Assembly: GCF_022808935.1 (NCBI RefSeq)
Contig: NZ_JAKZFR010000001.1
Span: forward strand, 744,001 to 808,000
DNA length: 64,000 nt
Origin: Geothrix sp. SG200
GTDB lineage: Bacteria > Acidobacteriota > Holophagae > Holophagales > Holophagaceae
Direction: 5' to 3'
A program made the translations under genes and the position numbers. Each line of letters begins with the position of its first letter. Within the stretch, counting starts at the first letter, position 1. Shown piece by piece: positions 1 to 64,000 of this stretch. The notes beneath the pieces are model-generated. The model searched no databases. It saw only the letters and a program-made list of their open reading frames with translations, and was not told where the DNA came from.

Positions 1-2
1 AC

Positions 3-374
3 GGGGTGGACCCCTACCGCTACCTGCTCCTGCCCCGCTGGGTGGGCGTGCTCGTGGCAGTCTTCGCCCTGGTGGTGTGCTTCGACGCGGCGGCCCTCGG
101 GGGGGGCTTCCTGGTGGCGCGGCTGAAATACGGAATCACCTGGGGCTTCTTCATGGAGTCCGTGCGACAAGCGCTGTCAAATCTGGATTTCACGGCCACC
201 CTTCTGAAGGTCTTCTTCTTCTCGGGCGCCATCACCTTCCACGCCTGCCACTTCGGCCTTGGCGTCCGGCGCAGCCAGACCGAGGTTCCCCAGGCCGTCA
301 CGAGGACGGTGGTCTCCGCCCTGGTGGCCGTGTTCGTCGTCGACGGCCTCCTGGCCGCATGCTTCTACTTCTGA
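3..374 (+). CDS. mlaE: MlaE-family ABC permease, C-terminal part (truncated by window start)
   Basis: This is the C-terminal ~124 residues of an MlaE/Ttg2B-type permease, the inner-membrane channel of an ABC system that moves phospholipids between the inner and outer membranes. The visible part starts inside the conserved region ending in DPYRYLLLPR. Hydrophobic segments follow (about residues 12-35, 62-78 and 98-122), as does the family-typical end VVSALVAVFVVDGLLA. The full protein is usually about 250 aa, so the first half lies upstream of the window. Its stop (TGA, 372-374) overlaps the ATG of the next gene as TGATG, indicating translational coupling with the MlaF-like and MlaD genes. Only the family assignment is certain; the substrate is inferred from the operon. 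Confidence 0.85.
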   Translation, partial: GVDPYRYLLLPRWVGVLVAVFALVVCFDAAALGGGFLVARLKYGITWGFFMESVRQALSNLDFTATLLKVFFFSGAITFHACHFGLGVRRSQTEVPQAVTRTVVSALVAVFVVDGLLAACFYF

Positions 375-1039
375 TGCTCCAGGTCCGCGGTCTCGCCTGC
401 GCTCTCCCTGATGGCCGGCCTCTGGTGGAGGGACTGGACCTGGACCTCTCGCCGGGTCAGAACCTCCTGGTGGCGGGCGCAGACGGAATGGGAAGGGGCC
501 ACCTGCTGAAGGTGCTTGCCGGCACAGAGCGTCCCAGGGCTGGCGAGGTGGCGGTCGCGGGCATCCCTGTCTGGCCAGGGGAGGGCGCCCTCGGACTGGC
601 GGGGCGGGTCCGCATGGGGTTCGCCTTCCCCACCGGCGGGCTGCTGTCGAACCTCAGCCTGGCGGACAATGTGGCCCTCCCGCTGAGGTTCCTGGGACTC
701 TCCCGAGGGGAGGTCGCCCGCCGGACTGGAGAAGCTCTGACGCGGCTGGGGCTGGAGCCGGTGGCGAACCTCCGCCCCCATGCGGTGAGCGCGGCGGCGC
801 GGAAGCATGCCAACCTGGCTCGGGTGCTGGCTCTGGGCCCGGAGCTGATCTTCCTGGACGCGCCCCTGGAGGGACTGGACGCCACCGATCGCAGCCTGGC
901 CCTCGGCCTCATCTCAGGCTGGGCCCTGGATTCCGGTTGCACCCTCGTCCTGGCCACGGAGGGGGCGGACCTGCCGCCAGGGCCGGACTTCCAGACGCTG
1001 GATCTCCGCGCACACCACTCGCCTTCGGAGCCGTCATGA
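374..1039 (+). CDS. MlaF-like ABC ATPase homologue with degenerate active site
   Basis: A 221-aa ABC-ATPase-fold protein between permease and MCE genes, the place of MlaF. The start at 374 is chosen because it overlaps the mlaE stop (TGATG); an in-frame ATG at 359 is possible. Overall MlaF layout is kept (LADNVALPLRFLG, ELIFLD, EGLD), but the catalytic motifs are lost. Walker A (residues 35-42) reads GADGMGRG, with Lys replaced by Arg and Ser/Thr by Gly. The Q-loop Gln is Pro86. The LSGGQ signature is VSAAA (138-142). The residue after the Walker B Asp is Ala163, not Glu. The H-loop His is Glu196. The frame is open with normal codon use and is coupled to both neighbours, so it looks maintained. 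It is probably unable to hydrolyse ATP; a structural role or a separate ATPase elsewhere is inference. Confidence 0.8.
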   Translation: MLQVRGLACALPDGRPLVEGLDLDLSPGQNLLVAGADGMGRGHLLKVLAGTERPRAGEVAVAGIPVWPGEGALGLAGRVRMGFAFPTGGLLSNLSLADNVALPLRFLGLSRGEVARRTGEALTRLGLEPVANLRPHAVSAAARKHANLARVLALGPELIFLDAPLEGLDATDRSLALGLISGWALDSGCTLVLATEGADLPPGPDFQTLDLRAHHSPSEPS

Positions 1040-2001
1040 ACTTCGAGAAACAGGACGCCCGCCTGGGCCTCTTCGTCCTCCTGGCGCTGGGCTTCTTCGG
1101 GGGGCTGCTGGCCTACAAGAACGCCGCGGTGGTGACCGAGAAGACCTACCCGCTGGTGGTGCGGCTGGAACAGATGGAGGGGTTGGCCCCCGGCACCGAC
1201 GTTCAGCTGAAGGGCTATCGCGTGGGATCCGTGGAGCGGGTGGACATGCGGCGAGAGGGCACGGACTACCACTTCCTGGCGACCTTGGCCGTGCGCTCGG
1301 ACATCCAGCTGTGGCGCGGCACCCGGGCGGTGGTGGCCCCCAGGGGCGTGGGCAGCGTGATGCTGGACCTGCGCCTGCCGCCGTCAGACATGCGCACGGT
1401 GCCCCTGGTGCCGGGCGACCGGATCCCAGGCGAGGAGGGGGTCTCCCTGGGCGGCGTGCTGGAGCGGGCGGACCGTCTCCTGGCCAGCCTGAACACCTCG
1501 CTGGAGGCGGTGCGCGATCGCATCCAGACGAAGGGGCTGGGCGACCTGCTGGAGCATCCTTCCGTGGCCCGGGCCCTGCGATCGCTGGATGCCACCCTGC
1601 GCGAATTCCAGGCCCTGGCCAGGGATGGCCGCGGACTGGCCGCCCATGCGGACCGCAGCATGGGAGAGGCCGACAAGGCCCTCGCCGACCTGGAGAAGAG
1701 CCTGGCGGTGACCCGCGCCCTCCTCGAGACGCGCGCGCCGGACTTGGATCGGATCCTCGTGAGCCTGGCGTCGGTGCTGCAGCAGTCGGATGGGCTGCTG
1801 GCCCGGTTCCGGGCCGAGGACCAGCCGGAGCTGGAGGCCAGCCTCAAGGCGCTGCGGCGCTCCCTGGATTCCGTGGAGGAACTGCTGCAGCTGTTGAAGC
1901 AGAAGCCCAGCCGGGCCGTGTGGGGCACCCCCAGCGATGCGGAACGGACCCGGGCCCGACAGGCGGCGGAAGCCGCCAAGGCCGCGCCGGCGCCGAAGTA
2001 G
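1036..2001 (+). CDS. mlaD: MlaD-like MCE-domain protein
   Basis: A 321-aa MlaD/MCE-family protein, the periplasmic lipid-binding component of Mla transporters. The start at 1036 is chosen because ATG overlaps the preceding stop (ATGA) and gives MNFEKQDARLGLFVLLALG, a short cytoplasmic end followed by one membrane anchor (about residues 11-27). The MCE domain spans about 35-115 (LEQMEGLAPGTDVQLKGYRV is typical). After it comes a long helical region (about 150-300) with heptad-like Leu/Ala spacing, expected to form the helical tube or coiled coil of longer MCE proteins. The C-terminus is Lys/Ala rich. It is the last gene of the operon. Unlike its ATPase neighbour it shows no sign of decay. Confidence 0.88.
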   Translation: MNFEKQDARLGLFVLLALGFFGGLLAYKNAAVVTEKTYPLVVRLEQMEGLAPGTDVQLKGYRVGSVERVDMRREGTDYHFLATLAVRSDIQLWRGTRAVVAPRGVGSVMLDLRLPPSDMRTVPLVPGDRIPGEEGVSLGGVLERADRLLASLNTSLEAVRDRIQTKGLGDLLEHPSVARALRSLDATLREFQALARDGRGLAAHADRSMGEADKALADLEKSLAVTRALLETRAPDLDRILVSLASVLQQSDGLLARFRAEDQPELEASLKALRRSLDSVEELLQLLKQKPSRAVWGTPSDAERTRARQAAEAAKAAPAPK

Positions 2002-2196
2002 CTGTGCCTTCGACAGATGGGTCAGCGGGCCCCTGGTTCGAATTTTGCGACCTTGTTTCAGGCTTGACCGGGCCCATCCTGGTGTCTCTTTCCAGGGGGC
2101 CCCGTGGCTTGCGGGACTCTTGTGGGTGTCCTACACGCGCTTCCCTTCGGAGGCCCAACCCCCGTCCGGGCAGCGCCCGATCCACGAGGAGGATCC

Positions 2197-2751
2197 ATGG
2201 GCAGCATCGCAACCATCCACAACGGCGTGAACGTGGACGCCATGAACGCCACCGTGTCGGCGGTGAAGGCAAACCCCGGCCTTGCGAAGTTCACCTTCCG
2301 CTCCAAGGCCAAGTGGATCAACGGGGCCCACTCCCAGAGCACCTTCGACTCGCTCTACGGAGCGGGGGAGGAGCACAAGCGGAGCATGCCGATGTTCCTG
2401 GAAGCCGACGAGCCGGAGGCCCTGCTGGGCACGGACCTGGCGCCGAACGCGGGTGAGGCCGCCCTGCACGCCCTCAGCGCGTGCCTGAGCGTGACCTACG
2501 CCTACGCGGCCGCGGCCATGGGTCTGGACATCAGCAGCCTCAGCTTCGACATGGAGACGGATTCCGACATCCGGGGCTTCCTGGAACTCGACAAGAACAT
2601 CCGGCCCGGGCTGTCCCAGATCCGCGTGAAGGTGAACCTCGCCTGCAACGGCACCTCGGCGCAGATCCAGGAGCTCCACGACTGCGTCGTGCGGACGTCG
2701 CCCCTCTATGACACCTTCAAGAACCCCGTGGACATCAAGCTCAGCCACTGA
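2197..2751 (+). CDS. OsmC family peroxiredoxin-like protein
   Basis: A 184-aa OsmC/Ohr-superfamily protein, probably a thiol-dependent hydroperoxide reductase acting in the cytoplasm. Two conserved Cys sit where the family has its redox pair: LSACLSV (about residue 97) and HDCVVRTSP (about 167). The beta-rich N-terminal half contains FTFRSKAKWINGAH, and the C-terminus NPVDIKL is typical of the OsmC/YhfA-like group. The start at 2197 is preceded by a strong ribosome binding site (GAGGAGG, about 2186-2192). A ~195-bp gap separates it from mlaD, so it likely has its own promoter. Physiological substrate unknown; stress protection is inferred from the family. Confidence 0.85.
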   Translation: MGSIATIHNGVNVDAMNATVSAVKANPGLAKFTFRSKAKWINGAHSQSTFDSLYGAGEEHKRSMPMFLEADEPEALLGTDLAPNAGEAALHALSACLSVTYAYAAAAMGLDISSLSFDMETDSDIRGFLELDKNIRPGLSQIRVKVNLACNGTSAQIQELHDCVVRTSPLYDTFKNPVDIKLSH

Positions 2752-2766
2752 GCGAATCGAGGACGA

Positions 2767-2802
2767 ATCTCCGCCTGCGGGGGAAGCCCGGCGGGCGGAG
2801 AT
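2767..2802. terminator. Hairpin between convergent genes
   Basis: Inverted repeat ATCTCCGCC (2767-2775) / GGCGGAGAT (2794-2802) with a GC-rich loop, placed exactly between the osmC-like stop and the stop of the opposite-strand YciI gene. Position fits a bidirectional terminator, but there is no clear U-tract on either side. Confidence 0.45.
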
Positions 2803-3095
2803 CAGATCTGGTCGAACGATTCCTTGCCGGCCATCACGTTCCAGGGCAGCAGCTCGTAGTTGGCGAGGCCCGCTTTGTGGAAGGGGTCGCCATCGCGCAG
2901 GGTGTCCAGGTCGGCGAGGGGGTTCTCGTCCTGCACCCGCACCAGCCAGGCGCCGCCGAACCGGGGATCCAGGGGGCCCGATGCCAGGAGGACGCCCTGC
3001 TTCTTCAAGGTGTCGAGGTAGGCCCGATGGGCTTCCGTGACGGCTTCGACTTCGGCGAGGGGGCGGCGGTAGCGGACGAGGATGAGGGCGTACAT
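2802..3095 (-). CDS. YciI-like protein
   Basis: A 97-aa YciI-family protein with a ferredoxin-like alpha/beta-barrel fold. Recognisable family features are the N-terminal strand MYALILVRY, the conserved His in TEAHRAYLDTL (about residue 22), and LLASGPLDPRFGGAWLV, whose Asp forms the presumed active-site pair with that His. The C-terminal DPFHKAGLANYELLPWN is also typical. Family members are mostly uncharacterised small enzymes, and no reaction can be named here. It lies 23 bp downstream of the carbamate kinase gene on the same strand and is probably cotranscribed with it. Confidence 0.8.
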   Translation of the reverse strand: MYALILVRYRRPLAEVEAVTEAHRAYLDTLKKQGVLLASGPLDPRFGGAWLVRVQDENPLADLDTLRDGDPFHKAGLANYELLPWNVMAGKESFDQI

Positions 3096-3118
3096 CGGAA
3101 GCTTTCTCCCAAGAGGCC

Positions 3119-4066
3119 TCAGTCTCGCACGATGCGGGTGCCCACGGTGGCGGGGTCCTCGGTGGCCAGGGCCTCGGCGGTGGTGATGAGCACCTCGTGG
3201 CCGCCGCCTTCCAGGTAGGCCAGGGCGCTCTCGATCTTGGGGCCCATGCTGCCGGGCGGGAACTGGCCCTCCGCCAGGTGCTTCCGGGCCTCACTGGCGG
3301 TGAGGCGATCCACCCAGCGTTGGGTGGGCTTGCCGAAGTCGAGGGCCACCTTGGCCACGCCCGTGAGGATGATGAACAGGTCCGCGTCCAGCTGGGCCGC
3401 CAGCAGGGCGCTGAGGCGGTCCTTGTCGATGACGGCCTCAACGCCCACCAGGAAGCCGCTGGCGTCGCGGATCACGGGGATGCCGCCACCGCCGCCCGCG
3501 ATGACGGAGCTGCCCGACTGCAGCAGGGTCTTGATGGCCTCCAGCTGGACGATCTCGATGGGCTTGGGCGAGGGCACCACCTTGCGCCAGCCGCGACCCG
3601 AGTCCTCCTTCATCTTCCACCGCTTGGAGCGCATCAGCTCCAGGGCGCGGAACTCCGGGTAGAAGGGACCCACGGGCTTCGTCGGGTCCTGGAAGCCCTT
3701 GTCCTCCTTGTCCACCACCACCTCGGTGAGCACGGAGGTCACCGGCGCGTCCAGGCCCATGAAGCGCAGGCGGTTGATGAGCATGCGCTCCAGCATGTAG
3801 CCCATGGAGCCCTGGGTCATGGCCCCGCAGATGTCCAGGCTGTAGGGCGGGATCTGGCCCGAGCCGGCCTCCTGCTGGATGAGCAGGTTGCCTACCTGAG
3901 GCCCGTTGCCGTGCACCACGCAGAGGGCGTAGCCCTCGGCCACCACCCGCGCCAGCATCTCCGCCGTCTCCCGGGCGTTCTCCAGCTGCTCCTCCTGGAG
4001 CCCGCGCTCCTTCTCTTTGAGAAGCGCGTTTCCACCGATGGCCAGGAGTGCGATCTTTCGGGTCAT
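3119..4066 (-). CDS. arcC: Carbamate kinase
   Basis: A 315-aa carbamate kinase of the amino-acid kinase fold, which interconverts carbamoyl phosphate + ADP and carbamate + ATP. Conserved blocks are AIGGNALL near the N-terminus, VVHGNGPQVGNLL (about 50-62), VIAGGGGGIPV (about 190-200), EAVIDKDRLSALLA (Lys and Asp contacting phosphate and ADP) and a C-terminal PPGSMGPKIESA block typical of the family. Length is normal (about 310 aa). No arcA (arginine deiminase) or arcB is seen nearby, so whether it serves arginine, allantoin or another carbamoyl-phosphate-yielding pathway is open. The YciI-like gene follows it on the same strand. Confidence 0.93.
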   Translation of the reverse strand: MTRKIALLAIGGNALLKEKERGLQEEQLENARETAEMLARVVAEGYALCVVHGNGPQVGNLLIQQEAGSGQIPPYSLDICGAMTQGSMGYMLERMLINRLRFMGLDAPVTSVLTEVVVDKEDKGFQDPTKPVGPFYPEFRALELMRSKRWKMKEDSGRGWRKVVPSPKPIEIVQLEAIKTLLQSGSSVIAGGGGGIPVIRDASGFLVGVEAVIDKDRLSALLAAQLDADLFIILTGVAKVALDFGKPTQRWVDRLTASEARKHLAEGQFPPGSMGPKIESALAYLEGGGHEVLITTAEALATEDPATVGTRIVRD

Positions 4067-4195
4067 GCAGGTCCCCGGGAAACGAGGATTCTACAGGGCA
4101 CCGCGAGGATGGGCCAAGGACAGGAGTCACAGCTGCAGGCCGACCCTTGCCAGGGACGAATAAGGTTTGCACACTGTCAAGGCCATCCAAGCTCC

Positions 4196-5980
4196 ATGCG
4201 AACCCTCTCCTGGCCCCTTCCGGCGGCAACGCTCATCCTCGCGGCGCTCCCCGTCGCCGCGCAGGGCAGCGGAGACCTCCTGGCGCAGGCGCACCATGCC
4301 TGGCTTGGCGGGGAAGGGCTTGCCCGGGATCGGGGCAGGGCCGCGGAGCTCTACCGGAAGGCGGCCGTGGCCGGCGATCCCGAAGCGATGGCCCATCTCG
4401 GGAGGATGCTCTTCCGGGGCGAGGGGATCCCGAGAGATCCCGCAGAGTCCCGGACGTGGCTCGAGGCCAGCTCGGCGAGGGGGAATGCGCGCGGGCTCTA
4501 CCATCTGGCGGAGCTGTACCAGAACGGTTTCGGGGTGGCCGCAGACCAAGTCCGGTACGCCAGGCTGCTCCGGTCGTCGGCCGAGAAGGGGCTTCCCGAT
4601 GCCATGGCCGAACTCGGCCAATGCCTCGAGAGAGGGCGGGGCACCGCCCGGGATGAAGCCGAGGCCCGGCGGTGGTTCGACCGAGCGGCCCAGAGGGATC
4701 CCGCGCAATTCGCCTGTCTCGCGACCCTGGCCTGGATGCATGAACGCGGCGCCGGATTCCCGAAGGACCCCGTAAAGGCCATGGCGTTCGCTCGCGAGGC
4801 TTCCAGGCGGGGTGAGCACCACGGCTCCGCCATGGTGGGGAGGTATCTGGCCGAGGGCATCGGGACACCTGCGGATCCCGCCTCGGCGGTCTCCTGGTGG
4901 ACGCGTCCGGAATGCCTGGAGGACCCTACGGCCCTGGAGGGCCTCGGGCTGCTCTTCCTCGAGGGGCGGGGCGTGGCGAAGCAGGAGACACAGGCCTTCC
5001 GTCTCTTCCAGGCCGCCGCCCGCCTCGGATCGGGGTCTGCGTGCTACTGGGTCGCGGACTGCTTCGCGACCGGGCGGGGCACCCCCAAGGATCCCGCGAG
5101 CGCGGTCTCCTGGTTCGCCAAGGCCGCTGCCGAGCAGGAACCATGGTCCTTCGGCCGATTGGCCACGATGTACCACCAGGGCGAGGGGGTGGCTCCGGAC
5201 GACCGGCGCGCCGTCGCCTGGCTGAAACAGGGGGAGGCCCTGGGATCGGCCTTCGCAGTCTACCTCCTGGGCTGGTTCACCGAGAATGGCTGGGGGCTGG
5301 AGAAGGACGGGGCCCGGATGCTGGCCTACTACCAGGAAGCCGCGGACCGGAAGTTCGCGCTCGCGTGGTACCAGCTGGGCCATGTGTTCATGGCCGGGGT
5401 CCTCGTCCCGAAGGACCCGGTCCGTTCCTTCGAGTGCTTCGAGATGGGCGCCAGCATGGGCCAGGTGCGGGCCCAGCATCAGGTCGGATGGGCCTATCAG
5501 AATGGGCTTGGCGTGGTGCGCAATCTCACGGAGGCCTTCCGGTACTACCAGATGGCGGCCGACCAGGGGAACCCGACCTCGATGAGCCAGTTGGGCATCT
5601 TCCACGAACGGGGTTGGGTGGTCCCCAGGAACGCCAGTAGGGCGCTCGAGCTCTACCTGAAGGCCGCGGCCCAGGGGCATGCGCTGGCCTGGGAGAACGC
5701 GGCGAACCTCTACGAGCATGGCGCAGATGGCATCCTGCAGGACCTTCCCAAGGCCCGTCGCGCCTTCGCCGAATCCGCCGCGCTCGGACGCGCCTCGGCC
5801 ATGGCGTCCATGGGGCGGTTCTTCGAACTGGGGCTGGGCGGCGAGGCCGATCGCGACCAGGCCCTGGCGTGGTACCGGAAGGCCATGGACATGGGGGACC
5901 GGGACGCGCAACTCGCCTATGTCCGCCTCACGGCCCCGGCCGAGCCGGAGGGCCCGGAACCGGCTGAGGACGCGCCCTGA
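4196..5980 (+). CDS. Secreted Sel1-repeat protein
   Basis: A 594-aa protein with an N-terminal signal peptide (MRTLSWPLPAATLILAALPV, cleavage probably near AQG) followed by about 14 consecutive Sel1-like (SLR) repeats to about residue 580. Each repeat shows the consensus A..LG..(F/Y).(E/R)G.GV..D...A..(W/Y)...AA, for example LGRMLFRGEGIPRDPAES. Such solenoids are protein-interaction scaffolds; in Gram-negative bacteria they are often periplasmic. The start is chosen for the signal peptide and because upstream codons are antisense to carbamate kinase. It stands alone between opposite-strand genes. Partner unknown. The repeats are divergent at DNA level, so this is an old expansion. Confidence 0.85.
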   Translation: MRTLSWPLPAATLILAALPVAAQGSGDLLAQAHHAWLGGEGLARDRGRAAELYRKAAVAGDPEAMAHLGRMLFRGEGIPRDPAESRTWLEASSARGNARGLYHLAELYQNGFGVAADQVRYARLLRSSAEKGLPDAMAELGQCLERGRGTARDEAEARRWFDRAAQRDPAQFACLATLAWMHERGAGFPKDPVKAMAFAREASRRGEHHGSAMVGRYLAEGIGTPADPASAVSWWTRPECLEDPTALEGLGLLFLEGRGVAKQETQAFRLFQAAARLGSGSACYWVADCFATGRGTPKDPASAVSWFAKAAAEQEPWSFGRLATMYHQGEGVAPDDRRAVAWLKQGEALGSAFAVYLLGWFTENGWGLEKDGARMLAYYQEAADRKFALAWYQLGHVFMAGVLVPKDPVRSFECFEMGASMGQVRAQHQVGWAYQNGLGVVRNLTEAFRYYQMAADQGNPTSMSQLGIFHERGWVVPRNASRALELYLKAAAQGHALAWENAANLYEHGADGILQDLPKARRAFAESAALGRASAMASMGRFFELGLGGEADRDQALAWYRKAMDMGDRDAQLAYVRLTAPAEPEGPEPAEDAP

Positions 5981-6001
5981 GAGGCGAATCGGATCGGAGT
6001 C

Positions 6002-6532
6002 TCATCTCCCGGCAGTGACGCGGCGGAGCATCACCCGGTCCCGGTCCACCTGCTCGCCCACGCGGAAGGTGGCTTCGCCGGCGTCGGTGAAGCCGGCCTT
6101 GGCGTAGAAGCGGATGGCGCGTGGATTCTGCTCCCAGACCTGCAACCAGACGCCGTCGTGGCCAGCGGATGCCGCGTGGTCCAACGCCGCCGCCATCAGC
6201 GCCTGGGCGGCGCCACGGCCGTGCAGGGAGGCATCCACATAGAACCGGGCCACTTCGAGCGGATTGACGAAGTGGAAAGAGGCCATTCCTTCCTCCGGGC
6301 CACAGGCTCGGAGCAGGGTGTAGCCCAGAAGGGCGTTACCCTCCGCGATCACCAGCGTCCGGCAGGCGGGATCGGCCAGCTCCGCGGCCTGCTGCCGAGG
6401 CCCGAAGGTCTCCGCCAGGTGCAGCTCCAGATTCGAAGCTGGGATGAGCCCGGTGTAGGTTTCGCGCCACAGGCGCTCACCCAGGGCCGCGAGGGCCGTG
6501 GCGTCGTCGGGGAGGGCGGGCCGGATCTGCAT
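6002..6532 (-). CDS. GNAT family N-acetyltransferase
   Basis: A 176-aa single-domain acetyltransferase of the GNAT superfamily, using acetyl-CoA on an unknown amine. The acetyl-CoA motif A is visible as [17 protein letters not shown] (about 106-122, Q/R-x-x-G-x-G/A type), and motif B as [20 protein letters not shown] (about 140-159), the common 'N..A..FY.K.GF' signature. The N-terminus [14 protein letters not shown] is the usual first strand and helix. Length is normal. It is divergent from glyQ with about 58 bp between the start codons. Substrate cannot be predicted; RimI-like protein or small-molecule acetylation are both possible. Confidence 0.85.
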
Positions 6533-6590
6533 CCCTGCAGCTTATCAAGAGGGCGAAAACCCGCTACAATGCTCGTTTTGGTGGGCCTCC

Positions 6591-7532
6591 ATGCACATCC
6601 AGGAACTGATCCTCCGCCTGCAGCGGTTCTGGGCCGACCGGGGCTGTCTCATCGGCCAGCCGTACGATCTGGAAAAGGGCGCGGGCACCATGAACCCGCT
6701 GACCTTCTTCGGCGCCCTGGGGCCCAAGCCATGGAACGTGGCCTACGTGGAGCCCTCGCGCCGTCCGGCGGACGGCCGCTACGGCGAGAACCCCTTCCGC
6801 GTCTACAAGCACCTCCAGTTCCAGGTGATCCTCAAGCCCAGCCCCGCCAAGGTGCAGGACCTCTACATCGAGAGCCTGGAGGCCCTGGGCATCGACCTCT
6901 CCAAGCACGACCTCCGCTTCGAGGAGGACAACTGGGAATCGCCGTCGCTCGGCGCCTGGGGCGTGGGCTGGCAGGTGGTGCTGGACGGCATGGAGATCAG
7001 CCAGTTCACCTACTTCCAGCAGGTGGGCGGCCTGGACTGCCGGCCCGTCTCGGCCGAGCTGACCTACGGCATCGAGCGCATCTGCATGTTCCTGGGGGGC
7101 TACGACAACATCTTCGACCTGGTGCACGGCGAGGTGAAGACGGACGACGGCGTGTTCCCCGTCACTTACGGCCAGATGCGACAGCGCGAGGAGTTCGAGC
7201 TCAGCGCCTACAGCTTCGAGCACGCGGACCTGGACCTGCACAAGACCCTCTTTGATGCCTACGAGAAGGAGGGCTGGCGGCTGCTGAACGACCTGGGCCA
7301 CTTCCTCAGCGCCTACGAGCAGGCCCTCAAGATGAGCCACACCTTCAACGTGCTGGACGCCCGGGGCGCCGTGAGTACCACCGAGCGCCCCGGCATCATC
7401 AAGCGCGTCCGCGACCTGGCGTGCGCCTGCGCGAGGGCGCATCTGGACTTTGAAACTGCAAAGACGCCAACCGCCGAGAATGCGGAGAGCGCCGAGAAAA
7501 GCGCGGTGGCTGGGAAGGGGGGTGCGAAGTGA
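6591..7532 (+). CDS. glyQ: Glycyl-tRNA synthetase alpha subunit
   Basis: A 313-aa alpha subunit of the alpha2beta2 glycyl-tRNA synthetase, the subunit that holds the class II aminoacylation site. Conserved stretches include [42 protein letters not shown] and RLQHYYQ-equivalent [11 protein letters not shown], plus [14 protein letters not shown] near the C-terminus. The start at 6591 matches the usual N-terminus. Typical GlyQ proteins end soon after the ACARA motif. Here about 25 extra residues follow, beginning near [13 protein letters not shown], and their DNA (about 7460-7500) is a copy of the intergenic CGCAGAGA repeat found three times elsewhere in the window. The stop overlaps the GTG start of glyS. 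Confidence 0.96.
7469..7500 (+). repeat. CGCAGAGA-type repeat arm inside glyQ
   Basis: 32 bases inside the 3' end of glyQ match the left arm of the intergenic repeat at 15188 at 28 of 32 positions (my hand alignment). The similarity extends upstream through GACGCCAACC, which matches the reverse complement of the right arm of the repeat at 24043-24075. It is read in frame as [10 protein letters not shown]. Confidence 0.8.
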
Positions 7533-9601
7533 GCGGGACTTCGACCTTCCTGCTGGAACTGCACTGCGAGGAGATTCCGGCGCGGTTCCTGGGGCCGCTG
7601 ACGGACGAATTCGCCACGGCCTTCGCGACCTGGGCCGGAGGGCAGGGCCTCGCGACCTCCGGCCTCGCGACCTTCTTCTCCCCGCGCAAGCTGGCTTGGC
7701 GCGCTTCGGGCCTGCCCGTCTCCCAGCCTGATCAAACCGAGATCCAGGTGGGCCCACCCCAGCGCATGTGCGTGGACGCGGAGGGCAAACCGACGATTCA
7801 GGGCGAGAAGTTCGCGGAGAAATGGGGGCTGCCGTTCTCGGCGGTGCGCTTCGAGCAGCCGGCGGGCAAGAAGGAGCCCTGCGCGGTGGTAACGCTCACG
7901 AAGCAGGGGCGGCCCACGGTGGAGTTGCTGGCGGAGGCCCTGCCGGGCCTCGTCGCCGGCCTGCACGTGCCCAAGGCCATGCGCTGGGGCTCGTCGGACT
8001 TCGAGTTCGTACGGCCCATCCGGAACATCCTCTGCCTCTTCGGTGAGGCGGTCGTGCCCATCACGGTGGATGGCGTCACCGCCACCGCCACCACCTGGGG
8101 CCACCGGCTGTTCCACCGCCAACATCCCGAGCCCGTGAAGGTCGCCACACCGGAGGCCTACGAGGCGGCCCTGGAGGTCGCGGGTGTCGTGGTCAGCCTG
8201 GAGGTCCGACGCGCCCGCATCGCGGAGCAGCTGGAGGCGCTCGCCGTCGAGGTCAAGGGCCGGGTGGTGTCCGATGCCGAGCTGCTGGACACCCTGGCGG
8301 AGATCGTGGAGTTCCCCAAGATCGTGCGCGGCGAGTTCCCCGCGGACTTCCTGGAGCTGCCCAAGGAGGTGCTGGTCACCAGCCTTCGCGAGCACCAGAA
8401 GAGCTTCTGCATCGAGCAGGCGGACGGGGCCCTGCTGCCGTTTTTCCTCACGGCCGCCAACCGCACGGACGACCCGGCGGGCTTCGTGAAGGCCGGCAAC
8501 GAGTGGGTGCTGAAGGCGCGCCTCTACGACGCGCGATTCTTCTTCGCCGAGGACCGCAAGCACCCCCTGTCCGACCGCCTGGAGAAGCTGAAGGCCCTCA
8601 CCTTCCAGCGGGAGCTGGGCAGCTACCACGACAAGACCGGCCGCGTGGTGGCCCTCACCAAGGCCCTGGCCACGCGCCTCTCCACGGACGACGAACACAT
8701 CGACCGCGCCCTGGAGGCCGCCCGCATGGCCAAGTGCGACCTGCGCACGCTGATGGTGGGCGAGTTCCCCGAGCTGCAGGGCGTCATGGGGGGCGAATAC
8801 CTCAAGCACGAAGGCGCCCACGAGGAGGTCTGGAAGGCCGTCAAGGAGCACTACCGGCCCGTCGGCGCCGAGGACGCCATCCCCGGCACACCCATGGGCT
8901 GCCTGCTGTCCCTCTGCGACAAGCTCGACACGGTCGCGGGCTGCTTCGCCGTGGGGCTCATCCCCAGCGGCTCCAAGGATCCCCTCGCCCTGCGCCGTGC
9001 GGGGCAGGGGATCGTCCGCATCCTCTGGGAGCAGGGCTGGCCCTTCACGCCTGGGGACCTCATCGGCGCGGCCCTGAAAGTGGTTGGCCCCAAGGCCACG
9101 AAGCCTGAGGCCGAGACCCGCGAGACCCTGCTGGCCTTCTTCAAGGACCGCGTGGCCTACCAGCTGGAGCTGGCCGGGTACGCCGGTTCGGTGCGCCGCT
9201 CCGCCCTGGCCGCGGGCTGGGAAGACCTGGCGGACCTCAAGGCCCGCTGCGAGGCCCTGTCCGCCTTTGCGGAGGACGCCCGCTTCGCCAGCCTCGCCCA
9301 GAGCGCCAAGCGCATCGGGAACATCCTGAAGGACGAAATCGCCGCAGGCGATTTCGATAGAGGCCTGCTGGCGCAGGCAGAGGAGAAAGTGCTGGCTGAA
9401 CACCTCGGCCGGCTCGAGGGTACCGCCGACCAGAAGGCCCTGCTCGCGGCCCTCGCTGATCTGGCCGAGCCCCTGGAGGCCTTCTTCAACGCCGTCATGG
9501 TGAAGTGCGACGACCCCGCCCTCCGCGCCGCCCGCCTCAGCCTTCTCCACCGTCTCCGCCAGGCCTTCCTGCGGATTGCGGACTTCAGCCTCTGGCAATA
9601 A
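7529..9601 (+). CDS. glyS: Glycyl-tRNA synthetase beta subunit
   Basis: A 690-aa beta subunit of tetrameric glycyl-tRNA synthetase, responsible mainly for tRNA recognition. The N-terminus [13 protein letters not shown] is the family signature. The body contains [42 protein letters not shown] and an HD-like block ([20 protein letters not shown]). The C-terminal anticodon-binding region includes [20 protein letters not shown]. Length is normal for the family (about 690). The GTG start at 7529 overlaps the glyQ stop (AAGTGA), so the two subunits are translationally coupled. No abnormality seen. Confidence 0.97.
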
Positions 9602-9665
9602 CTTCCTGAGGCTGCCTTTCACCTTCAGATTTAGGATGGATCCATCCCTCCTTGAGGATTGATCC

Positions 9666-11618
9666 ATGCGCACCCACCTGATGGCGTCAGCCCTGATGAT
9701 CTTGTGCCTGCGTGGCCTGATGGCGGAGCTACCGCAGATCAAACCTGACGTGTGGGAGGTCAAAGAGGCCGAAACCAAGGGCTTCGGCGCCATCATCCTC
9801 GAACGGACGATCAGGTTTCATGCCGCCTCTGTGGAGCACGCCTACCTTATCCGTGTCCTGAACGAGCAAGGCAGGAATGCGGTGGAGTTCCCCAAATTCC
9901 TGCCCACGAGCACCATCGAGGGCCGAACCATCGCGCGAGGAGGGGTCGAGACCCCCTTCAAGGCTTCTTCCGATTTCCAGACCAAGGCTCTGGTGGAGAC
10001 CGGAAAGGGGTCTCTTAACCGTACTTCGGTGATCCCCCCCGGACTGACGTCGGATTGCGTCGTGCAGATCCAGTGGACCGAGCGGGCCTTCTTTGGGCTC
10101 GCGGGGCCCTTCTGGGATTACCAGGTGCAGGACCGGGTGTTCTCCCTGGGGGCACGGCTTCCAACCCGGCGGTTGGAACTGGAGGTCTATGACGACCTCG
10201 CCTGGGGCTACGACCTCCAGACCGGCCCCCGGGGCGCTCAGATCGTGAACGGGAAGGGATTCAGGAAGGCGATCTTCAAGGAGATCCCGGCCTACGAGTG
10301 GGTGCCCTATTCGGAGGAGAGCGCCAAGGACAATCCCCGCTTCGTCCTGTACCAGCAACCCCGGTACCTGGTGGAGGCGTCTCAGAAGGGGGAGAAGGTG
10401 TTCTGGGAGGAGGTTGCGAACCATTGGTACCGGCCCTTCTACGATCAGAAAATCCAGTACGGGAAGGTCTGGGGAGCTTTCTCGGACGAGATCCGCCAAG
10501 GGCTCCCGCCTTCCCGGCAAGCGGCCGCGCTCGAGCTGCATCGCCGCCTGGTGGCCCGGTTTCTGGACGTCACGGCTCTCACCCCCGAGGAATTGGCGGC
10601 CCGTTCGGAGAAGCAGAACAAGCGAAAGATCGATCCTCGGGATTTTGGAGAGGTCCTGAAGACCGGCGAAACCACCGGCGCCGGCCTTCACCTCCTTCTC
10701 TGGAGCCTGCTCGGTTCGTCTGGGATTCCGGCCAAGCCCGTGTTCATGGTCGACCGGCGCGAGCGGAAGCTGAGGCCCAAGGAGTGCAACATCGCCCAAC
10801 TGGGGGACTGGGTCCTGATGATCGAACAGGAGGGTGCGCCGCCGATCTTCATCGAACCGGCCCGACGCTTTGCGCCACCGGACCTCATTCTGCCGAAATT
10901 CCAGGGAACGGAGGCTCTGGCGCTCACGCCCGCCGACCCCAAGTGGGGCTACCAGGTCGTGAAAGTGCCGATCCAGGATGGATCCCGCAATACGCAGGTG
11001 GTGAAGGTGACCACCATCGTGGGCGAGGATCGGGATCAGATCCATCTGACCTCCCACAGTACCGGCATCAAGGATTGGGAGGAACGCGCCCAGTGGTGGT
11101 CCATGCTTCCCGCGGAGCGGAACAAGAACCTCAAGGAGATTCTCGAGAAGAGGGATGCGGCCGTGCAGATCGAGACGGCCACGGTAGGCCCCTACAACAG
11201 AGGTCCCTTCGAGTGGAAATGCGATGCCGTGAGGGAGCGGGATGCAGCGCGCCACATCGAGGTGAACCCGTTTCCGCTGGTGGATTCTCCGATGGACCTT
11301 CCGAGGGATCTTCCGGCCCAGCGCCAGGAACGGATCGCGCTCCCTCTACTCGGCCTTCAGGAATACCAGGCGATCATCGTATGCCCGCAGGGGTTCGTTT
11401 GGTCCGGCGCTCCTCCGATCCAGCGGTCGAATACCTTCGGCGAGGTGAACTGGACCGCTGGCCCCGGGGACTCCCCCTCCGAGATCCGCGTGCTGCTCAA
11501 GGTCCGCACCACGACATTGTTGGCTGAACCCTCCAGCTATCCCGAATTCAAGACCTTCCTGGCCTGGGTACGCGAGAGCTTCTCCAGGACCATCACCCTC
11601 TCCCGGTCATCGTCATGA
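9666..11618 (+). CDS. DUF3857-type secreted protein with lost transglutaminase triad
   Basis: A 650-aa exported protein (signal-like MRTHLMASALMILCLRGLMA) related to DUF3857/transglutaminase-like proteins. It is about the same size as the next gene and coupled to it by an ATGA overlap. The N-terminal DUF3857-like beta domain is recognisable (RTIRFHAASVEHAYLIRVLN, residues about 47-66). In the transglutaminase-like region the catalytic residues of the partner are replaced. Where the partner has YGDCKD this protein has GETTGAG. The His of FNHVI aligns with LGDWVLM. The Asp of LVDPT aligns with FIEPA. The alignments are by eye from motif order and spacing. Probable role: a non-enzymatic partner of the following protein in the periplasm. 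Exact function unknown. Confidence 0.72.
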   Translation: MRTHLMASALMILCLRGLMAELPQIKPDVWEVKEAETKGFGAIILERTIRFHAASVEHAYLIRVLNEQGRNAVEFPKFLPTSTIEGRTIARGGVETPFKASSDFQTKALVETGKGSLNRTSVIPPGLTSDCVVQIQWTERAFFGLAGPFWDYQVQDRVFSLGARLPTRRLELEVYDDLAWGYDLQTGPRGAQIVNGKGFRKAIFKEIPAYEWVPYSEESAKDNPRFVLYQQPRYLVEASQKGEKVFWEEVANHWYRPFYDQKIQYGKVWGAFSDEIRQGLPPSRQAAALELHRRLVARFLDVTALTPEELAARSEKQNKRKIDPRDFGEVLKTGETTGAGLHLLLWSLLGSSGIPAKPVFMVDRRERKLRPKECNIAQLGDWVLMIEQEGAPPIFIEPARRFAPPDLILPKFQGTEALALTPADPKWGYQVVKVPIQDGSRNTQVVKVTTIVGEDRDQIHLTSHSTGIKDWEERAQWWSMLPAERNKNLKEILEKRDAAVQIETATVGPYNRGPFEWKCDAVRERDAARHIEVNPFPLVDSPMDLPRDLPAQRQERIALPLLGLQEYQAIIVCPQGFVWSGAPPIQRSNTFGEVNWTAGPGDSPSEIRVLLKVRTTTLLAEPSSYPEFKTFLAWVRESFSRTITLSRSSS

Positions 11619-13618
11619 GCCGCATGATCGCCCTGCTGTTCCTGCTCCTCGCTGGGGCATGGCCGGTGCGAGCCCAGTTCTGGGGTCTTCCCAACTGGGC
11701 GGACAGCGCCGTTCGGGATTCAGCGACCCGAATGCCGCCAGAAGGGGAAGATGCGTGGATTCTTCTGGATCAAACCCTGGTCAGCTACCGCGGCGCGGGA
11801 GAGCTCCGGAAAATCCACACCAGGGTCGTGCGCGTGCTCACCAAGCAAGGCAGGGATGAAGGCACCTTCCTGAGCCGCGGGTTCGGCAAGACGGTGTCCA
11901 AGATCCAGAAACTCAAAGGCTGGAATCTACGCCCGGATGGCTCTACGCGGAAGATCGACCGGGACGATCTGGTGAGCATCGACGCGGATGCCTTCGCGGG
12001 GCGAACGGTTTCCACCGAGGTTCTGTCCGCAGCGACCCTGCCGGATGTCGAGGTCGGCTGCATCATCGCCTTCGAGTCCCAGGAGACCCTGAAGCTCCCG
12101 TTGGGACCAGTGGATCTTGTGTTTCCCTTGGAAAGCCACCCCATCCGGCGCTACATCCTGGAGGTGGGGGTGGACCTCCCCTTCCGGACCACCAGCAGAG
12201 AGGAGCTGCTCTCCGTCCGCGTCGACTCCCGGAACCTGAATGCCTGGGCCTCCGTCATCCGCCAGAGCGACCGGTTGGTCGAGCTGGAGGATCTCCCGGC
12301 ATTGCCGAAGGACGAGCCCTGGGCGGCCGCGGGCCTCGAGCAGGTTCCTTTCGTCAGCCTTCGCTTCCAGGATCCGGCGCTGACCGTCTGCCCTGACCTG
12401 TCGAACTGGGATGGCTACGCGAAGTGGATCCACCAGCGTTACGCACCCATGATCGAGAAGGTCCAGCCCGTTCCCATGGAGGGGGTGAGCGCCCGGGACG
12501 CGCTTGTGCGACTCAGCCAGTGGATGAGGACCTCACTCGTCTATCGCATGGTCTACCTGAGCCCTGAGCGTGGCTGGATCCCCGAGCGCAGTACGGAGAC
12601 CCTCCGGCGTCGCTACGGGGATTGCAAGGACCTGGCCACCTGCCTGCTGGGTGGGGCCAGCGCCCTCCGGTTGGATGGCAGTCCCGTCCTGGCGCGCCTG
12701 GGTCAGGGGCGTATTCCAGGGGACGCACCCGTGAATCCGTTCCTCTTCAATCACGTCATCGCCGCCATCCGCCTGGACCAATCCCTGGGGTTTCCCGCAG
12801 AGGTGCAGACACCGCGAGGCCGCTTTCTCCTGGTGGATCCCACCTCCCGGACGACGCCGCTGGGGTGGCTGCCCGTGGGGCATCGGGGGGCCCGGCTCAT
12901 GATCTGCACCGCGGAGGGGGCGACCTGGGTGGAAGTGCCGGATTCGGCCCTCGACCGGGAACGAGTCGAGTACCACCTCGAAGGCCAGATCTCGTCCGAA
13001 GGTGTCCTGACAGGCACTTTGCGAATCCTGGAATCCGCCGACGCCCTTGGACTTCAGAGCATCGCCCAGGCCGAAGGAGCCAAGGGGCTGAAGCAGCACT
13101 CGCTGCGGTTCGCTCCTCAGGCCCTGCCGGCGCACTGGGAGGTGGTCTCCATCCGGCCACCGATGCAACCAGAGGACCCCTTTGAGACGATCCTGAAGAT
13201 CGAGTACTCCGGTGCCCGGATCCAGAAGGGGGGCGAATGGGAGCTGAACCTCCCCGCCCTGGTGAGGCCTCCCGCTCCGCTCAAGCGGACGAAGGCGAAG
13301 CGCCGCTTCCCGATCGAGGTCCCCCCAGGGGTGGATTACCATTGGACGGCTTCCCTCAAGGTGGGGACTGAAGCCAGTCCTGTGTGCGCCAGCGGCCGTC
13401 TGGCCACGCCCCTGCGGGAGGCCACCTGGAAGGCCTCCTCCCAGGGCGGCATGCTGGACTTGGCCCTGGACCACCGGCAGAAGCCCGTGCGATGGGAGAT
13501 CAAAGACCAGGATGCCGGCCTGCAGGCTCTTAGGAAGGACCGCAGCGACTGCCTTCGCTTCCTCGAAGAAGCCCTGGCCTTCCAGCCCGGTCAGGGACCC
13601 GCCACTGGTCACAAGTGA
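11615..13618 (+). CDS. DUF3857 and transglutaminase-like domain protein
   Basis: A 667-aa exported protein: signal peptide at residues 1-21 (ending PVRAQ), an N-terminal DUF3857 domain (about 45-200), a transglutaminase-like domain (about 270-440) and a C-terminal beta-rich region. The Cys-His-Asp triad is present as YGDCKD (about residue 335), FNHVI (about 377) and LLVDPT (about 410). Such proteins are thought to act on peptides or proteins in the periplasm; substrates are unknown. Its ATG overlaps the stop of the preceding, triad-less relative, so the pair is cotranslated. The gene ends 33 bp before guaA. Confidence 0.82.
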   Translation: MSRMIALLFLLLAGAWPVRAQFWGLPNWADSAVRDSATRMPPEGEDAWILLDQTLVSYRGAGELRKIHTRVVRVLTKQGRDEGTFLSRGFGKTVSKIQKLKGWNLRPDGSTRKIDRDDLVSIDADAFAGRTVSTEVLSAATLPDVEVGCIIAFESQETLKLPLGPVDLVFPLESHPIRRYILEVGVDLPFRTTSREELLSVRVDSRNLNAWASVIRQSDRLVELEDLPALPKDEPWAAAGLEQVPFVSLRFQDPALTVCPDLSNWDGYAKWIHQRYAPMIEKVQPVPMEGVSARDALVRLSQWMRTSLVYRMVYLSPERGWIPERSTETLRRRYGDCKDLATCLLGGASALRLDGSPVLARLGQGRIPGDAPVNPFLFNHVIAAIRLDQSLGFPAEVQTPRGRFLLVDPTSRTTPLGWLPVGHRGARLMICTAEGATWVEVPDSALDRERVEYHLEGQISSEGVLTGTLRILESADALGLQSIAQAEGAKGLKQHSLRFAPQALPAHWEVVSIRPPMQPEDPFETILKIEYSGARIQKGGEWELNLPALVRPPAPLKRTKAKRRFPIEVPPGVDYHWTASLKVGTEASPVCASGRLATPLREATWKASSQGGMLDLALDHRQKPVRWEIKDQDAGLQALRKDRSDCLRFLEEALAFQPGQGPATGHK

Positions 13619-13651
13619 CTCCCCTTGAGAGAATGTCCTTTTGGGACATCC

Positions 13652-15181
13652 ATGCACCACGAGCGCATCGCCATCATCGACTACGGCAGCCAATACACGC
13701 GGCTCATCACGCGGCGGCTGCGCGAGCTGGGGGCCTTCGGGCTCGTTTACAACAGCGGCGCGACGGCTCGGGAGATCGCGGGGGCGGACCTGAAGGGCGT
13801 GATCCTGTCCGGCGGGCCCAACTCGGTGCTGGAGCCCGGGGCGCCGGACCTGGACCCGGCCATCCTGGATCTCGGCGTGCCCATTCTCGGCATCTGCTAC
13901 GGCCAGCAGCTCCTGGCCCGGAACCTGGGCGGGCAGTTGCACCGCTCCGCGAGCCGGGAATACGGCAAGGCGGAGATCCAGGCCACGCCTGAGGGCTCGA
14001 TGCTCTTCGAAGGGCTGCCCCACGCCCAGCAGGTGTGGATGAGCCATGGCGACCATGTGGAAGTCGCCCCGACGGGCTTCACGGTCACGGCGAAGACGCC
14101 CAGCGTGCCCGTGGCGGCCATGGAGGACCCGAAGCGCGGGATCTACTGCCTCCAGTTCCACCCGGAGGTCACCCACAGCACCCAGGGCACGCCCCTGCTG
14201 CTGAACTTCCTCAAGCGCTGCGGCATGGCCCTGGATTGGAACGCGGGCAACTTCATCGAGGAGAAGGTCAAGGTCATCCGCGAGCAGGTGGGGCAGGGCA
14301 CCGTGGTGCTGGGCCTCAGCGGCGGCGTGGACTCCAGCGTGGCGGCCCTCCTGCTGCACAAGGCCATCGGGAAGCAGCTCACCTGCGTGTTCGTGGACCA
14401 CGGCCTCATGCGCAAGGACGAGATGAAGCAGGTGCAGGCCTACTTCGCCCCCTTCGAGCTCAACGTGATCTGGGTGGACGCCTCGGACGAGTTCCTGGGA
14501 GCCCTGGCGGGCGTGACCGATCCCGAGCAGAAGCGGAAGATCATCGGCGGCAAGTTCATCGAGGTCTTCGAGCGCGAGGCCGGCAAGGTGAAAGCCGACT
14601 TCCTGGGCCAGGGCACCACCTACCCGGACGTCATCGAGTCCAGCGGCATCGGCGGGGCCATCCTGGTGAAGTCCCACCACAACGTGGGTGGCCTGCCGGA
14701 GCGCATGAAGCTCAAGCTGGTGGAGCCCCTGCGCGAGCTGTTCAAGGACGAGGTCCGCGCCACGGGCCTGGCCCTGGGCCTGCCGGAGGAGATGAACCAA
14801 CGGCATCCCTTCCCGGGCCCCGGCCTGGCCGTGCGCCTGCCGGGCGCCATCACCCGGGAGCGTGCCACCATCCTCCAGAACGCCGACGCCATCTTCCTCC
14901 AGGAGCTGCGGGAGAGCGGCTGGTACGGCCGCACCAGCCAGGCCTTCGCCGTGCTGCTGCCGGTCCAGACGGTGGGCATCATGGGTGATGAGCGCACCTT
15001 CGAGTGGATGTGCGCGCTGCGCGCCGTCACCAGCGAGGACTTCATGACCGCGGACTGGGCCCGGCTGCCTCACGAGTTGCTGGACCGGATCGCCCAGCGC
15101 ATCGTCCGCGAGGTGAAGGGCATCAACCGCGTGGTCTTCGACATCACCTCCAAGCCACCTGCGACCATCGAATACGAATGA
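13652..15181 (+). CDS. guaA: GMP synthase (glutamine-hydrolysing)
   Basis: A 509-aa GMP synthetase converting XMP + glutamine + ATP to GMP. The N-terminal class I glutamine amidotransferase domain has DYGSQYT, the nucleophile Cys82 in GICYGQQ, and the FHPEVTHS His/Glu pair. The ATP-pyrophosphatase domain carries the PP-loop LSGGVDSSVAA (about 222-232). The C-terminal dimerisation domain contains QRHPFPGPGLAVR and ends in the typical KPPATIEYE. The start at 13652 is preferred over a TTG nine codons upstream because it gives the standard N-terminus. A CGCAGAGA palindromic repeat follows the stop within 7 bp. No purine riboswitch is seen in the 33-bp leader. Confidence 0.97.
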   Translation: MHHERIAIIDYGSQYTRLITRRLRELGAFGLVYNSGATAREIAGADLKGVILSGGPNSVLEPGAPDLDPAILDLGVPILGICYGQQLLARNLGGQLHRSASREYGKAEIQATPEGSMLFEGLPHAQQVWMSHGDHVEVAPTGFTVTAKTPSVPVAAMEDPKRGIYCLQFHPEVTHSTQGTPLLLNFLKRCGMALDWNAGNFIEEKVKVIREQVGQGTVVLGLSGGVDSSVAALLLHKAIGKQLTCVFVDHGLMRKDEMKQVQAYFAPFELNVIWVDASDEFLGALAGVTDPEQKRKIIGGKFIEVFEREAGKVKADFLGQGTTYPDVIESSGIGGAILVKSHHNVGGLPERMKLKLVEPLRELFKDEVRATGLALGLPEEMNQRHPFPGPGLAVRLPGAITRERATILQNADAIFLQELRESGWYGRTSQAFAVLLPVQTVGIMGDERTFEWMCALRAVTSEDFMTADWARLPHELLDRIAQRIVREVKGINRVVFDITSKPPATIEYE

Positions 15182-15187
15182 GTGTTT

Positions 15188-15262
15188 AACCGCAGAGAAC
15201 GCAGAGAGCGCAGAGAAAAACACTCATTCTTTCCTCTGCGTTCTCCGCGTCCTCTGCGGTGA
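15188..15262. repeat. CGCAGAGA inverted repeat element (copy 1)
   Basis: Palindromic element directly after guaA. The left arm (15188-15219) is built of 9-base units (GCAGAGAAC, GCAGAGAGC, GCAGAGAAA). The right arm (15231-15260) is the imperfect reverse complement, and a ~12-base AT-rich loop lies between. It could form a long hairpin and act as a terminator, but the same sequence recurs at 24004 and 29724 and inside glyQ, so it is a dispersed repeat family. Confidence 0.85.
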
Positions 15263-15280
15263 TATTTTTTCTGGAAAACC

Positions 15281-15727
15281 ATGGCCAAGCGTGTCGAACC
15301 CGTCCGCAAGTCGGTGAAGGAGATCCTGGAGGACCTGCTGGCGGGGCACCGCGAGGCGGCCTTCAGCGGGCCGGAGGCTGCGCTCAAGTACCTGCGCCGG
15401 ACTCTGGAGGGGCAGGCCAGTCTGCCGAACGCCGTGAAGTGCGTGGCCCACGACTTGACCGCCGAAGCCCTGGCACAGCTCGGTCAGTGGGAGGCCTGCA
15501 CCGGATCGGTGGCCGCGGTGATCGGCCACCTGCCGGATCTGGAAGCGGCCTTCCCGCATGAGTACCGGCGGATGCTGGAGAACCTCACCTGCTTCGAGCG
15601 GGGCATCCAGGCCCACAGCGAGCTTGGAGACTTCCACGAAGCCCTGGCCCTTTGTGAGCGGGCCATCGGCTTGGATCTGGGCGCCCACTTCCGGGCCAAG
15701 CGGGACTCCCTCGAGTGGGCCCGGTGA
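15281..15727 (+). CDS. Hypothetical helical (TPR-like) protein
   Basis: A 148-aa soluble, all-helical protein with no signal peptide. No catalytic motif is visible. The spacing of Ala, Leu and Gly in HDLTAEALAQLGQWEAC (about 61-77) and HSELGDFHEALALCERAIGL (about 112-131) resembles TPR helix pairs, so a two- or three-repeat TPR-like fold is likely. The start follows the repeat element after guaA and overlaps no neighbour. The HD-GYP regulator begins 130 bp downstream, but nothing links the two functionally. Function unknown. Confidence 0.7.
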   Translation: MAKRVEPVRKSVKEILEDLLAGHREAAFSGPEAALKYLRRTLEGQASLPNAVKCVAHDLTAEALAQLGQWEACTGSVAAVIGHLPDLEAAFPHEYRRMLENLTCFERGIQAHSELGDFHEALALCERAIGLDLGAHFRAKRDSLEWAR

Positions 15728-15857
15728 CCGGGGGGGCAGTGGAGGCACGTCACACCTCACCCGCACCGATGCTTCAGGGTTTTTTCCACCTGTGCCATCA
15801 TCGAAGCCGATAGCGATCCACCAGTCTTGCCGTTCAATACCAGTCCCGGGAAGGTCC

Positions 15858-16940
15858 ATGGGCGAAGACATCCAAGTGGTGCCCCAGCAGGTCAGCATCC
15901 TGATCGTGGATGACCTGCCCATCATCCGCCTGTCGCTCGAGCGGATCCTGGCGAAGGCGGGGTACCGGTGCCGGACAGCCGGCGACGTACCGGCCGCCCT
16001 CAAGGCCCTGGAAGAGGAACCCTCCGACCTGGTGCTCAGCGACATCCAGATGCCGGGGGCCTCGGGGCTCGACCTGGTGAAGGCACTCCAGCCCCGCATT
16101 CCGGACATCTCCGTGGTGATGGTGAGCTCCACGGAGGCGGCCGAGACGGCCATCGAGTGCCTCCAGGAGGGCGCCTTCGGCTATGTGCTGAAGCCCTTCC
16201 AGCCTCGGGAGATCCTGGTCCAGGTGAATGCAGCGCTGAGGCGGCGGATGCTGGAGATCGCCTTCCGAGATCGGGAGGCCCAGCTCGCCCAGAAGGTCCG
16301 CGAACAGACCGAGCAGATCCGCGCTTCCCGCGAGGAAGTGGCGCTCCGTCTCATCTCCGCCAGTGAGCACCGGGACCACGAGACTGGCACGCACGTCCGC
16401 CGGATCGGCCTCTACGCCGCGGAAATGGGCCGGCTGCTGGGCTGGGACGAGGAGACCATCGAGACCATCCGGGCCGCCGCGCCCATGCACGACATCGGGA
16501 AGGTGGGCGTGCCGGACGCCATCCTCCAGAAGCCGGGCGCCCTCACGGTGGAGGAATGGGTGACCATGAAGCGGCATACCTCCATGGGAGCCACCATCCT
16601 GAAGGGCTCGAAGGTGCCCTTCATCCAGATGGGGGCCCGCATCGCCTTCGGCCATCACGAAAAGTGGGATGGCACCGGCTATCCGAGGGGCCTGAAGGGG
16701 GAGGCCATCCCCATCGAGGCCCGCATCACCACCCTGGTGGATGTCTTTGATGCGGCCAGCAGCCGGCGCCACTACAAGGACGCCTGGCCCGAGGACCAGG
16801 TGGTGGCCCTGCTCCAGAGGGGGCGGGGAGTCCATTTCGACCCGCAGCTGGTGGATCTCTTCCTGGCCCATGTCGACCGGTTCGCCGCGATCCTCGCCGC
16901 GAACCCGGATGAGGAACGCGACGAGGATCCGGGGATCTGA
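15858..16940 (+). CDS. Response regulator with HD-GYP phosphodiesterase domain
   Basis: A 360-aa two-domain regulator. The receiver domain (about 12-125) has the acidic pair VDD (18-19), phospho-acceptor Asp62 in LVLSDIQMPG, and Lys112 in YVLKPF. A helical linker (about 130-175) leads to an HD-GYP domain with MHDIGKVGVPD (HD metal ligands), FGHHEKWDGTGYPRGL (the HH and GYP signatures) and LVDVFDA. HD-GYP proteins hydrolyse cyclic di-GMP; the signature residues appear intact, so activity is expected and controlled by phosphorylation. No histidine kinase is adjacent, so its partner kinase lies elsewhere. ATG 15858 is chosen for the standard start of the receiver domain. Confidence 0.93.
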   Translation: MGEDIQVVPQQVSILIVDDLPIIRLSLERILAKAGYRCRTAGDVPAALKALEEEPSDLVLSDIQMPGASGLDLVKALQPRIPDISVVMVSSTEAAETAIECLQEGAFGYVLKPFQPREILVQVNAALRRRMLEIAFRDREAQLAQKVREQTEQIRASREEVALRLISASEHRDHETGTHVRRIGLYAAEMGRLLGWDEETIETIRAAAPMHDIGKVGVPDAILQKPGALTVEEWVTMKRHTSMGATILKGSKVPFIQMGARIAFGHHEKWDGTGYPRGLKGEAIPIEARITTLVDVFDAASSRRHYKDAWPEDQVVALLQRGRGVHFDPQLVDLFLAHVDRFAAILAANPDEERDEDPGI

Positions 16941-16944
16941 AGGC

Positions 16945-18198
16945 CTAGACTTCCCGTGGCGGAACCGCCTGCGGGGGCTGACCCTTGGAGATGGTGAACT
17001 CGCCCAGCATCATGGGCACGGCGGCTTTCAGCATGAGGGTGAAGACCAGGAAGCCGGTGGCGAAGATGCCCGCGGCCACGGCGATCTCGGTGAAGGAGGG
17101 GCGGTAGACGTAGATGTCTCCCAGCACGTCCGGCGTGAGGCCCGGGATGATGAGGCCCATGCCCTTCTCGATGTAGACGCTGGCGTAGATCAGCACGCAG
17201 CCGATGTTGAGCGTCACCCAGTTGGTGCGGGTGCGGGGCACGAGGAACAGGATGAAGGCCGCCAGGCCACAGAGGATGGAGGCCCAGGCGTAGGGCACCA
17301 GGGTGGTGTGGCCCTTGAGGCCGAACAGGAGGTACTGGAAGTACACCATGTGCTCGGTGCCGGAGTAGAGCTCCTTGAAGGCTTCGGCCGCGGTGAGAAA
17401 GAGGTTGAAGCCCATGGTGTAGGCCATCAGCTCGGCCACCTTGAAGATGGCCTCGTCCTTGATGGTGAGCTTGGTGGTCTTCCTGAGGATCTGCAGGAGG
17501 ATGAGCAGGATCGCCGGGCCCGAGCAGAAGGCGGAGGCGAGGAAGCGCGGCGCCAGGATGGCGGAGTTCCAGAAGGGTCGGGCGGCCAGGCCGTTGTAGA
17601 GGTAGGCGGTGACGGTGTGGATGCTCACGGCCATGGGGATCGACAGCAGCACCAGCGGCAGCACCAGCTTCTTCACGTAGTGCCGCTCCGTATAGGCGCA
17701 GAAGAGCAGGTAGGTGACCACGAACCAGTTCAGCAGCAGGTAGAGGTTCAGCACGATCACGTCCCAGGCCAGCATGGACTGCGGCCAGTTCAGCCTGCCC
17801 ACCAGCGGGATGATGTGCCAGAAGCGGTCGGGCCGGCCGATGTCCACCATCACGAAACCGAGGCACATGATGAGGGCGCTGATGGCCAGCATCTCGCCCA
17901 GGATGGTGATCTCCTTGATGGGCTCCCAGTCGTAGATGTAGGCCGGGATGACCAGCATGATGGCGGCGGCGGCCACGCCCACCAGGAAGGTGAAGTTGCC
18001 GATGTAGAAGCCCCAGGAGACCTGGTCTCGCATCTTGGTGACAATGAGGCCGTTGTTGAGCTGACCCAGGTAGGCTGCCGCGCCGATGGCGATGAGGAGC
18101 ACGAGGAACCCCACCCAGGCGTAGTAGAGGCGGTCGCCCTTCAGGATGATCCGCAGCGTGTCGGTGATGAACTGCCAGAAATTCTTCAGCGTGGTCAT
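16945..18198 (-). CDS. NrfD/PsrC-family quinol-interacting membrane subunit
   Basis: A 417-aa integral membrane protein of the NrfD/PsrC/DsrP family with about ten transmembrane helices, which passes electrons between the quinone pool and an FeS subunit. Supporting features are the N-terminal region ending DQVSWGFYIGNFTFLVGVAA, the DIGRPDRFWHII loop characteristic of this family and MLAWDVIVLNLYLLLN. It is the third gene of a cytochrome-FeS-NrfD set and starts 4 bp after the FeS gene. This order matches the Cbc4 menaquinol oxidoreductase type known from Geobacter. DsrP of sulfate reducers is another relative. Physiological acceptor not deducible from the window. Confidence 0.88.
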   Translation of the reverse strand: MTTLKNFWQFITDTLRIILKGDRLYYAWVGFLVLLIAIGAAAYLGQLNNGLIVTKMRDQVSWGFYIGNFTFLVGVAAAAIMLVIPAYIYDWEPIKEITILGEMLAISALIMCLGFVMVDIGRPDRFWHIIPLVGRLNWPQSMLAWDVIVLNLYLLLNWFVVTYLLFCAYTERHYVKKLVLPLVLLSIPMAVSIHTVTAYLYNGLAARPFWNSAILAPRFLASAFCSGPAILLILLQILRKTTKLTIKDEAIFKVAELMAYTMGFNLFLTAAEAFKELYSGTEHMVYFQYLLFGLKGHTTLVPYAWASILCGLAAFILFLVPRTRTNWVTLNIGCVLIYASVYIEKGMGLIIPGLTPDVLGDIYVYRPSFTEIAVAAGIFATGFLVFTLMLKAAVPMMLGEFTISKGQPPQAVPPREV

Positions 18199-18202
18199 GG
18201 CC

Positions 18203-19129
18203 CTACACCCCGTAGAAGTAGAAGAAGTTGGGTTGGGTGTTCAGGTCTTCCTTGAACTTGAAGACGCGCTTGTTCTCGAGGACGTAGCGGATCTCGCTGT
18301 CCTTGTCGAGGAGGTTGCCGAACTTGCGGGAGCCCGTGGGGCATATCTCCACGCAGGCCGGGTACTGGCCATTGCGGGTGCGCTGGATGCAGAAGGTGCA
18401 CTTCTCCACCACGCCCTTTGGTCGAGGACGGTTGCCCAGGTAGTGCGTGTTGGTGTTCACCTGGTCCGCAGGCAGGTTGGGCTCGCCCCAGTTGAAGTGG
18501 CGGGCGCCGTAGGGGCAGGCTGCCATGCAGTAGCGGCAGCCGATGCACCAGTTGTAGTCCACCACCACGATGCCGTCCTTCTCGCGCCAGGTGGCGCCTA
18601 CGGGGCAGACCTTCGTGCAGGGCGGCTTCTTGCACTGCTGGCACTGCACCGGCATGTAGAAGTGGCCCTCCTGGGGCACCTCCTCCGGATTGTAGTACTG
18701 GTCCGCATGCTGGAGGTTGACGCCTTCCTCCTTGTCCATCTGCAGGACCCGGATCCACTGCACTTCGGGATCCCGGGACTGGTTGTTCTCCTTCACGCAG
18801 GCGTGGACGCAGCGCCGGCAGCCGATGCAGCGGCTGAGGTCCAGGGCGTAGCCGAAGATCACGCCGGGGATGGCCGGGGTGTTGGCGACCTTCACGTCCT
18901 TCCCGTATTTGGCCTTGTACTCCTTCTCCAGCCGGGCAATGACATCCAGAACCTCCTGCTTGGAGAGCTCCCGGAAGTTGCGCTGGAGGAATTCCTCCTT
19001 GCTCAGCGTTCCGCAGCCCGTGAGGGCGGCGGCCATGGCGGCCGTGGCTGCGCCGAGGAATTCGCGCCGGGTGCCACAGCTGGAGCCACCGCAGCTTTCA
19101 GGAGGCATCGTGGGTTTCGGATCCGTCAT
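18203..19129 (-). CDS. Tat-exported 4Fe-4S ferredoxin subunit
   Basis: A 308-aa DsrO/HybA/CbcT-like iron-sulfur subunit. The N-terminus has a twin-arginine motif (RREFLG, about residues 21-26), a hydrophobic stretch and a lipobox-like end (ALTGCG), so it is exported folded and probably lipid-anchored. Four Cys clusters for four [4Fe-4S] centres are visible: CIGCRRCVHAC, CQQCKKPPCTKVCP, CIGCRYCMAACPYG and CTFCIQRTRNGQYPACVEIC. It would link the tetraheme cytochrome to the NrfD-type membrane subunit. Its ATG overlaps the stop of the cytochrome gene (ATGA). The start is chosen for that overlap and the Tat signal. Confidence 0.92.
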   Translation of the reverse strand: MTDPKPTMPPESCGGSSCGTRREFLGAATAAMAAALTGCGTLSKEEFLQRNFRELSKQEVLDVIARLEKEYKAKYGKDVKVANTPAIPGVIFGYALDLSRCIGCRRCVHACVKENNQSRDPEVQWIRVLQMDKEEGVNLQHADQYYNPEEVPQEGHFYMPVQCQQCKKPPCTKVCPVGATWREKDGIVVVDYNWCIGCRYCMAACPYGARHFNWGEPNLPADQVNTNTHYLGNRPRPKGVVEKCTFCIQRTRNGQYPACVEICPTGSRKFGNLLDKDSEIRYVLENKRVFKFKEDLNTQPNFFYFYGV

Positions 19130-19698
19130 CGGACACCCCCTTTGCGGAGCTGGATCTGTTCGGGAGGGGTGGGCGGAGCCATGGGCTTCAGCGGCTTGAA
19201 CCGGGGTGAGTGGGGGTTGTGGCAGTGGACGCAGAGGAGGTACTGCTTCTCGCCGTTCCAGTGGCCGGTGCGCTTGCCGTGGACACCCACGCGCCAGTCC
19301 CTCAGCTTGTCCCCGTGGCACTGGCCGCACAGCAGGTAGGAGGCGGTGAAGGGCACCTTCTCGCCGCTGGCCAGGTGGAGACTGTCGCGGCTGTTGGCGT
19401 CGTGGCAGTCCAGGCACCAGCGGCTGGCCGGCCCGTGGTTCAGGACGATGTCCGTGTGCATGTCGGTCAGCTCGCGGCGCTTGAGGTTCGGCTTCATGCT
19501 CTTGCCGTCGTGGCACGAGGTGCAGGGGAAGATGCCCTCGCTGAAGGGGGGCTTGGGCACCTCGATGCCCTCCGGGGCCACCGGGTTCTCCGCCCGGGTT
19601 CCGGCGGGCGGCTTGACGGTGGGCGGCTCCGCGAAGGCCGCTGAGCTAAGGAGCATCAGCAGGCCCGCCGCAAGCATGTACAGGGTCGGAAAGCGCAT
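19126..19698 (-). CDS. Periplasmic tetraheme c-type cytochrome
   Basis: A 190-aa exported cytochrome with a Sec signal peptide (residues 1-23, cleavage after AFA) and four CxxCH heme sites: CTSCH (about 60), CLDCH (about 94), CGQCH (about 126) and CVHCH (about 156). Additional His residues (MHTDIVLNHG, VHGKRTGHWNG) could serve as distal ligands. It is the first gene of the cytochrome-FeS-NrfD set and so the likely electron entry or exit module facing the periplasm. Four hemes fit CbcS of the Geobacter Cbc4 complex better than the triheme DsrJ. Function as part of a quinol oxidoreductase is inference from family and operon. Confidence 0.92.
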   Translation of the reverse strand: MRFPTLYMLAAGLLMLLSSAAFAEPPTVKPPAGTRAENPVAPEGIEVPKPPFSEGIFPCTSCHDGKSMKPNLKRRELTDMHTDIVLNHGPASRWCLDCHDANSRDSLHLASGEKVPFTASYLLCGQCHGDKLRDWRVGVHGKRTGHWNGEKQYLLCVHCHNPHSPRFKPLKPMAPPTPPEQIQLRKGGVR

Positions 19699-19775
19699 AG
19701 GGATGTCCTTTCGTGAAACGGTGCCGCAGGACGGCGGCGGGATGGGGCCCGGACAGGAGCATCGGGAGGGGTGCT

Positions 19776-21572
19776 TCATGGGGCGTCCTCCTCCTCGTCC
19801 GCGTCCCGGACCGCCGGGTTCTTCAGCAGGCGGGGGGCGAGGATGAGCGTCGCCCCGAAGCCCATGAAGGCCAGGAAGAGCGTGAGGGGCCGTCCCACGG
19901 CCATGTCCTCGAACAGGAACTTGAGCGTGGTGACGGCGAGGAACGGGTAGACCATCCAGCGCAGCTCCAGCACGGGCACGCGCCGCCCGAGCCAGGCCAG
20001 AGCGATGGCGAGGGCCGACAGCACCAGGGTCCGGGCCAGGGCCAGGCCTCCGGGATCCGGGGTCCTGCCGCCGCAGCAGATCCAGATCGCCACGGCGCCG
20101 AGGCCTGCCGCGGCCAGGGCGCCCATCACGAGGATCGCGGGGCGCATCAGGACGGTGACGGGATCCGGCGGCCGGCGCGCCAGGAAGATCGCCAGGGTGG
20201 CGAAGAGCGCGGCCAGACTGACCAGCCCCGCGATGGAAGGAGCGGCGGTGGGACTGGCGGGATCCATGAACACGTGAAGTGCCCAGGAACCGAGCCGGGA
20301 GGCCAGGGCGGCGGCCGTGAGGAAGATGCCGCTCTGGTACACCAGGACCTTCCGGCGCAGGCGCAACGCGGCCAGCATGGCCACCAGGCCGAGAACTCCC
20401 GCGAGGGTGGCGAACGCGGGCAGGGGCAGGACGAAGGGCCCACCCAGCAGGAGGAAGATCAGGGCCAGGAAGGTGAAGAAGTTGAAGTTCGCCCGGGTCT
20501 CCTCCCGGTCGTCCGCGAAGGGGAAGGCGGCGGCATAGCAGCCCACCCCCGCCAGGGAGACTCCCGCGCCCAGCAGCACCGTGCCCGAGCCCGAGGCCTG
20601 GGCGACGCGGACGGCGCCCCCAAAGCCCACGAGGAGGACCAGGGCCGTCTGGATGAACTCGAAGGCGTTCACCACCCGGCGGCGCTGGAGCATCCGCACC
20701 GCGAAGCTGCCGATGTAGATGCCCACCAGGGCCAGAGCCATGAACAGCGCCCGTCCCAGGGACAGCCCCTGATAGATGCCCTGCGCGCCACCCGGCAAGG
20801 TGGCGAGGAGCGTGAGGATCAGCACGCCGGCATCCGCCGCCAGGGCCGTGGGCCAGCGCAGCCCGTGCCAGCGACGCCCGTAGGTGAGCCACAGGGCCCC
20901 GGCGCCCAGGGCGAGAAAAGCCGCCGCGAAGGGTTCGATGGATCGGCGGGCCATCATCACGATGAAGCCGGAGCCCAGGGCGGCCAGCGTGGCCGTCCAG
21001 AGGATGGCGTGGAGGTCCCTGCGCCAGGCCACAGCGGCGTGCAGCGCCGCGACGGCGACCAGGATGAGGGCTGCCAGTCCCGGGGCCAGGATGCCGAAGT
21101 GGGTGGAGGATTCCACAATCAATGGATAGGCGATGAGGATGGAGGCCAGGGTGCGGAAGGCGGCGTCCAGGGGACGCCGGGCTCGGCTCCCCAGCGCGGC
21201 CCAGGTAGCGGCGTAGGCGAGTCCCAGGGCCACGCCCACACCATGGGGAAGGGTGCCGGCATCCACCAGGGCCCGGATGAGGTAGGCGCCGCCCAGGATG
21301 AGGCAGACCCGCCCAACGAGGCCCAGGACGCGGGTGGGACTTGGGAGGGCGGGTTCCGGCAGGAGCGCATCCACCGCGGGAGTGGCCCCGGCAGATGGCG
21401 CCGAGGACGCTCCCGTGGGTGTCGGCGAGGTCCGGAGCGCCGCCTCCAGGGCCCCTACCCGGGCCTCCAGGCCCCGGACCACGTCCGCCAGCGCCTCAAG
21501 GCGGGACTCCATTTCGGCCGGCGGGGCTTCGCCCGGTGGGGCCTTCAGGGGTGGAACCTGGGCAGTGGACAT
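19776..21572 (-). CDS. DUF2339 polytopic membrane protein
   Basis: A 598-aa protein: an N-terminal cytoplasmic segment with a predicted coiled coil (about residues 20-45, ESRLEALADVVRGLEARVGALE), a Pro/Ala-rich linker, then some 15-20 hydrophobic segments to the C-terminus. The segment starting RVLGLVGRVCLILGGAYLIRALVD is the typical opening of DUF2339 proteins, which are large membrane proteins of unknown function. It lies 77 bp upstream of the cytochrome gene on the same strand. Cotranscription is possible but functional linkage is not shown. The C-terminus is acidic (DADEEEDAP). Confidence 0.8.
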   Translation of the reverse strand: MSTAQVPPLKAPPGEAPPAEMESRLEALADVVRGLEARVGALEAALRTSPTPTGASSAPSAGATPAVDALLPEPALPSPTRVLGLVGRVCLILGGAYLIRALVDAGTLPHGVGVALGLAYAATWAALGSRARRPLDAAFRTLASILIAYPLIVESSTHFGILAPGLAALILVAVAALHAAVAWRRDLHAILWTATLAALGSGFIVMMARRSIEPFAAAFLALGAGALWLTYGRRWHGLRWPTALAADAGVLILTLLATLPGGAQGIYQGLSLGRALFMALALVGIYIGSFAVRMLQRRRVVNAFEFIQTALVLLVGFGGAVRVAQASGSGTVLLGAGVSLAGVGCYAAAFPFADDREETRANFNFFTFLALIFLLLGGPFVLPLPAFATLAGVLGLVAMLAALRLRRKVLVYQSGIFLTAAALASRLGSWALHVFMDPASPTAAPSIAGLVSLAALFATLAIFLARRPPDPVTVLMRPAILVMGALAAAGLGAVAIWICCGGRTPDPGGLALARTLVLSALAIALAWLGRRVPVLELRWMVYPFLAVTTLKFLFEDMAVGRPLTLFLAFMGFGATLILAPRLLKNPAVRDADEEEDAP

Positions 21573-21860
21573 GGACCTTCCTCCGGGGAGGTGGGACCGA
21601 GATCTATGGATGGATGAGTTGGACCCATCCTCACCCCGGGTCAGGGGGCGTCAAGTCATGGAAATTCATTCCAAACGACTCATAAAGAAAACAATGAATC
21701 GTGTTATCACATGCGCGGAGGGGTCTGATGGCTCCAATGCCGGAGATGCTGAGAAAAAACAGATCACCGCACGTGTCGGGACTTTCCAGGTCACTGGGAG
21801 ATCATGTGTCCGCCATCACAGGGGAGGCACACCTCCGTTAACCTCGGATGCGGAGGTTTC
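21573..21860. other. Divergent intergenic region
   Basis: 288 bp between the divergent DUF2339 and histidine-phosphatase genes. The middle (about 21660-21710) is clearly poorer in GC than its surroundings and is the likely site of promoters for both directions. I see no convincing -35/-10 pair, riboswitch motif or RNA gene. Short imperfect inverted repeats occur near 21820-21860 (CACACCTCCG...CGGAGGTTTC). Confidence 0.4.
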
Positions 21861-22391
21861 ATGACCGGGGTCCGATCCGCCTTCCTCTCGCTCTGGCTGG
21901 CCGTCCTCGCGGTCGGCCTCGCCGCGCAGGACACCACGGTGGTCCTGGTCCGGCACGCGGAACGCCAGTCCCTGTTCGACGGAGACTCTCCTTTGGCCGA
22001 GGCCGGCCTGCACCGGGCCCAGGCGCTGGCGCCCGTGCTGGCGGGCTTCCACCCGGCGGCGCTCTACACGTCGGAGCTGCGGCGCACGCAGCAGACCCTC
22101 GCCCCCGCCGCAGCCAAGCTCGGCCTGACGCCCCTTGTCCGGCCGAAGGACGGCAGCGCGGCCCTGGCGGCGGAGATTCTCCGCTCCCAGCGCGGGCGCA
22201 CCGTGATCGTGTGCTGGCATCACGACCTCATGAAGAAGCTCGTTCGTGCCCTGGGCGTGAAGGGGCCCGTGCCCTACTGGTCGCTGGGCACCTACGACCG
22301 GATCTGGATCGTCACCATCCCCGCCGAAGGCGAGGCCCGACTGGTGGAGAAGGTGCAGGAGCTAACGCCAGCTCTTGCCGCGGCGTCCTGA
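21861..22391 (+). CDS. Exported histidine phosphatase (phosphoglycerate-mutase-like)
   Basis: A 176-aa histidine phosphatase family protein with a signal peptide (about residues 1-22, cleavage near LAA-QD). The catalytic RHG-type motif is VLVRHAERQ (about 30-38; the His is phosphorylated in the family). The conserved Arg is in TSELRRTQQT, and the second His in VIVCWHHDLMKKL (about 122-134). The protein is small, like SixA-type and periplasmic phosphatases. Export suggests a role on periplasmic phosphoesters; the substrate is unknown. The last 30 bp overlap the convergent flavoprotein gene. The start at 21861 gives the signal peptide; upstream in-frame ATG 21804 would disrupt it. Confidence 0.83.
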   Translation: MTGVRSAFLSLWLAVLAVGLAAQDTTVVLVRHAERQSLFDGDSPLAEAGLHRAQALAPVLAGFHPAALYTSELRRTQQTLAPAAAKLGLTPLVRPKDGSAALAAEILRSQRGRTVIVCWHHDLMKKLVRALGVKGPVPYWSLGTYDRIWIVTIPAEGEARLVEKVQELTPALAAAS

Positions 22392-23969
22392 GGCGGCCAG
22401 CACTTCCTCGGCGGCCCGCACGCCGTGGTCCTGGGCTTCTTCGAAGAGGGCCAGGCCGCTGAGCTCCGTGTGGGCGAAGTGGACGGCCCCGAAGGGCCGG
22501 GCAAGGCCCAGGAAGGCGGGGTCCCACATCTGGCCCGGCGCCGGCCGGACCATGGCATGCCCCCAACGCATCACGTCCAGGCGCGCCACCAGGCCTTCGA
22601 GGTCCGGATGGGCCGGGCGGAGGTCATCCATCACCATGCGGGCGCAGGCGGGCCAGTCCATGGCGCGGAGCCTCGCCCGTTCCGCATCGCAGTCGACGCC
22701 GGCGAAGGGCCGGTACCAGGTGAGCACCGTGGGGCCGTAGTCCTTCAGGCTCTGGTGCGTGGCGGCCACGTAGCCCAGGGCCTCGCTGTCGCGGAGCACG
22801 TTGTCCCAGGCCAGAGGAAAGGTGGGTTCCTTGGGGCGCGCGCGCAGGGTGAGGTTGGCCACCAGCCAGGGCGCGTTCCGGATGCGGGCCGCGGCCGGGC
22901 GTGCCTCCGCCAGGCCCGCGACCACATGGCGGGCCACGTGCTGCGGCCCCGCGAAGATCACGCGCCTCGCCTTCCAGCCCACCCGTCGCTGGTTCAGGTG
23001 GTCCCAGGCGGTGACCAGGACGCCGTCCTTCTCCTCGCGGATGGCCACGGCCAACACGCCGCAACGGAGCCGGTCGCCGAGGGGCCGGCGCAGGTGGTCC
23101 ACGAGGAAGCCGTTGCCTTCGGGCCAGGTGAGCAGGGGCCGGGAGTCCTCGCCGGGCCCCTGCTTCCGGGCCGCGAAGTAGAAGAGGCCCGCCCAGGCGC
23201 TGGTGGTGTCCAGCCGGGAGCCGTAGTCGTCCCGGCAGGCGTAGTCCAGCAGCCAGCGCAGGCGAGGCGAGGAAAGACCGCGGGCGTCGAGCCAGGCGGC
23301 GAAGGAGAGGCCATCCAGGGCCACCGCCTCTGGCGCGTCCGAGCAGCGGGAACGCGGGATGCTGAAGGCCGGGCGCCCACGGCTATCGCGGAAGGCGGCC
23401 CAGCGGTCCACCTCGCGGAAGAAGGCGTGGTACTGGCGTTCATCCTCGGCGCTGGCGCCGGCTCGCAGGTAGAGTCCTTCCCACCACTGGCCGTAGGCGA
23501 AGATCCGCTCCTCGGGCGATCGCACCGTGGCCTCTTCCGCGAAGCGCGGGTCGCCTTTGGCGTCGAAACCCTCCAGGACGCCGCACTCGTCCAGCAGGCG
23601 CAGCACCGCGTGGTTCCCGCGATCCGGCATGGGCAGGTAGTGGGCGGCCCAGGGGAAGGCGCTCACGTGATTGCGCCCCGAGCGCGAGGTGCCGCCCGGA
23701 TCCCGCTCCAGCTCCAGCACGCGGAAGTCGTCCATGCCCCCGCCCGCCAGGCGCCAGGCGGCGCTGAGGCCGGCCGCGCCGCCGCCCACCACCAGGGCGG
23801 AGACCGGCTCGAAACGCTCCGGATCCGGGAAATCCCCGCCGCGAAGCCAGTGGCCCAGGGCCAGATCCGGCCCCACCAGCTCACCCTGGAATGGGAACTC
23901 CGGCTTCCGCCGGCAGGCCAGGGAAGCCGCCGAGATGGCGCCCACTGCGAGGAAGGCGCGGCGCTTCAT
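22362..23969 (-). CDS. Exported FAD-dependent amine-oxidase-like protein
   Basis: A 535-aa flavoprotein of the FAD/NAD(P)-binding (amine oxidase/protoporphyrinogen oxidase-like) superfamily. The N-terminus has KRRAFL and a lipobox (SLAC, Cys19), so it looks like a Tat- or Sec-exported lipoprotein. The dinucleotide-binding motif VVGGGAAGLSAAWRL is at about residues 60-74, followed by an acidic strand end (LELE). The C-terminal FAD contact region AHTELSGLALFEEA is also typical. It follows the membrane spermidine synthase gene on the same strand, separated by a palindromic repeat. Oxidation of a polyamine or polyamine-modified product is inference from that neighbourhood. The 3' end overlaps the convergent phosphatase gene by 30 bp. 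Confidence 0.8.
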   Translation of the reverse strand: MKRRAFLAVGAISAASLACRRKPEFPFQGELVGPDLALGHWLRGGDFPDPERFEPVSALVVGGGAAGLSAAWRLAGGGMDDFRVLELERDPGGTSRSGRNHVSAFPWAAHYLPMPDRGNHAVLRLLDECGVLEGFDAKGDPRFAEEATVRSPEERIFAYGQWWEGLYLRAGASAEDERQYHAFFREVDRWAAFRDSRGRPAFSIPRSRCSDAPEAVALDGLSFAAWLDARGLSSPRLRWLLDYACRDDYGSRLDTTSAWAGLFYFAARKQGPGEDSRPLLTWPEGNGFLVDHLRRPLGDRLRCGVLAVAIREEKDGVLVTAWDHLNQRRVGWKARRVIFAGPQHVARHVVAGLAEARPAAARIRNAPWLVANLTLRARPKEPTFPLAWDNVLRDSEALGYVAATHQSLKDYGPTVLTWYRPFAGVDCDAERARLRAMDWPACARMVMDDLRPAHPDLEGLVARLDVMRWGHAMVRPAPGQMWDPAFLGLARPFGAVHFAHTELSGLALFEEAQDHGVRAAEEVLAASGRRGKSWR

Positions 23970-24003
23970 GATCCAGGCGCCCTGGAGATTCGAGCGGTCT
24001 GTT

Positions 24004-24076
24004 CACCGCAGAGAACGCGGAGAGCGCAGAGAAAGGCCAAATGATTCTCTGCGCTCCCCGCGTTCTCTGCGGTTGG
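24004..24076. repeat. CGCAGAGA inverted repeat element (copy 2)
   Basis: Palindromic copy of the 9-base phased repeat between the flavoprotein and spermidine synthase genes. Left arm 24004-24035, right arm 24043-24075. The right arm ends TGCGGTTGGCG, the same ending as copy 3 and as the reverse complement of the glyQ copy. It may act as a partial terminator between the two genes. Confidence 0.85.
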
Positions 24077-24111
24077 CGTTTGTCGTTCCGGGGATGGGAG
24101 ATGGATGGCCC

Positions 24112-25653
24112 TCACGACCACCGCCGCCACTCCCGGGCGTAGAGGTGGACGAGCACCTGGTTGTCGAGGCGGTTCACTTCGGTGGGCACACGGTCCATGT
24201 CCCTGGGGAAGGCGAACATGGCGGCCGTGGTCTCGTCGGAGAGGTGGCGCAGGCCCGGCAGCACGTGCGTGGGGATGGCGAAATCGCGCTTGGAGGCCAG
24301 GGCGAAGCCCCAGACGCCGAAGGAGGGCACAGCCAGGTGGTAGGGATGCACCTTCAGGCCCGCGGCCTCCATGGTGGCGGCGATGCACCAGAAAGATTCC
24401 CGCGCCATGAGGGGCGAGGTGCTCTGCACGGCGATCATGGCGTCATCGGTGAGGCGGCGCTGGAGCAGGCGGTAGAAGCGGGAGGTGTAGAGCTTCCCCA
24501 GGGCGTAGGTGTTGGGGTCGGGGAAGTCCACCAGGGCCAGGTCGAAGGGTGGGCCTGGATTCTCCTGGAGCCAGACCATGGCGTCGGCGTTGATCACCTT
24601 CACGCGGGGGTCCTCCAGGGAAGCCCCGTTGAGCTGGCGCACCATGGGTTGGAACCGGGCCATGTCGGTCATGGCGGGGTCCAGGTCCACCAGCACGATC
24701 TCCTGGACGGAAGGGTGCTTCAGCACCTCGCGCACAGCCAGGCCGTCGCCGCCGCCGCAGATGAGCACCCGCTTCGCATCGGGCTTCACGCCGAAGGCCG
24801 GATGCACCAGGGCCTCGTGGTAGCGGTACTCGTCCGCTGAGGAGAACTGCAGGTTGCCGTTCAGGAAGAGCTGGAAGCTGCCCCGGCCCCGGGTGAGCAC
24901 GATGCGCTGGTAGGGGCTGTCCTTGGCGTAGACGATCTCGTCGGCGAAGACCTCCTCCTCCAGCACCAGCGTGAACTTCCCGGTGAACGCCAGGCCCACC
25001 GCCAGCAGGGCCATGACCGCCAGGCAGCGCAGGCGGATCAGCCGCGTGGGCCCCAGCTGCGTGGCCAGCAGGTAGGTGCACCAGAGGCCCACGGTGGCGT
25101 TCAGCAGGCCGAAGAACAGGCTGGTGCGCACCAGGCCAAGCTTGGGCATGAAGAGCAGGGGGAAGAGGATCGAGGCAAACAGCGCGCCCATGTAGTCGAG
25201 GGTGAGCACGCCCGCGATGAGATCCTTGAAGCGCACCTGGTTCTTCAGGATGCGCATGAGGATGGGGATCTCCAGGCCCACCAGCGTGCCCACGACCATC
25301 ACCACGCCGTAGAGCACCACCCGGAAGGCGTGGGTGTGGGCGAAAGCCTGGAAGAGGATGGGCGCAGAGAAGCCGCCCACCAGGGCCACGCCCAGCTCCA
25401 GGTCCACGAAGCGCCGCGCGAGGCCCCGCTGGATGAACTTCGAGAGATACGATCCCAGCCCCATGGCGCTGAGGTACACCCCGATGACCGTGGAGAACTG
25501 CATCACCGAGTCGCCCAGCAGGTAGCTCGACAGGGTGCCGGCCACCAGCTCGTAGATCAGCCCGCAGCTGGCGATGAGCAGCACGCTGATGAACAGCAGC
25601 GGCGCCTTGAGCGTCGGTGCGGTCTGGGGGATCTCAGGAGAAGAATTAGCCAC
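24112..25653 (-). CDS. Membrane-anchored spermidine synthase (polyamine aminopropyltransferase)
   Basis: A 513-aa fusion of an N-terminal membrane region (about 17-215, some seven helices) and a C-terminal spermidine-synthase fold. The catalytic part has YHEALVHPAFG, the decarboxylated-AdoMet loop LICGGGDGLAVREVL (about 300-314), VDLDPAM and DFPDPNTYALGKLY, all family hallmarks. It would transfer aminopropyl groups, presumably near the membrane. The GTG start at 25653 lies inside the left inverted repeat of the neighbouring GxxExxY cassette and has no good ribosome binding site. No alternative start exists before the first helix. Upstream on the same strand lie DUF350, a 59-aa protein and DUF4178, a neighbourhood known for membrane polyamine systems. 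No AdoMet decarboxylase gene is in the window. Confidence 0.85.
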   Translation of the reverse strand: MANSSPEIPQTAPTLKAPLLFISVLLIASCGLIYELVAGTLSSYLLGDSVMQFSTVIGVYLSAMGLGSYLSKFIQRGLARRFVDLELGVALVGGFSAPILFQAFAHTHAFRVVLYGVVMVVGTLVGLEIPILMRILKNQVRFKDLIAGVLTLDYMGALFASILFPLLFMPKLGLVRTSLFFGLLNATVGLWCTYLLATQLGPTRLIRLRCLAVMALLAVGLAFTGKFTLVLEEEVFADEIVYAKDSPYQRIVLTRGRGSFQLFLNGNLQFSSADEYRYHEALVHPAFGVKPDAKRVLICGGGDGLAVREVLKHPSVQEIVLVDLDPAMTDMARFQPMVRQLNGASLEDPRVKVINADAMVWLQENPGPPFDLALVDFPDPNTYALGKLYTSRFYRLLQRRLTDDAMIAVQSTSPLMARESFWCIAATMEAAGLKVHPYHLAVPSFGVWGFALASKRDFAIPTHVLPGLRHLSDETTAAMFAFPRDMDRVPTEVNRLDNQVLVHLYAREWRRWS

Positions 25654-25680
25654 GGATGGACACAGATGAACACGGATGGG
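25651..25680. repeat. Left inverted repeat of GxxExxY cassette
   Basis: Phased 10-base units (ACACGGATGG, ACACAGATGA-like) on the plus strand. It contains the GTG start codon (complement of 25651-25653) of the spermidine synthase gene. Confidence 0.8.
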
Positions 25681-26076
25681 TCATAGAGAGATGCGCTTCA
25701 CGCCGACTTTGGGATGGTGGAAGTTGAGAATCAAGGCCCTGCGCAGCCCCGTGGCGCGGAGGTAGTTGATGCATTGAGCCACATGTATGTCTTCGAGGTG
25801 TTTGACACACTTCAGCTCGACGAGGACGCACCCGGCCACGAGAAGGTCTGCGACATAGTCACCAACTGCGACACCCTGGTACATCACTTTGATCGGAGGC
25901 TGCTGGGCGACCTGGAAGCCGCTGGCCCTCAGCTCATGAGCGAGGGCGTTTTCGTAGACCTTCTCGAGGAAGCCCGAGCCCAGCGTATTGCTGACCCGAA
26001 ATGCGGCCCCGATGATGGCTTCGCACACGGCCTCCAATCCGTGTTTATCCGTGTTCATCTGTGTCAAATCACCCAT
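25681..26076 (-). CDS. GxxExxY family protein (PD-(D/E)XK nuclease-like)
   Basis: A 131-aa GxxExxY protein. The defining motif is GFLEKVY (about residues 36-42). Further on, VGDYVADLLVAGCVLVELKC (about 70-89) gives the Asp...Glu-x-Lys pattern of PD-(D/E)XK nucleases. The family's biological role is not established. The first ~13 residues (MGDLTQMNTDKHG) are encoded by the right flanking repeat, so the native start could be an internal codon. The assigned ATG also overlaps the last codons of DUF350. Gene and flanking inverted repeats look like one inserted unit. Confidence 0.85.
   Translation of the reverse strand: MGDLTQMNTDKHGLEAVCEAIIGAAFRVSNTLGSGFLEKVYENALAHELRASGFQVAQQPPIKVMYQGVAVGDYVADLLVAGCVLVELKCVKHLEDIHVAQCINYLRATGLRRALILNFHHPKVGVKRISL
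26036..26074. repeat. Right inverted repeat of GxxExxY cassette
   Basis: Phased 10-base units, read on the minus strand as ...GACACAGATGAACACGGATAAACACGGATT. It encodes the first residues of the GxxExxY protein and touches the DUF350 stop codon. Confidence 0.8.
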
Positions 26077-26290
26077 GGATCGCGGCGGCGATGATGAGGC
26101 TGATGCCCAGGATGAGACTGCCTAGGACGATGCCCAGGGCCACGTTCTGGTCGTCCTCCATCTCCTTGCGGAGGGAGAAGGGCAGGACCTTCACGAGGAG
26201 GAGCCAGACCACGCCGAGGATGACGAGGCCCAGGATGGAGAAGATGGCGGCGACGAGGAGCTGGTGGAGCAGTTGGTCCGTGATCATCAC
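26069..26290 (-). CDS. DUF350 (YjfL-like) membrane protein
   Basis: A 73-aa protein with two transmembrane segments (about residues 10-34 and 50-70) joined by a charged loop (LRKEMEDDQN). This is the size and layout of one DUF350/YjfL repeat; many relatives carry two such units. The family is a small membrane protein of unknown function that recurs beside DUF4178 and polyamine-synthase genes. The GTG start at 26290 overlaps the stop of the preceding 59-aa gene (GTGA); ATG 26287 is an alternative. The stop lies immediately before the GxxExxY repeat, so the insertion spared the reading frame. Confidence 0.8.
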   Translation of the reverse strand: MMITDQLLHQLLVAAIFSILGLVILGVVWLLLVKVLPFSLRKEMEDDQNVALGIVLGSLILGISLIIAAAIHG

Positions 26291-26466
26291 TTACCCCCGT
26301 GGAATCCGTTGTTGTGCAGGAAGGTGCGGTAGGCGCCGGGCGTCTGGCGCACGCTGGGCGGCAGGTCTGCGCGGCGGCGGTTCCCGAAGAACTCCCGGCC
26401 GAAGAAGCCGTTGGCCACCATGAGGCTGAAGCCGCCGCCGAGGAAGAGCAGGTAGAGGATCCTCAT
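26287..26466 (-). CDS. Small membrane protein in polyamine-linked operon
   Basis: A 59-aa protein that I cannot assign to a family. It has one N-terminal hydrophobic segment (RILYLLFLGGGFSLMVANGFF) and a basic C-terminal half (NRRRADLPPSVRQ...). Start and stop both overlap neighbours (TGATG with DUF4178, GTGA with DUF350), which strongly supports a real, coupled gene. Likely an accessory membrane subunit of the DUF4178/DUF350 assembly. Confidence 0.7.
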   Translation of the reverse strand: MRILYLLFLGGGFSLMVANGFFGREFFGNRRRADLPPSVRQTPGAYRTFLHNNGFHGGK

Positions 26467-28520
26467 CAGTCGTCGCTCCCGGAGGCGCCCGCGTTCGGCG
26501 CGTACATGCTCTCCTGCCAGCGCCGGCTCTCGAAGGCGACCAGGCGGAACACCATGAGCAGAGGCACGAGCAGGATGGCCAGCAGGGCCAGGCCCGGGTA
26601 GAGCCAGCGCATGACCCCCTGGCGCAACTTCACGTCGATCAGCCGGACCGGCGGCACCTTCCCGTCCCATTGGGGCGCGAGACGCAGCACGTAGCTTCCC
26701 GGCGGCACGGCGCTGAGGAACACCGTGTCGGCGCGGCCCCCCTCGGACCAGGACTCGCCGCCATCCACGCCGTGGTACCAGCTCGATTCCACCAGGAAGA
26801 GCTCCGCCACGCCCGTGGTCTCGCTCACCAGGGCTCCCTCCACGCCCACCCAGCTGTTGTTCACGGGAGCGTTGAGGGTGACCGCGAGGTTCTGGCGGCC
26901 GTCCTTGATTTCGATGGGGTCGGAGAAGAACACCGGCTCCTGGGGTTCCGCCGGGGTCGCGGGTGTCGTTGGGGCCATGGGAACCGCCGGGGTCGGTGGC
27001 GGGGTCTGCGGCCTGCGCACGGGGATGCCCGGGCCGGCGGCGCCGGGGGCCCCGGTCTGGATCCGGGCCAGGTCGTACAGGTCCAGCTGCCGATGGAACA
27101 GCTCCTCGTTGCGGTGCGTGATGGACTCCGCCATCACGAGCAGCAGCAGCAGGCCCAGGGCGCCGACCAGCCAGAGGGCGGACTTCGCGAGGGCGGCCTT
27201 GTGGGGGTTGGGCTGGAAGGACGCGATGCCGATGGGTTCCGGCGGGGCGCCCTGCAGCTTGAAGGCGGACCAGACCTCCGCCGGCGCCAGATAGGTGGAG
27301 AGGCTCCAGTTCACCTCGCCGCCCCCGCCCTTGTGGGGCTGGCGTTCGCGGGTGAGGCTCTGGGGCGGGGCCACGAACTCGGCCACCTCGACCCGTTCGC
27401 CCTGCTCCACCTGCCAGTAGAACTCACCCCACACGCCTTCGACGATCGCTTCGACATCCTGGAAGCGCCGCCAGGTACGGCCCTGGGCGAAGAGGTTCTT
27501 CTGGCCGTCGCGGGCCTGGGGAATCTCGCCGGGCGCCACCGCCACGGCCAGGCTCCAGTGGCCCTCGCTCTGCACCAGCCACTGGAAGCCGTGGCGGTCA
27601 TCCAGCAGCAGGTACTCGTTCCAGGGATAGGTCGTGCCCTCAATGGCGCAGCTCCGGCGCAGCTGGCCGATGCAGGTGACCGGCTGGCCACGCAGATTGC
27701 CCTCCGCACCCAGCGGAATGACCACATCCTGGCGGGGCTGCTGCAGGCTCTTGAGGAAGGCGAGCTTTCCGTTTTCAGCCGAGAGCAGGCTGCCGCAGCT
27801 GGGACAGCCCACCCGCTGGGTCTGGTCCGGAGCGCGCAGCGCCAGGGCTCCGCCGCACTTGGGGCAGTTGAGGGCCTGGGTGCCGACCTTTGGAGGCTTC
27901 CGCGTGCCGCCCTGGATTCCCAGCTCCGCCAGCGACACCTCGCGGCCCAGGAAGAAGAGGGGCGGCTCCTCGCCGTAGTCCAGGGTGGCGAAGGCGCCGT
28001 TGCGGCCCGAGAGGTCGGCGTAGCGGTAGGTGGCGCCCGGCTCCACGGCCCAGGGGATCTCGCCTTCGGCGCTGTGGAAGGCGGCCTCGCTCACCTCGTC
28101 CACGGTCCAGAGACCGTCCGGTCCCAGATCCGCCAGGCCGCCCGGTTGCAGGTCTGCTGGTGCGGGCAGGGCCCCGTGGGGGGCCTGGGTGAAGGTGAGG
28201 TAGAAGTGGCCCTGGGCCTCCGCCAGCCATCCCCAGCGGCCGTCGTCGAGGGCCAGGTACCACTCGTCCCACACGCCGCCGAGGGGGTGCTTCAGCTGCA
28301 CTCGGCCCGCCAGGGTGAACGAGCGCCCGGCATGCCGCCCCGTGGCACCCAGGCCCAGAGGCGAGCCCGTGTCCACCAGGTCGGCCACCTTGCCGATGAG
28401 CTCGGGATCCCGGTCGCGCCGGGCCGCCAGGGCCTTGCAGTAGGAGCAGACGGCCACCATGGTTCCGGGCCGGAAGCTCAGGGGGGCACCGCAGCTGGGG
28501 CAGGAGGTGAGGGGGCTCAT
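26466..28520 (-). CDS. DUF4178 protein with two zinc ribbons and membrane segments
   Basis: A 684-aa protein. Two zinc ribbons are visible: CPSCGAPLSF...CSYCKAL (about 8-32) and CPKCGGALAL...CPSCGSLL (about 219-245). Each is followed by a DUF4178-type beta domain; diagnostic stretches are GVWDEWYLALDDGRWGWLAE and YPWNEYLLLDDRHGFQWLV. A first membrane segment (about 445-465) is followed by a Pro-rich stretch, a beta domain (about 540-630) and a last membrane helix (about 635-660). It opens the operon with the 59-aa protein, DUF350 and spermidine synthase. DUF4178 function is not known experimentally; a membrane complex linked to polyamine-modified products has been proposed from gene neighbourhoods. 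Confidence 0.82.
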   Translation of the reverse strand: MSPLTSCPSCGAPLSFRPGTMVAVCSYCKALAARRDRDPELIGKVADLVDTGSPLGLGATGRHAGRSFTLAGRVQLKHPLGGVWDEWYLALDDGRWGWLAEAQGHFYLTFTQAPHGALPAPADLQPGGLADLGPDGLWTVDEVSEAAFHSAEGEIPWAVEPGATYRYADLSGRNGAFATLDYGEEPPLFFLGREVSLAELGIQGGTRKPPKVGTQALNCPKCGGALALRAPDQTQRVGCPSCGSLLSAENGKLAFLKSLQQPRQDVVIPLGAEGNLRGQPVTCIGQLRRSCAIEGTTYPWNEYLLLDDRHGFQWLVQSEGHWSLAVAVAPGEIPQARDGQKNLFAQGRTWRRFQDVEAIVEGVWGEFYWQVEQGERVEVAEFVAPPQSLTRERQPHKGGGGEVNWSLSTYLAPAEVWSAFKLQGAPPEPIGIASFQPNPHKAALAKSALWLVGALGLLLLLVMAESITHRNEELFHRQLDLYDLARIQTGAPGAAGPGIPVRRPQTPPPTPAVPMAPTTPATPAEPQEPVFFSDPIEIKDGRQNLAVTLNAPVNNSWVGVEGALVSETTGVAELFLVESSWYHGVDGGESWSEGGRADTVFLSAVPPGSYVLRLAPQWDGKVPPVRLIDVKLRQGVMRWLYPGLALLAILLVPLLMVFRLVAFESRRWQESMYAPNAGASGSDD

Positions 28521-28538
28521 GGGGATCGCCGAATTATG

Positions 28539-29696
28539 TCAGAGGATCGGAAGGATGCAGTCGAGGCCTTCCCGAAAGCCCGTTTCCGGCGTGAGCAGGC
28601 TGAGCACCAGGTGGCCGTCCCCCGGCAGGTCGAAGAAGGAACCCGGATGCGTGAGCACCCCCGTCTGCTCGAGCAGGCGCAGGGCGCAGGCCTCATCCGC
28701 GTCCACGGCGGGGCGACGCAGCAGGACCGACCAGCCGCCTTCCACGGGAAGCCGGGTGAGGCGGGGGTGTCGGGCGAGCGCGGCGTCCAGGGTTGCCAGG
28801 TTGGCGGAGAGCCGGGCGCGCACCTGGGAACGGATCGCGGGCGCCAGGGCCAGAAGGGCCTGTGCCGCGGCCTGGACCGGCGCGGAAACGGAAAGATACT
28901 GGTCCGCCAGGAAGGCAAGAGCCTCCAGGTGCGCCTCGGCGCCGACGCCGCGCACGGCGATCCAGCCCAGCTTGAGCTGGGGCAGGGCGGCCACCTTGCT
29001 GAGCCCCGACAGCAGGAAGACCGGGCAGGGCGGTGCGGCATCGTCCAGGGCCGTGGGGAGCCGGTCCGCCGGAGCCTCCAGGGCGTAGTCCGCGAAGACC
29101 TCGTCCACCAGCAGGGCCAGACCCCGGCGGGCACAGAGGGCCGTGAGGGCGTCCCACTCGCCCTTGGACAGGAAGTGTCCCGTGGGGTTGTTGGGGTTCA
29201 CGACCACGATGGCCCGGGTGCGGGGACCCACCGCGTCTTCCAGGGCGCCCAGGTCGAGGTGCCAGCGGTCATGGAAGTAGGAGGGCACGGGACGGGCGTG
29301 CAGGCCCTCCAGGCGCGCCAGCCACTCGAAGAGCGGGTAGCTGGGGCTGGGCACCAGGATCTCGTCGCCGGGGTCGCCCAGCAACTTGAAGAGCAGGCCA
29401 TAGCCCTCGCTGGTGGAGGCTGTGAGCAGCAGGTCCTCCGCCCGCAGCCCATGCCCGTGGTGGGCGGCCACGGCCTCCCGGGCGACCCGGGAACCCAACG
29501 GATCGGGATCGTAAGCCAGCACCGCGGGCGTGGACAGCGCCGCGCGGATGTCCGTCTCGGGATAGGCGAACCCGCAGCGGGTGGGGTTCGACACCGTGAG
29601 ATCCAGGACATCCCGGCTTTCCCGCCGCATGCGAGCCAGCGCCGCAGACAGGGCGTTGGGCTCGAAACCGTGCGGGAGGCGCGACGAAAGGTGCAT
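28539..29696 (-). CDS. Class I/II pyridoxal-phosphate aminotransferase
   Basis: A 385-aa fold-type I PLP enzyme. Features in order: YDPDPLGSRVAREAVAAHHG (substrate entry), TASTSEGYGLLFKLL, VVVNPNNPTGHFLS (Asn/Pro phosphate and pyridine contact region), LLVDEVFADYA (Asp to pyridine N), SGLSKVAALPQLKLGW (Schiff-base Lys, about residue 236), and the Arg-containing C-terminal domain. Domain architecture resembles AspC/AlaT-type and methionine aminotransferases. Substrate cannot be fixed from sequence. It ends just 18 bp upstream of DUF4178 on the same strand and could be the first gene of that transcript. Confidence 0.88.
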   Translation of the reverse strand: MHLSSRLPHGFEPNALSAALARMRRESRDVLDLTVSNPTRCGFAYPETDIRAALSTPAVLAYDPDPLGSRVAREAVAAHHGHGLRAEDLLLTASTSEGYGLLFKLLGDPGDEILVPSPSYPLFEWLARLEGLHARPVPSYFHDRWHLDLGALEDAVGPRTRAIVVVNPNNPTGHFLSKGEWDALTALCARRGLALLVDEVFADYALEAPADRLPTALDDAAPPCPVFLLSGLSKVAALPQLKLGWIAVRGVGAEAHLEALAFLADQYLSVSAPVQAAAQALLALAPAIRSQVRARLSANLATLDAALARHPRLTRLPVEGGWSVLLRRPAVDADEACALRLLEQTGVLTHPGSFFDLPGDGHLVLSLLTPETGFREGLDCILPIL

Positions 29697-29723
29697 GGGG
29701 CTAGGTTAATCGAACCGCTGGCT

Positions 29724-29789
29724 CACCGCGGAGAACGCTGAGGAAGGAATGTTTTTCTCTGCGCGCTCCGCGTTCTCTGCGGTTGGCGG
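29724..29789. repeat. CGCAGAGA inverted repeat element (copy 3)
   Basis: Shorter copy of the 9-base phased palindrome (left arm 29724-29747, right arm 29752-29789) in the divergent promoter region between the aminotransferase and elbB-like genes. A weak -10-like GATAAT (29804-29809) lies just beyond the right arm. Confidence 0.8.
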
Positions 29790-29833
29790 TTTGTCTTTAG
29801 AGGGATAATCGACCCACAAATCAGGAGGCTCCC

Positions 29834-30511
29834 ATGGCGAAGACCCCCAAGGTCGCAGTGCTGTTGGCCGGATGCGGCCACCTGGACGGCGCGGAGGTGC
29901 GCGAGGCGGTGCTGACGCTGCTGGCCCTGGACCAGCACGGGGCCGCCTTCCAGTGCATCGCCCCCAACGCCGACCAGCACCACGTCATCAACCACGTCAC
30001 GGGCCAGCCCGTGCCCGGCGCCACCCGCAACATCCTGGAGGAGTCCAGCCGCATCGCCCGTGTGGGCCAGTGCCTGGATCTCGCCCAGGCCAAGCCCGGT
30101 GACTACGACGCCCTGGTGATGCCCGGCGGCTACGGTGTGGCCAAGAACCACTGCAGCTTCGCCTTCAAGGGCGCCGAGGCCGACGTGCGGCCGGACGTGG
30201 CAGCGTTCGTGCGGGCCTTCTTCGACGCGAAGAAGCCCGTGGGCGCCATCTGCATCGCCCCGGCCCTGGTGGCCCTGGCGCTTTCCGGGAAGGCCTCCGC
30301 CGACCTCACGCTGGGCAACGACGCGGGCTGCGCCGCGGCCGTCACCAAGCTGGGCCAGCGGCACAAGGACACGCCGGATTCCCGGCAGATCGTGATCGAC
30401 GAAACCTGCAAGCTCGTCACCACACCGGCCTACATGTTCGACGACGCACGGCTGAGCGATGTGTGGGTCGGCATCGAGCGCTGCGTGGCCGAAGTGCTGA
30501 AGCGGTGCTGA
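29834..30511 (+). CDS. elbB: ElbB-type DJ-1/PfpI-like protein (isoprenoid biosynthesis glyoxalase)
   Basis: A 225-aa class I glutamine-amidotransferase-like protein of the ElbB group. Typical elements are KVAVLLAGCGHLDGAEV at the N-terminus, CIAPNADQHHVINH, ALVMPGGYGVAKN and GAICIAPAL, whose Cys (about residue 138) is the catalytic thiol in the DJ-1 superfamily. The E. coli homologue has glyoxalase activity in vitro and was linked to isoprenoid synthesis, but its true role is unsettled. A good ribosome binding site (CAGGAGG) precedes the ATG. A structured element (30512-30874) begins at the base after its stop. Confidence 0.9.
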   Translation: MAKTPKVAVLLAGCGHLDGAEVREAVLTLLALDQHGAAFQCIAPNADQHHVINHVTGQPVPGATRNILEESSRIARVGQCLDLAQAKPGDYDALVMPGGYGVAKNHCSFAFKGAEADVRPDVAAFVRAFFDAKKPVGAICIAPALVALALSGKASADLTLGNDAGCAAAVTKLGQRHKDTPDSRQIVIDETCKLVTTPAYMFDDARLSDVWVGIERCVAEVLKRC

Positions 30512-30874
30512 GAGTGCCTAACAAACCCCCCATGGGGCCGCGCGAGGGTCGCCGGGCGAGCGAGGCGAGGAACACGAGGGAGGCTCCGGCTCCACGAGCC
30601 GTAGGCGAGTGGGAGGCACGCAAGGCGTGCCGTCAGACGGAGGGCGTAGCGGCATCGCCCTCCACCTGGTGGGCCCTGCCCCGCAGGGCCCTCCCGCTCG
30701 TTCCTCGCGGAGGTGGAGCCTCCCCGCCGGCCCTCGCCCGGAGGGAGAAAGCCAGGTGGGCGCCTCGCGGCGTCACGGCCCTTGAACGATGTCCCGCATC
30801 GCCCTGCGGGCCCTTTCTTGCGGTGCATCCCACCTGGTTTTCTCGCGGCCCCGTCGGGGTTTTGTTAGGCACTC
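30512..30874. repeat. Structured intergenic element E1 (363 bp)
   Basis: A non-coding, very GC-rich unit bounded by inverted termini: GAGTGCCTAACAAA at 30512-30525 and its exact complement ending at 30874, continuing imperfectly through GGGGCCGCG. The interior contains several further palindromes. It fills the whole gap between the elbB stop and the ribosome binding site (AAAGGAGG, 30876-30883) of the acyl-CoA dehydrogenase gene. A homologous element in reverse orientation lies at 35045-35386. They share 22 identical bases (30784-30805 against 35117-35138) and a ~39-base subterminal block. Confidence 0.75.
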
Positions 30875-30887
30875 CAAAGGAGGCCCC

Positions 30888-32144
30888 ATGACCACCTGCC
30901 CGGACGAGCTGCTGGACGAGCGGACCCGAAGCCTGCGGGAGGAAGTCCGGACCTTCGTGAAGGCCGTGCCCCGGGACCTCCTGCTGGACATGGACGCGGA
31001 GCGGGTGCGGTACCCCAAGGACTACCTGGCGGAGGCCGGCCGGCGGGGCCTGCTGGGCCTCCGCTTTCCGGAGGCCTACGGAGGGCGCGCGCTGCCCTGG
31101 ACCACCGAGCTGGCGGCGCTGGAGGAGGTCGGCGTCCTGGGCACCTCGCTCGGCTGCCTCTACTCGCTGGTGTCCATCGTGGGCGAGGCCCTCGTCCACT
31201 TCGGGACCGAGGCGCAGAAGCGCCGCTACCTGGCGCCCATGATCGCGGGGACACTCGCGCCCGCGGAGGCGCTTACGGAGCCCCGGGGCGGATCGGACTT
31301 CTTCGGGGCCGCCACTCGTGCCGTCCGTGACGGGGATGCCTTCATCCTCGACGGCCAGAAGCGGTTCGTGGTGGGCGCCGAGGGGGCGGATGTCTTCCTG
31401 GTCTACGCCCGCACCTCGGACGATGGCGATCCCCGGCGGTCCATCACGGCCTTCCTCGTGGAGCGGGGCGAGGGCCTGACGGTGGAGCATGTGTACGGCC
31501 TGATGGGCACCCGGGGCGGCGGCACCGGGCGGCTCCGGTTCCGAAACTGCCGCGTGCCCCTGGCCCAGGTGCTGGGCGGCGAAGCCGGGATCGGGCAGGG
31601 GGCCGAGGTCTTCGACCAGATGATGATCCCCGAGCGCATGACCAGCGCGGGCGGGGCCCTGGGCATGGCCCGGGCCGGGCTGGAGATCGCCGCGCGCTAC
31701 GCGGCGAAGCGCAAGGCCTTCGGGCAGGAGATCCGGCGCTTCGAGGGCGTCTCCTTCAAGATCGCCGAGTCCCTCACGCAGCTCGAGGCGGCCCGCGCCC
31801 TCTGCCGGGAGACGGGGCGCGCCATCGACCACGGCGGCGTCGCCCCGGGGCGCGTGCGGCGCATGGTGTCCGAGTCCAAGAAGTTCGCCACGGACACGGC
31901 CTGGACTGTGGTGAACCACGCCATGCAGGTGCTGGGCGGCATCGGCTACACCAATGTCTACCCGCTGGAGCGCCTCCTGCGCGACATCCGCCTCATCCTC
32001 ATCTGGACGGGCACCAACGAGATCATGGACCTCGTCATCCAGCACGAGTTCTATCACGAGTTCCTCAAAGCGCCCCTGCCCGGCCGCGACCTGGAGGCCG
32101 ATGCGGTGAACGCCGAGGCTCCCGAGGAGAAGGTCTTCGAGTAA
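30888..32144 (+). CDS. Acyl-CoA dehydrogenase
   Basis: A 418-aa FAD-dependent acyl-CoA dehydrogenase. Motifs: [17 protein letters not shown] (FAD/substrate loop), a beta-barrel centre, [20 protein letters not shown] (FAD diphosphate contact) and [23 protein letters not shown]. The usual catalytic Glu of short/medium-chain enzymes (YEGT) is Thr here (IWTGTNE). A Glu occurs instead in [12 protein letters not shown] (helix G), the place used by isovaleryl-CoA and long-chain dehydrogenases, so branched-chain or long-chain substrates are more likely. The ATG at 30888 has a strong ribosome binding site. No ETF or thiolase genes are adjacent. Confidence 0.9.
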
Positions 32145-32174
32145 TCGGCCGTCCCGGAGGCTTCTCTCGCGCCT

Positions 32175-32879
32175 TCAGCCCTCCGGTTCCCGCCGCGGAT
32201 GCACCATCCGGCGCAGGGCGGGCGTCAGGATCCGGCTGGCGGCCAGAATGCGGGCTTCCTCGTCCAGGGCCCTGATCCAGGGGGCGGCATGCCCGAGGGC
32301 CAGGCCGGATTCCGGCAGGGCCAGGCTGCGGTCCAGGGCGCGCAGCACCTGGTCCGCCACGGGGCTCACCTCGCGCCAGCGCGAGGTGGCCAGAGCTTCG
32401 GCCTGTGCAGGGCGCAGAGGCGGCTGGATGAGGGCCACCAGGGCCTCCAGGCCCAGCTTGGGATTCTGGAGGAAAGCGGCCAGCACGCCCGCGTCGGGAG
32501 CCCGCCACACCAGGGCCCACAGGGGCCGCGGGGCGTGCAGGGCGAGGCTGCGGCGCTCGCCGGTGGTCATGGCCGTCCACTGCTGCTGGAGCTTTTCGAT
32601 GGCCTGCTGGCGCGCCTGGGGGTGGGCCGCCGGGTCCACCGCCACTGCCGCCAGGGCCCGCCAGGGCAGGCGCATCATGAGCGAGGCGCGCAGGTGGGCG
32701 GTGGCCTTGGGGTGCTGGGCGATCCACCGGAGGAGCAGGGGGCGCTTCTTCAGGTCCGGAAGGTCCGCCGCCGCCTCCAGCCATCCCCGGGGCGGCTCCG
32801 GATGCCGGAGCATCCGCAGGAACCGCGGCCAGGGCAGCTCGGGCGGCAGGGCCCAGGGGGCGGAGGAGGAACGGGGCAT
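32175..32879 (-). CDS. Hypothetical helical protein
   Basis: A 234-aa, strongly helical, Leu/Ala/Arg-rich soluble protein without signal peptide or recognisable catalytic motif. Repeated helix pairs (RPLLLRWIAQHPKATAHLRA, about 46-65; WRALAAVAVDPAAHPQARQQ, about 73-92) suggest a HEAT-like solenoid. It is convergent with the acyl-CoA dehydrogenase gene and divergent from the DUF2520-like gene. Coding is supported by frame length and codon positions, but no function can be offered. Confidence 0.65.
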   Translation of the reverse strand: MPRSSSAPWALPPELPWPRFLRMLRHPEPPRGWLEAAADLPDLKKRPLLLRWIAQHPKATAHLRASLMMRLPWRALAAVAVDPAAHPQARQQAIEKLQQQWTAMTTGERRSLALHAPRPLWALVWRAPDAGVLAAFLQNPKLGLEALVALIQPPLRPAQAEALATSRWREVSPVADQVLRALDRSLALPESGLALGHAAPWIRALDEEARILAASRILTPALRRMVHPRREPEG

Positions 32880-32890
32880 GGGAACAGTCT

Positions 32891-32926
32891 AGAGAGACTG
32901 AAGACTGAAGACCGAGGACCGGACCC
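32891..32926. repeat. Single arm of GAAGACT/GAGGACC heptamer repeat
   Basis: Seven-base phased repeat (GAAGACT, GAAGACC, GAGGACC, with variants) in the divergent promoter region upstream of the DUF2520-like gene. The same heptamer family forms both arms of the element at 63391-63545. Confidence 0.75.
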
Positions 32927-32948
32927 TGATTTGCGCCACACTATCCCC

Positions 32949-33584
32949 ATGACTCCCGAGTTCACCATCCTGGGCCGGGGCCGCGCCGGCCGCGCGCTGG
33001 CGGCGGCCTGGGGGCCGCGGGCGGGCCTGCTGGATCACGGCGCTCGGCCGGAAGGCTTGGTGCTCCTGGCGGTGCCGGACCGGGCGGTGGCTGAGTTGGC
33101 CCGGTCCTTCCCCGGTCGCTGCGTACACCTGGCGGGCAGCCTGCATCTGCCGGATGTCCCCTGTGCTCATCCGCTCACCAGCTTCGACGGGCAGGCCCGG
33201 GACTGGAAGGGCACGCCTCTGGCCATCACGGGCGCGGTGCCGGACGGCCTGCGGAGGGCTTTCGGGGACCTGGGCTTCGCGGCCTTCGACCTGCCCGCTG
33301 AGCTGAAGCCTCTGTACCACGCGGCGGCAGTGCTCACCTCGGGCCACGCCGCCTCGCTGTGGCTGGGGGCGGAGGCCCTGCTGCGCGCCCGGGGCGTGGC
33401 ACTGCCGGGCCGGGGCCTGGTCCCGCTGGCAGAGGCCACGCTGCGCAACGTGGCCGCCCTCGGGGCCGCGGGACGCACAGGCCCGTTCGCGCGCGGCGAC
33501 GAGGCCACCATCGCCCGGGATGCCGAAGCCCTGCCTGAGCCCTGGCGGGACATCTTCCTGACACTGGGTCGTAGCCTCGACTGA
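32949..33584 (+). CDS. DUF2520/Rossmann-fold protein
   Basis: A 211-aa protein resembling Rossmann-like plus DUF2520 proteins, which are related to pyrroline-5-carboxylate and ketopantoate reductases. The N-terminal dinucleotide-binding loop is ILGRGRAGRALAAAWG (about 7-22). A middle segment LVLLAVPDRAVAELA follows, then the C-terminal helical domain with YHAAAVLTSGHAASLWLGA, whose pattern is typical of DUF2520. Shorter than most relatives (about 260-290 aa). Reaction unknown; NADP-linked oxidoreductase is the family guess. The downstream EamA gene starts 22 bp after it, so they are probably cotranscribed. Confidence 0.75.
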   Translation: MTPEFTILGRGRAGRALAAAWGPRAGLLDHGARPEGLVLLAVPDRAVAELARSFPGRCVHLAGSLHLPDVPCAHPLTSFDGQARDWKGTPLAITGAVPDGLRRAFGDLGFAAFDLPAELKPLYHAAAVLTSGHAASLWLGAEALLRARGVALPGRGLVPLAEATLRNVAALGAAGRTGPFARGDEATIARDAEALPEPWRDIFLTLGRSLD

Positions 33585-33606
33585 ACCGAATCCGCCCCGG
33601 AGCCTC

Positions 33607-34455
33607 ATGTCCCTGCTGATGACCGTCTCGATCCTCTGGGCCCTGTCCTTCGGCCTCACGGCCCAGGTGAGCGAGCTGGGGGCACCCTTCGTGACGGCCA
33701 TGCGGACCCTCCTGGCGGCACTGGTGTTCCTCCCCTTCCTGGATTCCAGGGGCCTCACACGGAGGCAGGTCCTGGCCTTCGCGGGCATCGGCGCCCTCCA
33801 ATTCGGCCTGATGTACCTGCTCTACATCGCCTCCTTCCATTGGCTGCGCTCCTCCGAAGTGGCGCTCTTCACCATCTTCACGCCCCTCTTCGTGACCCTG
33901 GTGAGCGACCTGCTGGACGGCCGCATGTCGTGGATGTTCCTCCTCACGGCCGCCCTGGCGGTGCTGGGGACGGGCATCTGCGTGTGGTCGGGACTGGGGC
34001 GCCGCGGGATCCTCCTGGGCTTCCTGCTCATGCAGGCCGCGAACCTCTGCTTCGCCCTTGGCCAGGTGCTCTACCGGCGCCTGGCGCCTGCCTCGGGCAA
34101 GCGGGATCGCGACCTCATGGGCCTGCTCTACCTGGGGGCCTCCGTGGTGGCCGTGGCCATGGCCGCGCCCTCCATCCCCTGGGTCCGCATCTCCGCCATG
34201 GGCCTGCGCCAATGGGCGGTGCTGGTCTATCTCGGCGCCGTGGCGTCGGGCCTGGGTTTCTTCCTCTTCAATGCCGGGGCCCGGCGGACGGACATCGGTA
34301 CCCTTGCCATCTTCAACAACATGAAGATCCCCCTGGCCATCCTGGCCTCGGGCCTGGTGTTCCGTGAAGCCGTGGACTGGCCGAGGCTCGCGGCCGGTGG
34401 CGCGGTGATCGCCTGCGCCCTTGGCTTGAACGGCCTCACTGGAGCAAGGCCATGA
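33607..34455 (+). CDS. EamA-type (DMT superfamily) transporter
   Basis: A 282-aa inner-membrane transporter with ten predicted helices in two EamA halves (about 1-130 and 140-280). Family hallmarks are the first-helix proline-free start with LWALSFGLTAQV, the segment SSEVALFTIFTPLFVTLVSD closing the first half, and the second-half repeat YLGAVASGLGFFLFNAGARR...IFNNMKIPLAILAS. Substrates of this superfamily include amino acids and metabolites; none can be assigned here. The stop overlaps the start of the MiaE-like gene (ATGA). Confidence 0.88.
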   Translation: MSLLMTVSILWALSFGLTAQVSELGAPFVTAMRTLLAALVFLPFLDSRGLTRRQVLAFAGIGALQFGLMYLLYIASFHWLRSSEVALFTIFTPLFVTLVSDLLDGRMSWMFLLTAALAVLGTGICVWSGLGRRGILLGFLLMQAANLCFALGQVLYRRLAPASGKRDRDLMGLLYLGASVVAVAMAAPSIPWVRISAMGLRQWAVLVYLGAVASGLGFFLFNAGARRTDIGTLAIFNNMKIPLAILASGLVFREAVDWPRLAAGGAVIACALGLNGLTGARP

Positions 34456-35048
34456 ACGCCTTCACGCCCCCCCTGGCCCTCCGGGCCGAGACTCCCTCCG
34501 AATGGGCCGAGGCCGCCCTGGCGGACCCGGAAGCCCTGTTGTCCGACCACGCCCACTGCGAGAAGAAGGCCGCTCTCACGGCCCTCAACCTGGCCCGCCA
34601 CCTGGGCGACATGGCCCGGGCCGCCGGGCTACTGGAGCGGCTGGCGGAGGAGGAGCTGGATCACCACCGCCGGGTGCTCGAGGGCCTCCAGGGCTTCGGC
34701 TGGACCCTGCGTCCGGACCGGGGGAACCCCTATGCCCAGGCGCTCCACCGGTCGGCCTCCAAGGGCCTGCTGGATCAGCTGCTCATCGCGGCCCTCATCG
34801 AGGCCCGCAGCTGCGAGCGGCTCTGGCTGCTGGAGCGCGCCGCCGCGACGCATCCGACCCTCGGGTCCGCTCCCTGGCTGGCCTTCCTGCTGGAGCTGGA
34901 ACGGTGCGAGGCCGGCCACGCCCAGGCCTATCGGAGCCTGGCGGAGGAGCGGTTCGGCCGGGAGGCCGCCCAGCAGCGGCTGGACTGGTGGCTGGACCGG
35001 GAGGCGGAGGCGATCCGGATCCAGCCCTGGAGGTCTGCTGTCCATTAG
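34452..35048 (+). CDS. miaE: tRNA-(ms2io6A)-hydroxylase, MiaE type
   Basis: A 198-aa ferritin-like diiron protein matching MiaE, which hydroxylates the isopentenyl group of ms2i6A37 in tRNA using O2. Iron ligands are visible in the expected spacing: Glu in DHAHCEKKAALTAL (about 37), Glu/His in LAEEELDHHRRVLEG (about 67-70), Glu in LIEARSCERLWLLE (about 117) and Glu/His in LERCEAGHAQAYRSL (about 150-156). Coupled to the upstream EamA gene by ATGA. The TAG stop lies within the left terminus of element E2. O2 use implies at least occasional oxic growth. Confidence 0.88.
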   Translation: MNAFTPPLALRAETPSEWAEAALADPEALLSDHAHCEKKAALTALNLARHLGDMARAAGLLERLAEEELDHHRRVLEGLQGFGWTLRPDRGNPYAQALHRSASKGLLDQLLIAALIEARSCERLWLLERAAATHPTLGSAPWLAFLLELERCEAGHAQAYRSLAEERFGREAAQQRLDWWLDREAEAIRIQPWRSAVH

Positions 35049-35386
35049 TGCCTGTTTTCAAAGTGGGACGCCGCCGCGACGCTGCCTAGCCGCGCTCATG
35101 GCAAGGCGGCGGCCGAAGGGCGATGCGGGACATCGTTCGAGGCCGGCAACGCAGCCAGGGGTGCGGCTGGGCAGCGTCCCCCTCTCCCTATCGCAGGCCC
35201 CGCCCGGGGCCTGCTCCTGCCCGGCGGAAAGCCGGGCAGAGGGCGGAACTGGCAAGGGGCGGCGCCCGGAGCGATGCTGCGTCAAGCTCCTCGTCGATGG
35301 GTCCACCATCGCCTTCGTCGCTTTCCTTGCCTCGCTTGGGCGGCGCCCCTTGCGCGGCCACGCCCCACTTTGAAAACAGGCCCTAA
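35045..35386. repeat. Structured intergenic element E2 (342 bp)
   Basis: A GC-rich non-coding unit between miaE and the TetR gene. Terminal inverted repeats: 35045-35070 against 35361-35386, 24 of 26 positions complementary, core GCCTGTTTTCAAAGTGGG. Interior hairpins include GCAGGCCCCG/CGGGGCCTGC-like pairs near 35195. It is homologous to E1 in reverse orientation: 22 identical bases at 35117-35138 and about 31 of 39 matches in the subterminal block 35322-35360. The outermost ~20 bp differ from E1, although each copy's own ends pair. The left end supplies the miaE stop codon. Confidence 0.75.
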
Positions 35387-35445
35387 GGTCTCTTAACCAG
35401 AAGTAGGCTCAACCGTGGCAGACTGGACTACCTCCGAGGCAGCCT

Positions 35446-36147
35446 ATGTCCACAGTTCCCGACCACGGTCTCAAAGAGATGGTGCCGGTCTTCGGGCCCG
35501 ACGCTCTCGGGGCCCAGGCCGGCGTGAGCTTCCACCACGCGCTGGCACGGCTCAGCGAGGGCGGCGACTTGAAGGCCCGCCTGCTGCTCTCGGCGCTCTC
35601 CCACTTTGCCGCCAAGGGCTACGATGGCGTGCAGGTGAAGGAGGTGGCCGAGGAAGCCGGCGTCTCCAAGCCCACCCTCTACTACCACTTCGGCAGCAAG
35701 GAGGGTCTCTTCCGGCAGCTCTGCCTCGTGTCCCTCTCGGCCATGGCCGTGCGCATCCAGCGGCTGGTCGAGCCGTTCCTGGCGTCGCCCATCCGGGGGG
35801 CCAAGGCCATTGACGAGGCCAGCGTGAAGCTCGCCCAGGCCTATCTCGATCTGCTCCTCGAGAGTCAGGAGTTCACCGGCTTCATCCTGCGGTCCATCGC
35901 CGTGCCGTCGCCGGATTCGGGATTCCGGGACCTCATGCCCCTGGTGGAGAAGGGGCTGGCCCCGCTGGGCCTCTTCATGAACCATGTGTTCGGCACGAGC
36001 CTGGAACAGGCGCGCAAGGAAGTGCTGCTGTTCACCTCCCTGGTGGGCGCCCTCATCGAGGAGAAGCTGCGCGATCCCCAATACCAGATCACTGGGGATG
36101 AGGTGCGGTGGGTGGCCCAGCGCTGGCTCCACGGCGTCCAGGGCTGA
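35446..36147 (+). CDS. TetR family transcriptional regulator
   Basis: A 233-aa TetR-type regulator. The N-terminal helix-turn-helix is preceded by a ~35-residue extension and reads KEVAEEAGVSKPTLYYHFGSKEGLF (about 64-88 in total; key residues GVSKPTLYYHF), with the first helix LLLSALSHFAAKGYDGVQV before it. The C-terminal ligand-binding domain is divergent, as usual. It precedes the M61 peptidase gene by 19 bp and might control it and the glycosyltransferase. No palindromic operator is obvious in the short upstream gap next to element E2. Confidence 0.88.
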   Translation: MSTVPDHGLKEMVPVFGPDALGAQAGVSFHHALARLSEGGDLKARLLLSALSHFAAKGYDGVQVKEVAEEAGVSKPTLYYHFGSKEGLFRQLCLVSLSAMAVRIQRLVEPFLASPIRGAKAIDEASVKLAQAYLDLLLESQEFTGFILRSIAVPSPDSGFRDLMPLVEKGLAPLGLFMNHVFGTSLEQARKEVLLFTSLVGALIEEKLRDPQYQITGDEVRWVAQRWLHGVQG

Positions 36148-36166
36148 CATTCGAGGGAAGGGCACC

Positions 36167-37966
36167 ATGGCCAAGCTCGCCCCCATCAGGGCCACCCTCC
36201 GTCCGCTGGACCTGCCCCAGCATCTCTTCGAAGTCGAGCTGGCGGTCCCCGCCGAAGCCCTGAGTTCAGGCGCGGTGGCCGCGCTGCCCGCCTGGACGCC
36301 CGGTTCGTATCTGGTGCGGGACTACGCGCGGTTCGTGGACCGCGTGCGGGTTCTGGAGGGCCGCCGGGAACGACCCCTGGAGAAGCTCGACAAGCAGCGC
36401 TGGCGGGTGCCGGCGTCCAAGCGGGACCTCGTCCTCCGCTACCGTGTGTATGGCAATGACCTTACGGTGCGGACGAACCATGTGGACGCCGCCCACGCGC
36501 AGATCATCCCCGCCGCCACCTTCCTCTACCTGGAGGATCAGCTCGACCGGCCCGTGGAGGTCCGTTTCGAGGGCTTTCCCGGCGACTGGAAGGTGGCTTC
36601 CGCCCTGCCGCGGAAGCAAGGCGCCTGCCTGGCGAAGGATTTCGACACACTCGTGGATTCGCCGTTCGAGCTGGGCGCCTTCCGGATCCGAACCTTCAAG
36701 ACGGGCGGCACGACCTTCGAGCTTGTGTTCACCGGGCCGCACAACGGCGATGAAGGACGCATGGCCGAGGCCACGCGGAAGATCGTGGAGGCCGCGGGCG
36801 CCATCTTCGGCGGCTTTCCCTTCAAGCGGTACGTCTTCTTCGTCACCTTCACGCCCAAGCTGCGCGGCGGCCTCGAGCACAGGGACTGCACCAGCCTCAT
36901 CGCCGACAGCCATGCCTTCGACAAGCCCGAGGGCTATTTCGCCCTCTATCAGCTCGTAGCCCACGAGTTCTTCCACGCCTGGAACGTGAAGCGGCTTCAC
37001 GATCCGGCCCTGGGGCCCTTCGACTACAGCCGGGAGAACCCCACGAAGATGCTCTGGTTCCACGAGGGGCTCACGTCGTACATGGAGCACGTGATCGTCC
37101 TGCGGGCCGGCGTGGTGCCCTGGAGCCACACCGCGAAGGAGCTGGCCAAGTGCTGGAGCGAGCAGGTGCAGCGTCCCGGGCGGCTGGAGCAGAGTCTGGA
37201 GGAGTCCAGCTGGGATGCCTGGATCCGCTTCTACAAGCAGCATGAGTTCAGCCCCAACAGCTCGGTCAGCTACTACGACAAGGGCGAGATGGTGGCCTGG
37301 CTCATGGATGCCACCCTCCGGGAGGGCAGCCGCGGAAAGGCCGGACTGGCGGATCTCTTCGCCCTGCTCTGGACGCGCCACGGCGAGGCCGGCCTTACGG
37401 ATACGGATGTGCGCCAAGCCTTCCGGGAGCTCTCCGGAAATGACCCGGAGCCCTTCTGGGACGCCTACATCTCAGGCCGTGCGGAGCTGGACCCTGCGCC
37501 CCTCCAGCGCGCCTTCGGCCTGTTGATGGAAGTCCGGGCGCCCTGGGAATCCCTCGGCCCCGAAGAGGCCAAGGACCCTGCGGCCCAGCGACGGGCCCGA
37601 TCCTGGACGGGCCTGGTGCTGACCCCCAATGGACCCACCATCCAGAACGTGATTCCCGGCAGCCCCGCCGCCAGGGCAGGCCTCAGCTTCGGCATGGAGA
37701 TCCTGGCGGTGGACGGCTGGCGCACCACGACCGCCGCCGAGGCTCAGAGGTACCTCGCAGACCCCGGACCCGGTGGAACGGTTGCGGTCCTGGCGGCGGA
37801 CCGGGGCCGGGTGTTGGCGGTTGACGTGCCCGTGGTCGAGAGCCCCGATCGCTCCCACCGGCTGGCGGTGGATTCCCGGGCCGGCACCACGCAGCGGATC
37901 GCGTTCTCGGCGTCCTACGGCCAGGCCCTCCCCTCCGCGCCGGTGAAGCGGGGCGGGCGCCGGTGA
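36167..37966 (+). CDS. M61 family (glycyl aminopeptidase-like) metallopeptidase with PDZ domain
   Basis: A 599-aa M61 peptidase. The N-terminal beta domain includes ALPAWTPGSYLVRDYARFVD, a family signature. The gluzincin site is HEFFHAWNVKR (about 265-275, HExxH with both His as zinc ligands) and the third ligand Glu is in WFHEGLTSYME (about 300). A C-terminal PDZ-like domain (about 480-560) has VIPGSPAARAGLSFGMEILA. No signal peptide is seen, so a cytoplasmic aminopeptidase is likely, as for several family members. Start 36167 follows GGGAAGGG. The stop overlaps the GTG start of the glycosyltransferase. Confidence 0.92.
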   Translation: MAKLAPIRATLRPLDLPQHLFEVELAVPAEALSSGAVAALPAWTPGSYLVRDYARFVDRVRVLEGRRERPLEKLDKQRWRVPASKRDLVLRYRVYGNDLTVRTNHVDAAHAQIIPAATFLYLEDQLDRPVEVRFEGFPGDWKVASALPRKQGACLAKDFDTLVDSPFELGAFRIRTFKTGGTTFELVFTGPHNGDEGRMAEATRKIVEAAGAIFGGFPFKRYVFFVTFTPKLRGGLEHRDCTSLIADSHAFDKPEGYFALYQLVAHEFFHAWNVKRLHDPALGPFDYSRENPTKMLWFHEGLTSYMEHVIVLRAGVVPWSHTAKELAKCWSEQVQRPGRLEQSLEESSWDAWIRFYKQHEFSPNSSVSYYDKGEMVAWLMDATLREGSRGKAGLADLFALLWTRHGEAGLTDTDVRQAFRELSGNDPEPFWDAYISGRAELDPAPLQRAFGLLMEVRAPWESLGPEEAKDPAAQRRARSWTGLVLTPNGPTIQNVIPGSPAARAGLSFGMEILAVDGWRTTTAAEAQRYLADPGPGGTVAVLAADRGRVLAVDVPVVESPDRSHRLAVDSRAGTTQRIAFSASYGQALPSAPVKRGGRR

Positions 37967-38634
37967 GGATCGCCGCGATCCTCGCCGCCCACGACGAGGC
38001 GGATCACATCGGAGCGGTGCTGGAGGGCCTGAAGCCATTCGGCCTCCAGCGCGTGCTGGTGGTGGATGACGGTTCCTCGGACCGCACCGGGTCCGTGGCC
38101 GCCGCCCATGGCGCCGAGGTTCTGCGCCTGGAGCCGGGGCAGGGCGGGGGGAAGGGGCAGGCCCTGCGGGCGGGGATCGCCCGCCTGCGCCCCGACGCCT
38201 TCGACTTCTACCTGTTCCTGGACGCGGACGGCCAGCATGATCCGGTCGACCTTCAGCGCTTCCTGGATCACCTCGCCTCACACCCGGACGCAGACTTCCT
38301 GATCGGTTCGCGTCTCCTGGACCGGGCGAAGATCCCTGCCAAGCGCTGGCGCACCAACGCCCTGGGCACCTGGACTCTGGGCCGCATCGCCGGCGTCACC
38401 TGGGAGGACAGTCAGAGCGGCTTCCGCATGATCCGCAAGAAGGTGCTGGATCGGCTGGAGCTGAAGTCGCGCGGATTCGCCATCGAGATGGAGATCGCGA
38501 TGAAGGCGGCCGACTGGAAGCTGCGGTGGGTCCACGTGCCCATCCGGGCCATCTATCAGCCGGGACCCGTGAGGAGCCATTTCCGCGGCGTGATGGATAC
38601 CTGGCTGATCGCCTGGGAATCCCTGAAGTGCTAG
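37963..38634 (+). CDS. Family 2 glycosyltransferase (dolichyl-phosphate-mannose-synthase-like)
   Basis: A 223-aa GT-A glycosyltransferase. Motifs: ILAAHDEADHIGAVLEGL, VVDDGSSDRTG (nucleotide-sugar Asp), FLDADGQHDPVDLQRFLDHL (metal-binding DxD-type DADGQ) and GVTWEDSQSGFRMIRKKVL. This is the catalytic pattern of DPM/polyprenyl-phosphate sugar transferases. It lacks the C-terminal membrane helices some relatives have. GTG start (37963) overlaps the peptidase stop. The last 11 codons are part of a 34-bp sequence duplicated 109 bp downstream around a palindrome. Donor and acceptor unknown; lipid-linked sugar or glycan synthesis likely. Confidence 0.87.
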   Translation: MRIAAILAAHDEADHIGAVLEGLKPFGLQRVLVVDDGSSDRTGSVAAAHGAEVLRLEPGQGGGKGQALRAGIARLRPDAFDFYLFLDADGQHDPVDLQRFLDHLASHPDADFLIGSRLLDRAKIPAKRWRTNALGTWTLGRIAGVTWEDSQSGFRMIRKKVLDRLELKSRGFAIEMEIAMKAADWKLRWVHVPIRAIYQPGPVRSHFRGVMDTWLIAWESLKC

Positions 38635-38741
38635 CTGGCTTCAACCCGGTCAGGCCTTGTCACTTGGCGCTGCCCTGCAGCGCCAAGCTCGGGCCTGATC
38701 CGGGTTGACCTGGCTGATCGCCTGGGAATCCCTGAAGTGCT
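38599..38741. repeat. Palindrome flanked by 34-bp direct duplication of a gene end
   Basis: Direct repeats at 38599-38632 and 38708-38741 are identical over 34 bases; the first is the real 3' end of the glycosyltransferase gene. Between them a long palindrome (38641-38708) pairs TCAACCCGG-TCAGGCC with GGCCTGATCCGGGTTGA, and internally CTTGGCGCTG with CAGCGCCAAG. This looks like an insertion that duplicated its target, or a recombination product. The hairpin could also terminate transcription. Confidence 0.8.
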
Positions 38742-38779
38742 GAACGGGCGCCGGCCCTCGCGGACCGGCGCCGGGCAGG

Positions 38780-40822
38780 TCACTTGGCGGCGTTGTGCGC
38801 GGCTGGCGCGTGCGCCTGAACCACCTGGGCCTCGGAGGCGCCGGTCGCGGGGGTGATGACGCGAAGCAGGGCCTGGAGACGGGTCTGCATCTCCTTGTCG
38901 TCCACCTTGCCCACCCGGGCCAGGTAGAGGGTGAACAGATCGGGACTGTCCGCGTTCGTCGTGCCCGGCTTCAGGAAGGCCTGGTGCACCGCGGCGATGC
39001 GGCTGGCACCCTCCTCTTCGAAGGTCCGCCGGGTGTAGGGGTGACGCTGCTTGGCGATCTCCTTCCAGCTCTTTTGATCGCCATTCGGCATGTTCGGCGT
39101 GGGGTGGAGATGCTTCAGCAGGACGAAGTAGTTGTCTTCCTCGTCTTCGGAAATGCTCACGCGGCGCAGGTCCCAGACCACATCCCCGCCCTTCCGGGAG
39201 AAGCCCATGTTCAGGATGAGAAAGGCCTTCGGGGAGAGCTCGACCTGGCTGGAATCCAGCTCGAGCCTTGTCCAGAGCGCCTGCAGGCGGAGGTGCTTGC
39301 CCTCCTTGAAGTCGAAGGCCATGTCCTTCAGGGCCGAGGGCAGGCGGTCCCGGTGCTTCAGGTACTCCACCCAGTCCCGCAGCTCGCCGGCGTAGGGGAT
39401 GTAGGTGTAGTCGAGAAACTTGGGAAGGTCGTAGAGCCAGGGCATGAGGCTGGACGAGTCCACGAACTTGACGGCCATGACCACGCCGCCGGGGACCAGG
39501 GTGGTGTAGGTCAGGACGGAGCCATCATCGTAGGGTGTGAACCAGATGGCCTGCTGCCAGGGGCGCCCGAGGCGGTCTACATGGGGCTGCACCTGGTAGG
39601 GGTCTCCGAAGGAGGTGACCCGGATGTCCTGCCCGCCCACGGTGCGGGTGACTCGGGCTCCTTTCAGCAGCAGGTCCATGGCGACCCTGGGCTTGGCCAG
39701 GAGATCGCCAACGGCCACGTCGTCCGGATGACGGAGCATGAAGAGGTAGACATTGTCGGCCTGGGCATAGAGGAGGCGGCCGTTCTTCGGGAGATCGTTC
39801 TTCTTGTATTCCAGGCCCGAGATCGCCCAGGTCTTGGTGGTCGTGTCGCGGAAGATCACTTCGGGCTTGCCGCTGGTGGGAATGTCCCCGATGGCCGCCT
39901 CGCTGGCCTCGCCCTCGGGGAACAGCTCCCCCCGGAGACTCGCGAACAGGGCATCCATGGACTGGATGTAGAAGGTCTTCTCCCGGGCGGCGATTTCCTG
40001 CCTGAGCTCGGAGTACGGGCGCGGCAGGGGGAGATCGAACACTCGGTCCAGCGCCTTCGATTTCTCGGGGAAGAGGGAGAAGCTGAAGGTCACCTTGTTG
40101 AAGAAGGCGGCCCTGTCGGGTTTCATGGCCTTCAGCTCGGCGGTGGGCAGGGAATAGCAGATGTTGTCCTTCTTCCCGAGGACCACGCCCACCACTCGGC
40201 CCTGGGGATCCACCAGCGGACCGCCCGAGTTGCCTGGATTCACGCCGGCGCTGCTCTTCAGCAGGTTCCAGGCGCCGCTCATGGGTTCGGGAAGGGTGCC
40301 GATCACCTCGCCGGGCCGGATCACGAGGCCTTCTCCGTAGGCGTTCCCCACGGTGAAGACCGGCTCGTTCTCGCGGAAACCGGGGCGCAGGTCCAGCCAC
40401 CGGTCGAAGGTGCGCCCCTTGACCGAGAACCGGATCACGTCCCGCTGCTCATCCAGGGCCAGGATGCGGTCCACTTCCCAGACGTTCTGCTTGGCGTCGC
40501 GGATGTAGCAGGTGGTGTAGCCCCTGGAGGCGTGGATGGACCGGAACACGTGGTGAGCCGTCACCAGCTCGTTCTTCGAGACGGCGAAGGCGGTTCCGAT
40601 GGAGATGTAGGGATCGTTCCGGAGGTTGAAGGGGACCAGGTCCCAGGGGAGTTCCTTCTCATAGGACACGGGGTCCTTGGCGGGGTCGGGGCGGGCGACC
40701 ACCACCTCGAAGCTGGCTTCCGTGACGCGGGCCTTCACGGCCGGGGCCAGGGCGGTCTCCTGGCCCAGGAGGGCGGTGGCGGCCACCAGGCAAGGGAGCA
40801 GCAGAGGGATCAGCAGTCGCAT
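38780..40822 (-). CDS. Exported trypsin-like serine protease with long C-terminal region
   Basis: A 680-aa secreted protein: signal peptide (MRLLIPLLLPCLVAATALLG), then an S1-type chymotrypsin-fold protease domain (about 40-250). The triad is visible as His in LVTAHHVFRS (about 87), Asp in EQRDVIRFSV (about 127) and Ser in VNPGNSGGPLVD (about 192). There is no PDZ domain. The remaining ~430 residues form no domain I can name. They contain aromatic-rich stretches (PYDDGSVLTYTTLVPGGVV) and helices, and may recognise substrate or a membrane partner. Start at 40822 is chosen for the signal peptide. Stands alone between opposite-strand genes; a periplasmic quality-control or processing role is only inference. 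Confidence 0.83.
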   Translation of the reverse strand: MRLLIPLLLPCLVAATALLGQETALAPAVKARVTEASFEVVVARPDPAKDPVSYEKELPWDLVPFNLRNDPYISIGTAFAVSKNELVTAHHVFRSIHASRGYTTCYIRDAKQNVWEVDRILALDEQRDVIRFSVKGRTFDRWLDLRPGFRENEPVFTVGNAYGEGLVIRPGEVIGTLPEPMSGAWNLLKSSAGVNPGNSGGPLVDPQGRVVGVVLGKKDNICYSLPTAELKAMKPDRAAFFNKVTFSFSLFPEKSKALDRVFDLPLPRPYSELRQEIAAREKTFYIQSMDALFASLRGELFPEGEASEAAIGDIPTSGKPEVIFRDTTTKTWAISGLEYKKNDLPKNGRLLYAQADNVYLFMLRHPDDVAVGDLLAKPRVAMDLLLKGARVTRTVGGQDIRVTSFGDPYQVQPHVDRLGRPWQQAIWFTPYDDGSVLTYTTLVPGGVVMAVKFVDSSSLMPWLYDLPKFLDYTYIPYAGELRDWVEYLKHRDRLPSALKDMAFDFKEGKHLRLQALWTRLELDSSQVELSPKAFLILNMGFSRKGGDVVWDLRRVSISEDEEDNYFVLLKHLHPTPNMPNGDQKSWKEIAKQRHPYTRRTFEEEGASRIAAVHQAFLKPGTTNADSPDLFTLYLARVGKVDDKEMQTRLQALLRVITPATGASEAQVVQAHAPAAHNAAK

Positions 40823-40946
40823 GGGTCTTCCTTCGTCTGGCTGGGACCTGGGTCCATCCGTGAGGGGGGATGGCTCGAGTGTATTCGAAAAAAGGAGCGC
40901 GTCCGGTGGACTTGGGATCCATTCCCTTCGGGGGTACCTTGGTCGC

Positions 40947-40994
40947 ATGGCGATGGAATCTTTTGATCTGCAGGCGCGGGGCGGGGCCCGATGA
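40947..40994 (+). other. Possible 15-codon leader ORF overlapping rnhB start
   Basis: An ATG at 40947 opens a 15-codon frame (MAMESFDLQARGGAR) whose TGA overlaps the rnhB ATG as ATGA. This is the arrangement used for translational coupling. It could be a leader peptide or chance; no own ribosome binding site is obvious. Confidence 0.3.
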
Positions 40995-41800
40995 ATCCCC
41001 TGGATTGGGACCTGGGCAATGTTCCGCCGGGGGTGCCGTGGGGCGGCGTGGACGAGGCGGGCCGGGGGGCCTGGGCCGGGCCGGTGGTGGCCGCCTGTGC
41101 GGTGCTGGACGCGGACACGGTGCGACGCTGGGCCCATGTGCTGAGGGGCGTCCGGGACAGCAAGCAGCTGAACCCCGAGAAGCGCGAGGTCATGGCGGCA
41201 GAGCTGAAGTCCATCCTCCCCGCCTACGGCATCGCCGAGATGGACCCGATGGCGATCGATCGGGAGAACATCCTCGAGGCCACCATGATGGCCATGCGGC
41301 AGGCGGCGAAGGATCTCTCCATCCGTCCCCGCATCCTGTTCGTGGACGGCAACCGTGCCCCCGGGACGGGCCTGCTGGAGCGGCTGGTGGTGGACGGGGA
41401 TGCCATCAGCTGCGCCATCGGGGCCGCGAGCATCCTGGCCAAGGCCCACCGGGACGCGCTCATGATCGCCATGGAGGAGCTTCATCCTGGCTACGGCTTC
41501 GGGCAGCACAAAGGCTACGGGACTGCCCTTCACCGGGCCCGGATCGTCGAGCTGGGCGTCTCCCCGATCCACCGCATCAGCTATGCGCCAGTCGCGGCCA
41601 TGCAGCAGGTGGATGAAGGCCTTCGCGAGGCGCTTCGCCACAGTCTGGACACCTGCGCCTCGGTGGCGGAGCTGCAGGCCTGGGTGCAGACGGACCTTCG
41701 GCCCGCCTACGGCCGGCTGAAGCTCGTGTGGGTGGAAACGCTCCGCCGCCGGTATGCGGATCGGCTCGCCCGGTTCGCCAGCGAAGAAGGTCTTGAATGA
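40991..41800 (+). CDS. rnhB: Ribonuclease HII
   Basis: A 269-aa RNase HII that cleaves RNA in RNA-DNA hybrids, including single ribonucleotides in DNA. Catalytic acidic residues appear in GGVDEAGRGAWAGP (Asp-Glu, about 19-20), RILFVDGNR (Asp, about 118) and in AIGAASILAKAHRD (about 147-160), the family's standard blocks. It is longer than usual (about 200-220 aa) because of a ~50-residue C-terminal extension after the PIHRISYAPV motif. The stop overlaps the MutT-like start (ATGA). The two form a genome-maintenance pair upstream of tolB. Confidence 0.94.
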   Translation: MNPLDWDLGNVPPGVPWGGVDEAGRGAWAGPVVAACAVLDADTVRRWAHVLRGVRDSKQLNPEKREVMAAELKSILPAYGIAEMDPMAIDRENILEATMMAMRQAAKDLSIRPRILFVDGNRAPGTGLLERLVVDGDAISCAIGAASILAKAHRDALMIAMEELHPGYGFGQHKGYGTALHRARIVELGVSPIHRISYAPVAAMQQVDEGLREALRHSLDTCASVAELQAWVQTDLRPAYGRLKLVWVETLRRRYADRLARFASEEGLE

Positions 41801-42177
41801 CCGATGTGGCGCTGGCCCTGATCCAGTCCCGAGGGCGCTGGTTCCTCCAGCGCCGGGCGCCCTCGAATCCGGTGATGCCGGGGCTGTGGGAATTCCCGGG
41901 CGGGAAGGTGGAGGCCCGGGAGACTCCCCTCGACGCGCTTCGCCGGGAGCTCCTGGAAGAGGTCGGCATGAAGCCCGAAGCAGCCACCGCGCTGCCGACG
42001 CTGGAGGGGCCCGTGCGTCTCCATCCGTTCGTGGTCCATGGGGCGGGTGCCCCCCGGACCGAGCTGGCCTGGGGGTGGTTCACCCTGGAGGAGATGGCGC
42101 ATCTTCCCATTCCGCCGGCCAACGTCGAACTCATCGGCCGCCTCAATGGGGTCCCGTCTCCGGATGTCGCGGACTGA
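41797..42177 (+). CDS. NUDIX hydrolase, probable MutT-like 8-oxo-dGTP diphosphatase
   Basis: A 126-aa NUDIX protein. The 23-residue Nudix box spans about 31-53, with GKVEARE at its start and RRELLEEVGM at its end (G-x5-E-x7-R-E-L-x-E-E-x-G). The N-terminal WFLQRR and PGLWEFPGG resemble MutT and CTP-pyrophosphohydrolase-like enzymes that sanitise oxidised nucleotides. It starts in an ATGA overlap with rnhB, supporting a repair or sanitation role. MutY, which acts in the same 8-oxoG defence, is encoded at 46996-48090. Exact substrate is not certain. Confidence 0.88.
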   Translation: MTDVALALIQSRGRWFLQRRAPSNPVMPGLWEFPGGKVEARETPLDALRRELLEEVGMKPEAATALPTLEGPVRLHPFVVHGAGAPRTELAWGWFTLEEMAHLPIPPANVELIGRLNGVPSPDVAD

Positions 42178-42214
42178 TCTGATAGGCTGGACTCTCCCCA
42201 GGCCCGGAGCTGCC

Positions 42215-43504
42215 ATGCCTCGATTCTTCATTCGGACCTTCCTGTGCGCCTTGGCCGCGCTGACCGCGCTGGCGCTCCAGGCCCAGCAGACCGAAGTGGT
42301 GTTGAGCGCATCCAGCAGCGCGAAACTGGTGCTGGGGATGGCTTCGCCGAAGGTTTCCGGCATCGAGGACAGCCAGGTCGCCACGGAATTCACGGCCGTG
42401 CTCAAGCGGGATCTCGACGAGACCGGCGTGTTCGCGGTGCTGCAGGAGCGGCTGCCCGCCGATGGCGCCCCCGTGAAAGCCTGGAAGGAGGCGGGCGCCC
42501 AGTGGCTGCTGAATGTCCGTCTCACGAGGGGGGCTGCGGGGGACCTGCAGCTTGAAGCCTCCGCGATCGACACCGCCGCGGAGAAAGCCGTGTTCACCAA
42601 GCCCTACAAGGCGGATCGCATGGTTCCCCTGCGGCGAATGGCCCACGCGCTGGCCGACGACCTTGTGGCCCGGTTGACGGGCGAGCGCGGTGTGGCCTCC
42701 AGCCGGGTGGTGTTCGTCCGCCAGACAGCACCTGGAGTGAAGGAACTGTTCCAGATCGATCGTGACGGCGCGAACCTGGTGCAGCTCACGCGCCACGGCA
42801 GCCTCACCCTGTCGCCCACGGTGGCGTCCGATGGCCGGCTGGCCTATGTGACCTACAAGGGCGGGGCGCCCGAAATCTGGGGTCAGCGCCGCAGGGATGG
42901 CGCCCACGAGAAGCTCTATCCGGCGACCGGTTCCGGGGTCATGGTCTCCTCCCCGGCCTGGTCTCCGGATGGCCGCCGCTTGGCCTTCGTGCAGGGCGAT
43001 CGGCGCGGCAACAGCGACATCATGGTGCTGGACCTGGACACGGGACGCGCACGGCGTCTGACCGACGGTAATGGCATCAATACTGAACCAAGCTGGAACC
43101 CCAACGGCACACAGATCGCGTTCACCTCTGATCGCGAGGGCGGCCCGCAGGTGTTTCTCATGCAGGACGATGGCTCCAACCTCCGCCGCCTGACCAGTGA
43201 AGGGTTGTACAACGCCAGCCCGGCCTGGAGCCCCAACGGCGCCATGATCGCGTATGTCTCGCGATTCGAGGGCAAGTTCGATCTTTTTATCTATAAGTTG
43301 GGGGAAGGAAAGGCCTATCAGATCACCACCGGCGTGAGCACTTCCGAATCGCCGGCCTGGTCCCCCGACGAGCGCCGGCTTGTGTTCACCAGCAATCGCT
43401 TCGGCTCCATGCAGATCTTCACCACAGATCTGTCCGGCCGCCAGGTGGTGCGGATGACTGAACTTGCGGGTTGCCAGAGTCCCAAATGGACTAGGGCGCG
43501 TTAA
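42215..43504 (+). CDS. tolB: Tol-Pal system beta-propeller protein TolB
   Basis: A 429-aa periplasmic TolB: signal peptide (about 1-23, ending LQAQ), N-terminal TolB domain (about 30-155) and a six-bladed beta-propeller (about 165-429). Repeated blade motifs are visible (SPAWSPDGRRLAF, EPSWNPNGTQIAF, SPAWSPNGAMIAY, SPAWSPDERRLVF). It works with Pal in outer-membrane constriction during division. tolQ, tolR and tolA are not in the window, so this is a split locus with tolB-pal-cpoB only. Start 42215 gives the signal peptide. Pal follows after a 66-bp gap that holds a promoter-like palindrome. Confidence 0.95.
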   Translation: MPRFFIRTFLCALAALTALALQAQQTEVVLSASSSAKLVLGMASPKVSGIEDSQVATEFTAVLKRDLDETGVFAVLQERLPADGAPVKAWKEAGAQWLLNVRLTRGAAGDLQLEASAIDTAAEKAVFTKPYKADRMVPLRRMAHALADDLVARLTGERGVASSRVVFVRQTAPGVKELFQIDRDGANLVQLTRHGSLTLSPTVASDGRLAYVTYKGGAPEIWGQRRRDGAHEKLYPATGSGVMVSSPAWSPDGRRLAFVQGDRRGNSDIMVLDLDTGRARRLTDGNGINTEPSWNPNGTQIAFTSDREGGPQVFLMQDDGSNLRRLTSEGLYNASPAWSPNGAMIAYVSRFEGKFDLFIYKLGEGKAYQITTGVSTSESPAWSPDERRLVFTSNRFGSMQIFTTDLSGRQVVRMTELAGCQSPKWTRAR

Positions 43505-43517
43505 AAAATAAATCGCA

Positions 43518-43548
43518 TTTACCTGAGTACTGTCCATCTATACTCAGG
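43518..43548 (+). promoter_or_regulatory. Putative pal promoter with palindrome
   Basis: TTTACC (43518-43523) and TATACT (43539-43544) form a possible -35/-10 pair with a short 15-bp spacing. A perfect inverted repeat CCTGAGTA (43522-43529) / TACTCAGG (43541-43548) overlaps the -10. It could be an operator or a hairpin ending tolB transcription. The pal ribosome binding site (GGAGGA, about 43558-43563) follows. Confidence 0.35.
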
Positions 43549-43570
43549 CTCATCCAGGAGGAACAACCCT

Positions 43571-44293
43571 ATGAGATACGGAACCTACCTCGTCCCCGCT
43601 GCCATCGTGCTCACGCTCGGCAGCCTCGCCTGCAAGCCCCCCAAGACCGCGGAAGAGATCAAGGCCGAGACCCAGGCGGCGTTCAACGAGGGTTACCAGG
43701 CGTTCAAGGATGGCAAGGCCCGCGACACCAACCCCTACGTGAACGCGAAGGACGCCAAGGAGAACCAGCACAAGGTGACGGGCTGGTACGAGGGTTGGGA
43801 CAAGGCCAAGGCCGACAAGGATGCCGCTGACAAGGCCGCCGCCGAGAAGGCCGCCGCCGAGGAAGCCGCCCGCAAGGCCGCCGCCGAGAAGGCCGCCGCC
43901 GAGGAAGCCGCCCGCAAGGCCGCCGAGGCTGAGAAGGCTGCCGCCTTCAAGCGCGCCGCCGAGGCCGCCCTCAAGACCATCCACTTCGACTTCGACAAGT
44001 CGGACATCAAGGAGAACGATCGCGCGCTGCTCCAGGGCATCGCCGACTTCATGAAGGCCTACCCCGCCGCCAAGGTCGAGATCGAAGGCCACTGCGACGA
44101 GCGCGGCACCAACGAGTACAACCTGGCCCTCGGCAACCGCCGCGCCGCCGCCGCCCTGGCCTACCTGAAGACCCTGGGCGTGGACGAGGCCCGCTTCACC
44201 ACCATCAGCTATGGCAAGGAGAAGCCCCTCTGCACCGAGGCCAAGGAGGCCTGCTGGAGCCAGAACCGCCGCGGCGAGTTCAAGCTGAAGTAG
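43571..44293 (+). CDS. pal: Peptidoglycan-associated lipoprotein Pal with N-terminal RMF-like segment
   Basis: A 240-aa lipoprotein: signal peptide with lipobox (GSLAC, Cys21), a 50-residue N-terminal segment, an Ala/Lys/Glu-rich helical linker (about 80-130), and a C-terminal OmpA-like peptidoglycan-binding domain (about 135-240) with IHFDFDKSDIK, EGHCDERGTNEYNLALGNRR and the final RRGEF. The N-terminal segment (about 35-79) has GYQA..., NPY, then GW..A...AD, the spacing of ribosome modulation factor (RMF)-like domains. This is my pattern match, not a search result. The linker contains a perfect 42-bp tandem duplication. Its role is tethering the outer membrane to peptidoglycan with TolB; a terminator follows. 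Confidence 0.93.
   Translation: MRYGTYLVPAAIVLTLGSLACKPPKTAEEIKAETQAAFNEGYQAFKDGKARDTNPYVNAKDAKENQHKVTGWYEGWDKAKADKDAADKAAAEKAAAEEAARKAAAEKAAAEEAARKAAEAEKAAAFKRAAEAALKTIHFDFDKSDIKENDRALLQGIADFMKAYPAAKVEIEGHCDERGTNEYNLALGNRRAAAALAYLKTLGVDEARFTTISYGKEKPLCTEAKEACWSQNRRGEFKLK
43835..43918 (+). repeat. Perfect 42-bp tandem duplication in pal
   Basis: Two identical 42-bp units (43835-43876, 43877-43918) encode AAAEKAAAEEAARK twice in the helical linker of Pal. Exact identity suggests a recent duplication; flanking codons are similar degenerate versions. Confidence 0.9.
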
Positions 44294-44311
44294 TCGTTCC
44301 GAAGGACGCGA

Positions 44312-44337
44312 AGCGGGGGCCTCGGCCCCCGCTTTTC
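44312..44337 (+). terminator. Rho-independent terminator after pal
   Basis: GC-rich stem GCGGGGGCC / GGCCCCCGC with a 2-base loop followed by TTTT, 18 bp after the pal stop. It lies before cpoB, so cpoB needs read-through or its own promoter. Confidence 0.8.
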
Positions 44338-44367
44338 GTTTAGGATGAAGAAAGTCCCGGAGTCCCC

Positions 44368-45084
44368 ATGAGCGCCCGCGCGATGCTGTTCCCCGTCCTG
44401 GCCGCGATCCTCGCCGTTGGCTGCAGTTCCGAAGACCAGCTCCGCCGCGTGGAGCAGGAAGTCGGCGACCTCAAGCTCGAGGTCTTCAAGCTGCGCCAGC
44501 AGGTCGAGGACGGCAACAAACGCGCCGAGGCCGAGCAGAAGGCCGCCCAGGAGGCCCGTGGCCAGGACCGCCGCTTCCAGGCCGATCTGCAGGAGAGCCT
44601 GCGCCAGGTGCAGGACACCACGCGGGTGCTGAACAACCGCCTGAACAGCATGCCCCGAGGGGCGGCGGCGCGGCCCGCAGCCGCCGAGGGCCAACCCGCG
44701 CAAGTGTCCGACGAGGAGCGCGCTTTCAACGCTGCGGTGCTGGACTACAACCGCGGCAACTATCCGCTGGCCGCCGAAGGCTTCAACCTCTTCCTGAAGA
44801 ACCACTCGCAGAGCGCGAAGCGTCCCGACGCCCTGTTCTTCCTCGGCCTCTCCCACTACAACCTGAGGGCCTACGACAAGGCCCAGCAGGCATTCGAGCG
44901 GATCATCAAGGATCATGCGGCCTCCTCCCAGTTCCTGCCCGCCAAGCTCAAGCGAGCCCAGTGCCTGCTCAAGCAGGGCCTCAAGCCGGCGGCCGTGAAG
45001 GCCTTCCGCGAGCTGGTGGATGGGTTCTCCGGCAGCGCCGAGGCCCGCACGGCCCAGCAGGAACTGAGCGACCTGGGACTCTGA
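44368..45084 (+). CDS. cpoB: Cell division coordinator CpoB (YbgF-like) lipoprotein
   Basis: A 238-aa periplasmic protein: signal with lipobox (LAVGCSS, Cys19), an N-terminal coiled coil (about 25-95, LRRVEQEVGDLKLEVFKLRQ) that trimerises in homologues, then three TPR units (about 118-238) including LDYNRGNYPLAAEGFNLFL and ALFFLGLSHYNLRAYDKAQQ. CpoB coordinates Tol-Pal with peptidoglycan synthesis at the septum. E. coli CpoB is soluble; a lipobox here suggests a lipid-anchored form. It follows pal after a terminator. The GHMP kinase starts 4 bp after its stop. Confidence 0.9.
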   Translation: MSARAMLFPVLAAILAVGCSSEDQLRRVEQEVGDLKLEVFKLRQQVEDGNKRAEAEQKAAQEARGQDRRFQADLQESLRQVQDTTRVLNNRLNSMPRGAAARPAAAEGQPAQVSDEERAFNAAVLDYNRGNYPLAAEGFNLFLKNHSQSAKRPDALFFLGLSHYNLRAYDKAQQAFERIIKDHAASSQFLPAKLKRAQCLLKQGLKPAAVKAFRELVDGFSGSAEARTAQQELSDLGL

Positions 45085-45088
45085 GCGC

Positions 45089-46078
45089 ATGAGCGTCGAA
45101 AGCTGGCGGGTCCCCGTCCGCATTGATTTCGCGGGCGGAACCCTGGATCTCTGGCCCATCTACGCCATGATGGGCGGCTGTGTCACCGTGAACGCCGCCG
45201 TGGATCTGTGGGTCGAGCTGGAGGTGAGGCGGGGCGGAGCCGGCCACCGGATCACCAGCCGGGACTTGGCGATCGATCTTGCCTTCGGCGCCTGGCCGAC
45301 GGAACCGCCGGAAGGGTTGTCCTGGGTGTGGCGAGTGCTGGACGCCTCGGGTGTGCCGCCGACGGCCCTGTCCATCCACAGCCCCGTGCCGCAGGGTTCG
45401 GGCCTGGGGGTGTCCTCCTGCCTTGGCGTGGGCCTGCTGGGCACCGCCATTGGCGAGGAAGCCGGTGAAAGTCTGGCCCGCAAGGTGCCGATTCTAAGGG
45501 ACCTGGAAAGTCGGGAGCTTCAAGCTCCGGCGGGCTGGCAGGACTACTATCCGGCGGCCCTGGGCGGGGCCCTGGCCCTGCACTGGGACGGCCCGGAGCC
45601 CCGCTGGGAGCGCCTGGAGCCCCATCCCGGCCTGCTGGCGGACCTGGTGGTGTTCTACACCGGCAGGCCCCACCACTCGGGCCTCACCAACTGGGAAGCC
45701 TACAAGCGCTTCGTCGAGGGTGACCGCCAGACCCGCCAGGCCCTGGCTGAGATCCGGGAGATCGCCTGGGACATGGCCGCGGCCCTGGCTGGGGACCCCG
45801 CCGCGGTGGCCGCCCTGCTGGAGCGCGAGGGGCAGGCCCGGGTGCGGCTCTCCCCGGCGGTGGAGACGGACACCATGCGCGCCGTGCGCGACCGTGGCCA
45901 TCGAGAGGGCTGGTACGCTGGCATGAAGCCCTGCGGCGCCGGCGGGGGCGGCTGCTGCCTGCTGGTGGTGAAGGATGGCATGCGGGAAACCGCCGAAGCC
46001 GCCCTGAGAGACATGGGCCTGCCCCCTCTGGACTTGCGGATCACGCCGCAGGGGCTGCACCGGGTCCAAGCCTCCTGA
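45089..46078 (+). CDS. GHMP-family sugar kinase
   Basis: A 329-aa GHMP kinase. N-terminal VRIDFAGGTLDLWPIY resembles D-glycero-D-manno-heptose-7-phosphate kinase (HddA)-like and related sugar kinases. The ATP-binding motif 2 is PVPQGSGLGVSSCLGVGLL (about 93-111, P-x3-G-L-x-S-S type), and C-terminal motif 3 is MKPCGAGGGGCCLLV. The heptose-kinase relationship suggests a role in envelope glycan precursors, which fits the Tol-Pal neighbourhood, but the substrate is unproven. It begins 4 bp after cpoB and is probably cotranscribed. Confidence 0.83.
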   Translation: MSVESWRVPVRIDFAGGTLDLWPIYAMMGGCVTVNAAVDLWVELEVRRGGAGHRITSRDLAIDLAFGAWPTEPPEGLSWVWRVLDASGVPPTALSIHSPVPQGSGLGVSSCLGVGLLGTAIGEEAGESLARKVPILRDLESRELQAPAGWQDYYPAALGGALALHWDGPEPRWERLEPHPGLLADLVVFYTGRPHHSGLTNWEAYKRFVEGDRQTRQALAEIREIAWDMAAALAGDPAAVAALLEREGQARVRLSPAVETDTMRAVRDRGHREGWYAGMKPCGAGGGGCCLLVVKDGMRETAEAALRDMGLPPLDLRITPQGLHRVQAS

Positions 46079-46099
46079 CCTGGATCGGAGGCCGGGACT

Positions 46100-46984
46100 T
46101 CAGATCTGGCCGTCCCATCCGTCGTCGCAGGCGGCGAAGGCAGCCTGGATGGCGGCCACCAGGTCCGCCGGAAGGGGCCCCTTCTCGAGAAGGCGGAAGT
46201 TGGCTTTCAGGTGCTCAAGCTTGGTGGTGCCGACGATGCAGCTGGACATGCCTACGTGGAAGGCGGCAAAGCGCAGGGCCAGCTCTGGCCAGTCCAGGTC
46301 CCCGGGATCAAGGCCCATGGCCTTCAGGCGCGCCCAGTAGACTTCGCAATATTCTCCCGCCGGACGTTCGGCCCAGCGCCAGGGGGCATTGGCCAGGGGA
46401 CGCTTCGCGATGAGTCCCAGACCCTGAGCCCGGGTGACGGAAAGGGTGTCGCCCAGGACCCTCTGGTCGCAGAGGTTGAGCGAGCACTGCACCCCATCGA
46501 AGCGCCCGGAAGCCAGGGCGAAGGCCATGGCCTCGTTCTCGCCCGAATAGGCCATGGCCCGGATCTTCCCGGCGGCCTTGGCCTGCTCGAGGGCCTCGAT
46601 GACGCCGCCCTGGGCGAGGATCTCCCGGGGGCAGGAGTGCAGGTGAACGATGTCGAGGTGGTCCGTGCGGAGGACCTTCAGGGCCCGGTCCACGCCCGCG
46701 GCCACGCAGGCATGGGTCCAGTCCTCCAGCCCTTCGACGCCGTACCCCACCTTGGTGGAGAGGATGAATTCGCCGCGCCGCCCGGCCAGGTGCCGCCCGA
46801 TGCGCTCTTCCGAAAGCCCGTAGCCCCGGGCGGTGTCCAGCAGGGTGACGCCCGCGTCCAGCAGGCCATGGAGGAAGGCGCCGCAGTCCTTTTCGCCGAA
46901 AGCCGGATCGCCGATGTGGCCGGCCCCGAAGCCCAGGAGGCTCACAGCCATGCCGGTGGAGCCGTAGGGGCGCAGGATCGGCAT
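46100..46984 (-). CDS. Aldo/keto reductase
   Basis: A 294-aa NADP(H)-dependent TIM-barrel oxidoreductase. The catalytic tetrad is recognisable: Asp and Tyr in LLDTARGYGLSEERIG (about 49-64), Lys in FILSTKVGYG (about 78) and His in DIVHLHSC (about 117). Cofactor loop residues near the C-terminus (SSCIVGTTKLEHLKAN) are typical. Substrate range of the family is broad and cannot be assigned. It lies 11 bp downstream of mutY on the same strand, so the two are probably cotranscribed, though functionally unrelated. Confidence 0.9.
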   Translation of the reverse strand: MPILRPYGSTGMAVSLLGFGAGHIGDPAFGEKDCGAFLHGLLDAGVTLLDTARGYGLSEERIGRHLAGRRGEFILSTKVGYGVEGLEDWTHACVAAGVDRALKVLRTDHLDIVHLHSCPREILAQGGVIEALEQAKAAGKIRAMAYSGENEAMAFALASGRFDGVQCSLNLCDQRVLGDTLSVTRAQGLGLIAKRPLANAPWRWAERPAGEYCEVYWARLKAMGLDPGDLDWPELALRFAAFHVGMSSCIVGTTKLEHLKANFRLLEKGPLPADLVAAIQAAFAACDDGWDGQI

Positions 46985-46995
46985 GGGGTTTCCTC

Positions 46996-48090
46996 CTAGG
47001 CCTTGGACAGGTTCTGGATCAGCAGGGCGGAGTCCGGCGCCTCCAGGGGCGCCTGGCCGGGGGTGGCCAGCAGGTCCCGCAGGCGCTGATCCCGCTTTCC
47101 GAAGGGAAGGCGGGTGAGGTCGCCCACGGGGACCCAGCGCAGGCTCTTTGCGGCCTCGAAGCGTGCCTCGAGGCGCAGGTACAGGGGACTCACGGCCTCA
47201 CGGCGATGGGTGTAGACCTGGGTCCAGCCGGGCCATGCGACGAGGGCCGGTGCCTCGGAGGCCACGCTGCCTGCTGGGATCGCCTCCGCATCGAGTGTTG
47301 GCCAGCGCCATAGACCAGCCAGCAGGCCACTGGCGGCGGGGGCATGGAGCAGCATGTGGCCCTCGGCTTCCATGGCCACCAGCCAGAGGGCCGAGGCTTT
47401 CGGTACTGCCCGCTTCGCCACGGGCGGGATCTCCGCCGTTCGGCTGGCCAGTCGGGCACCGCAGATCTCCGCCAGGGGGCAGGATCCGCAGCCAGCGACG
47501 GGCGCGCAGACCGTGGCTCCCAGCTCCATGAGGGCCTGGGTCAGGCGCGAGGGACCATGGGCCACGAGGGCAGGGGCGAGCCACGTGCGCAGGTCCCCGG
47601 CCCGCGCCTTGGGATCGCCCTCGATCAGCAGCAGCCGGGCCAGGACCCGGAAGGCATTGCCATCCAGGGCGGGCGCGGGCCACTGGAAGGCGATGGATCC
47701 CACGGCGGCGGCGGTGTAGGGCCCCAGGCCAGGGAGGCCAGTGAGTCCCACCAGATCGCGGGGCCAGCCCTCGGCGGCGATGCTCCCAGCGGCGGCCTTC
47801 AGGAACCGTGCGCGGCGGTAGTAGCCGAGGCCTTCCCAGGCCTTGTGGACGGTGTCCTCATCAGCTTCCGCGAGGTCCTGCGGCGTGGGAAAGCGATCCA
47901 TCCAGCGTTTGAAGTAGGGGACCACCGTGGCCACCTGGGTCTGCTGGAGCATCAGCTCGGAAACCAAAACCGCATAGGGATCCGGATGGGGCGCGTCGAG
48001 GTCCGCGGCCCGCCAGGGCAGGTCCCGTCGGGAGGTTTCGAACCAGGGAGCCAGGGGGGCGAGAAGGGCGGGGGCGGGAGGCCAGGACAT
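46996..48090 (-). CDS. mutY: A/G-specific adenine DNA glycosylase
   Basis: A 364-aa MutY, which removes adenine mispaired with 8-oxoguanine. Catalytic Glu is in SELMLQQTQVATVVPYF (about 44), the helix-hairpin-helix in LTGLPGLGPYTAAAVGS (about 115-131) and catalytic Asp in APALDGNAFRVLARL (about 143). The [4Fe-4S] ligands read C-x5-C-x2-C-x5-C (about 196-211), one residue shorter in the first spacing than the usual C-x6-C-x2-C-x5-C. The C-terminal NUDIX-like 8-oxoG recognition domain (about 235-350) is present. Together with the MutT-like gene at 41797 it covers most of the GO repair system. Confidence 0.94.
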   Translation of the reverse strand: MSWPPAPALLAPLAPWFETSRRDLPWRAADLDAPHPDPYAVLVSELMLQQTQVATVVPYFKRWMDRFPTPQDLAEADEDTVHKAWEGLGYYRRARFLKAAAGSIAAEGWPRDLVGLTGLPGLGPYTAAAVGSIAFQWPAPALDGNAFRVLARLLLIEGDPKARAGDLRTWLAPALVAHGPSRLTQALMELGATVCAPVAGCGSCPLAEICGARLASRTAEIPPVAKRAVPKASALWLVAMEAEGHMLLHAPAASGLLAGLWRWPTLDAEAIPAGSVASEAPALVAWPGWTQVYTHRREAVSPLYLRLEARFEAAKSLRWVPVGDLTRLPFGKRDQRLRDLLATPGQAPLEAPDSALLIQNLSKA

Positions 48091-48221
48091 ACCCAGACCC
48101 TACCATTCAGGGGCCCGGCCGCCCGGACGGTTCGCAGGCGAGACGGCGAGTTCCTGGCAGCGAAATTGGGGGTATTCGGAACGTTCGACCCGCATTAGAA
48201 TCATTCTTTTTTCATGGATGA

Positions 48222-49634
48222 ATGATGAAAATTATGGCTGAGGCATTCCGTTCGACGCTGGTGTTCCTCGGAGTGGGGGCAGGGCTGGCCACCATCTGGG
48301 CCTGCGGCGGCGGGGGCTCCGGCGCCGTCGCAACCCCGGCTCCCGTCGCGCTGAAGCTCCTACCCGCCACCAGCGACATCAAGGTGGGTGGCGCCCTGCA
48401 GGTGTGGGCGGAGGACGCCCAGGGTCATGCGGTTCCGGCAGCCTTCTCGGTGGTGGAGCCCCAGGGTGGCACGGTGGACGCCAGTGGTCGGTACCAGGCG
48501 CCACTCACGGCCGGGACCTACCACCTCCGGGCCACGAGCAGCCAGGTCCCCGGGGCCGTCGCCGAGGCGCCCGTGACGGTCTCCGCATACCTGGCCAGCC
48601 TCGTCCCGGCCGCCCCCGCCCAGTTCACCCGCTCGGACCACAGCGCCACCCTGCTGCCGGACGGCAGCGTGCTGCTGGCGGGCGGGATGGAGTCCAGCCA
48701 GCTCGAGCGGTACCTGCCCTCCTCAGGGGCCTTCATCCCGGCCGGCGACCTCGGGACCAGGCGCTGGGCCCACCAGGCCTCGGTTCTCCCGGGGGGTGGC
48801 GTGCTGCTGACGGGAGGTGTCTACGGCACGAGCGTCCTGTCCACCGCCCAGGTCTACGAGGCCGGAACCGGCCCGCGTGCGGTGGGGACCCTGACGGCCA
48901 CCCGGATGCTCCACGCGGCGGCGGAGCTGACGGATGGGCGCGTCCTGCTGGCAGGCGGGCTGCCCGCCACGGGTTCGGATGTCTACGCCACGTCCACCTC
49001 GGAAATCTTCAACCCCGCCTCGGGTGCGTTCACCCCGTCGGGGTCCATGGCTTCACCCCGGACCGGCCACACGGCGACTCGCCTGCCGGACGGGAAGGTG
49101 CTCATCGCCGGCGGGCGGAACAGCACCTGCTTGTACGGATGCCCGGAGTTGACCTGGGCCTCCGCCGAGCTCTACGACCCCGCCACGGGCACGTTCACGC
49201 CCACAGGGAGCATGGCCCAGGCCAGGTACGGGCACACGGCGACGCCACTGCCGGATGGCCGCGTCCTGATCGCCGGAGGGACCACGCCGGACCTGCCGGA
49301 CACGGATGTGTCCTCCTCCCTGGAGATCTACGATCCAGCCACGGGAACCTTCGCCGCCGCGGGGAGCATGCTCCGGCCCCGGAGCCACCACACGGCCACC
49401 CTTCTTACGGATGGGCGGATCCTCCTGGCCCACGGGCGGACCCAGGGCGAGGGCTCCCTCGCGTCGGCCACGCTCGAAGTGTTCGATCCGCTCCTGTCCA
49501 AGAGCACCCTGCTGACCTCGAACCTGACCACCCGCTACCGCCACACGGCGACGCGCCTGCTGTCGGGCGACGTGCTCCTGGCCGGCGGCACCGAGGGCGG
49601 CGGCGGCATCAAGCTGACCGAAGTGTTCCGGTAG
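48222..49634 (+). CDS. Kelch-repeat (galactose-oxidase-like) lipoprotein
   Basis: A 470-aa exported protein: signal with lipobox (IWACGG, Cys about 28), an Ig-like beta domain (about 45-125), then seven kelch-type repeats (about 135-470). Each contains a segment like HTATLLPDGSVLLAGG; the variants are SDHSATLLPDG, WAHQASVLPGG, MLHAAAELTDG, TGHTATRLPDG, YGHTATPLPDG, SHHTATLLTDG and YRHTATRLLSG. Seven repeats predict a seven-bladed propeller on the cell surface. No enzyme residues (for example galactose-oxidase copper ligands) are evident. ATGs at 48222, 48225 and 48234 are possible starts. A bidirectional terminator follows. Confidence 0.85.
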   Translation: MMKIMAEAFRSTLVFLGVGAGLATIWACGGGGSGAVATPAPVALKLLPATSDIKVGGALQVWAEDAQGHAVPAAFSVVEPQGGTVDASGRYQAPLTAGTYHLRATSSQVPGAVAEAPVTVSAYLASLVPAAPAQFTRSDHSATLLPDGSVLLAGGMESSQLERYLPSSGAFIPAGDLGTRRWAHQASVLPGGGVLLTGGVYGTSVLSTAQVYEAGTGPRAVGTLTATRMLHAAAELTDGRVLLAGGLPATGSDVYATSTSEIFNPASGAFTPSGSMASPRTGHTATRLPDGKVLIAGGRNSTCLYGCPELTWASAELYDPATGTFTPTGSMAQARYGHTATPLPDGRVLIAGGTTPDLPDTDVSSSLEIYDPATGTFAAAGSMLRPRSHHTATLLTDGRILLAHGRTQGEGSLASATLEVFDPLLSKSTLLTSNLTTRYRHTATRLLSGDVLLAGGTEGGGGIKLTEVFR

Positions 49635-49660
49635 GCGTCCGCCTCCAGCCTGAAACCAAA

Positions 49661-49686
49661 AAACGAGCGCCGGATGGCGCTCGTTT
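49661..49686. terminator. Bidirectional terminator
   Basis: Stem AAACGAGCGCC / GGCGCTCGTTT with a GGAT loop and T-runs on both strands, between the kelch gene and the opposite-strand tRNA-Leu. It can stop transcription from both sides. Confidence 0.85.
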
Positions 49687-49690
49687 CGTT

Positions 49691-49776
49691 TGGTGCCCGC
49701 GAGCAGACTCGAACTGCTACGGCTTGTGGCCACCACCCCCTCAAGATGGCGTGTCTACCAATTTCACCACGCGGGC
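49691..49776 (-). tRNA. tRNA-Leu (anticodon GAG)
   Basis: An 86-nt cloverleaf on the minus strand: acceptor GCCCGCG pairs with CGCGGGC, followed by encoded ACCA. D-arm region GTGAAATTGGTAGACAC, anticodon stem CCATC/GGTGG with loop TTGAGGG (anticodon GAG). A long variable arm and T-arm (GTTCGAGTC) mark a class II leucine tRNA. It lies 66 bp downstream of secG, the same neighbour order as secG-leuU in E. coli. Confidence 0.96.
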
Positions 49777-49842
49777 ACGTGGAACAACCATCTTCACCCA
49801 AAGCGCGGACGCGGTCAATGCCCGGTTTCGCGCGGGGAGGAC

Positions 49843-50187
49843 CTACTTCTTCTCGGTCGCGTGCGAGGGCGCGGGCGCGGGAAGGGGAACGGCGGGAGCG
49901 GGCGCGGGCGCCGTGGCCGCGGGCTTGTCGGAGATCTTCTCCAGCACGGAGCGGCTCCCGCGGATGATCATCACTTCGATGAGCAGCGTGGTTCCCAGGA
50001 AGCCGGCGGCCAGCCAGTACGTGGCCTTGGAGAGGAAGGGCGTGGCGCCCTGGGCGCCGAAGGCGGAGTTCGCGCCGCCGCCGCCGAAGGAGGCGCCGAG
50101 GCCGCCCTTGGTGCCGGGCTGCAGCAGGATCGTCCCGATGAGCAGGACACCGAAGAGGATCAGAAGTGCGAGGGCGAGGCCATTCAT
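49843..50187 (-). CDS. secG: Preprotein translocase subunit SecG
   Basis: A 114-aa SecG, accessory subunit of the SecYEG protein-export channel. Two membrane helices (about 3-20 and 53-74) flank the conserved LLQPGTKGGLGASFGGGGANSAFG segment, key residues G-G-L-G-x-x-F-G-G. The C-terminus is an Ala/Pro-rich tail (APAPAPAVPLPAPAPS). tRNA-Leu(GAG) follows on the same strand. In many bacteria secG follows tpiA directly; here aroF and two divergent genes lie between tpiA and secG. Confidence 0.95.
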   Translation of the reverse strand: MNGLALALLILFGVLLIGTILLQPGTKGGLGASFGGGGANSAFGAQGATPFLSKATYWLAAGFLGTTLLIEVMIIRGSRSVLEKISDKPAATAPAPAPAVPLPAPAPSHATEKK

Positions 50188-50225
50188 GGAAACTCCGAAC
50201 CTCCTAGTCTCTCACAGGGCGGAAC

Positions 50226-51257
50226 CTACATCCAGAGCCCTGTGAGGCTGGGAGCCCGCAGGGCCTGGTGCACGGCCCTGGCCCGCTCCACCAGGCGGAT
50301 GAAATCCGAGGGCAGCAGGGCCTGCGGCCCGTCGCTCAGAGCTTTCTCGGGGTTGCAGTGGGTCTCCACCAGGAGGCCATCCGCACCTGCGGCCACGCCC
50401 GCCAGGCCGCAGGGGATCACCAGGTCGCGTCGCCCCGTGGCATGGCTCGGATCCACCATGACCGGCAGGTGCGTGAGGGCCTTCGCGGCCGGGACCACGC
50501 TCACATCCAGCGTGTTGCGGGCGTGATCGGACCAGGTGCGGATGCCGCGCTCGCAGAGCACCAGGTTGCGGTTGCCCTCGCCCAGCACGTACTCCGCGGC
50601 GTAGAGCCATTCCTCCAGGGTGGCGGCGGGACCCCGCTTGAGGAGCACGGGCTTCTCGCTGCGCCCGGCCCTGCGCAGCAGGGCGAAGTTCTGCATGTTG
50701 CGCGCGCCGATCTGAACCATGTCCGCGCTGCGCTCCACATCGTCGAAGGTTTCGACTTCCGTGGCCTCGGTCACGATGCCCAGGTCGAACTCGGCCCGGA
50801 CCTCCTCCAGCAGGCGCAGGCCCTCCATGCCCAGGCCCTGGAAGGCGTAGGGGCTGGTCCGGGGCTTGAAGGCGCCGGCCCGGAGGAGCTTCACGCCGGC
50901 TTCCGCCACGTAGCGGGCCACAGTGAAGAGCTGCTCCCGGCTCTCGACGCCGCAAGGACCCCCCACCAGCACCAGATCGGGCCCGCCGATCCTCACGCCA
51001 CGCACGTCCACCACCGTGCGGCCTGCGGCCGCGTCCGCGCTGGCGAGCTTGTAGGGACTGGTGATGGGCACCACCCGGCGCACGCCCGCCATGGGCTCGA
51101 TGCGATCAGGCTTCAGCGCCTTGGAGGCGTTCGGCGCCACGATGCTGAGGGCCTCCGGCGTCTCGTTCACCTGGCAGCGGATACCGGCGGATTCCAGCAG
51201 GGCCATGACTTCGCCGACCTCTTCACGGGTGGCGGTGGGTTCCATGAGGATGAGCAT
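50226..51257 (-). CDS. aroF: 3-deoxy-7-phosphoheptulonate synthase (type I beta, with regulatory domain)
   Basis: A 343-aa DAHP synthase, first enzyme of the shikimate pathway (PEP + erythrose-4-phosphate). The N-terminal ~70 residues form the ferredoxin-like regulatory domain of Thermotoga-type enzymes (MLILMEPTATREEVGEVMAL). The barrel carries LVGGPCGVESREQ (usual GPCSVE; Ser is Gly here), GAFKPRTSPYAFQGLG, VQIGARNMQNFALL, PVLLKRGPAATLEEW and VMVDPSHATGRRDL. Metal ligands Cys, His, Glu and Asp are all present. Feedback inhibition through the N-terminal domain is known for the family. The stop lies 38 bp upstream of secG on the same strand. Confidence 0.95.
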   Translation of the reverse strand: MLILMEPTATREEVGEVMALLESAGIRCQVNETPEALSIVAPNASKALKPDRIEPMAGVRRVVPITSPYKLASADAAAGRTVVDVRGVRIGGPDLVLVGGPCGVESREQLFTVARYVAEAGVKLLRAGAFKPRTSPYAFQGLGMEGLRLLEEVRAEFDLGIVTEATEVETFDDVERSADMVQIGARNMQNFALLRRAGRSEKPVLLKRGPAATLEEWLYAAEYVLGEGNRNLVLCERGIRTWSDHARNTLDVSVVPAAKALTHLPVMVDPSHATGRRDLVIPCGLAGVAAGADGLLVETHCNPEKALSDGPQALLPSDFIRLVERARAVHQALRAPSLTGLWM

Positions 51258-51351
51258 GCGGCCTCGCAGGGAAGCTCGATTCTAGCGCCCAGGTGGGACG
51301 AGCGCCTGGACACAGGGCGCAGGCGCCCCCAGACTTGGGCGCGGAGGTCCC

Positions 51352-52098
51352 ATGCGGCGCGCCCCCATCCTGCTCCTCGTTCCTCTCTCGCTGGCCGTTG
51401 GCTGCGTCCGCCCCGAGGTGGAGGCCTTCCGGCGACAGCCCGGTCCCGTGAGCGTGTCTGTGAGCCTGCCGTCGGGCCTGGCGGACCGGGAGTCCTTCCA
51501 GAAGGAATACGCCTCGGCGCTGCGAGCCCATCTGGCCACCCGCGTGGTGGTGGTGCCCGAGGGCGTGAAGCCGCCGGTGGGGTCGGCGGAACTCCAGGTG
51601 GATATCCGGGATGTCTCTCCTGCCCCTGGCCAGCCCAGTCCCACGGCAGTGGGCGTGGCGGTGGGGGCCTCCGTGGGCGCCCTGAGCGCCGCTTCGGGCA
51701 ACCGGGGCTGGGGCGTCGTGGACGGGCTCTTCTGGGGGCTTTGGGCCGGCAGCCAGGCGGCCATGGCGCAGCAGAACACCCGGGACCGGCTGGGCTATCG
51801 TCCCCAGGTGGTCCGGGCCCAAGTCCGGCTGGTGCAGCCGGGGAACCCTGAACCGCTATGGACCGAGGCCATCGAGCCCTCCGAGGTGGTCGAGGCCATG
51901 GATCCGCTGCCGCCCGGCTCGCGGGACGATGACGGCCGCATCCGCGAGGAGGAGGCCAAGGGCTTCGCCCGCGTCGTGGTGCAGAAACTTTCCTCCGAGT
52001 TCCACTGGATGCGGCTGGCGGAGCAGCGCTTCTATCAGGAGCCCGCTGCCAAGAAGGATGAGCCCGCGCCTTCTAAGCCCGAACCGAAGCAGGACTGA
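51352..52098 (+). CDS. Hypothetical lipoprotein
   Basis: A 248-aa lipoprotein (signal with lipobox SLAVGC, Cys16). A first half with beta strands (GPVSVSVSLPSG, SAELQVDIRDVS) is followed by a Gly/Ala-rich stretch (VGVAVGASVGALSAASG, about 100-116) that may insert into a membrane as a glycine zipper. The C-terminal half contains VVRAQVRLVQPGNPEPLWTE and a charged Lys/Pro/Glu tail. The general layout recalls DUF4136-like lipoproteins, but I cannot assign it. TGATG overlap couples it to the zinc-ribbon gene. Confidence 0.7.
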   Translation: MRRAPILLLVPLSLAVGCVRPEVEAFRRQPGPVSVSVSLPSGLADRESFQKEYASALRAHLATRVVVVPEGVKPPVGSAELQVDIRDVSPAPGQPSPTAVGVAVGASVGALSAASGNRGWGVVDGLFWGLWAGSQAAMAQQNTRDRLGYRPQVVRAQVRLVQPGNPEPLWTEAIEPSEVVEAMDPLPPGSRDDDGRIREEEAKGFARVVVQKLSSEFHWMRLAEQRFYQEPAAKKDEPAPSKPEPKQD

Positions 52099-52829
52099 TG
52101 GAAGCCAAGGCCCTCCGCTGCCCCGGCTGCGGCGCACCGGTCCCGCCGGACGTGCCCCAGTGCCCCTATTGCCACGCCCAACTCGCCACGGTGGCCTGCC
52201 CCGCCTGTTTCGCCTTGGTGCCGCTCTCGGCGGACCACTGCCCTTCCTGCGGCGCGGCGATGGTCCCCAGGACGCCGACCGTGGCCGACGGGTCCCCCTG
52301 TCCCGCCTGCGCGAAGCCGCTTGCCGCCAGCCAGGTCGGAGGCCTCGACACGCAGGGCTGCCTGGCCTGCGGCGGCCTGTGGCTGGACCGGACCGTGTTC
52401 GAGCAGCTGGGCGCCAGCCGGGAGCGCCAAGGTGCCGTGCTGGGAGCCCTTCCGGCGCCGCCGCTCTCGTCCGCCGCGGCGCTGGAGCCAGTGCAGTACC
52501 GTCCTTGTCCCGCCTGCGGGCAGCGCATGAACCGGGTGAACTACGCCCGGCGGTCCGGTGTGGTGCTGGATGTCTGCAAGGCCCACGGTCTCTGGTTCGA
52601 CCGCGACGAGCTGCGCCGCCTGCTCGCCTTCATCGCGGGTGGTGGCCTGGACCGTGCACGGGCACGGGAGCTGGAGGACCTGAAGGAGGCCCGGCGGGCC
52701 CAGGCGCCGCAGCCCGCGGCCGGCCTGGATCTCGAGCCGCAGACCGGCGCGCCGCCTTCATGGCTCACGGCCGCCGGGTTGATGGGGCTCGCCCTGGAGG
52801 TGGCGGGCCGCTTCCTCGATCGGGATTGA
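52098..52829 (+). CDS. Multi-zinc-ribbon (zf-TFIIB-like) protein
   Basis: A 243-aa cytoplasmic protein with repeated Cys pairs. The N-terminus has two double-zinc-ribbon units (CPGCGAPVPPDVPQCPYC, about 9-26; CPACFALVPLSADHCPSC, about 35-52). Two zf-TFIIB-type units follow (CPACAKPL...CLACGGLWLDRTVFEQL, about 64-100; CPACGQRMNRV...DVCKAHGLWFDRDEL, about 137-170), each ending in the family W(L/F)DR..(F/L) motif. Function of such proteins is unknown; nucleic-acid or protein binding is assumed. Coupled to the upstream lipoprotein gene by TGATG; its stop abuts the tpiA stop on the other strand. Confidence 0.82.
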   Translation: MEAKALRCPGCGAPVPPDVPQCPYCHAQLATVACPACFALVPLSADHCPSCGAAMVPRTPTVADGSPCPACAKPLAASQVGGLDTQGCLACGGLWLDRTVFEQLGASRERQGAVLGALPAPPLSSAAALEPVQYRPCPACGQRMNRVNYARRSGVVLDVCKAHGLWFDRDELRRLLAFIAGGGLDRARARELEDLKEARRAQAPQPAAGLDLEPQTGAPPSWLTAAGLMGLALEVAGRFLDRD

Positions 52830-53564
52830 TCAGCCCGCCTGCTTCACCAGGGCGCCGAACTTGGCGGGATCCAGGCTGGCGCCGCCCACGAGACCGCCGG
52901 CCACCTCGGGGATCTCCAGCAGCTCTGGGAAGTTCTCGGGGGTGATGCTGCCGCCGTAGAGGATGGGTACCGGGCCGAAATTCAGGCTCATGTGTTCAGC
53001 GATCTTCGTGTTGATGAACCCGTGGGCCTGGCGGATCTGCCCAACTTCCGCGCGGAGGCCCGTGCCGATCGCCCACACCGGCTCGTAGGCCACCCAGAGG
53101 GGCGTGGGGCCGGTCTTCGCCAGGATGGAGAGCTGGCGGCCGAGAACCTCCAGGGTCCGGCCCTGTTTCCGCTCCTCGAGGGTCTCGCCCACGCAGAGCA
53201 GGGGGAGCAGATTCCAGTCCCGGGCGGCCTTCACCTTGGCTACCAGGGCCTCGTCGGTTTCCCCGAAGAGCTGGCGGCGCTCACTGTGGCCCAGGATCAC
53301 CCCCGAGCAGCCGCAGTCCTGCAGCTGGGCCATGGAGATCTCGCCCGTGTAGGCGCCCTTGGGTTCCGCGTGGCCGTTCTGCCCGAAGACCCGTACCTGG
53401 CGGCTCCGGAGGCTGTCGGCCACCGGCCGGAGGAGGTGGAAGGGCGGGGCGATGGCAGCCGTCACCGAGGGCGATGGGGCGTAATCCGCCAGGAAGGCCT
53501 CGCAGAAGTTGCGGGCCTGGTTGGACAGGAAATTCATCTTCCAGTTGGCGACGACAAAGCGCAT
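52830..53564 (-). CDS. tpiA: Triosephosphate isomerase
   Basis: A 244-aa TIM-barrel enzyme interconverting glyceraldehyde-3-phosphate and dihydroxyacetone phosphate. Active-site residues: Asn/Lys in VVANWKMN (about 7-9), His in VILGHSERRQLFGE (about 92) and Glu in VAYEPVWAIGTG (about 162). The phosphate loop ILYGGSITPEN and GGLVGGASL are also intact. The start at 53564 has a strong ribosome binding site (CAGGAGG) and standard N-terminus; upstream in-frame codons lack homology. It follows pgk on the same strand after 117 bp, the usual glycolytic order. Confidence 0.97.
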   Translation of the reverse strand: MRFVVANWKMNFLSNQARNFCEAFLADYAPSPSVTAAIAPPFHLLRPVADSLRSRQVRVFGQNGHAEPKGAYTGEISMAQLQDCGCSGVILGHSERRQLFGETDEALVAKVKAARDWNLLPLLCVGETLEERKQGRTLEVLGRQLSILAKTGPTPLWVAYEPVWAIGTGLRAEVGQIRQAHGFINTKIAEHMSLNFGPVPILYGGSITPENFPELLEIPEVAGGLVGGASLDPAKFGALVKQAG

Positions 53565-53681
53565 GGAAACCTCCTGAGTGGCACAGGGCCGGTCGACGGC
53601 AGCAGGGCGCGGCAATCCGCTGGGGGAGACCTAGAGGCTACCAGTGATTCACGGACTGGGCATGTCCTGCCCTGGGGTTGT

Positions 53682-54878
53682 TCAGCGCTGAAGGGCCGCG
53701 ACGCCGGGCAGTTCCAGGCCACTGAGGAACTCCAGGCTGGCGCCGCCCCCCGTGGAAACATGGCTCATGCGGGTGGCCACCCCGGCCTTGTTCACGGCGG
53801 CCACGCTATCGCCACCGCCCACCAGCACGAAGGCCCCCTTGCCGGCGGCCTCGGCCAGCTCCTCGGCCACACTCAGGGTTCCAGCGGCGTACGAGGCCAT
53901 CTCGAAGACGCCCATGGGGCCGTTCCAGAGGAGGCTCTTGGCGGCGCGGATCTCCCCGGCGTAGGCGGCCACGGTCTCGGGTCCGATGTCCAGGGCCATG
54001 CGGTCCGCGGGGATGTTCTGGTCCACGGTGATGGCGCAGTCCGCGTCCTCCTTGAACTCGGCGGCCGTCACGTGGTCCAGGGGCAGCAGCAGGCGCGTGC
54101 CCTTCGCCTCGGCCTGCTTCAGCAGGTCCAGGGCCAGCTCCAGCTTGTCCTCCTCACAGAGGCTCTTGCCGATCTGGAAGCCCTGGGCCTTGAGGAAGGT
54201 GTAGCTCATGGCCCCGCCCACGAGGATGGCGTCGGCCTTGCCCAGGAAGTTCTGGATGAGCTCGATCTTGTCGCTCACCTTGGCGCCACCGAAGATCACC
54301 ACCAGGGGCTTGTCCGGGTTCTCCGTGACTTTCCCGAGGGCCTTCAGCTCCTTCTCCATGAGGAAGCCCGCGGCCACGCGGTCCTTGGGGAAGTGCGCGA
54401 CCATGCCGCTCACCGAGGCGTGGGCCCGGTGGGCCGCGCCGAAGGCGTCGTTCACGTAGGTGTCCGCCAGCTTCGCCAGGCTGGCGGCGAAGTCCTCCTT
54501 GTTCTTCGTCTCGCCCTTCTCGAAGCGCAGGTTCTCCAGCAGCAGGACCTGGCCGGGCTTCAGGGCCTCGGCCTCGGCCTCCACGGCCTCGCCGTTCACG
54601 TAGCTGGCCAGGCGGCAGTCGAAGCCCTGCTCCTTCAGCCAGGCGGCCACGGGGGCGGCGCTGAAGGCGGCCTCGAAGCCCTTGCCCTCGGGGCGGCCCA
54701 GGTGGGAGGCGAGCACCACGGAGGCGCCGCCCTCCAGCAGGCACTTCAGCGTGGGGAGCGTCTCGCGGATCCGGGTGGCATCGGTGATGTGGCCCTCCTT
54801 GAGCGGCACGTTGAGGTCCGCCCTCAGGAAGACGCGATGGCCCTTCACATTGAGATCCCGCACCGACTGGAAGCCCAT
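53682..54878 (-). CDS. pgk: Phosphoglycerate kinase
   Basis: A 398-aa two-domain enzyme producing ATP from 1,3-bisphosphoglycerate. Substrate residues: FLRADLNVPL (about 17-26), DATRIRETLPTL, LASHLGRPEG (His/Arg), and the C-terminal nucleotide site with VIFGGAKVSDKI, NGPMGVFEM and GGGDSVAAV. Length matches bacterial enzymes. A ribosome binding site (AAGGAGC) precedes the ATG. The start region is followed upstream by a heptamer repeat that reaches the end of the methyltransferase gene. gap is not in the window. Confidence 0.97.
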   Translation of the reverse strand: MGFQSVRDLNVKGHRVFLRADLNVPLKEGHITDATRIRETLPTLKCLLEGGASVVLASHLGRPEGKGFEAAFSAAPVAAWLKEQGFDCRLASYVNGEAVEAEAEALKPGQVLLLENLRFEKGETKNKEDFAASLAKLADTYVNDAFGAAHRAHASVSGMVAHFPKDRVAAGFLMEKELKALGKVTENPDKPLVVIFGGAKVSDKIELIQNFLGKADAILVGGAMSYTFLKAQGFQIGKSLCEEDKLELALDLLKQAEAKGTRLLLPLDHVTAAEFKEDADCAITVDQNIPADRMALDIGPETVAAYAGEIRAAKSLLWNGPMGVFEMASYAAGTLSVAEELAEAAGKGAFVLVGGGDSVAAVNKAGVATRMSHVSTGGGASLEFLSGLELPGVAALQR

Positions 54879-54927
54879 GGCTGCTCCTTGCTCTTGGAAA
54901 GATCCATTCTGACGGAAGATGCGGTTG

Positions 54928-54966
54928 TCAGCTATCGGCTGTCAGCTCTCAGCTCTCAGCTGTCGG
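54928..54966. repeat. TCAGCTC heptamer repeat
   Basis: About five 7-base units (TCAGCTA, TCGGCTG, TCAGCTC, TCAGCTC, TCAGCTG) between pgk and the methyltransferase gene. The repeat encodes the last residues (TAES) and stop codon of the methyltransferase. Confidence 0.75.
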
Positions 54967-55686
54967 AAGCTTCTCGAAGAGGCCGATCCAGCGGGGGCTG
55001 TCCTCGGTGAAGGAGCCTCCGGCGTAGGTGCCCTTCACGGTCCGCAACCGCAGCCCAGCGTCGGTGGCCAGGGCCTCGATGTCGGTGGGCTGGTAGAGGC
55101 GCACGCTCTCCAGGACCTGGCGGGTCTCGCCTGTGTCCACTTGCGTGATCGTCATGCGCTTCACGATGCGGCCGCCCTCGATGGCGCGGCGGCTCTGGAC
55201 CCGAACGCCCGAGCGTTCCAGCGTGTCCTCGGGCACCAGCTCGCGCGCCACCAGCCCCGCATTGAGGTAGTCCATGAGGAGCGCGCCGCCAGGGCGGAGG
55301 ACACGCCCGAGGTCCAGCATCAGCGCACGGTTCTGGGCATCGGAGAAGTAGCCGAAGGGGGTGAACCAGAGGCAGGCGCCGGAGAGTGCCCCGTCCTTCA
55401 CCGGCAGGGCGCGCATGTCACCGCGGAGGAGCCAGGGTCGAAGCCGTGCGGCAGCCCGGCGGAGCAGGGCGGCGGAGAGATCCATGCCGAAGGCCTGCGG
55501 GTTGGTCCGCCGCAGGACCTCCAGGTGACGGCCCGCACCGCAGCCCAGGTCCAGCACGGGGCCGCGCGCCAGCTCCGGGGCCTCGCGCAGGGCCAGGGCC
55601 ACGGCCAAACTGGCCTCCTCCGCGTCCCGGTGCGCGTAGAGCAGGGCATAGTCCTCGTCGAACCAGGTTTCGAACCAGTCGGCCAT
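54949..55686 (-). CDS. SAM-dependent methyltransferase
   Basis: A 245-aa class I methyltransferase. The SAM-binding motif I is GPVLDLGCGAGRHLEVL (about 41-57). Motif II/post-I acidic residue lies in FGMDLSAALL, and ALPVKDGALSGACLWF (about 95-110) is the usual strand 4 region. Substrate unknown; the overall pattern recalls small-molecule or UbiE-like enzymes. The C-terminal PTAES and the TGA come from a TCAGCTC heptamer repeat, so the original C-terminus may have been altered. It is divergent from rbfA. Confidence 0.83.
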   Translation of the reverse strand: MADWFETWFDEDYALLYAHRDAEEASLAVALALREAPELARGPVLDLGCGAGRHLEVLRRTNPQAFGMDLSAALLRRAAARLRPWLLRGDMRALPVKDGALSGACLWFTPFGYFSDAQNRALMLDLGRVLRPGGALLMDYLNAGLVARELVPEDTLERSGVRVQSRRAIEGGRIVKRMTITQVDTGETRQVLESVRLYQPTDIEALATDAGLRLRTVKGTYAGGSFTEDSPRWIGLFEKLPTAES

Positions 55687-55738
55687 CGAGGAAGGCTAAC
55701 ACCTCCGAGCCCGGTAGAATGGGGGCGGAAGGAAGCCC

Positions 55739-56140
55739 ATGCAGCGCCCTGAACGCCTCGAAGACCAGATCCATTTCCTGCTGTCGAACCTGATCCAGCG
55801 CGAGCTCCGCGACCCGGAGCTCGGATTCCTCACCCTCACCGCCGTGCGCCTCTCGCCGGACCGCAGCGTGGCCAAGGTGTACTTCACGGTGCTGCCCCCC
55901 AACGGCGGCGACCAGGAGGCCCAGGACGCCCTCACCCGCAAGGCCCTCGGCCGCGCTGCCGGGTTCCTGCGCAGCCAGCTGGCCTCCCGCCTCAAGATGC
56001 GCCGGGTCCCCGAGCTGCGGTTCTTCCCGGACGGCACGCTGGAGGAAGGCAACCACATGGAGACCCTGCTGGCGGAGATCGAGAGGGAACGGGCCGCGCG
56101 GCCCGCGGATCCCGAGGCTGCGGACCCCGCGGAATCTTGA
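55739..56140 (+). CDS. rbfA: Ribosome-binding factor A
   Basis: A 133-aa KH-like protein assisting 30S maturation. Typical elements are RLEDQIHFLLSNLIQRELRD, PDRSVAKVYFTVL and the C-terminal RRVPELRFFPDGTLEEG. The ATG lies at 55739 directly after GGAAGCCC. The stop abuts the truB ATG (TGAATG), the common rbfA-truB order. infB and nusA, usually upstream, are not here; the methyltransferase gene diverges instead. Confidence 0.94.
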   Translation: MQRPERLEDQIHFLLSNLIQRELRDPELGFLTLTAVRLSPDRSVAKVYFTVLPPNGGDQEAQDALTRKALGRAAGFLRSQLASRLKMRRVPELRFFPDGTLEEGNHMETLLAEIERERAARPADPEAADPAES

Positions 56141-57052
56141 ATGATCGAACCGGGCATCCACCTCGTCCACAAGGCCGTGGGCCAGAGCAGCTTTGACGTG
56201 ATCCGGGGCTTCAAGCGCCGGGCCTTCGAGGCCGGACAGAAGAAGCTGGCCCTGGGCCACGGCGGCACGCTGGATCCCTTCGCGGATGGCCTGCTGCTGG
56301 TGATGGCGGGCCAGGCCACCCGCCTCATGGAGCTGATGCATCCCCTGCCCAAGACCTACGTGGCCGAAGTCGCCTGGGGCATGGAGACGGATACCTGCGA
56401 CCTGCACGGGAAGCCCGTGTCGGAGGTCCCGGCCGCGCACCTGACGCCTGCATCCCTGGACGCAGCCCTGGTGCCCTTCCTAGGCTGGACGGACCAGGTG
56501 CCCCCGGCCACCAGCGCCAAGAAGATCGATGGCGAATCGGCCTACAAGAAGGCGCATCGGGGCGAGGACGTGGTGATGAAGCCCTGCCGGGTCTTCCTGC
56601 TCTGCGCACGGTGGATCTCCCACGACCTACGCCCGGGTCAGCTTGGCCGCAGCACCCTGGAACTCACCTGCCGCGGCGGCTTCTACGTGCGCAGCCTGGC
56701 CCGGGACCTGGGCCGCGCCCTGGGCTGCGGTGCCCACCTGACCGCGCTGCATCGCACGGCCATCGGCCCCTGGGCGGATCCCGGCGAAGGCCGGGAGCGC
56801 CTGCTCACCGGCGAAGACCTGCTGTCCTGGTGCCCAACGCGCCTGCTGTCCGACGTGGAGGCCGATCATCTGGCCCACGGCCGGGTCATTCCGGCCGGAG
56901 AGACGGTGCCGGCGACCTGGCCCATGCCCGAAGGTTTCCCCGATCCCTGCGCGCCCCTGCGGGCCCTGCACGAGGGTCGGCTGGTGGCCCTCCTGAGGCC
57001 CTCCGATGACGGGGGTCTCCGCACCATCGCGAACCTGCGGGGCGGGTTGTAG
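56141..57052 (+). CDS. truB: tRNA pseudouridine-55 synthase
   Basis: A 303-aa TruB that converts U55 of the T-loop to pseudouridine. The catalytic Asp is in LGHGGTLDPFADGLLLV (about 45), the conserved Tyr in KTYVAEVAWGMETDT, and the C-terminal RSLARDLGRALG block is present. N-terminal HLVHKAVGQSSFDVIRGFK is a slightly divergent form of the usual start (VNKPxGxTS). Starts immediately at the rbfA stop; a terminator follows. Confidence 0.93.
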   Translation: MIEPGIHLVHKAVGQSSFDVIRGFKRRAFEAGQKKLALGHGGTLDPFADGLLLVMAGQATRLMELMHPLPKTYVAEVAWGMETDTCDLHGKPVSEVPAAHLTPASLDAALVPFLGWTDQVPPATSAKKIDGESAYKKAHRGEDVVMKPCRVFLLCARWISHDLRPGQLGRSTLELTCRGGFYVRSLARDLGRALGCGAHLTALHRTAIGPWADPGEGRERLLTGEDLLSWCPTRLLSDVEADHLAHGRVIPAGETVPATWPMPEGFPDPCAPLRALHEGRLVALLRPSDDGGLRTIANLRGGL

Positions 57053-57068
57053 GCTCGAATGGCGAAGA

Positions 57069-57097
57069 CCGCAGGAGAGGGGATTCTCCTGCGGTTT
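57069..57097 (+). terminator. Terminator after truB
   Basis: Perfect stem CCGCAGGAGA / TCTCCTGCGG with a 6-base loop followed by TTTCCC, 17 bp after the truB stop and before the opposite-strand nucleotidase stop. Confidence 0.75.
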
Positions 57098-57133
57098 CCC
57101 TATCAATCCTGACGGATGGGTTCAACCAGGGGG

Positions 57134-59209
57134 TCACTCCGTGCCGGGGCCGGTGCCGATGGCCCGCCTGGGCGCCGCTCCCTCGGCCGACAAGTCATCG
57201 TAGCGGGAGGGGAGAACGCCGCCATTGGCCTGGCACTGGGCACGCACGTACTTCGCGAAGGCCTCGTAGGCCTTGATCGAGGAGCCGTCCGTGGACCGGA
57301 AGAGCATCACCTGGCCGATGTTCGTCACCAGGTTGGTCCCGCCGGCGAAATCCGCCGCCGTGGCGTCCGGCAGCCAGTAGGCAAGCCCCAGGGTCTGGGC
57401 CATCAGGGCGAGGTACACGTCCGTGGCCACGACCACCGGCATGTAGGGATAGTCCGCGTTCAGCCATCCGACTGGCGAATAGGTGAAATCGAAGATCGGG
57501 AAGTCGAAGGTGTCCAGGGCCGCGTGGTTGCTGGCGAAGGCGATCCGGGTGACCCGCCCCTTGGCGGGATTGCCCGGGTCCGCCGGATCGAAGACGGGAC
57601 GGGAGGTATCGAAGGTGAATGAGACGCCAGAGGGCAGCACGTACTGGTCCGCGCCTTCGATGGATACGAAGGGATAGGTGGCGGTCACCTCGAGGATGGC
57701 CTTCAGCTCGATGGCGGGGATGGCCACGCGCACCAGTCCGTAGCCTGGGGTGTCGTGTCCCAGGGCATCGGGGCCCAGCCCCATGGGGTAGACCCTGAAG
57801 GCGTCGGACATCGCGATGGTGCCGCTGTAGCCAAGGTGGATGCCGTCCCGGACGTTGCCGTAGGAGGTGAGGCTCACGTGGGTGGGCCCGCCGGAGGCTT
57901 CGGCCTCGGCGAGGATCGAGTCGGCCGCGAGGCGGAGCATGCCAGTCTCCTTGCGGGGCCTGGTCCTCAGCTCGAAGGTGGTGGCGCCCAGCTTCCGGAA
58001 GAACAGGTCGCCGGTCGCCTTCGGATCGTTCACCACGGGGGCGCCCTCGATGTCGCTGAGGGTCCGCTCGAGCATGGACTGGCCGGCGCCGGTCCATTCT
58101 TCGGGGGTTTCGAGGGCCTGGATGGCCTCGTCCACCAGGTCCCTCATCCTGGGATCGGCGGGGGTGCGGTCATCCACGGGGATCAGGGTGGTCTGCTCCG
58201 CATCCATCTGGACGGTCCCGTCCTGCCTGACCTTGAGCACGAGCCGCTCCACGGCCTCCCCGTTCCAGCCGGGTTCCACGATGATCACGTTCTTCCCGGT
58301 GGTCGCGTTGGCCACCAGGAATGGCGGAGTGGTCACATGGGCATGGCCGCTGAGGATCACGTCGATGCCGGCGATGTTCCGGGCGATCTGGTAGCTCTCG
58401 CCCAGCTCGGGGGTGTCGGGTTCCGTTCCCGCATGGGCCAGCAGAACCACCAGATCCACCTTCTCGGTGTTCCGGAGCTCGTCCACCCGCGTCTGCAGTT
58501 CCTGGTTGGGATCTTCCGGCACGGTGAACGAGACGGGGGCCTTGAGGGGAGCGACGGCGGCCGGGACAGTCCCCAGCGCGCCCAGGATGCCGACCTTCAG
58601 CCCGTTGGTGGCCCGGATCACCAGGTAGGGCCGGATGGGCTTGGTGGCGTCCTGGCCGGTGGGATCGTAGAGGCTGGCCAGGGCTGCGTCGGGCGCTGAC
58701 GCATCCCCGGAGAAGTGGATGTTGCTGGCGATGATGGGAACCATCCCGCCCTGGGCCTGGGCCGCGTAGAGCGCGCCGGCCAGGTAGGCGGGGCCCGCGT
58801 CGAATTCGTGGTTGCCCAGGGTGGTGGCGTCATAGCCCAGGGCCTTGAGGGCCCGGTAGTCCGGCGAGGCCGTGGTGGAGGCGGCCTGGAACAGGGTGCC
58901 CATGAGATTGTCGCCCGAGGAGAGGGTCAGGCTGCTCTCTTGCAGGACGTCCGCGCGTTTCCGCTCTGCGGCGAGGATGGAGGAACGCCGGGCGATGCCC
59001 CCCACCAGTTTCCCTTGGGGGGACTTGCCGAGGGCCGGGTAGCCGTCGACCTCTGGGCCCACGCCGAGCAGGCGGGAATGTTCGTCCGTGGTGTGGAGCA
59101 GGACGAGGGTTCGGTTGCCTTCCTTGTCGACGCCGAACCTGCCGCCGCACGTGACGAAGGGTATCGCGGCGGCCAGGGCCAGCAGGGAGGACAGCAGTTG
59201 CTTGCGCAT
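57134..59209 (-). CDS. 5'-nucleotidase / metallophosphoesterase lipoprotein
   Basis: A 691-aa exported phosphoesterase of the UshA/5'-nucleotidase family: lipobox signal (FVTCGG, Cys21) and N-terminal metallophosphatase domain with LLHTTDEHSRLLG, SSGDNLMGTLF, TLGNHEFDAG, VVLLAHAG and VILSGHAHV (metal ligands Asp, His, Asn, His). The C-terminal 5'-nucleotidase domain (about 370-640) has LTSYGNVRDGIHLGYSGTI, a divergent form of the usual NGGIR motif, and later RVYPMG. The change at NGGIR may alter substrate preference. Probably releases phosphate from nucleotides in the periplasm. Start 59209 gives the signal peptide. Confidence 0.88.
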   Translation of the reverse strand: MRKQLLSSLLALAAAIPFVTCGGRFGVDKEGNRTLVLLHTTDEHSRLLGVGPEVDGYPALGKSPQGKLVGGIARRSSILAAERKRADVLQESSLTLSSGDNLMGTLFQAASTTASPDYRALKALGYDATTLGNHEFDAGPAYLAGALYAAQAQGGMVPIIASNIHFSGDASAPDAALASLYDPTGQDATKPIRPYLVIRATNGLKVGILGALGTVPAAVAPLKAPVSFTVPEDPNQELQTRVDELRNTEKVDLVVLLAHAGTEPDTPELGESYQIARNIAGIDVILSGHAHVTTPPFLVANATTGKNVIIVEPGWNGEAVERLVLKVRQDGTVQMDAEQTTLIPVDDRTPADPRMRDLVDEAIQALETPEEWTGAGQSMLERTLSDIEGAPVVNDPKATGDLFFRKLGATTFELRTRPRKETGMLRLAADSILAEAEASGGPTHVSLTSYGNVRDGIHLGYSGTIAMSDAFRVYPMGLGPDALGHDTPGYGLVRVAIPAIELKAILEVTATYPFVSIEGADQYVLPSGVSFTFDTSRPVFDPADPGNPAKGRVTRIAFASNHAALDTFDFPIFDFTYSPVGWLNADYPYMPVVVATDVYLALMAQTLGLAYWLPDATAADFAGGTNLVTNIGQVMLFRSTDGSSIKAYEAFAKYVRAQCQANGGVLPSRYDDLSAEGAAPRRAIGTGPGTE

Positions 59210-59524
59210 GGCAATGCCTCCTGGAATAGGGAGTGGAAGAAGCACGGGCACAGAATCCCCTCGGCCCGCATGTCGCAGGCGAAGCGGCCCGGGGGCCCTG
59301 TGGGAGGTTCAGATCACGCCACCCAGAGGGAAGGGGCCTGGCGACGGTTCGAGAGCCGGGCCTTGTCGGCGGAGCGGGGGGGAGACGGTGGCGCAGATGG
59401 AAATATGCGGACCCGATGATGTCCTGCAAGTCCTTTTCCAAGACCCGCCGTCAAATGCCGCTGTTTGTCATGCTCACGGTATGAAAATAGCGATTAATGG
59501 CTAGATCCAAAAGAAGATCACCGG
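59210..59524. other. Intergenic region upstream of nucleotidase
   Basis: 315 bp, the 5' leader of the minus-strand nucleotidase gene and 3' side of the DUF1579-like gene. The end nearest 59470-59515 is AT-richer and may hold the promoter. I find no RNA gene or clear terminator; GC-rich hairpins occur near 59345-59385 (GAGAGCCGGGC...). Confidence 0.35.
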
Positions 59525-60061
59525 CTAGGGCTGACGCCGCTTGAATTGGATGCGGCTCCGGACCGAGAACGGCTTTCCGGCCTCGGCGACCTCGAAGGTC
59601 TCCACATAGGCCTCGGGGGAGATCTGTTCGAAGGTTTCCCGGGCCTTCGACGTGGCGGCGCTGTCCAGCTGCACGCTTTCGAAGACCAGCTTGGTGGGCT
59701 GGCTCTGGGTGGGGGAGAGGACAAAGGTGCCGCTGAACGCCTCCTGGCGCAGGAGGCGGAACACCAGGGCCTTCCGAGCGGTGTCGTAGGCCAGGAAACT
59801 TGCATGGCTGGCCACCGTGCCGTCGGGGTGGAGGGGCTGGGGCGGGAAGCTGGCCATGCTCCGCTCCTGGAGGAACTGGCCACTCAGGATGAAGCGGTAG
59901 CGGCGCGTGGCCGTTCCCGTCCCCTGGTCTCCCGTGATGGCGCCGTGCCATTCCCCCACCAGGAAGCGGACAGGGGCCCAGGGGTCCGAAGGCGCGCCTT
60001 GCGCCTGGACCACGGCCGCGGTACCGATCAGGCAGGCCAGTGCCCGGGCGAGCTTGGTCAT
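59525..60061 (-). CDS. Exported DUF1579-like protein
   Basis: A 178-aa secreted protein with a signal peptide (about 1-20, cleavage near VQA-QG). The mature part is a likely small beta-barrel: WAPVRFLVGEWHGAITGDQG (about 28-47) and RYRFILSGQFLQERSM resemble DUF1579/nitrobindin-like proteins, whose first strand carries the 'FL.G.W.G' pattern seen here. No enzymatic residues are clear. Function unknown, possibly ligand binding in the periplasm. Confidence 0.68.
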   Translation of the reverse strand: MTKLARALACLIGTAAVVQAQGAPSDPWAPVRFLVGEWHGAITGDQGTGTATRRYRFILSGQFLQERSMASFPPQPLHPDGTVASHASFLAYDTARKALVFRLLRQEAFSGTFVLSPTQSQPTKLVFESVQLDSAATSKARETFEQISPEAYVETFEVAEAGKPFSVRSRIQFKRRQP

Positions 60062-60111
60062 GATGTCCTCGAGGTGGTTGGAGCTTCAGCTTAACCCACC
60101 TCGGAAGGCCT

Positions 60112-60375
60112 TCAGCCCTGGAGCGGGATCCTCCCGGCCAGATCGTCGAGGACGTTCAGCATGTGCTGGCATTCCTCGCAGCTGGTGTGGGGGCTCCCGC
60201 AGGGGAAACCGTCACTCTGCATGCCCAGGCAGCGGGGCTGCTGGATGAACCGCGCCAGCTCGGCCAGGAGGCCGGAGACCTTGGCGCGGAGCGGGCTGTC
60301 CGGGATCTCCCGGAGGGCCATGACGATCTTCCATTCCTCAGCGTTGAGGGTGGTCTGGATGGCGATGTCCGTCAT
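60112..60375 (-). CDS. Small Cys-rich protein
   Basis: An 87-aa protein with a helical N-terminal half (about 10-50) and a C-terminal Cys cluster: CLGMQSDGFPCGSPHTSCEEC (four Cys in about 21 residues plus His), suggesting a metal site or disulfides. No signal peptide. It lies 23 bp downstream of the fused 2-oxoacid:ferredoxin oxidoreductase genes on the same strand, with a good ribosome binding site (GGAGG), so it may be cotranscribed with them. No family recognised. Confidence 0.65.
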   Translation of the reverse strand: MTDIAIQTTLNAEEWKIVMALREIPDSPLRAKVSGLLAELARFIQQPRCLGMQSDGFPCGSPHTSCEECQHMLNVLDDLAGRIPLQG

Positions 60376-60398
60376 GGCTGCCTCCTGGGATTGCGGAC

Positions 60399-61829
60399 CT
60401 ATTTGTCGAGCGCTTCCACCGACTTGATGCCCCAGGCGAAGGCTTCTTCGTTGAGGGGGATCAGGGCGCACTTGTCCTTCAGGGCCGTGCGGATCGCGCC
60501 CAGCAGGGTGTCCTTGGGGAAGATGTTCGTGGCGGCCTGGAGGGCGCCCAGGGCCACGATGTTCTTCACCACGGCCTTGCCCAGGTCGGTGGCGATGCCG
60601 GTGAAGGGCACGGGGAACATCCGGATGCTGGGATCCAGCACGGGGGCGTCGGTCACCACGGAGCTGTCGTAGATGACGAAGCCGCCCTTGCGGACCGTGG
60701 GGCCGAACTTGGCCAGGCTGGGGGCGTTGAAGGCGATGAGCACCTGGGGATCGGGCGACCCGGGGTTCAGCACCTCGTCCTCGGCCACGTGGACATCGGC
60801 GTAGGACGTACCGCCGCGGCTCTCGGGTCCGTAGCTGGGGATGTGGGTGGCGTCGAAGCCCTCGCTGATGGCGGCCCGGGCGATGAGCATGGCCGCCGTC
60901 TGGGCGCCGTCGCCGCCGGAGCCGGCGAGCTTCAGCGAGATGTCATTGGGGGCCAGATGCGTGGGGAAGCCCTTGCAGTGGCGCTCGGGGTGCTCCGAGG
61001 TGGCCCCGGCCAGGCTGAGGATCTTCTCGCCCTTGAAGCAGGGGGCGTTCCGCTTGAACCAGGGATCGACGGTGAGGTCCTTCTTTACGCCCAGCGGATA
61101 GACGGGCTCCATGCACTCCTTGACCCACTTCTCCGTGTCCTCGGGGTTCATCTTCAGGTGGGTCGGGCACTCGGCCAGCACCTCGATGAAGGAATACCCG
61201 CGGCCTTCCATCTGGAGCTTCATGGCCTTGTGGATGGCTTTCTTGGCCTTGATGCGCTGCTTGGCGTCGTAGAGGGCCACGCGCTCCACGTAGACGGGGC
61301 CGTCCAGGCCCGCGATGAGCTCGGCCATCTTCAGGGGCTGGCCGTTGTACTCGTTGCGGCCCGAGGGGCTGGTGGAGCTGGTTTGGCCCATCAGCGTGGT
61401 GGGGGCCATCTGGCCGCCCGTCATGCCGTAGATGGCGTTGTTGATGAAGATGACGGTGATGGGGGCGCCGAGCTGGGCCGTGGCCACGGTCTCGGCGAGG
61501 CCGATGGAGGCCAGGTCGCCGTCGCCCTGGTAGCTCACCACGACGCTCTCCGGGTTGGCGAACTTGTGGCCGAGGGCCACCACGGGCGCGCGGCCGTGGG
61601 CGGCCTGGGTGTTGCCCACATCGAAGTAGTAGTAGAGGAACACGGAGCAGCCCACGGGGCTCACGGCCACCGTGCGGTCCTGGATGCCCAGCTCGTCGAT
61701 GGCCTCGGCCAGGTACTTGTGGGCCAGGCCGTGGCCGCAGCCGGGGCAGTAGTGGGTGGCGTGGCCCTTCAGGCCCTCGCCGTGGGAGTGGCGCTCGAAC
61801 TTGTCGTAGAAGACGCTGGCCTTGCTCAT
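60399..61829 (-). CDS. 2-oxoacid:ferredoxin oxidoreductase, fused beta-gamma subunit
   Basis: A 476-aa protein joining two normally separate subunits. The beta part (about 1-265) binds thiamine diphosphate: YCPGCGHGLAHKYLAEAIDEL, VVSYQGDGDLASIGLAE (GDG metal motif) and INNAIYGMTGGQ. The gamma part (about 285-476) has LKLAGSGGDGAQTAAMLIAR and YGPESRGGTSYADV, typical of KorC/VorC. Oxidises a 2-oxoacid to acyl-CoA with ferredoxin reduction. Sequence resembles 2-oxoglutarate (KorBC) and branched-chain (VorAC) types; I cannot decide. The start at 61829 overlaps the stop of the fused delta-alpha gene. Confidence 0.9.
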   Translation of the reverse strand: MSKASVFYDKFERHSHGEGLKGHATHYCPGCGHGLAHKYLAEAIDELGIQDRTVAVSPVGCSVFLYYYFDVGNTQAAHGRAPVVALGHKFANPESVVVSYQGDGDLASIGLAETVATAQLGAPITVIFINNAIYGMTGGQMAPTTLMGQTSSTSPSGRNEYNGQPLKMAELIAGLDGPVYVERVALYDAKQRIKAKKAIHKAMKLQMEGRGYSFIEVLAECPTHLKMNPEDTEKWVKECMEPVYPLGVKKDLTVDPWFKRNAPCFKGEKILSLAGATSEHPERHCKGFPTHLAPNDISLKLAGSGGDGAQTAAMLIARAAISEGFDATHIPSYGPESRGGTSYADVHVAEDEVLNPGSPDPQVLIAFNAPSLAKFGPTVRKGGFVIYDSSVVTDAPVLDPSIRMFPVPFTGIATDLGKAVVKNIVALGALQAATNIFPKDTLLGAIRTALKDKCALIPLNEEAFAWGIKSVEALDK

Positions 61830-63226
61830 GCGAGCACCTCCTTCCGACCCAGGACCCGGGTCATGATTTCGCTCTGCTGGGGAAGGACGCCGCCCATGCG
61901 GCGCACGGATTCGATCTCGGGGAACTGGTGGACGCCGGCCTTGCTGAGGGCGAGGCGGATCTCGTCCTCCAGCTGCCCGGCGCTGGCCTCCACCACCACG
62001 ATGCGCTGGGCGCCCTGGATGGCCGCCTTCAGGTCCTCCACGGGGAAGGGCCAGAGGGTGATGGGCCGGAAGAGGCCGGCCTTGATGCCCTGGTGCCGCA
62101 GCTCCTGGACCGCGCCCTTGGCGGTGCGGGCGGGCGTGTTGCAGGCGATGAGCACGACCTCTGCATCGTCGCAGAGGAAGGACTCGGCGCGAGCCTCCAC
62201 CTGCATGGCCTCGTACTTGGCGTTCAGGTGGACGTTGTGCGCCTCGAGGTCGGACTCGGTCAGGAAGATCGACGTGATGACGTTCTTCCGGTGCATGGCG
62301 TCGCCGTAGACCGCCCACTTGGGGATGCCGGGCTTGATCATGGTCTCGGGCAGCTGCACCTTGCCGGTCATCTGGCCCAGGTAGCCGTCCCCGAGGAGGA
62401 TGACGGGGTTGCGGTACTTGAAGCTCAGCTCGAAGGCCAGCATGGTCAGGTCGAGCATCTCCTGGGGCGTGGAGGGCGCCAGGGTGATGGCCTGGGTGTT
62501 GCCGTGGCCGAGGCCGTGGCAGGCCAGCTTGATGTCGGACTGTTCGGGGGCGATGTTGCCCAGGCCCGGCCCGCCGCGCATGACGTCCACGAAGACGCCC
62601 GGCAGCTCCGCGCCGATCATGTAGGACACGCCCTCCAGCATCAGGCTGAAGCCCGGCGAGGAGGTGAAGGTCATGGTGGGCAGGCCCGCGCCGGCGGTGC
62701 CGTACATCATGTTCACCGTGGCCACTTCGCTGACGGCCTGGATGAAGGTGCCGTCGAGCTTGGGCAGGAACTTGGCCATCAGCTCGGCGCCCTCGGTGGA
62801 GGGGGTGATGGGGTAGCCGTAGACGTGGCGGCAGCCCGCCAGCAGGGCGCCCAGGGCCGAGGCGTAGGTGCCCTTGATGACCAGGGGCTCGGTGCGGGGC
62901 AGCGGCAGCACTTCCGAGGGCATGTCCACGGGCTCGGGCGCGTCGCTGGGCTTCACGCCGAAGAGCTTGGCGGGATCCTCCAGTTCGAAGTCCTGGATCT
63001 CGCCCTCATGGGCGGGCCGCAGGCCGTAGGGCTCGGGGCAGGCGTCCATGCAGAGGCCGCAGGCGTTGCAGTTCGTCAGGTCCAGCTCGACCGGGACCAG
63101 GCCCGTCAGGGGGTTGATCTGGTCGCTGAGGTGGATGCAATCCTTGGCGCAGGCGTCGAGACACCGGCCGCAGCCCTTGCAGTACTCCGGCAGCAGATAA
63201 GGTTTCGGTCGTTCTTTGAGGGCCAT
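61826..63226 (-). CDS. 2-oxoacid:ferredoxin oxidoreductase, fused delta-alpha subunit
   Basis: A 466-aa protein. Residues about 1-75 form a two-[4Fe-4S] ferredoxin domain (delta): CKGCGRCLDACAKDC and CNACGLCMDACPEP. From about 110 on is the alpha subunit: GTYASALGALLAGCRHVYGYPITPSTEG, SEVATVNMMYGTAGAG, and TSSPGFSLMLEG. Together with the downstream beta-gamma gene it gives a complete oxidoreductase from two polypeptides. The start at 63226 is preferred because it directly precedes the ferredoxin domain. The enzyme implies low-potential ferredoxin metabolism and O2 sensitivity. Confidence 0.92.
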   Translation of the reverse strand: MALKERPKPYLLPEYCKGCGRCLDACAKDCIHLSDQINPLTGLVPVELDLTNCNACGLCMDACPEPYGLRPAHEGEIQDFELEDPAKLFGVKPSDAPEPVDMPSEVLPLPRTEPLVIKGTYASALGALLAGCRHVYGYPITPSTEGAELMAKFLPKLDGTFIQAVSEVATVNMMYGTAGAGLPTMTFTSSPGFSLMLEGVSYMIGAELPGVFVDVMRGGPGLGNIAPEQSDIKLACHGLGHGNTQAITLAPSTPQEMLDLTMLAFELSFKYRNPVILLGDGYLGQMTGKVQLPETMIKPGIPKWAVYGDAMHRKNVITSIFLTESDLEAHNVHLNAKYEAMQVEARAESFLCDDAEVVLIACNTPARTAKGAVQELRHQGIKAGLFRPITLWPFPVEDLKAAIQGAQRIVVVEASAGQLEDEIRLALSKAGVHQFPEIESVRRMGGVLPQQSEIMTRVLGRKEVLA

Positions 63227-63390
63227 GGGAACTCCATGCAGGGACGCAGGTCCTACCACGGGGAAGTGTCATGCCCACCCCGTGTGCGCGTGGTCACAAG
63301 CGGGCTCCGGCGCAGACCGCCACCGACCGAAAGGTCAGGAATGGGCCCCGGCGCGGGCGGTCTGTGGGGGACAGACCACTGGTCGTCCCC

Positions 63391-63545
63391 GGTCCTCAGG
63401 CCTCAGTCCTCAGTCCTGGGGGCGGCGCGCCGATGGCTCCAGGTCGGCGCCGACCCGCCTGAACGGCCCAAAGGAAACCAAGGGCCGGCCCGCCGGGCCG
63501 CTCAGATTCCAGAATGAGGACCGAGGACTGAGGACTCAGGACTGA
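63391..63545. repeat. GAGGACY heptamer inverted-repeat element
   Basis: Arms of phased heptamers: left 63391-63419 (GTCCTCA-type units) and right 63515-63545 (GAGGACC, GAGGACT, GAGGACT, CAGGACT) are reverse complements of each other, separated by ~95 bp containing GGCCGGCCCGCCGGGCCG. The right arm ends 4 bp before the NAD kinase stop. The rest of the 63227-63548 gap holds no gene I can support. Confidence 0.75.
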
Positions 63546-63548
63546 ACA

Positions 63549-64000
63549 TCACCGATCCCCCCAATGCAGCTTCTGCTGGAGCAGGGCGAAGAAGTCCAGG
63601 CCCGGGCGCTGGAGGAGGGTGATGCGTGTCTGGGCCTGGCAGAGCCGCACCTCATCGCCGGGAAACAGCCGGTGCCCCACCTGGCCGTCCAGGGTGAGGT
63701 GGGCGTCCTCGGCTTCTTCCAGGGTGATGCTGATGGGGCGCGAGGCGGGCACCACGGAAGGGCGGAGGGTCAGGGTATGTGGGCAGATAGGGGCGACCAC
63801 GAAGGCCTCAAGACTGGGATGCAGGATGGGCCCACCCGCGGACAGCGCATAGGCGGTGGATCCCGTGGGCGTCGCCACGATGAGGCCGTCGGCCTTGATG
63901 GGGCCGGCATCCTCGTTGCCGACTCGCAGGTGCATGTCCATGATGCGGGCCAGGGCGCCCTTGGCCACCACCGCATCGTTCAGCACCGTCTGCCGCACCA
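63549..64000 (-). CDS. nadK: NAD kinase, C-terminal part (truncated by window end)
   Basis: The last ~150 residues of an NAD kinase that makes NADP from NAD. Visible are the substrate-binding region AVVAKGALARIMDMHL, DGLIVATPTGSTAYALSAGGP (the conserved TPTGSTAYxLSAGGP signature), and LTLDGQVGHRL near the end. The N-terminal GGDG motif lies beyond the window. Identification is firm from the signature. Confidence 0.93.
   Translation of the reverse strand, partial: VRQTVLNDAVVAKGALARIMDMHLRVGNEDAGPIKADGLIVATPTGSTAYALSAGGPILHPSLEAFVVAPICPHTLTLRPSVVPASRPISITLEEAEDAHLTLDGQVGHRLFPGDEVRLCQAQTRITLLQRPGLDFFALLQQKLHWGDR

Follow-up and report, generated by a model that had tools for sequence, protein, structure and literature searches.

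The window, a 64,000-nucleotide stretch of DNA from a Geothrix genome (G000:C1:744001-808000), begins inside a three-gene operon on the forward strand. The 3′ part of mlaE, encoding an E1-type permease (MlaE1), occupies positions 1 to 374; it is followed by the gene for F1, a 221-amino-acid pseudo-ATPase ABC protein at the mlaF position (374 to 1039), and by mlaD (D1; 1036 to 2001), whose 321-amino-acid product has a single MCE domain (Pfam MlaD, PF02470) and a further C-terminal part. The mlaE1 gene starts upstream of the window, at G000:C1:743586. Its whole product scored 203.5 bits against Pfam MlaE (PF02405; cut-off, 22.5 bits) and so belongs to the MlaE permease family; the part encoded in the window scored 101.5 bits. 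For MlaD1, the PF02470 scores were 42.5 bits in the window and 45.7 bits in the genome search, both over the cut-off. F1 is translationally coupled between mlaE and mlaD: the mlaE stop codon (TGA, 372 to 374) overlaps the F1 start codon (ATG, 374 to 376), and the F1 stop codon (TGA, 1037 to 1039) overlaps the mlaD start codon (ATG, 1036 to 1038). The initial annotation of this DNA had placed a coupled mlaE-F-D arrangement here, and its coordinates for F1 were exact. Across 40 Geothrix loci, F1 was accompanied by mlaE1 in 39 and by mlaD1 in all 40.

Canonical relatives of F1 carry the motifs GxSGxGK[ST], FQ, [LI]SGGM, DEP, and [TS]H. The corresponding positions of F1 are described here with forward-strand coordinates derived from the residue number n as 374 + 3(n − 1). 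Walker A reads GADGMGRGH (residues 35 to 43; 476 to 502), with Lys replaced by Arg at residue 41, Ser replaced by Gly, and the P-loop glycines kept. The Q-loop reads FAFPTGG, with Pro for Gln at residue 86, and together with the segment that follows it (residues 83 to 108; 620 to 697) makes up the region expected to contact the permease. The ABC signature is VSAAA, as opposed to LSGGM in canonical relatives (residues 138 to 142; 785 to 799). At the end of Walker B, LDAP (residues 161 to 164; 854 to 865) has Ala for the catalytic Glu and retains the Asp (D162), and the H-loop TEG (residues 195 to 197; 956 to 964), within LATEG, has Glu in place of His. Every substitution named in the initial annotation is present. 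Its statement that all five motifs are lost holds insofar as each has lost a key residue, but it goes too far for the Walker B Asp and the P-loop glycines. Measured against a functional ABC ATPase, F1 thus retains the ABC fold and the Walker B Asp; absent are the Walker A Lys and Ser/Thr, the Q-loop Gln, an LSGGQ-like signature, the catalytic Glu, and the H-loop His.

The fold had been described as kept, and both profile and structure searches bear this out. F1 scored 51.5 bits against Pfam ABC_tran (PF00005; cut-off, 25), and its AlphaFold2 model has the fold of an ABC nucleotide-binding domain (NBD), with a mean pLDDT of 90.7; the best solved structures found by Foldseek were FtsE, LolD, and MlaF. 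A second model, of L134 from a branch that wholly lacks the Walker A Lys, had a mean pLDDT of 90.6, with LolD, FtsE, YbbA, and MlaF as the best solved structures. The C-terminal extension (~25 amino acids) is absent from F1, which ends at 221 amino acids; F2, the canonical homologue in the same genome, continues to 263 in the alignment. In E. coli, deletion of this extension of MlaF and the MlaF substitutions K47A and E170Q are reported to abolish complementation (PMC7367683), and K47R is reported to abolish both ATPase activity and complementation (PMC5016091). Since these mutants, including one with the same Lys-to-Arg change, fail to complement and since F1 has no C-terminal extension, hydrolysis of ATP by F1 appears very unlikely.

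Orthologues of F1 were found in 36 of the 41 Geothrix genomes searched, the window genome included (E value of 2.9e-58 or better). The other five (G020, G026, G030, G033, and G035) gave distant ABC matches only. In an MlaE search, from which G020 and G026 were omitted, G030 and G035 (>90% complete) matched the other MlaE type only and G033 gave no match. The E1-F1-D1 operon is therefore dispensable, as some Geothrix genomes (G030, G035, and G033) do without it. Beyond Geothrix, the E1-type operon occurs in six other genera of the Holophagaceae (g3, g5, g6, g7, g9, and g10). When the MlaE of locus L150 (genome G142) was used as the query, 33 of 396 Acidobacteriota genomes matched at an E value of 1e-40 or better, two of them outside the Holophagaceae (G142 itself and G236), each with a coupled degenerate F. 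When the F1 alignment was used for a pattern search of named genomes, 76 loci were returned and were judged by titles, identities, and lengths only: 32 were 44 to 74% identical and titled Geothrix, Holophagaceae, or Acidobacteria, and the remaining 44, at 23 to 41% identity, were other ABC matches. No F1-type protein outside Acidobacteriota was seen in this non-exhaustive search.

Motifs were tallied in 56 F1-type proteins: 40 from Geothrix, 14 from other Holophagaceae (one truncated), and those of L150 and L163. None has the complete set of ATPase motifs. Neither the H-loop His nor the pair of signature glycines occurs in any of the 56 (one is truncated at the H-loop), and the H-loop residue is Glu in 44. 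The Q-loop Gln is present in two (L150 and L163) and the catalytic Glu in seven, with Asp the most frequent replacement (32/56). The Walker A Lys and the Walker B Asp are kept more widely, in 39 and 54 proteins, respectively, so that ATP binding may persist in most relatives. Because 39 of the 56 keep the Walker A Lys, complete loss is a trait of the window species, the two closest relatives searched, and some other branches. On the MlaE1 tree this Lys was lost at least three times: in a trio consisting of the window species, G025, and G017; in L020; and throughout the 12-row branch holding g3, g5, g6, g7, g9, and G236. (L142, which is truncated, and L022, with no mlaE on its contig piece, were left out of that tree and are counted among the 56.) Motif degeneration is old and stepwise, and the three-species group of the window is a late stage of it. 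A loss confined to the window genome, with intact relatives and decay only here, is ruled out by the degenerate F1 of those relatives. The F1 of one locus, L009 (G039:C16), extends to 253 amino acids; its altered end reads into the mlaD region, perhaps because of a sequence or assembly error.

The state of F follows the type of MlaE beside it. In a comparison of 52 loci (31 of the 56 F1-type loci and 21 canonical ones, with further known canonical loci left out except L164 and L176), F was degenerate beside E1-type MlaE in 31 of 31 cases and canonical beside other MlaE in 21 of 21. Removal of six duplicate loci reduced another F alignment from 42 to 36 rows. In the MlaE tree, which has long branches, E1-type MlaE forms a single clade (support, 100/100) whose branch measures 1.49 changes per site. 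L163 (G236:C52:16500-25500), from another family of Acidobacteriota, fell on the non-Geothrix Holophagaceae branch in the MlaE trees. This placement suggests transfer or a contaminated bin, and the number of separate lineages may accordingly be smaller than it appears.

Because many long frames overlap in this DNA, an open frame is weak evidence in itself and the weight lies on dN/dS. For F1, dN/dS was 0.305, 0.295, and 0.298 in the three pairs of the trio without the Walker A Lys, compared with 0.073, 0.087, and 0.100 for mlaE1, 0.153, 0.153, and 0.162 for mlaD1, and 0.097, 0.143, and 0.110 for canonical F2. Neutral simulations (600 per pair, with the mutation spectrum taken from fourfold sites) never gave a pN/pS as low as that observed for F1 in any of the three pairs (0/600 in each), and the F1 matches listed contained no stop codons. 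Over 153 genome pairs, the median dN/dS was 0.38 for F1 (range, 0.12 to 0.72), 0.18 for mlaE1, 0.26 for mlaD1, 0.15 for mlaE2, and 0.09 for F2, making F1 the fastest-evolving of the operon's three genes. Synonymous divergence was also higher: in two close pairs with the window, dS was 0.22 and 0.26 for F1 versus 0.17 and 0.20 for mlaE1, and in four wider pairs it was 0.68 to 0.88 for F1, ~2- to 3.5-fold the mlaE1 values (0.25 to 0.38), with mlaD1 at 0.45 to 0.50. The raised dS hints at weaker selection on codon usage or a different mutation regime within a single operon. When the mean dS of mlaE1 and mlaD1 was taken as the scale, the dN of F1 came to 0.34 to 0.59 in five pairs. Given these scaled values and the higher dS, the constraint on F1 is real but relaxed, clearly below that on an active NBD. 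F1 is under purifying selection after loss of the Walker A Lys. The maintained pseudo-ATPase proposed at the outset is thus borne out, and across the lineage, with a dN/dS of ~0.30 in the trio and not a value near 1.

To locate the constraint within F1, we compared column entropies between 31 F1-type and 21 canonical F proteins. Mean entropy rose from canonical to F1-type proteins at Walker A (0.42 to 1.62), the signature (0.68 to 1.54), Walker B (0.53 to 1.06), and the H-loop (0.92 to 1.96), but it did not rise over residues 83 to 108, from the Q-loop onward (1.11 to 0.98). Among the 47 columns near-invariant in canonical F, F1-type entropy was 2.03 for catalytic columns versus 1.14 for the rest (Mann-Whitney P value of 0.005). 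This is a fairer comparison than a permutation test on eight catalytic columns (0/20,000), which is inflated because those columns begin near zero entropy. The stretch from 83 to 108 had the fourth-lowest entropy of 175 sliding windows in F1-type proteins, after only the overlapping ones starting at 80 to 82, and ranked 63rd of 175 in canonical F. Within it, F1-type proteins have near-invariant residues peculiar to them: N93 and P103 are found in 31 of 31 and G89 in 30 of 31.

In ABC transporters, the Q-loop region of the NBD receives the coupling helix of the permease. The coupling helix of E1-type MlaE conserves L.GE.D.L (at ≥90%), and that of other MlaE conserves V..Q.DA; in mlaE1 of the window genome, the segment reads LNGEVDAL and is encoded in the part of the gene that precedes the window. 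The MlaE coupling helix between TM2 and TM3 is reported to mediate contact with MlaF (PMC7790496), and the EExDA loop of mycobacterial YrbE is described as a strong candidate for a shared MceG-binding site (PMC9947336). By homology with these systems, F1 would contact MlaE1, and from the changes on both sides we infer that the interface diverged jointly.

We call F1 an MlaF by position. Its best NCBIfam model was FtsE (85.4 bits) and its MlaF score was 61.9 bits, both far below the cut-offs; the 441-bit cut-off of the MlaF equivalog model (NF008809) is strict for this phylum, since canonical F2 of the same genome reaches only 219.5 bits. In the best F tree, built with motif columns removed and marked by long branches, F1 grouped with six ABC proteins of its own genome that we named FtsE/LolD/MacB-like by eye (support, 97/89), and an AU test with 11 F1-type rows, L150 not among them, did not reject a grouping of F1 with MlaF (P value of 0.207). 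Another F tree, with 20 of the 31 F1-type rows including L150, placed F1 weakly (40/75) and set the very divergent L150 F apart from the other F1 rows. With one tree favoring the FtsE/LolD/MacB-like proteins and the AU test leaving MlaF, we dropped F1 as a proven MlaF orthologue; it may descend from MlaF or from another ABC ATPase. FtsE-, LolD-, and MacB-type proteins resemble F1 in length (~220 amino acids) and include its best NCBIfam model; they are active ATPases that work with other permeases, unlike F1, which sits with MlaE and MlaD.

Besides E1-F1-D1, the window genome has a second mlaE-F-D operon, at C1:1195448 to about 1198477, which encodes canonical F2 along with the only other MlaE and the only other MCE protein of this genome. 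F2 (263 amino acids) carries all the ATPase motifs and is the kind of second, intact MlaF for which a search had been suggested. A third, orphan MlaF was not seen in this genome, in which no ABC match past F2 itself was more than 38% identical to F2. Another MlaE accompanied the E1 type in 44 of 44 genomes (in G021, just a fragment at a contig end), and in a set of 18 Geothrix genomes F2 was seen next to this other MlaE, in one of them only in part. ATP sites of ABC proteins are composite, with the Walker side and the signature side contributed by two subunits. As F1 has lost both sides, pairing it with F2 would leave no intact site, which makes a mixed dimer unlikely. This leaves an ATP-free complex, which we favor, or replacement of F1 by F2 on MlaE1, and the co-occurrence of the two MlaE types fits either. 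MlaD2 (L039) is 488 amino acids long and matches Pfam MlaD, together with weak, below-cut-off coiled-coil-like models; its C-terminal stretch looks beta-rich by eye. It may be a membrane-spanning form, like that reported for Veillonella (PMC10665443).

The conserved object at this locus is a pseudo-ATPase in an MlaE-type lipid transporter, and the question it raises is how such a transporter is energized. With moderate confidence, and from sequence comparisons and predicted structure, we favor the reading that F1 is a catalytically dead NBD retained for a structural role with the permease of its operon. The support computed for it comprises the coupled operon, the incomplete motifs in 56 of 56 proteins, the predicted fold, purifying selection, and a Q-loop segment that is better conserved than any other part of F1 against drifting catalytic columns. 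Two F1 subunits would cap the MlaE1 dimer on its cytoplasmic side and stabilize it, and the pair would hold or gate the conformation of MlaE1 without ATP hydrolysis. E1-F1-D1 could then serve, between the inner membrane and the MCE ring, as a channel or gate through which lipids are exchanged along their gradient or by means of an energy source outside F1, and the canonical mlaE2-F2-D2 system would do ATP-driven work separately. Against this reading, we know of little precedent for an ABC transporter whose own NBDs need not hydrolyze ATP. In its favor, the passage of lipid from MlaD to MlaC has been described as spontaneous (PMC7790496), so some steps need no ATP. More tentatively, the same reading might extend to a whole MlaE-type clade of Acidobacteriota, in which pseudoenzyme NBDs on both sides of the permease would make a lipid conduit or gate that needs no hydrolysis, in cells that also have a normal, ATP-driven Mla system.

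MlaE1 might instead be powered in trans by F2, much as MceG is reported to be common to Mce1 and Mce4 and to stabilize them (PMC9947336); F1 would then be an assembly or regulatory subunit or would alternate with F2 on the permease. That F2 is intact and has no close second among the ABC proteins of the genome (none >38% identical) and that the other MlaE co-occurs with the E1 type in 44 of 44 genomes, with F2 alongside in 18 Geothrix genomes, would fit such sharing. We nevertheless consider it unlikely, as the E1 coupling helix and the expected contact segment of F1 have both diverged from the canonical pattern, and neither possible arrangement is attractive: the mixed dimer would be without an intact composite site, and an F2 homodimer on E1 would give F1 no evident reason for retention. 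Lower still do we rate the idea that F1 is an ATP-binding, non-hydrolyzing switch, in which bound ATP shuts the NBD dimer and so gates MlaE1, and from which the window group is derived, having lost binding too. The retention of the Walker A Lys in 39 of 56 proteins and of the Walker B Asp in 54, with Asp as the commonest residue at the catalytic Glu (32/56), speaks for binding in much of the family; both signature glycines, though, are found in 0 of 56, and with at least three losses of the Lys on the MlaE1 tree, binding is not required family-wide.

The two remaining readings of F1 fare much worse. Decay of a gene whose frame is preserved only by translational coupling to mlaD would account for the start and stop codons that overlap both neighbors and for a dN/dS in the trio two to three times that of F2. 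It is largely refuted, and we regard it as very improbable, given a dN/dS of ~0.30 after Walker A loss, neutral simulations that never reached the observed pN/pS (0/600 for each of three pairs), the persistence of F1 across six more genera of the Holophagaceae and in two other families with no stops in the matches listed, the near-invariant residues on the expected permease face, and a confident ABC fold in two divergent branches. An atypical active site, using for instance the Glu found in place of the H-loop His, might still allow hydrolysis by F1. The case for it is the presence of that Glu in 44 of 56 proteins, but of the 10 rows shown of the non-Geothrix branch, which is also without the Walker A Lys, 8 do not have it, and the same single Lys-to-Arg change is reported to inactivate E. 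coli MlaF (PMC5016091); we give this reading very little credence.

The favored arrangement, with F1 as a dead partner of MlaE1, differs from each of the systems that it resembles. PqiAB and YebST (LetAB) are MCE lipid systems without an ATPase subunit; unlike E1-F1-D1, they have a PqiA-type membrane protein instead of MlaE and no NBD-like subunit, and PqiA-type neighbor genes of MCE systems have been described (PMC5561183). MlaFEDB of E. coli, A. baumannii, and P. aeruginosa shares with the Geothrix operon an MlaE-family permease and a single-MCE-domain MlaD with an ABC NBD gene between them, and MlaF (6xbd) superimposes on the F1 model with a TM-score of 0.77 over F1, but F1 has lost key catalytic residues, has no C-terminal extension, and is 221 amino acids long versus 263 for F2 of its own genome. 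Mycobacterial Mce1 and Mce4 likewise have an MlaE-type (YrbE) permease whose power may come from an ATPase encoded outside the operon; the MceG that they share is described as canonical (PMC9947336), whereas the Geothrix operon encodes its own degenerate NBD-like protein. Heterodimeric ABC exporters (TM287/288, BmrCD, and Rv1273c/72c) are reported to retain degenerate motifs within an ABC transporter, as F1 does, but they are described as keeping one full site; F1 is the only NBD of its operon and has lost both site halves.

The E. coli Mla system is reported to require a working ATPase (PMC7367683, PMC5016091), and the direction of Mla transport is described as still debated (PMC7500953, PMC10212509). 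A conserved dead-NBD transporter of Mla architecture poses a testable question: what MlaE and MlaD do without hydrolysis. A search of open-access titles and the beginnings of abstracts, with most subscription papers and bioRxiv preprints outside its scope, turned up no mention of a degenerate MlaF; the same search gave degenerate-site heterodimeric exporters and MceG and no dead MlaF. To our knowledge, it would be rare for the sole NBD encoded with an ABC permease to be fully degenerate and still maintained by selection.

No extra partner gene was common to all 24 neighborhoods compared, besides the mlaE, F, and D clusters and a reverse-strand frame over them, in a clustering so coarse (the 25 largest clusters, many spurious frames, and flanks of a few kilobases) that a weak or distant partner could escape it. 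Outside the window and directly upstream of mlaE1, the operon is adjoined by a gene for a CAP-domain protein (PF00188, 53.8 bits; L040:1914-2540). Downstream of the operon lie an OsmC-family gene (60 bits; window positions 2197 to 2751) and a long frame with putative Sel1-like repeats noted by eye (4198 to 5980).
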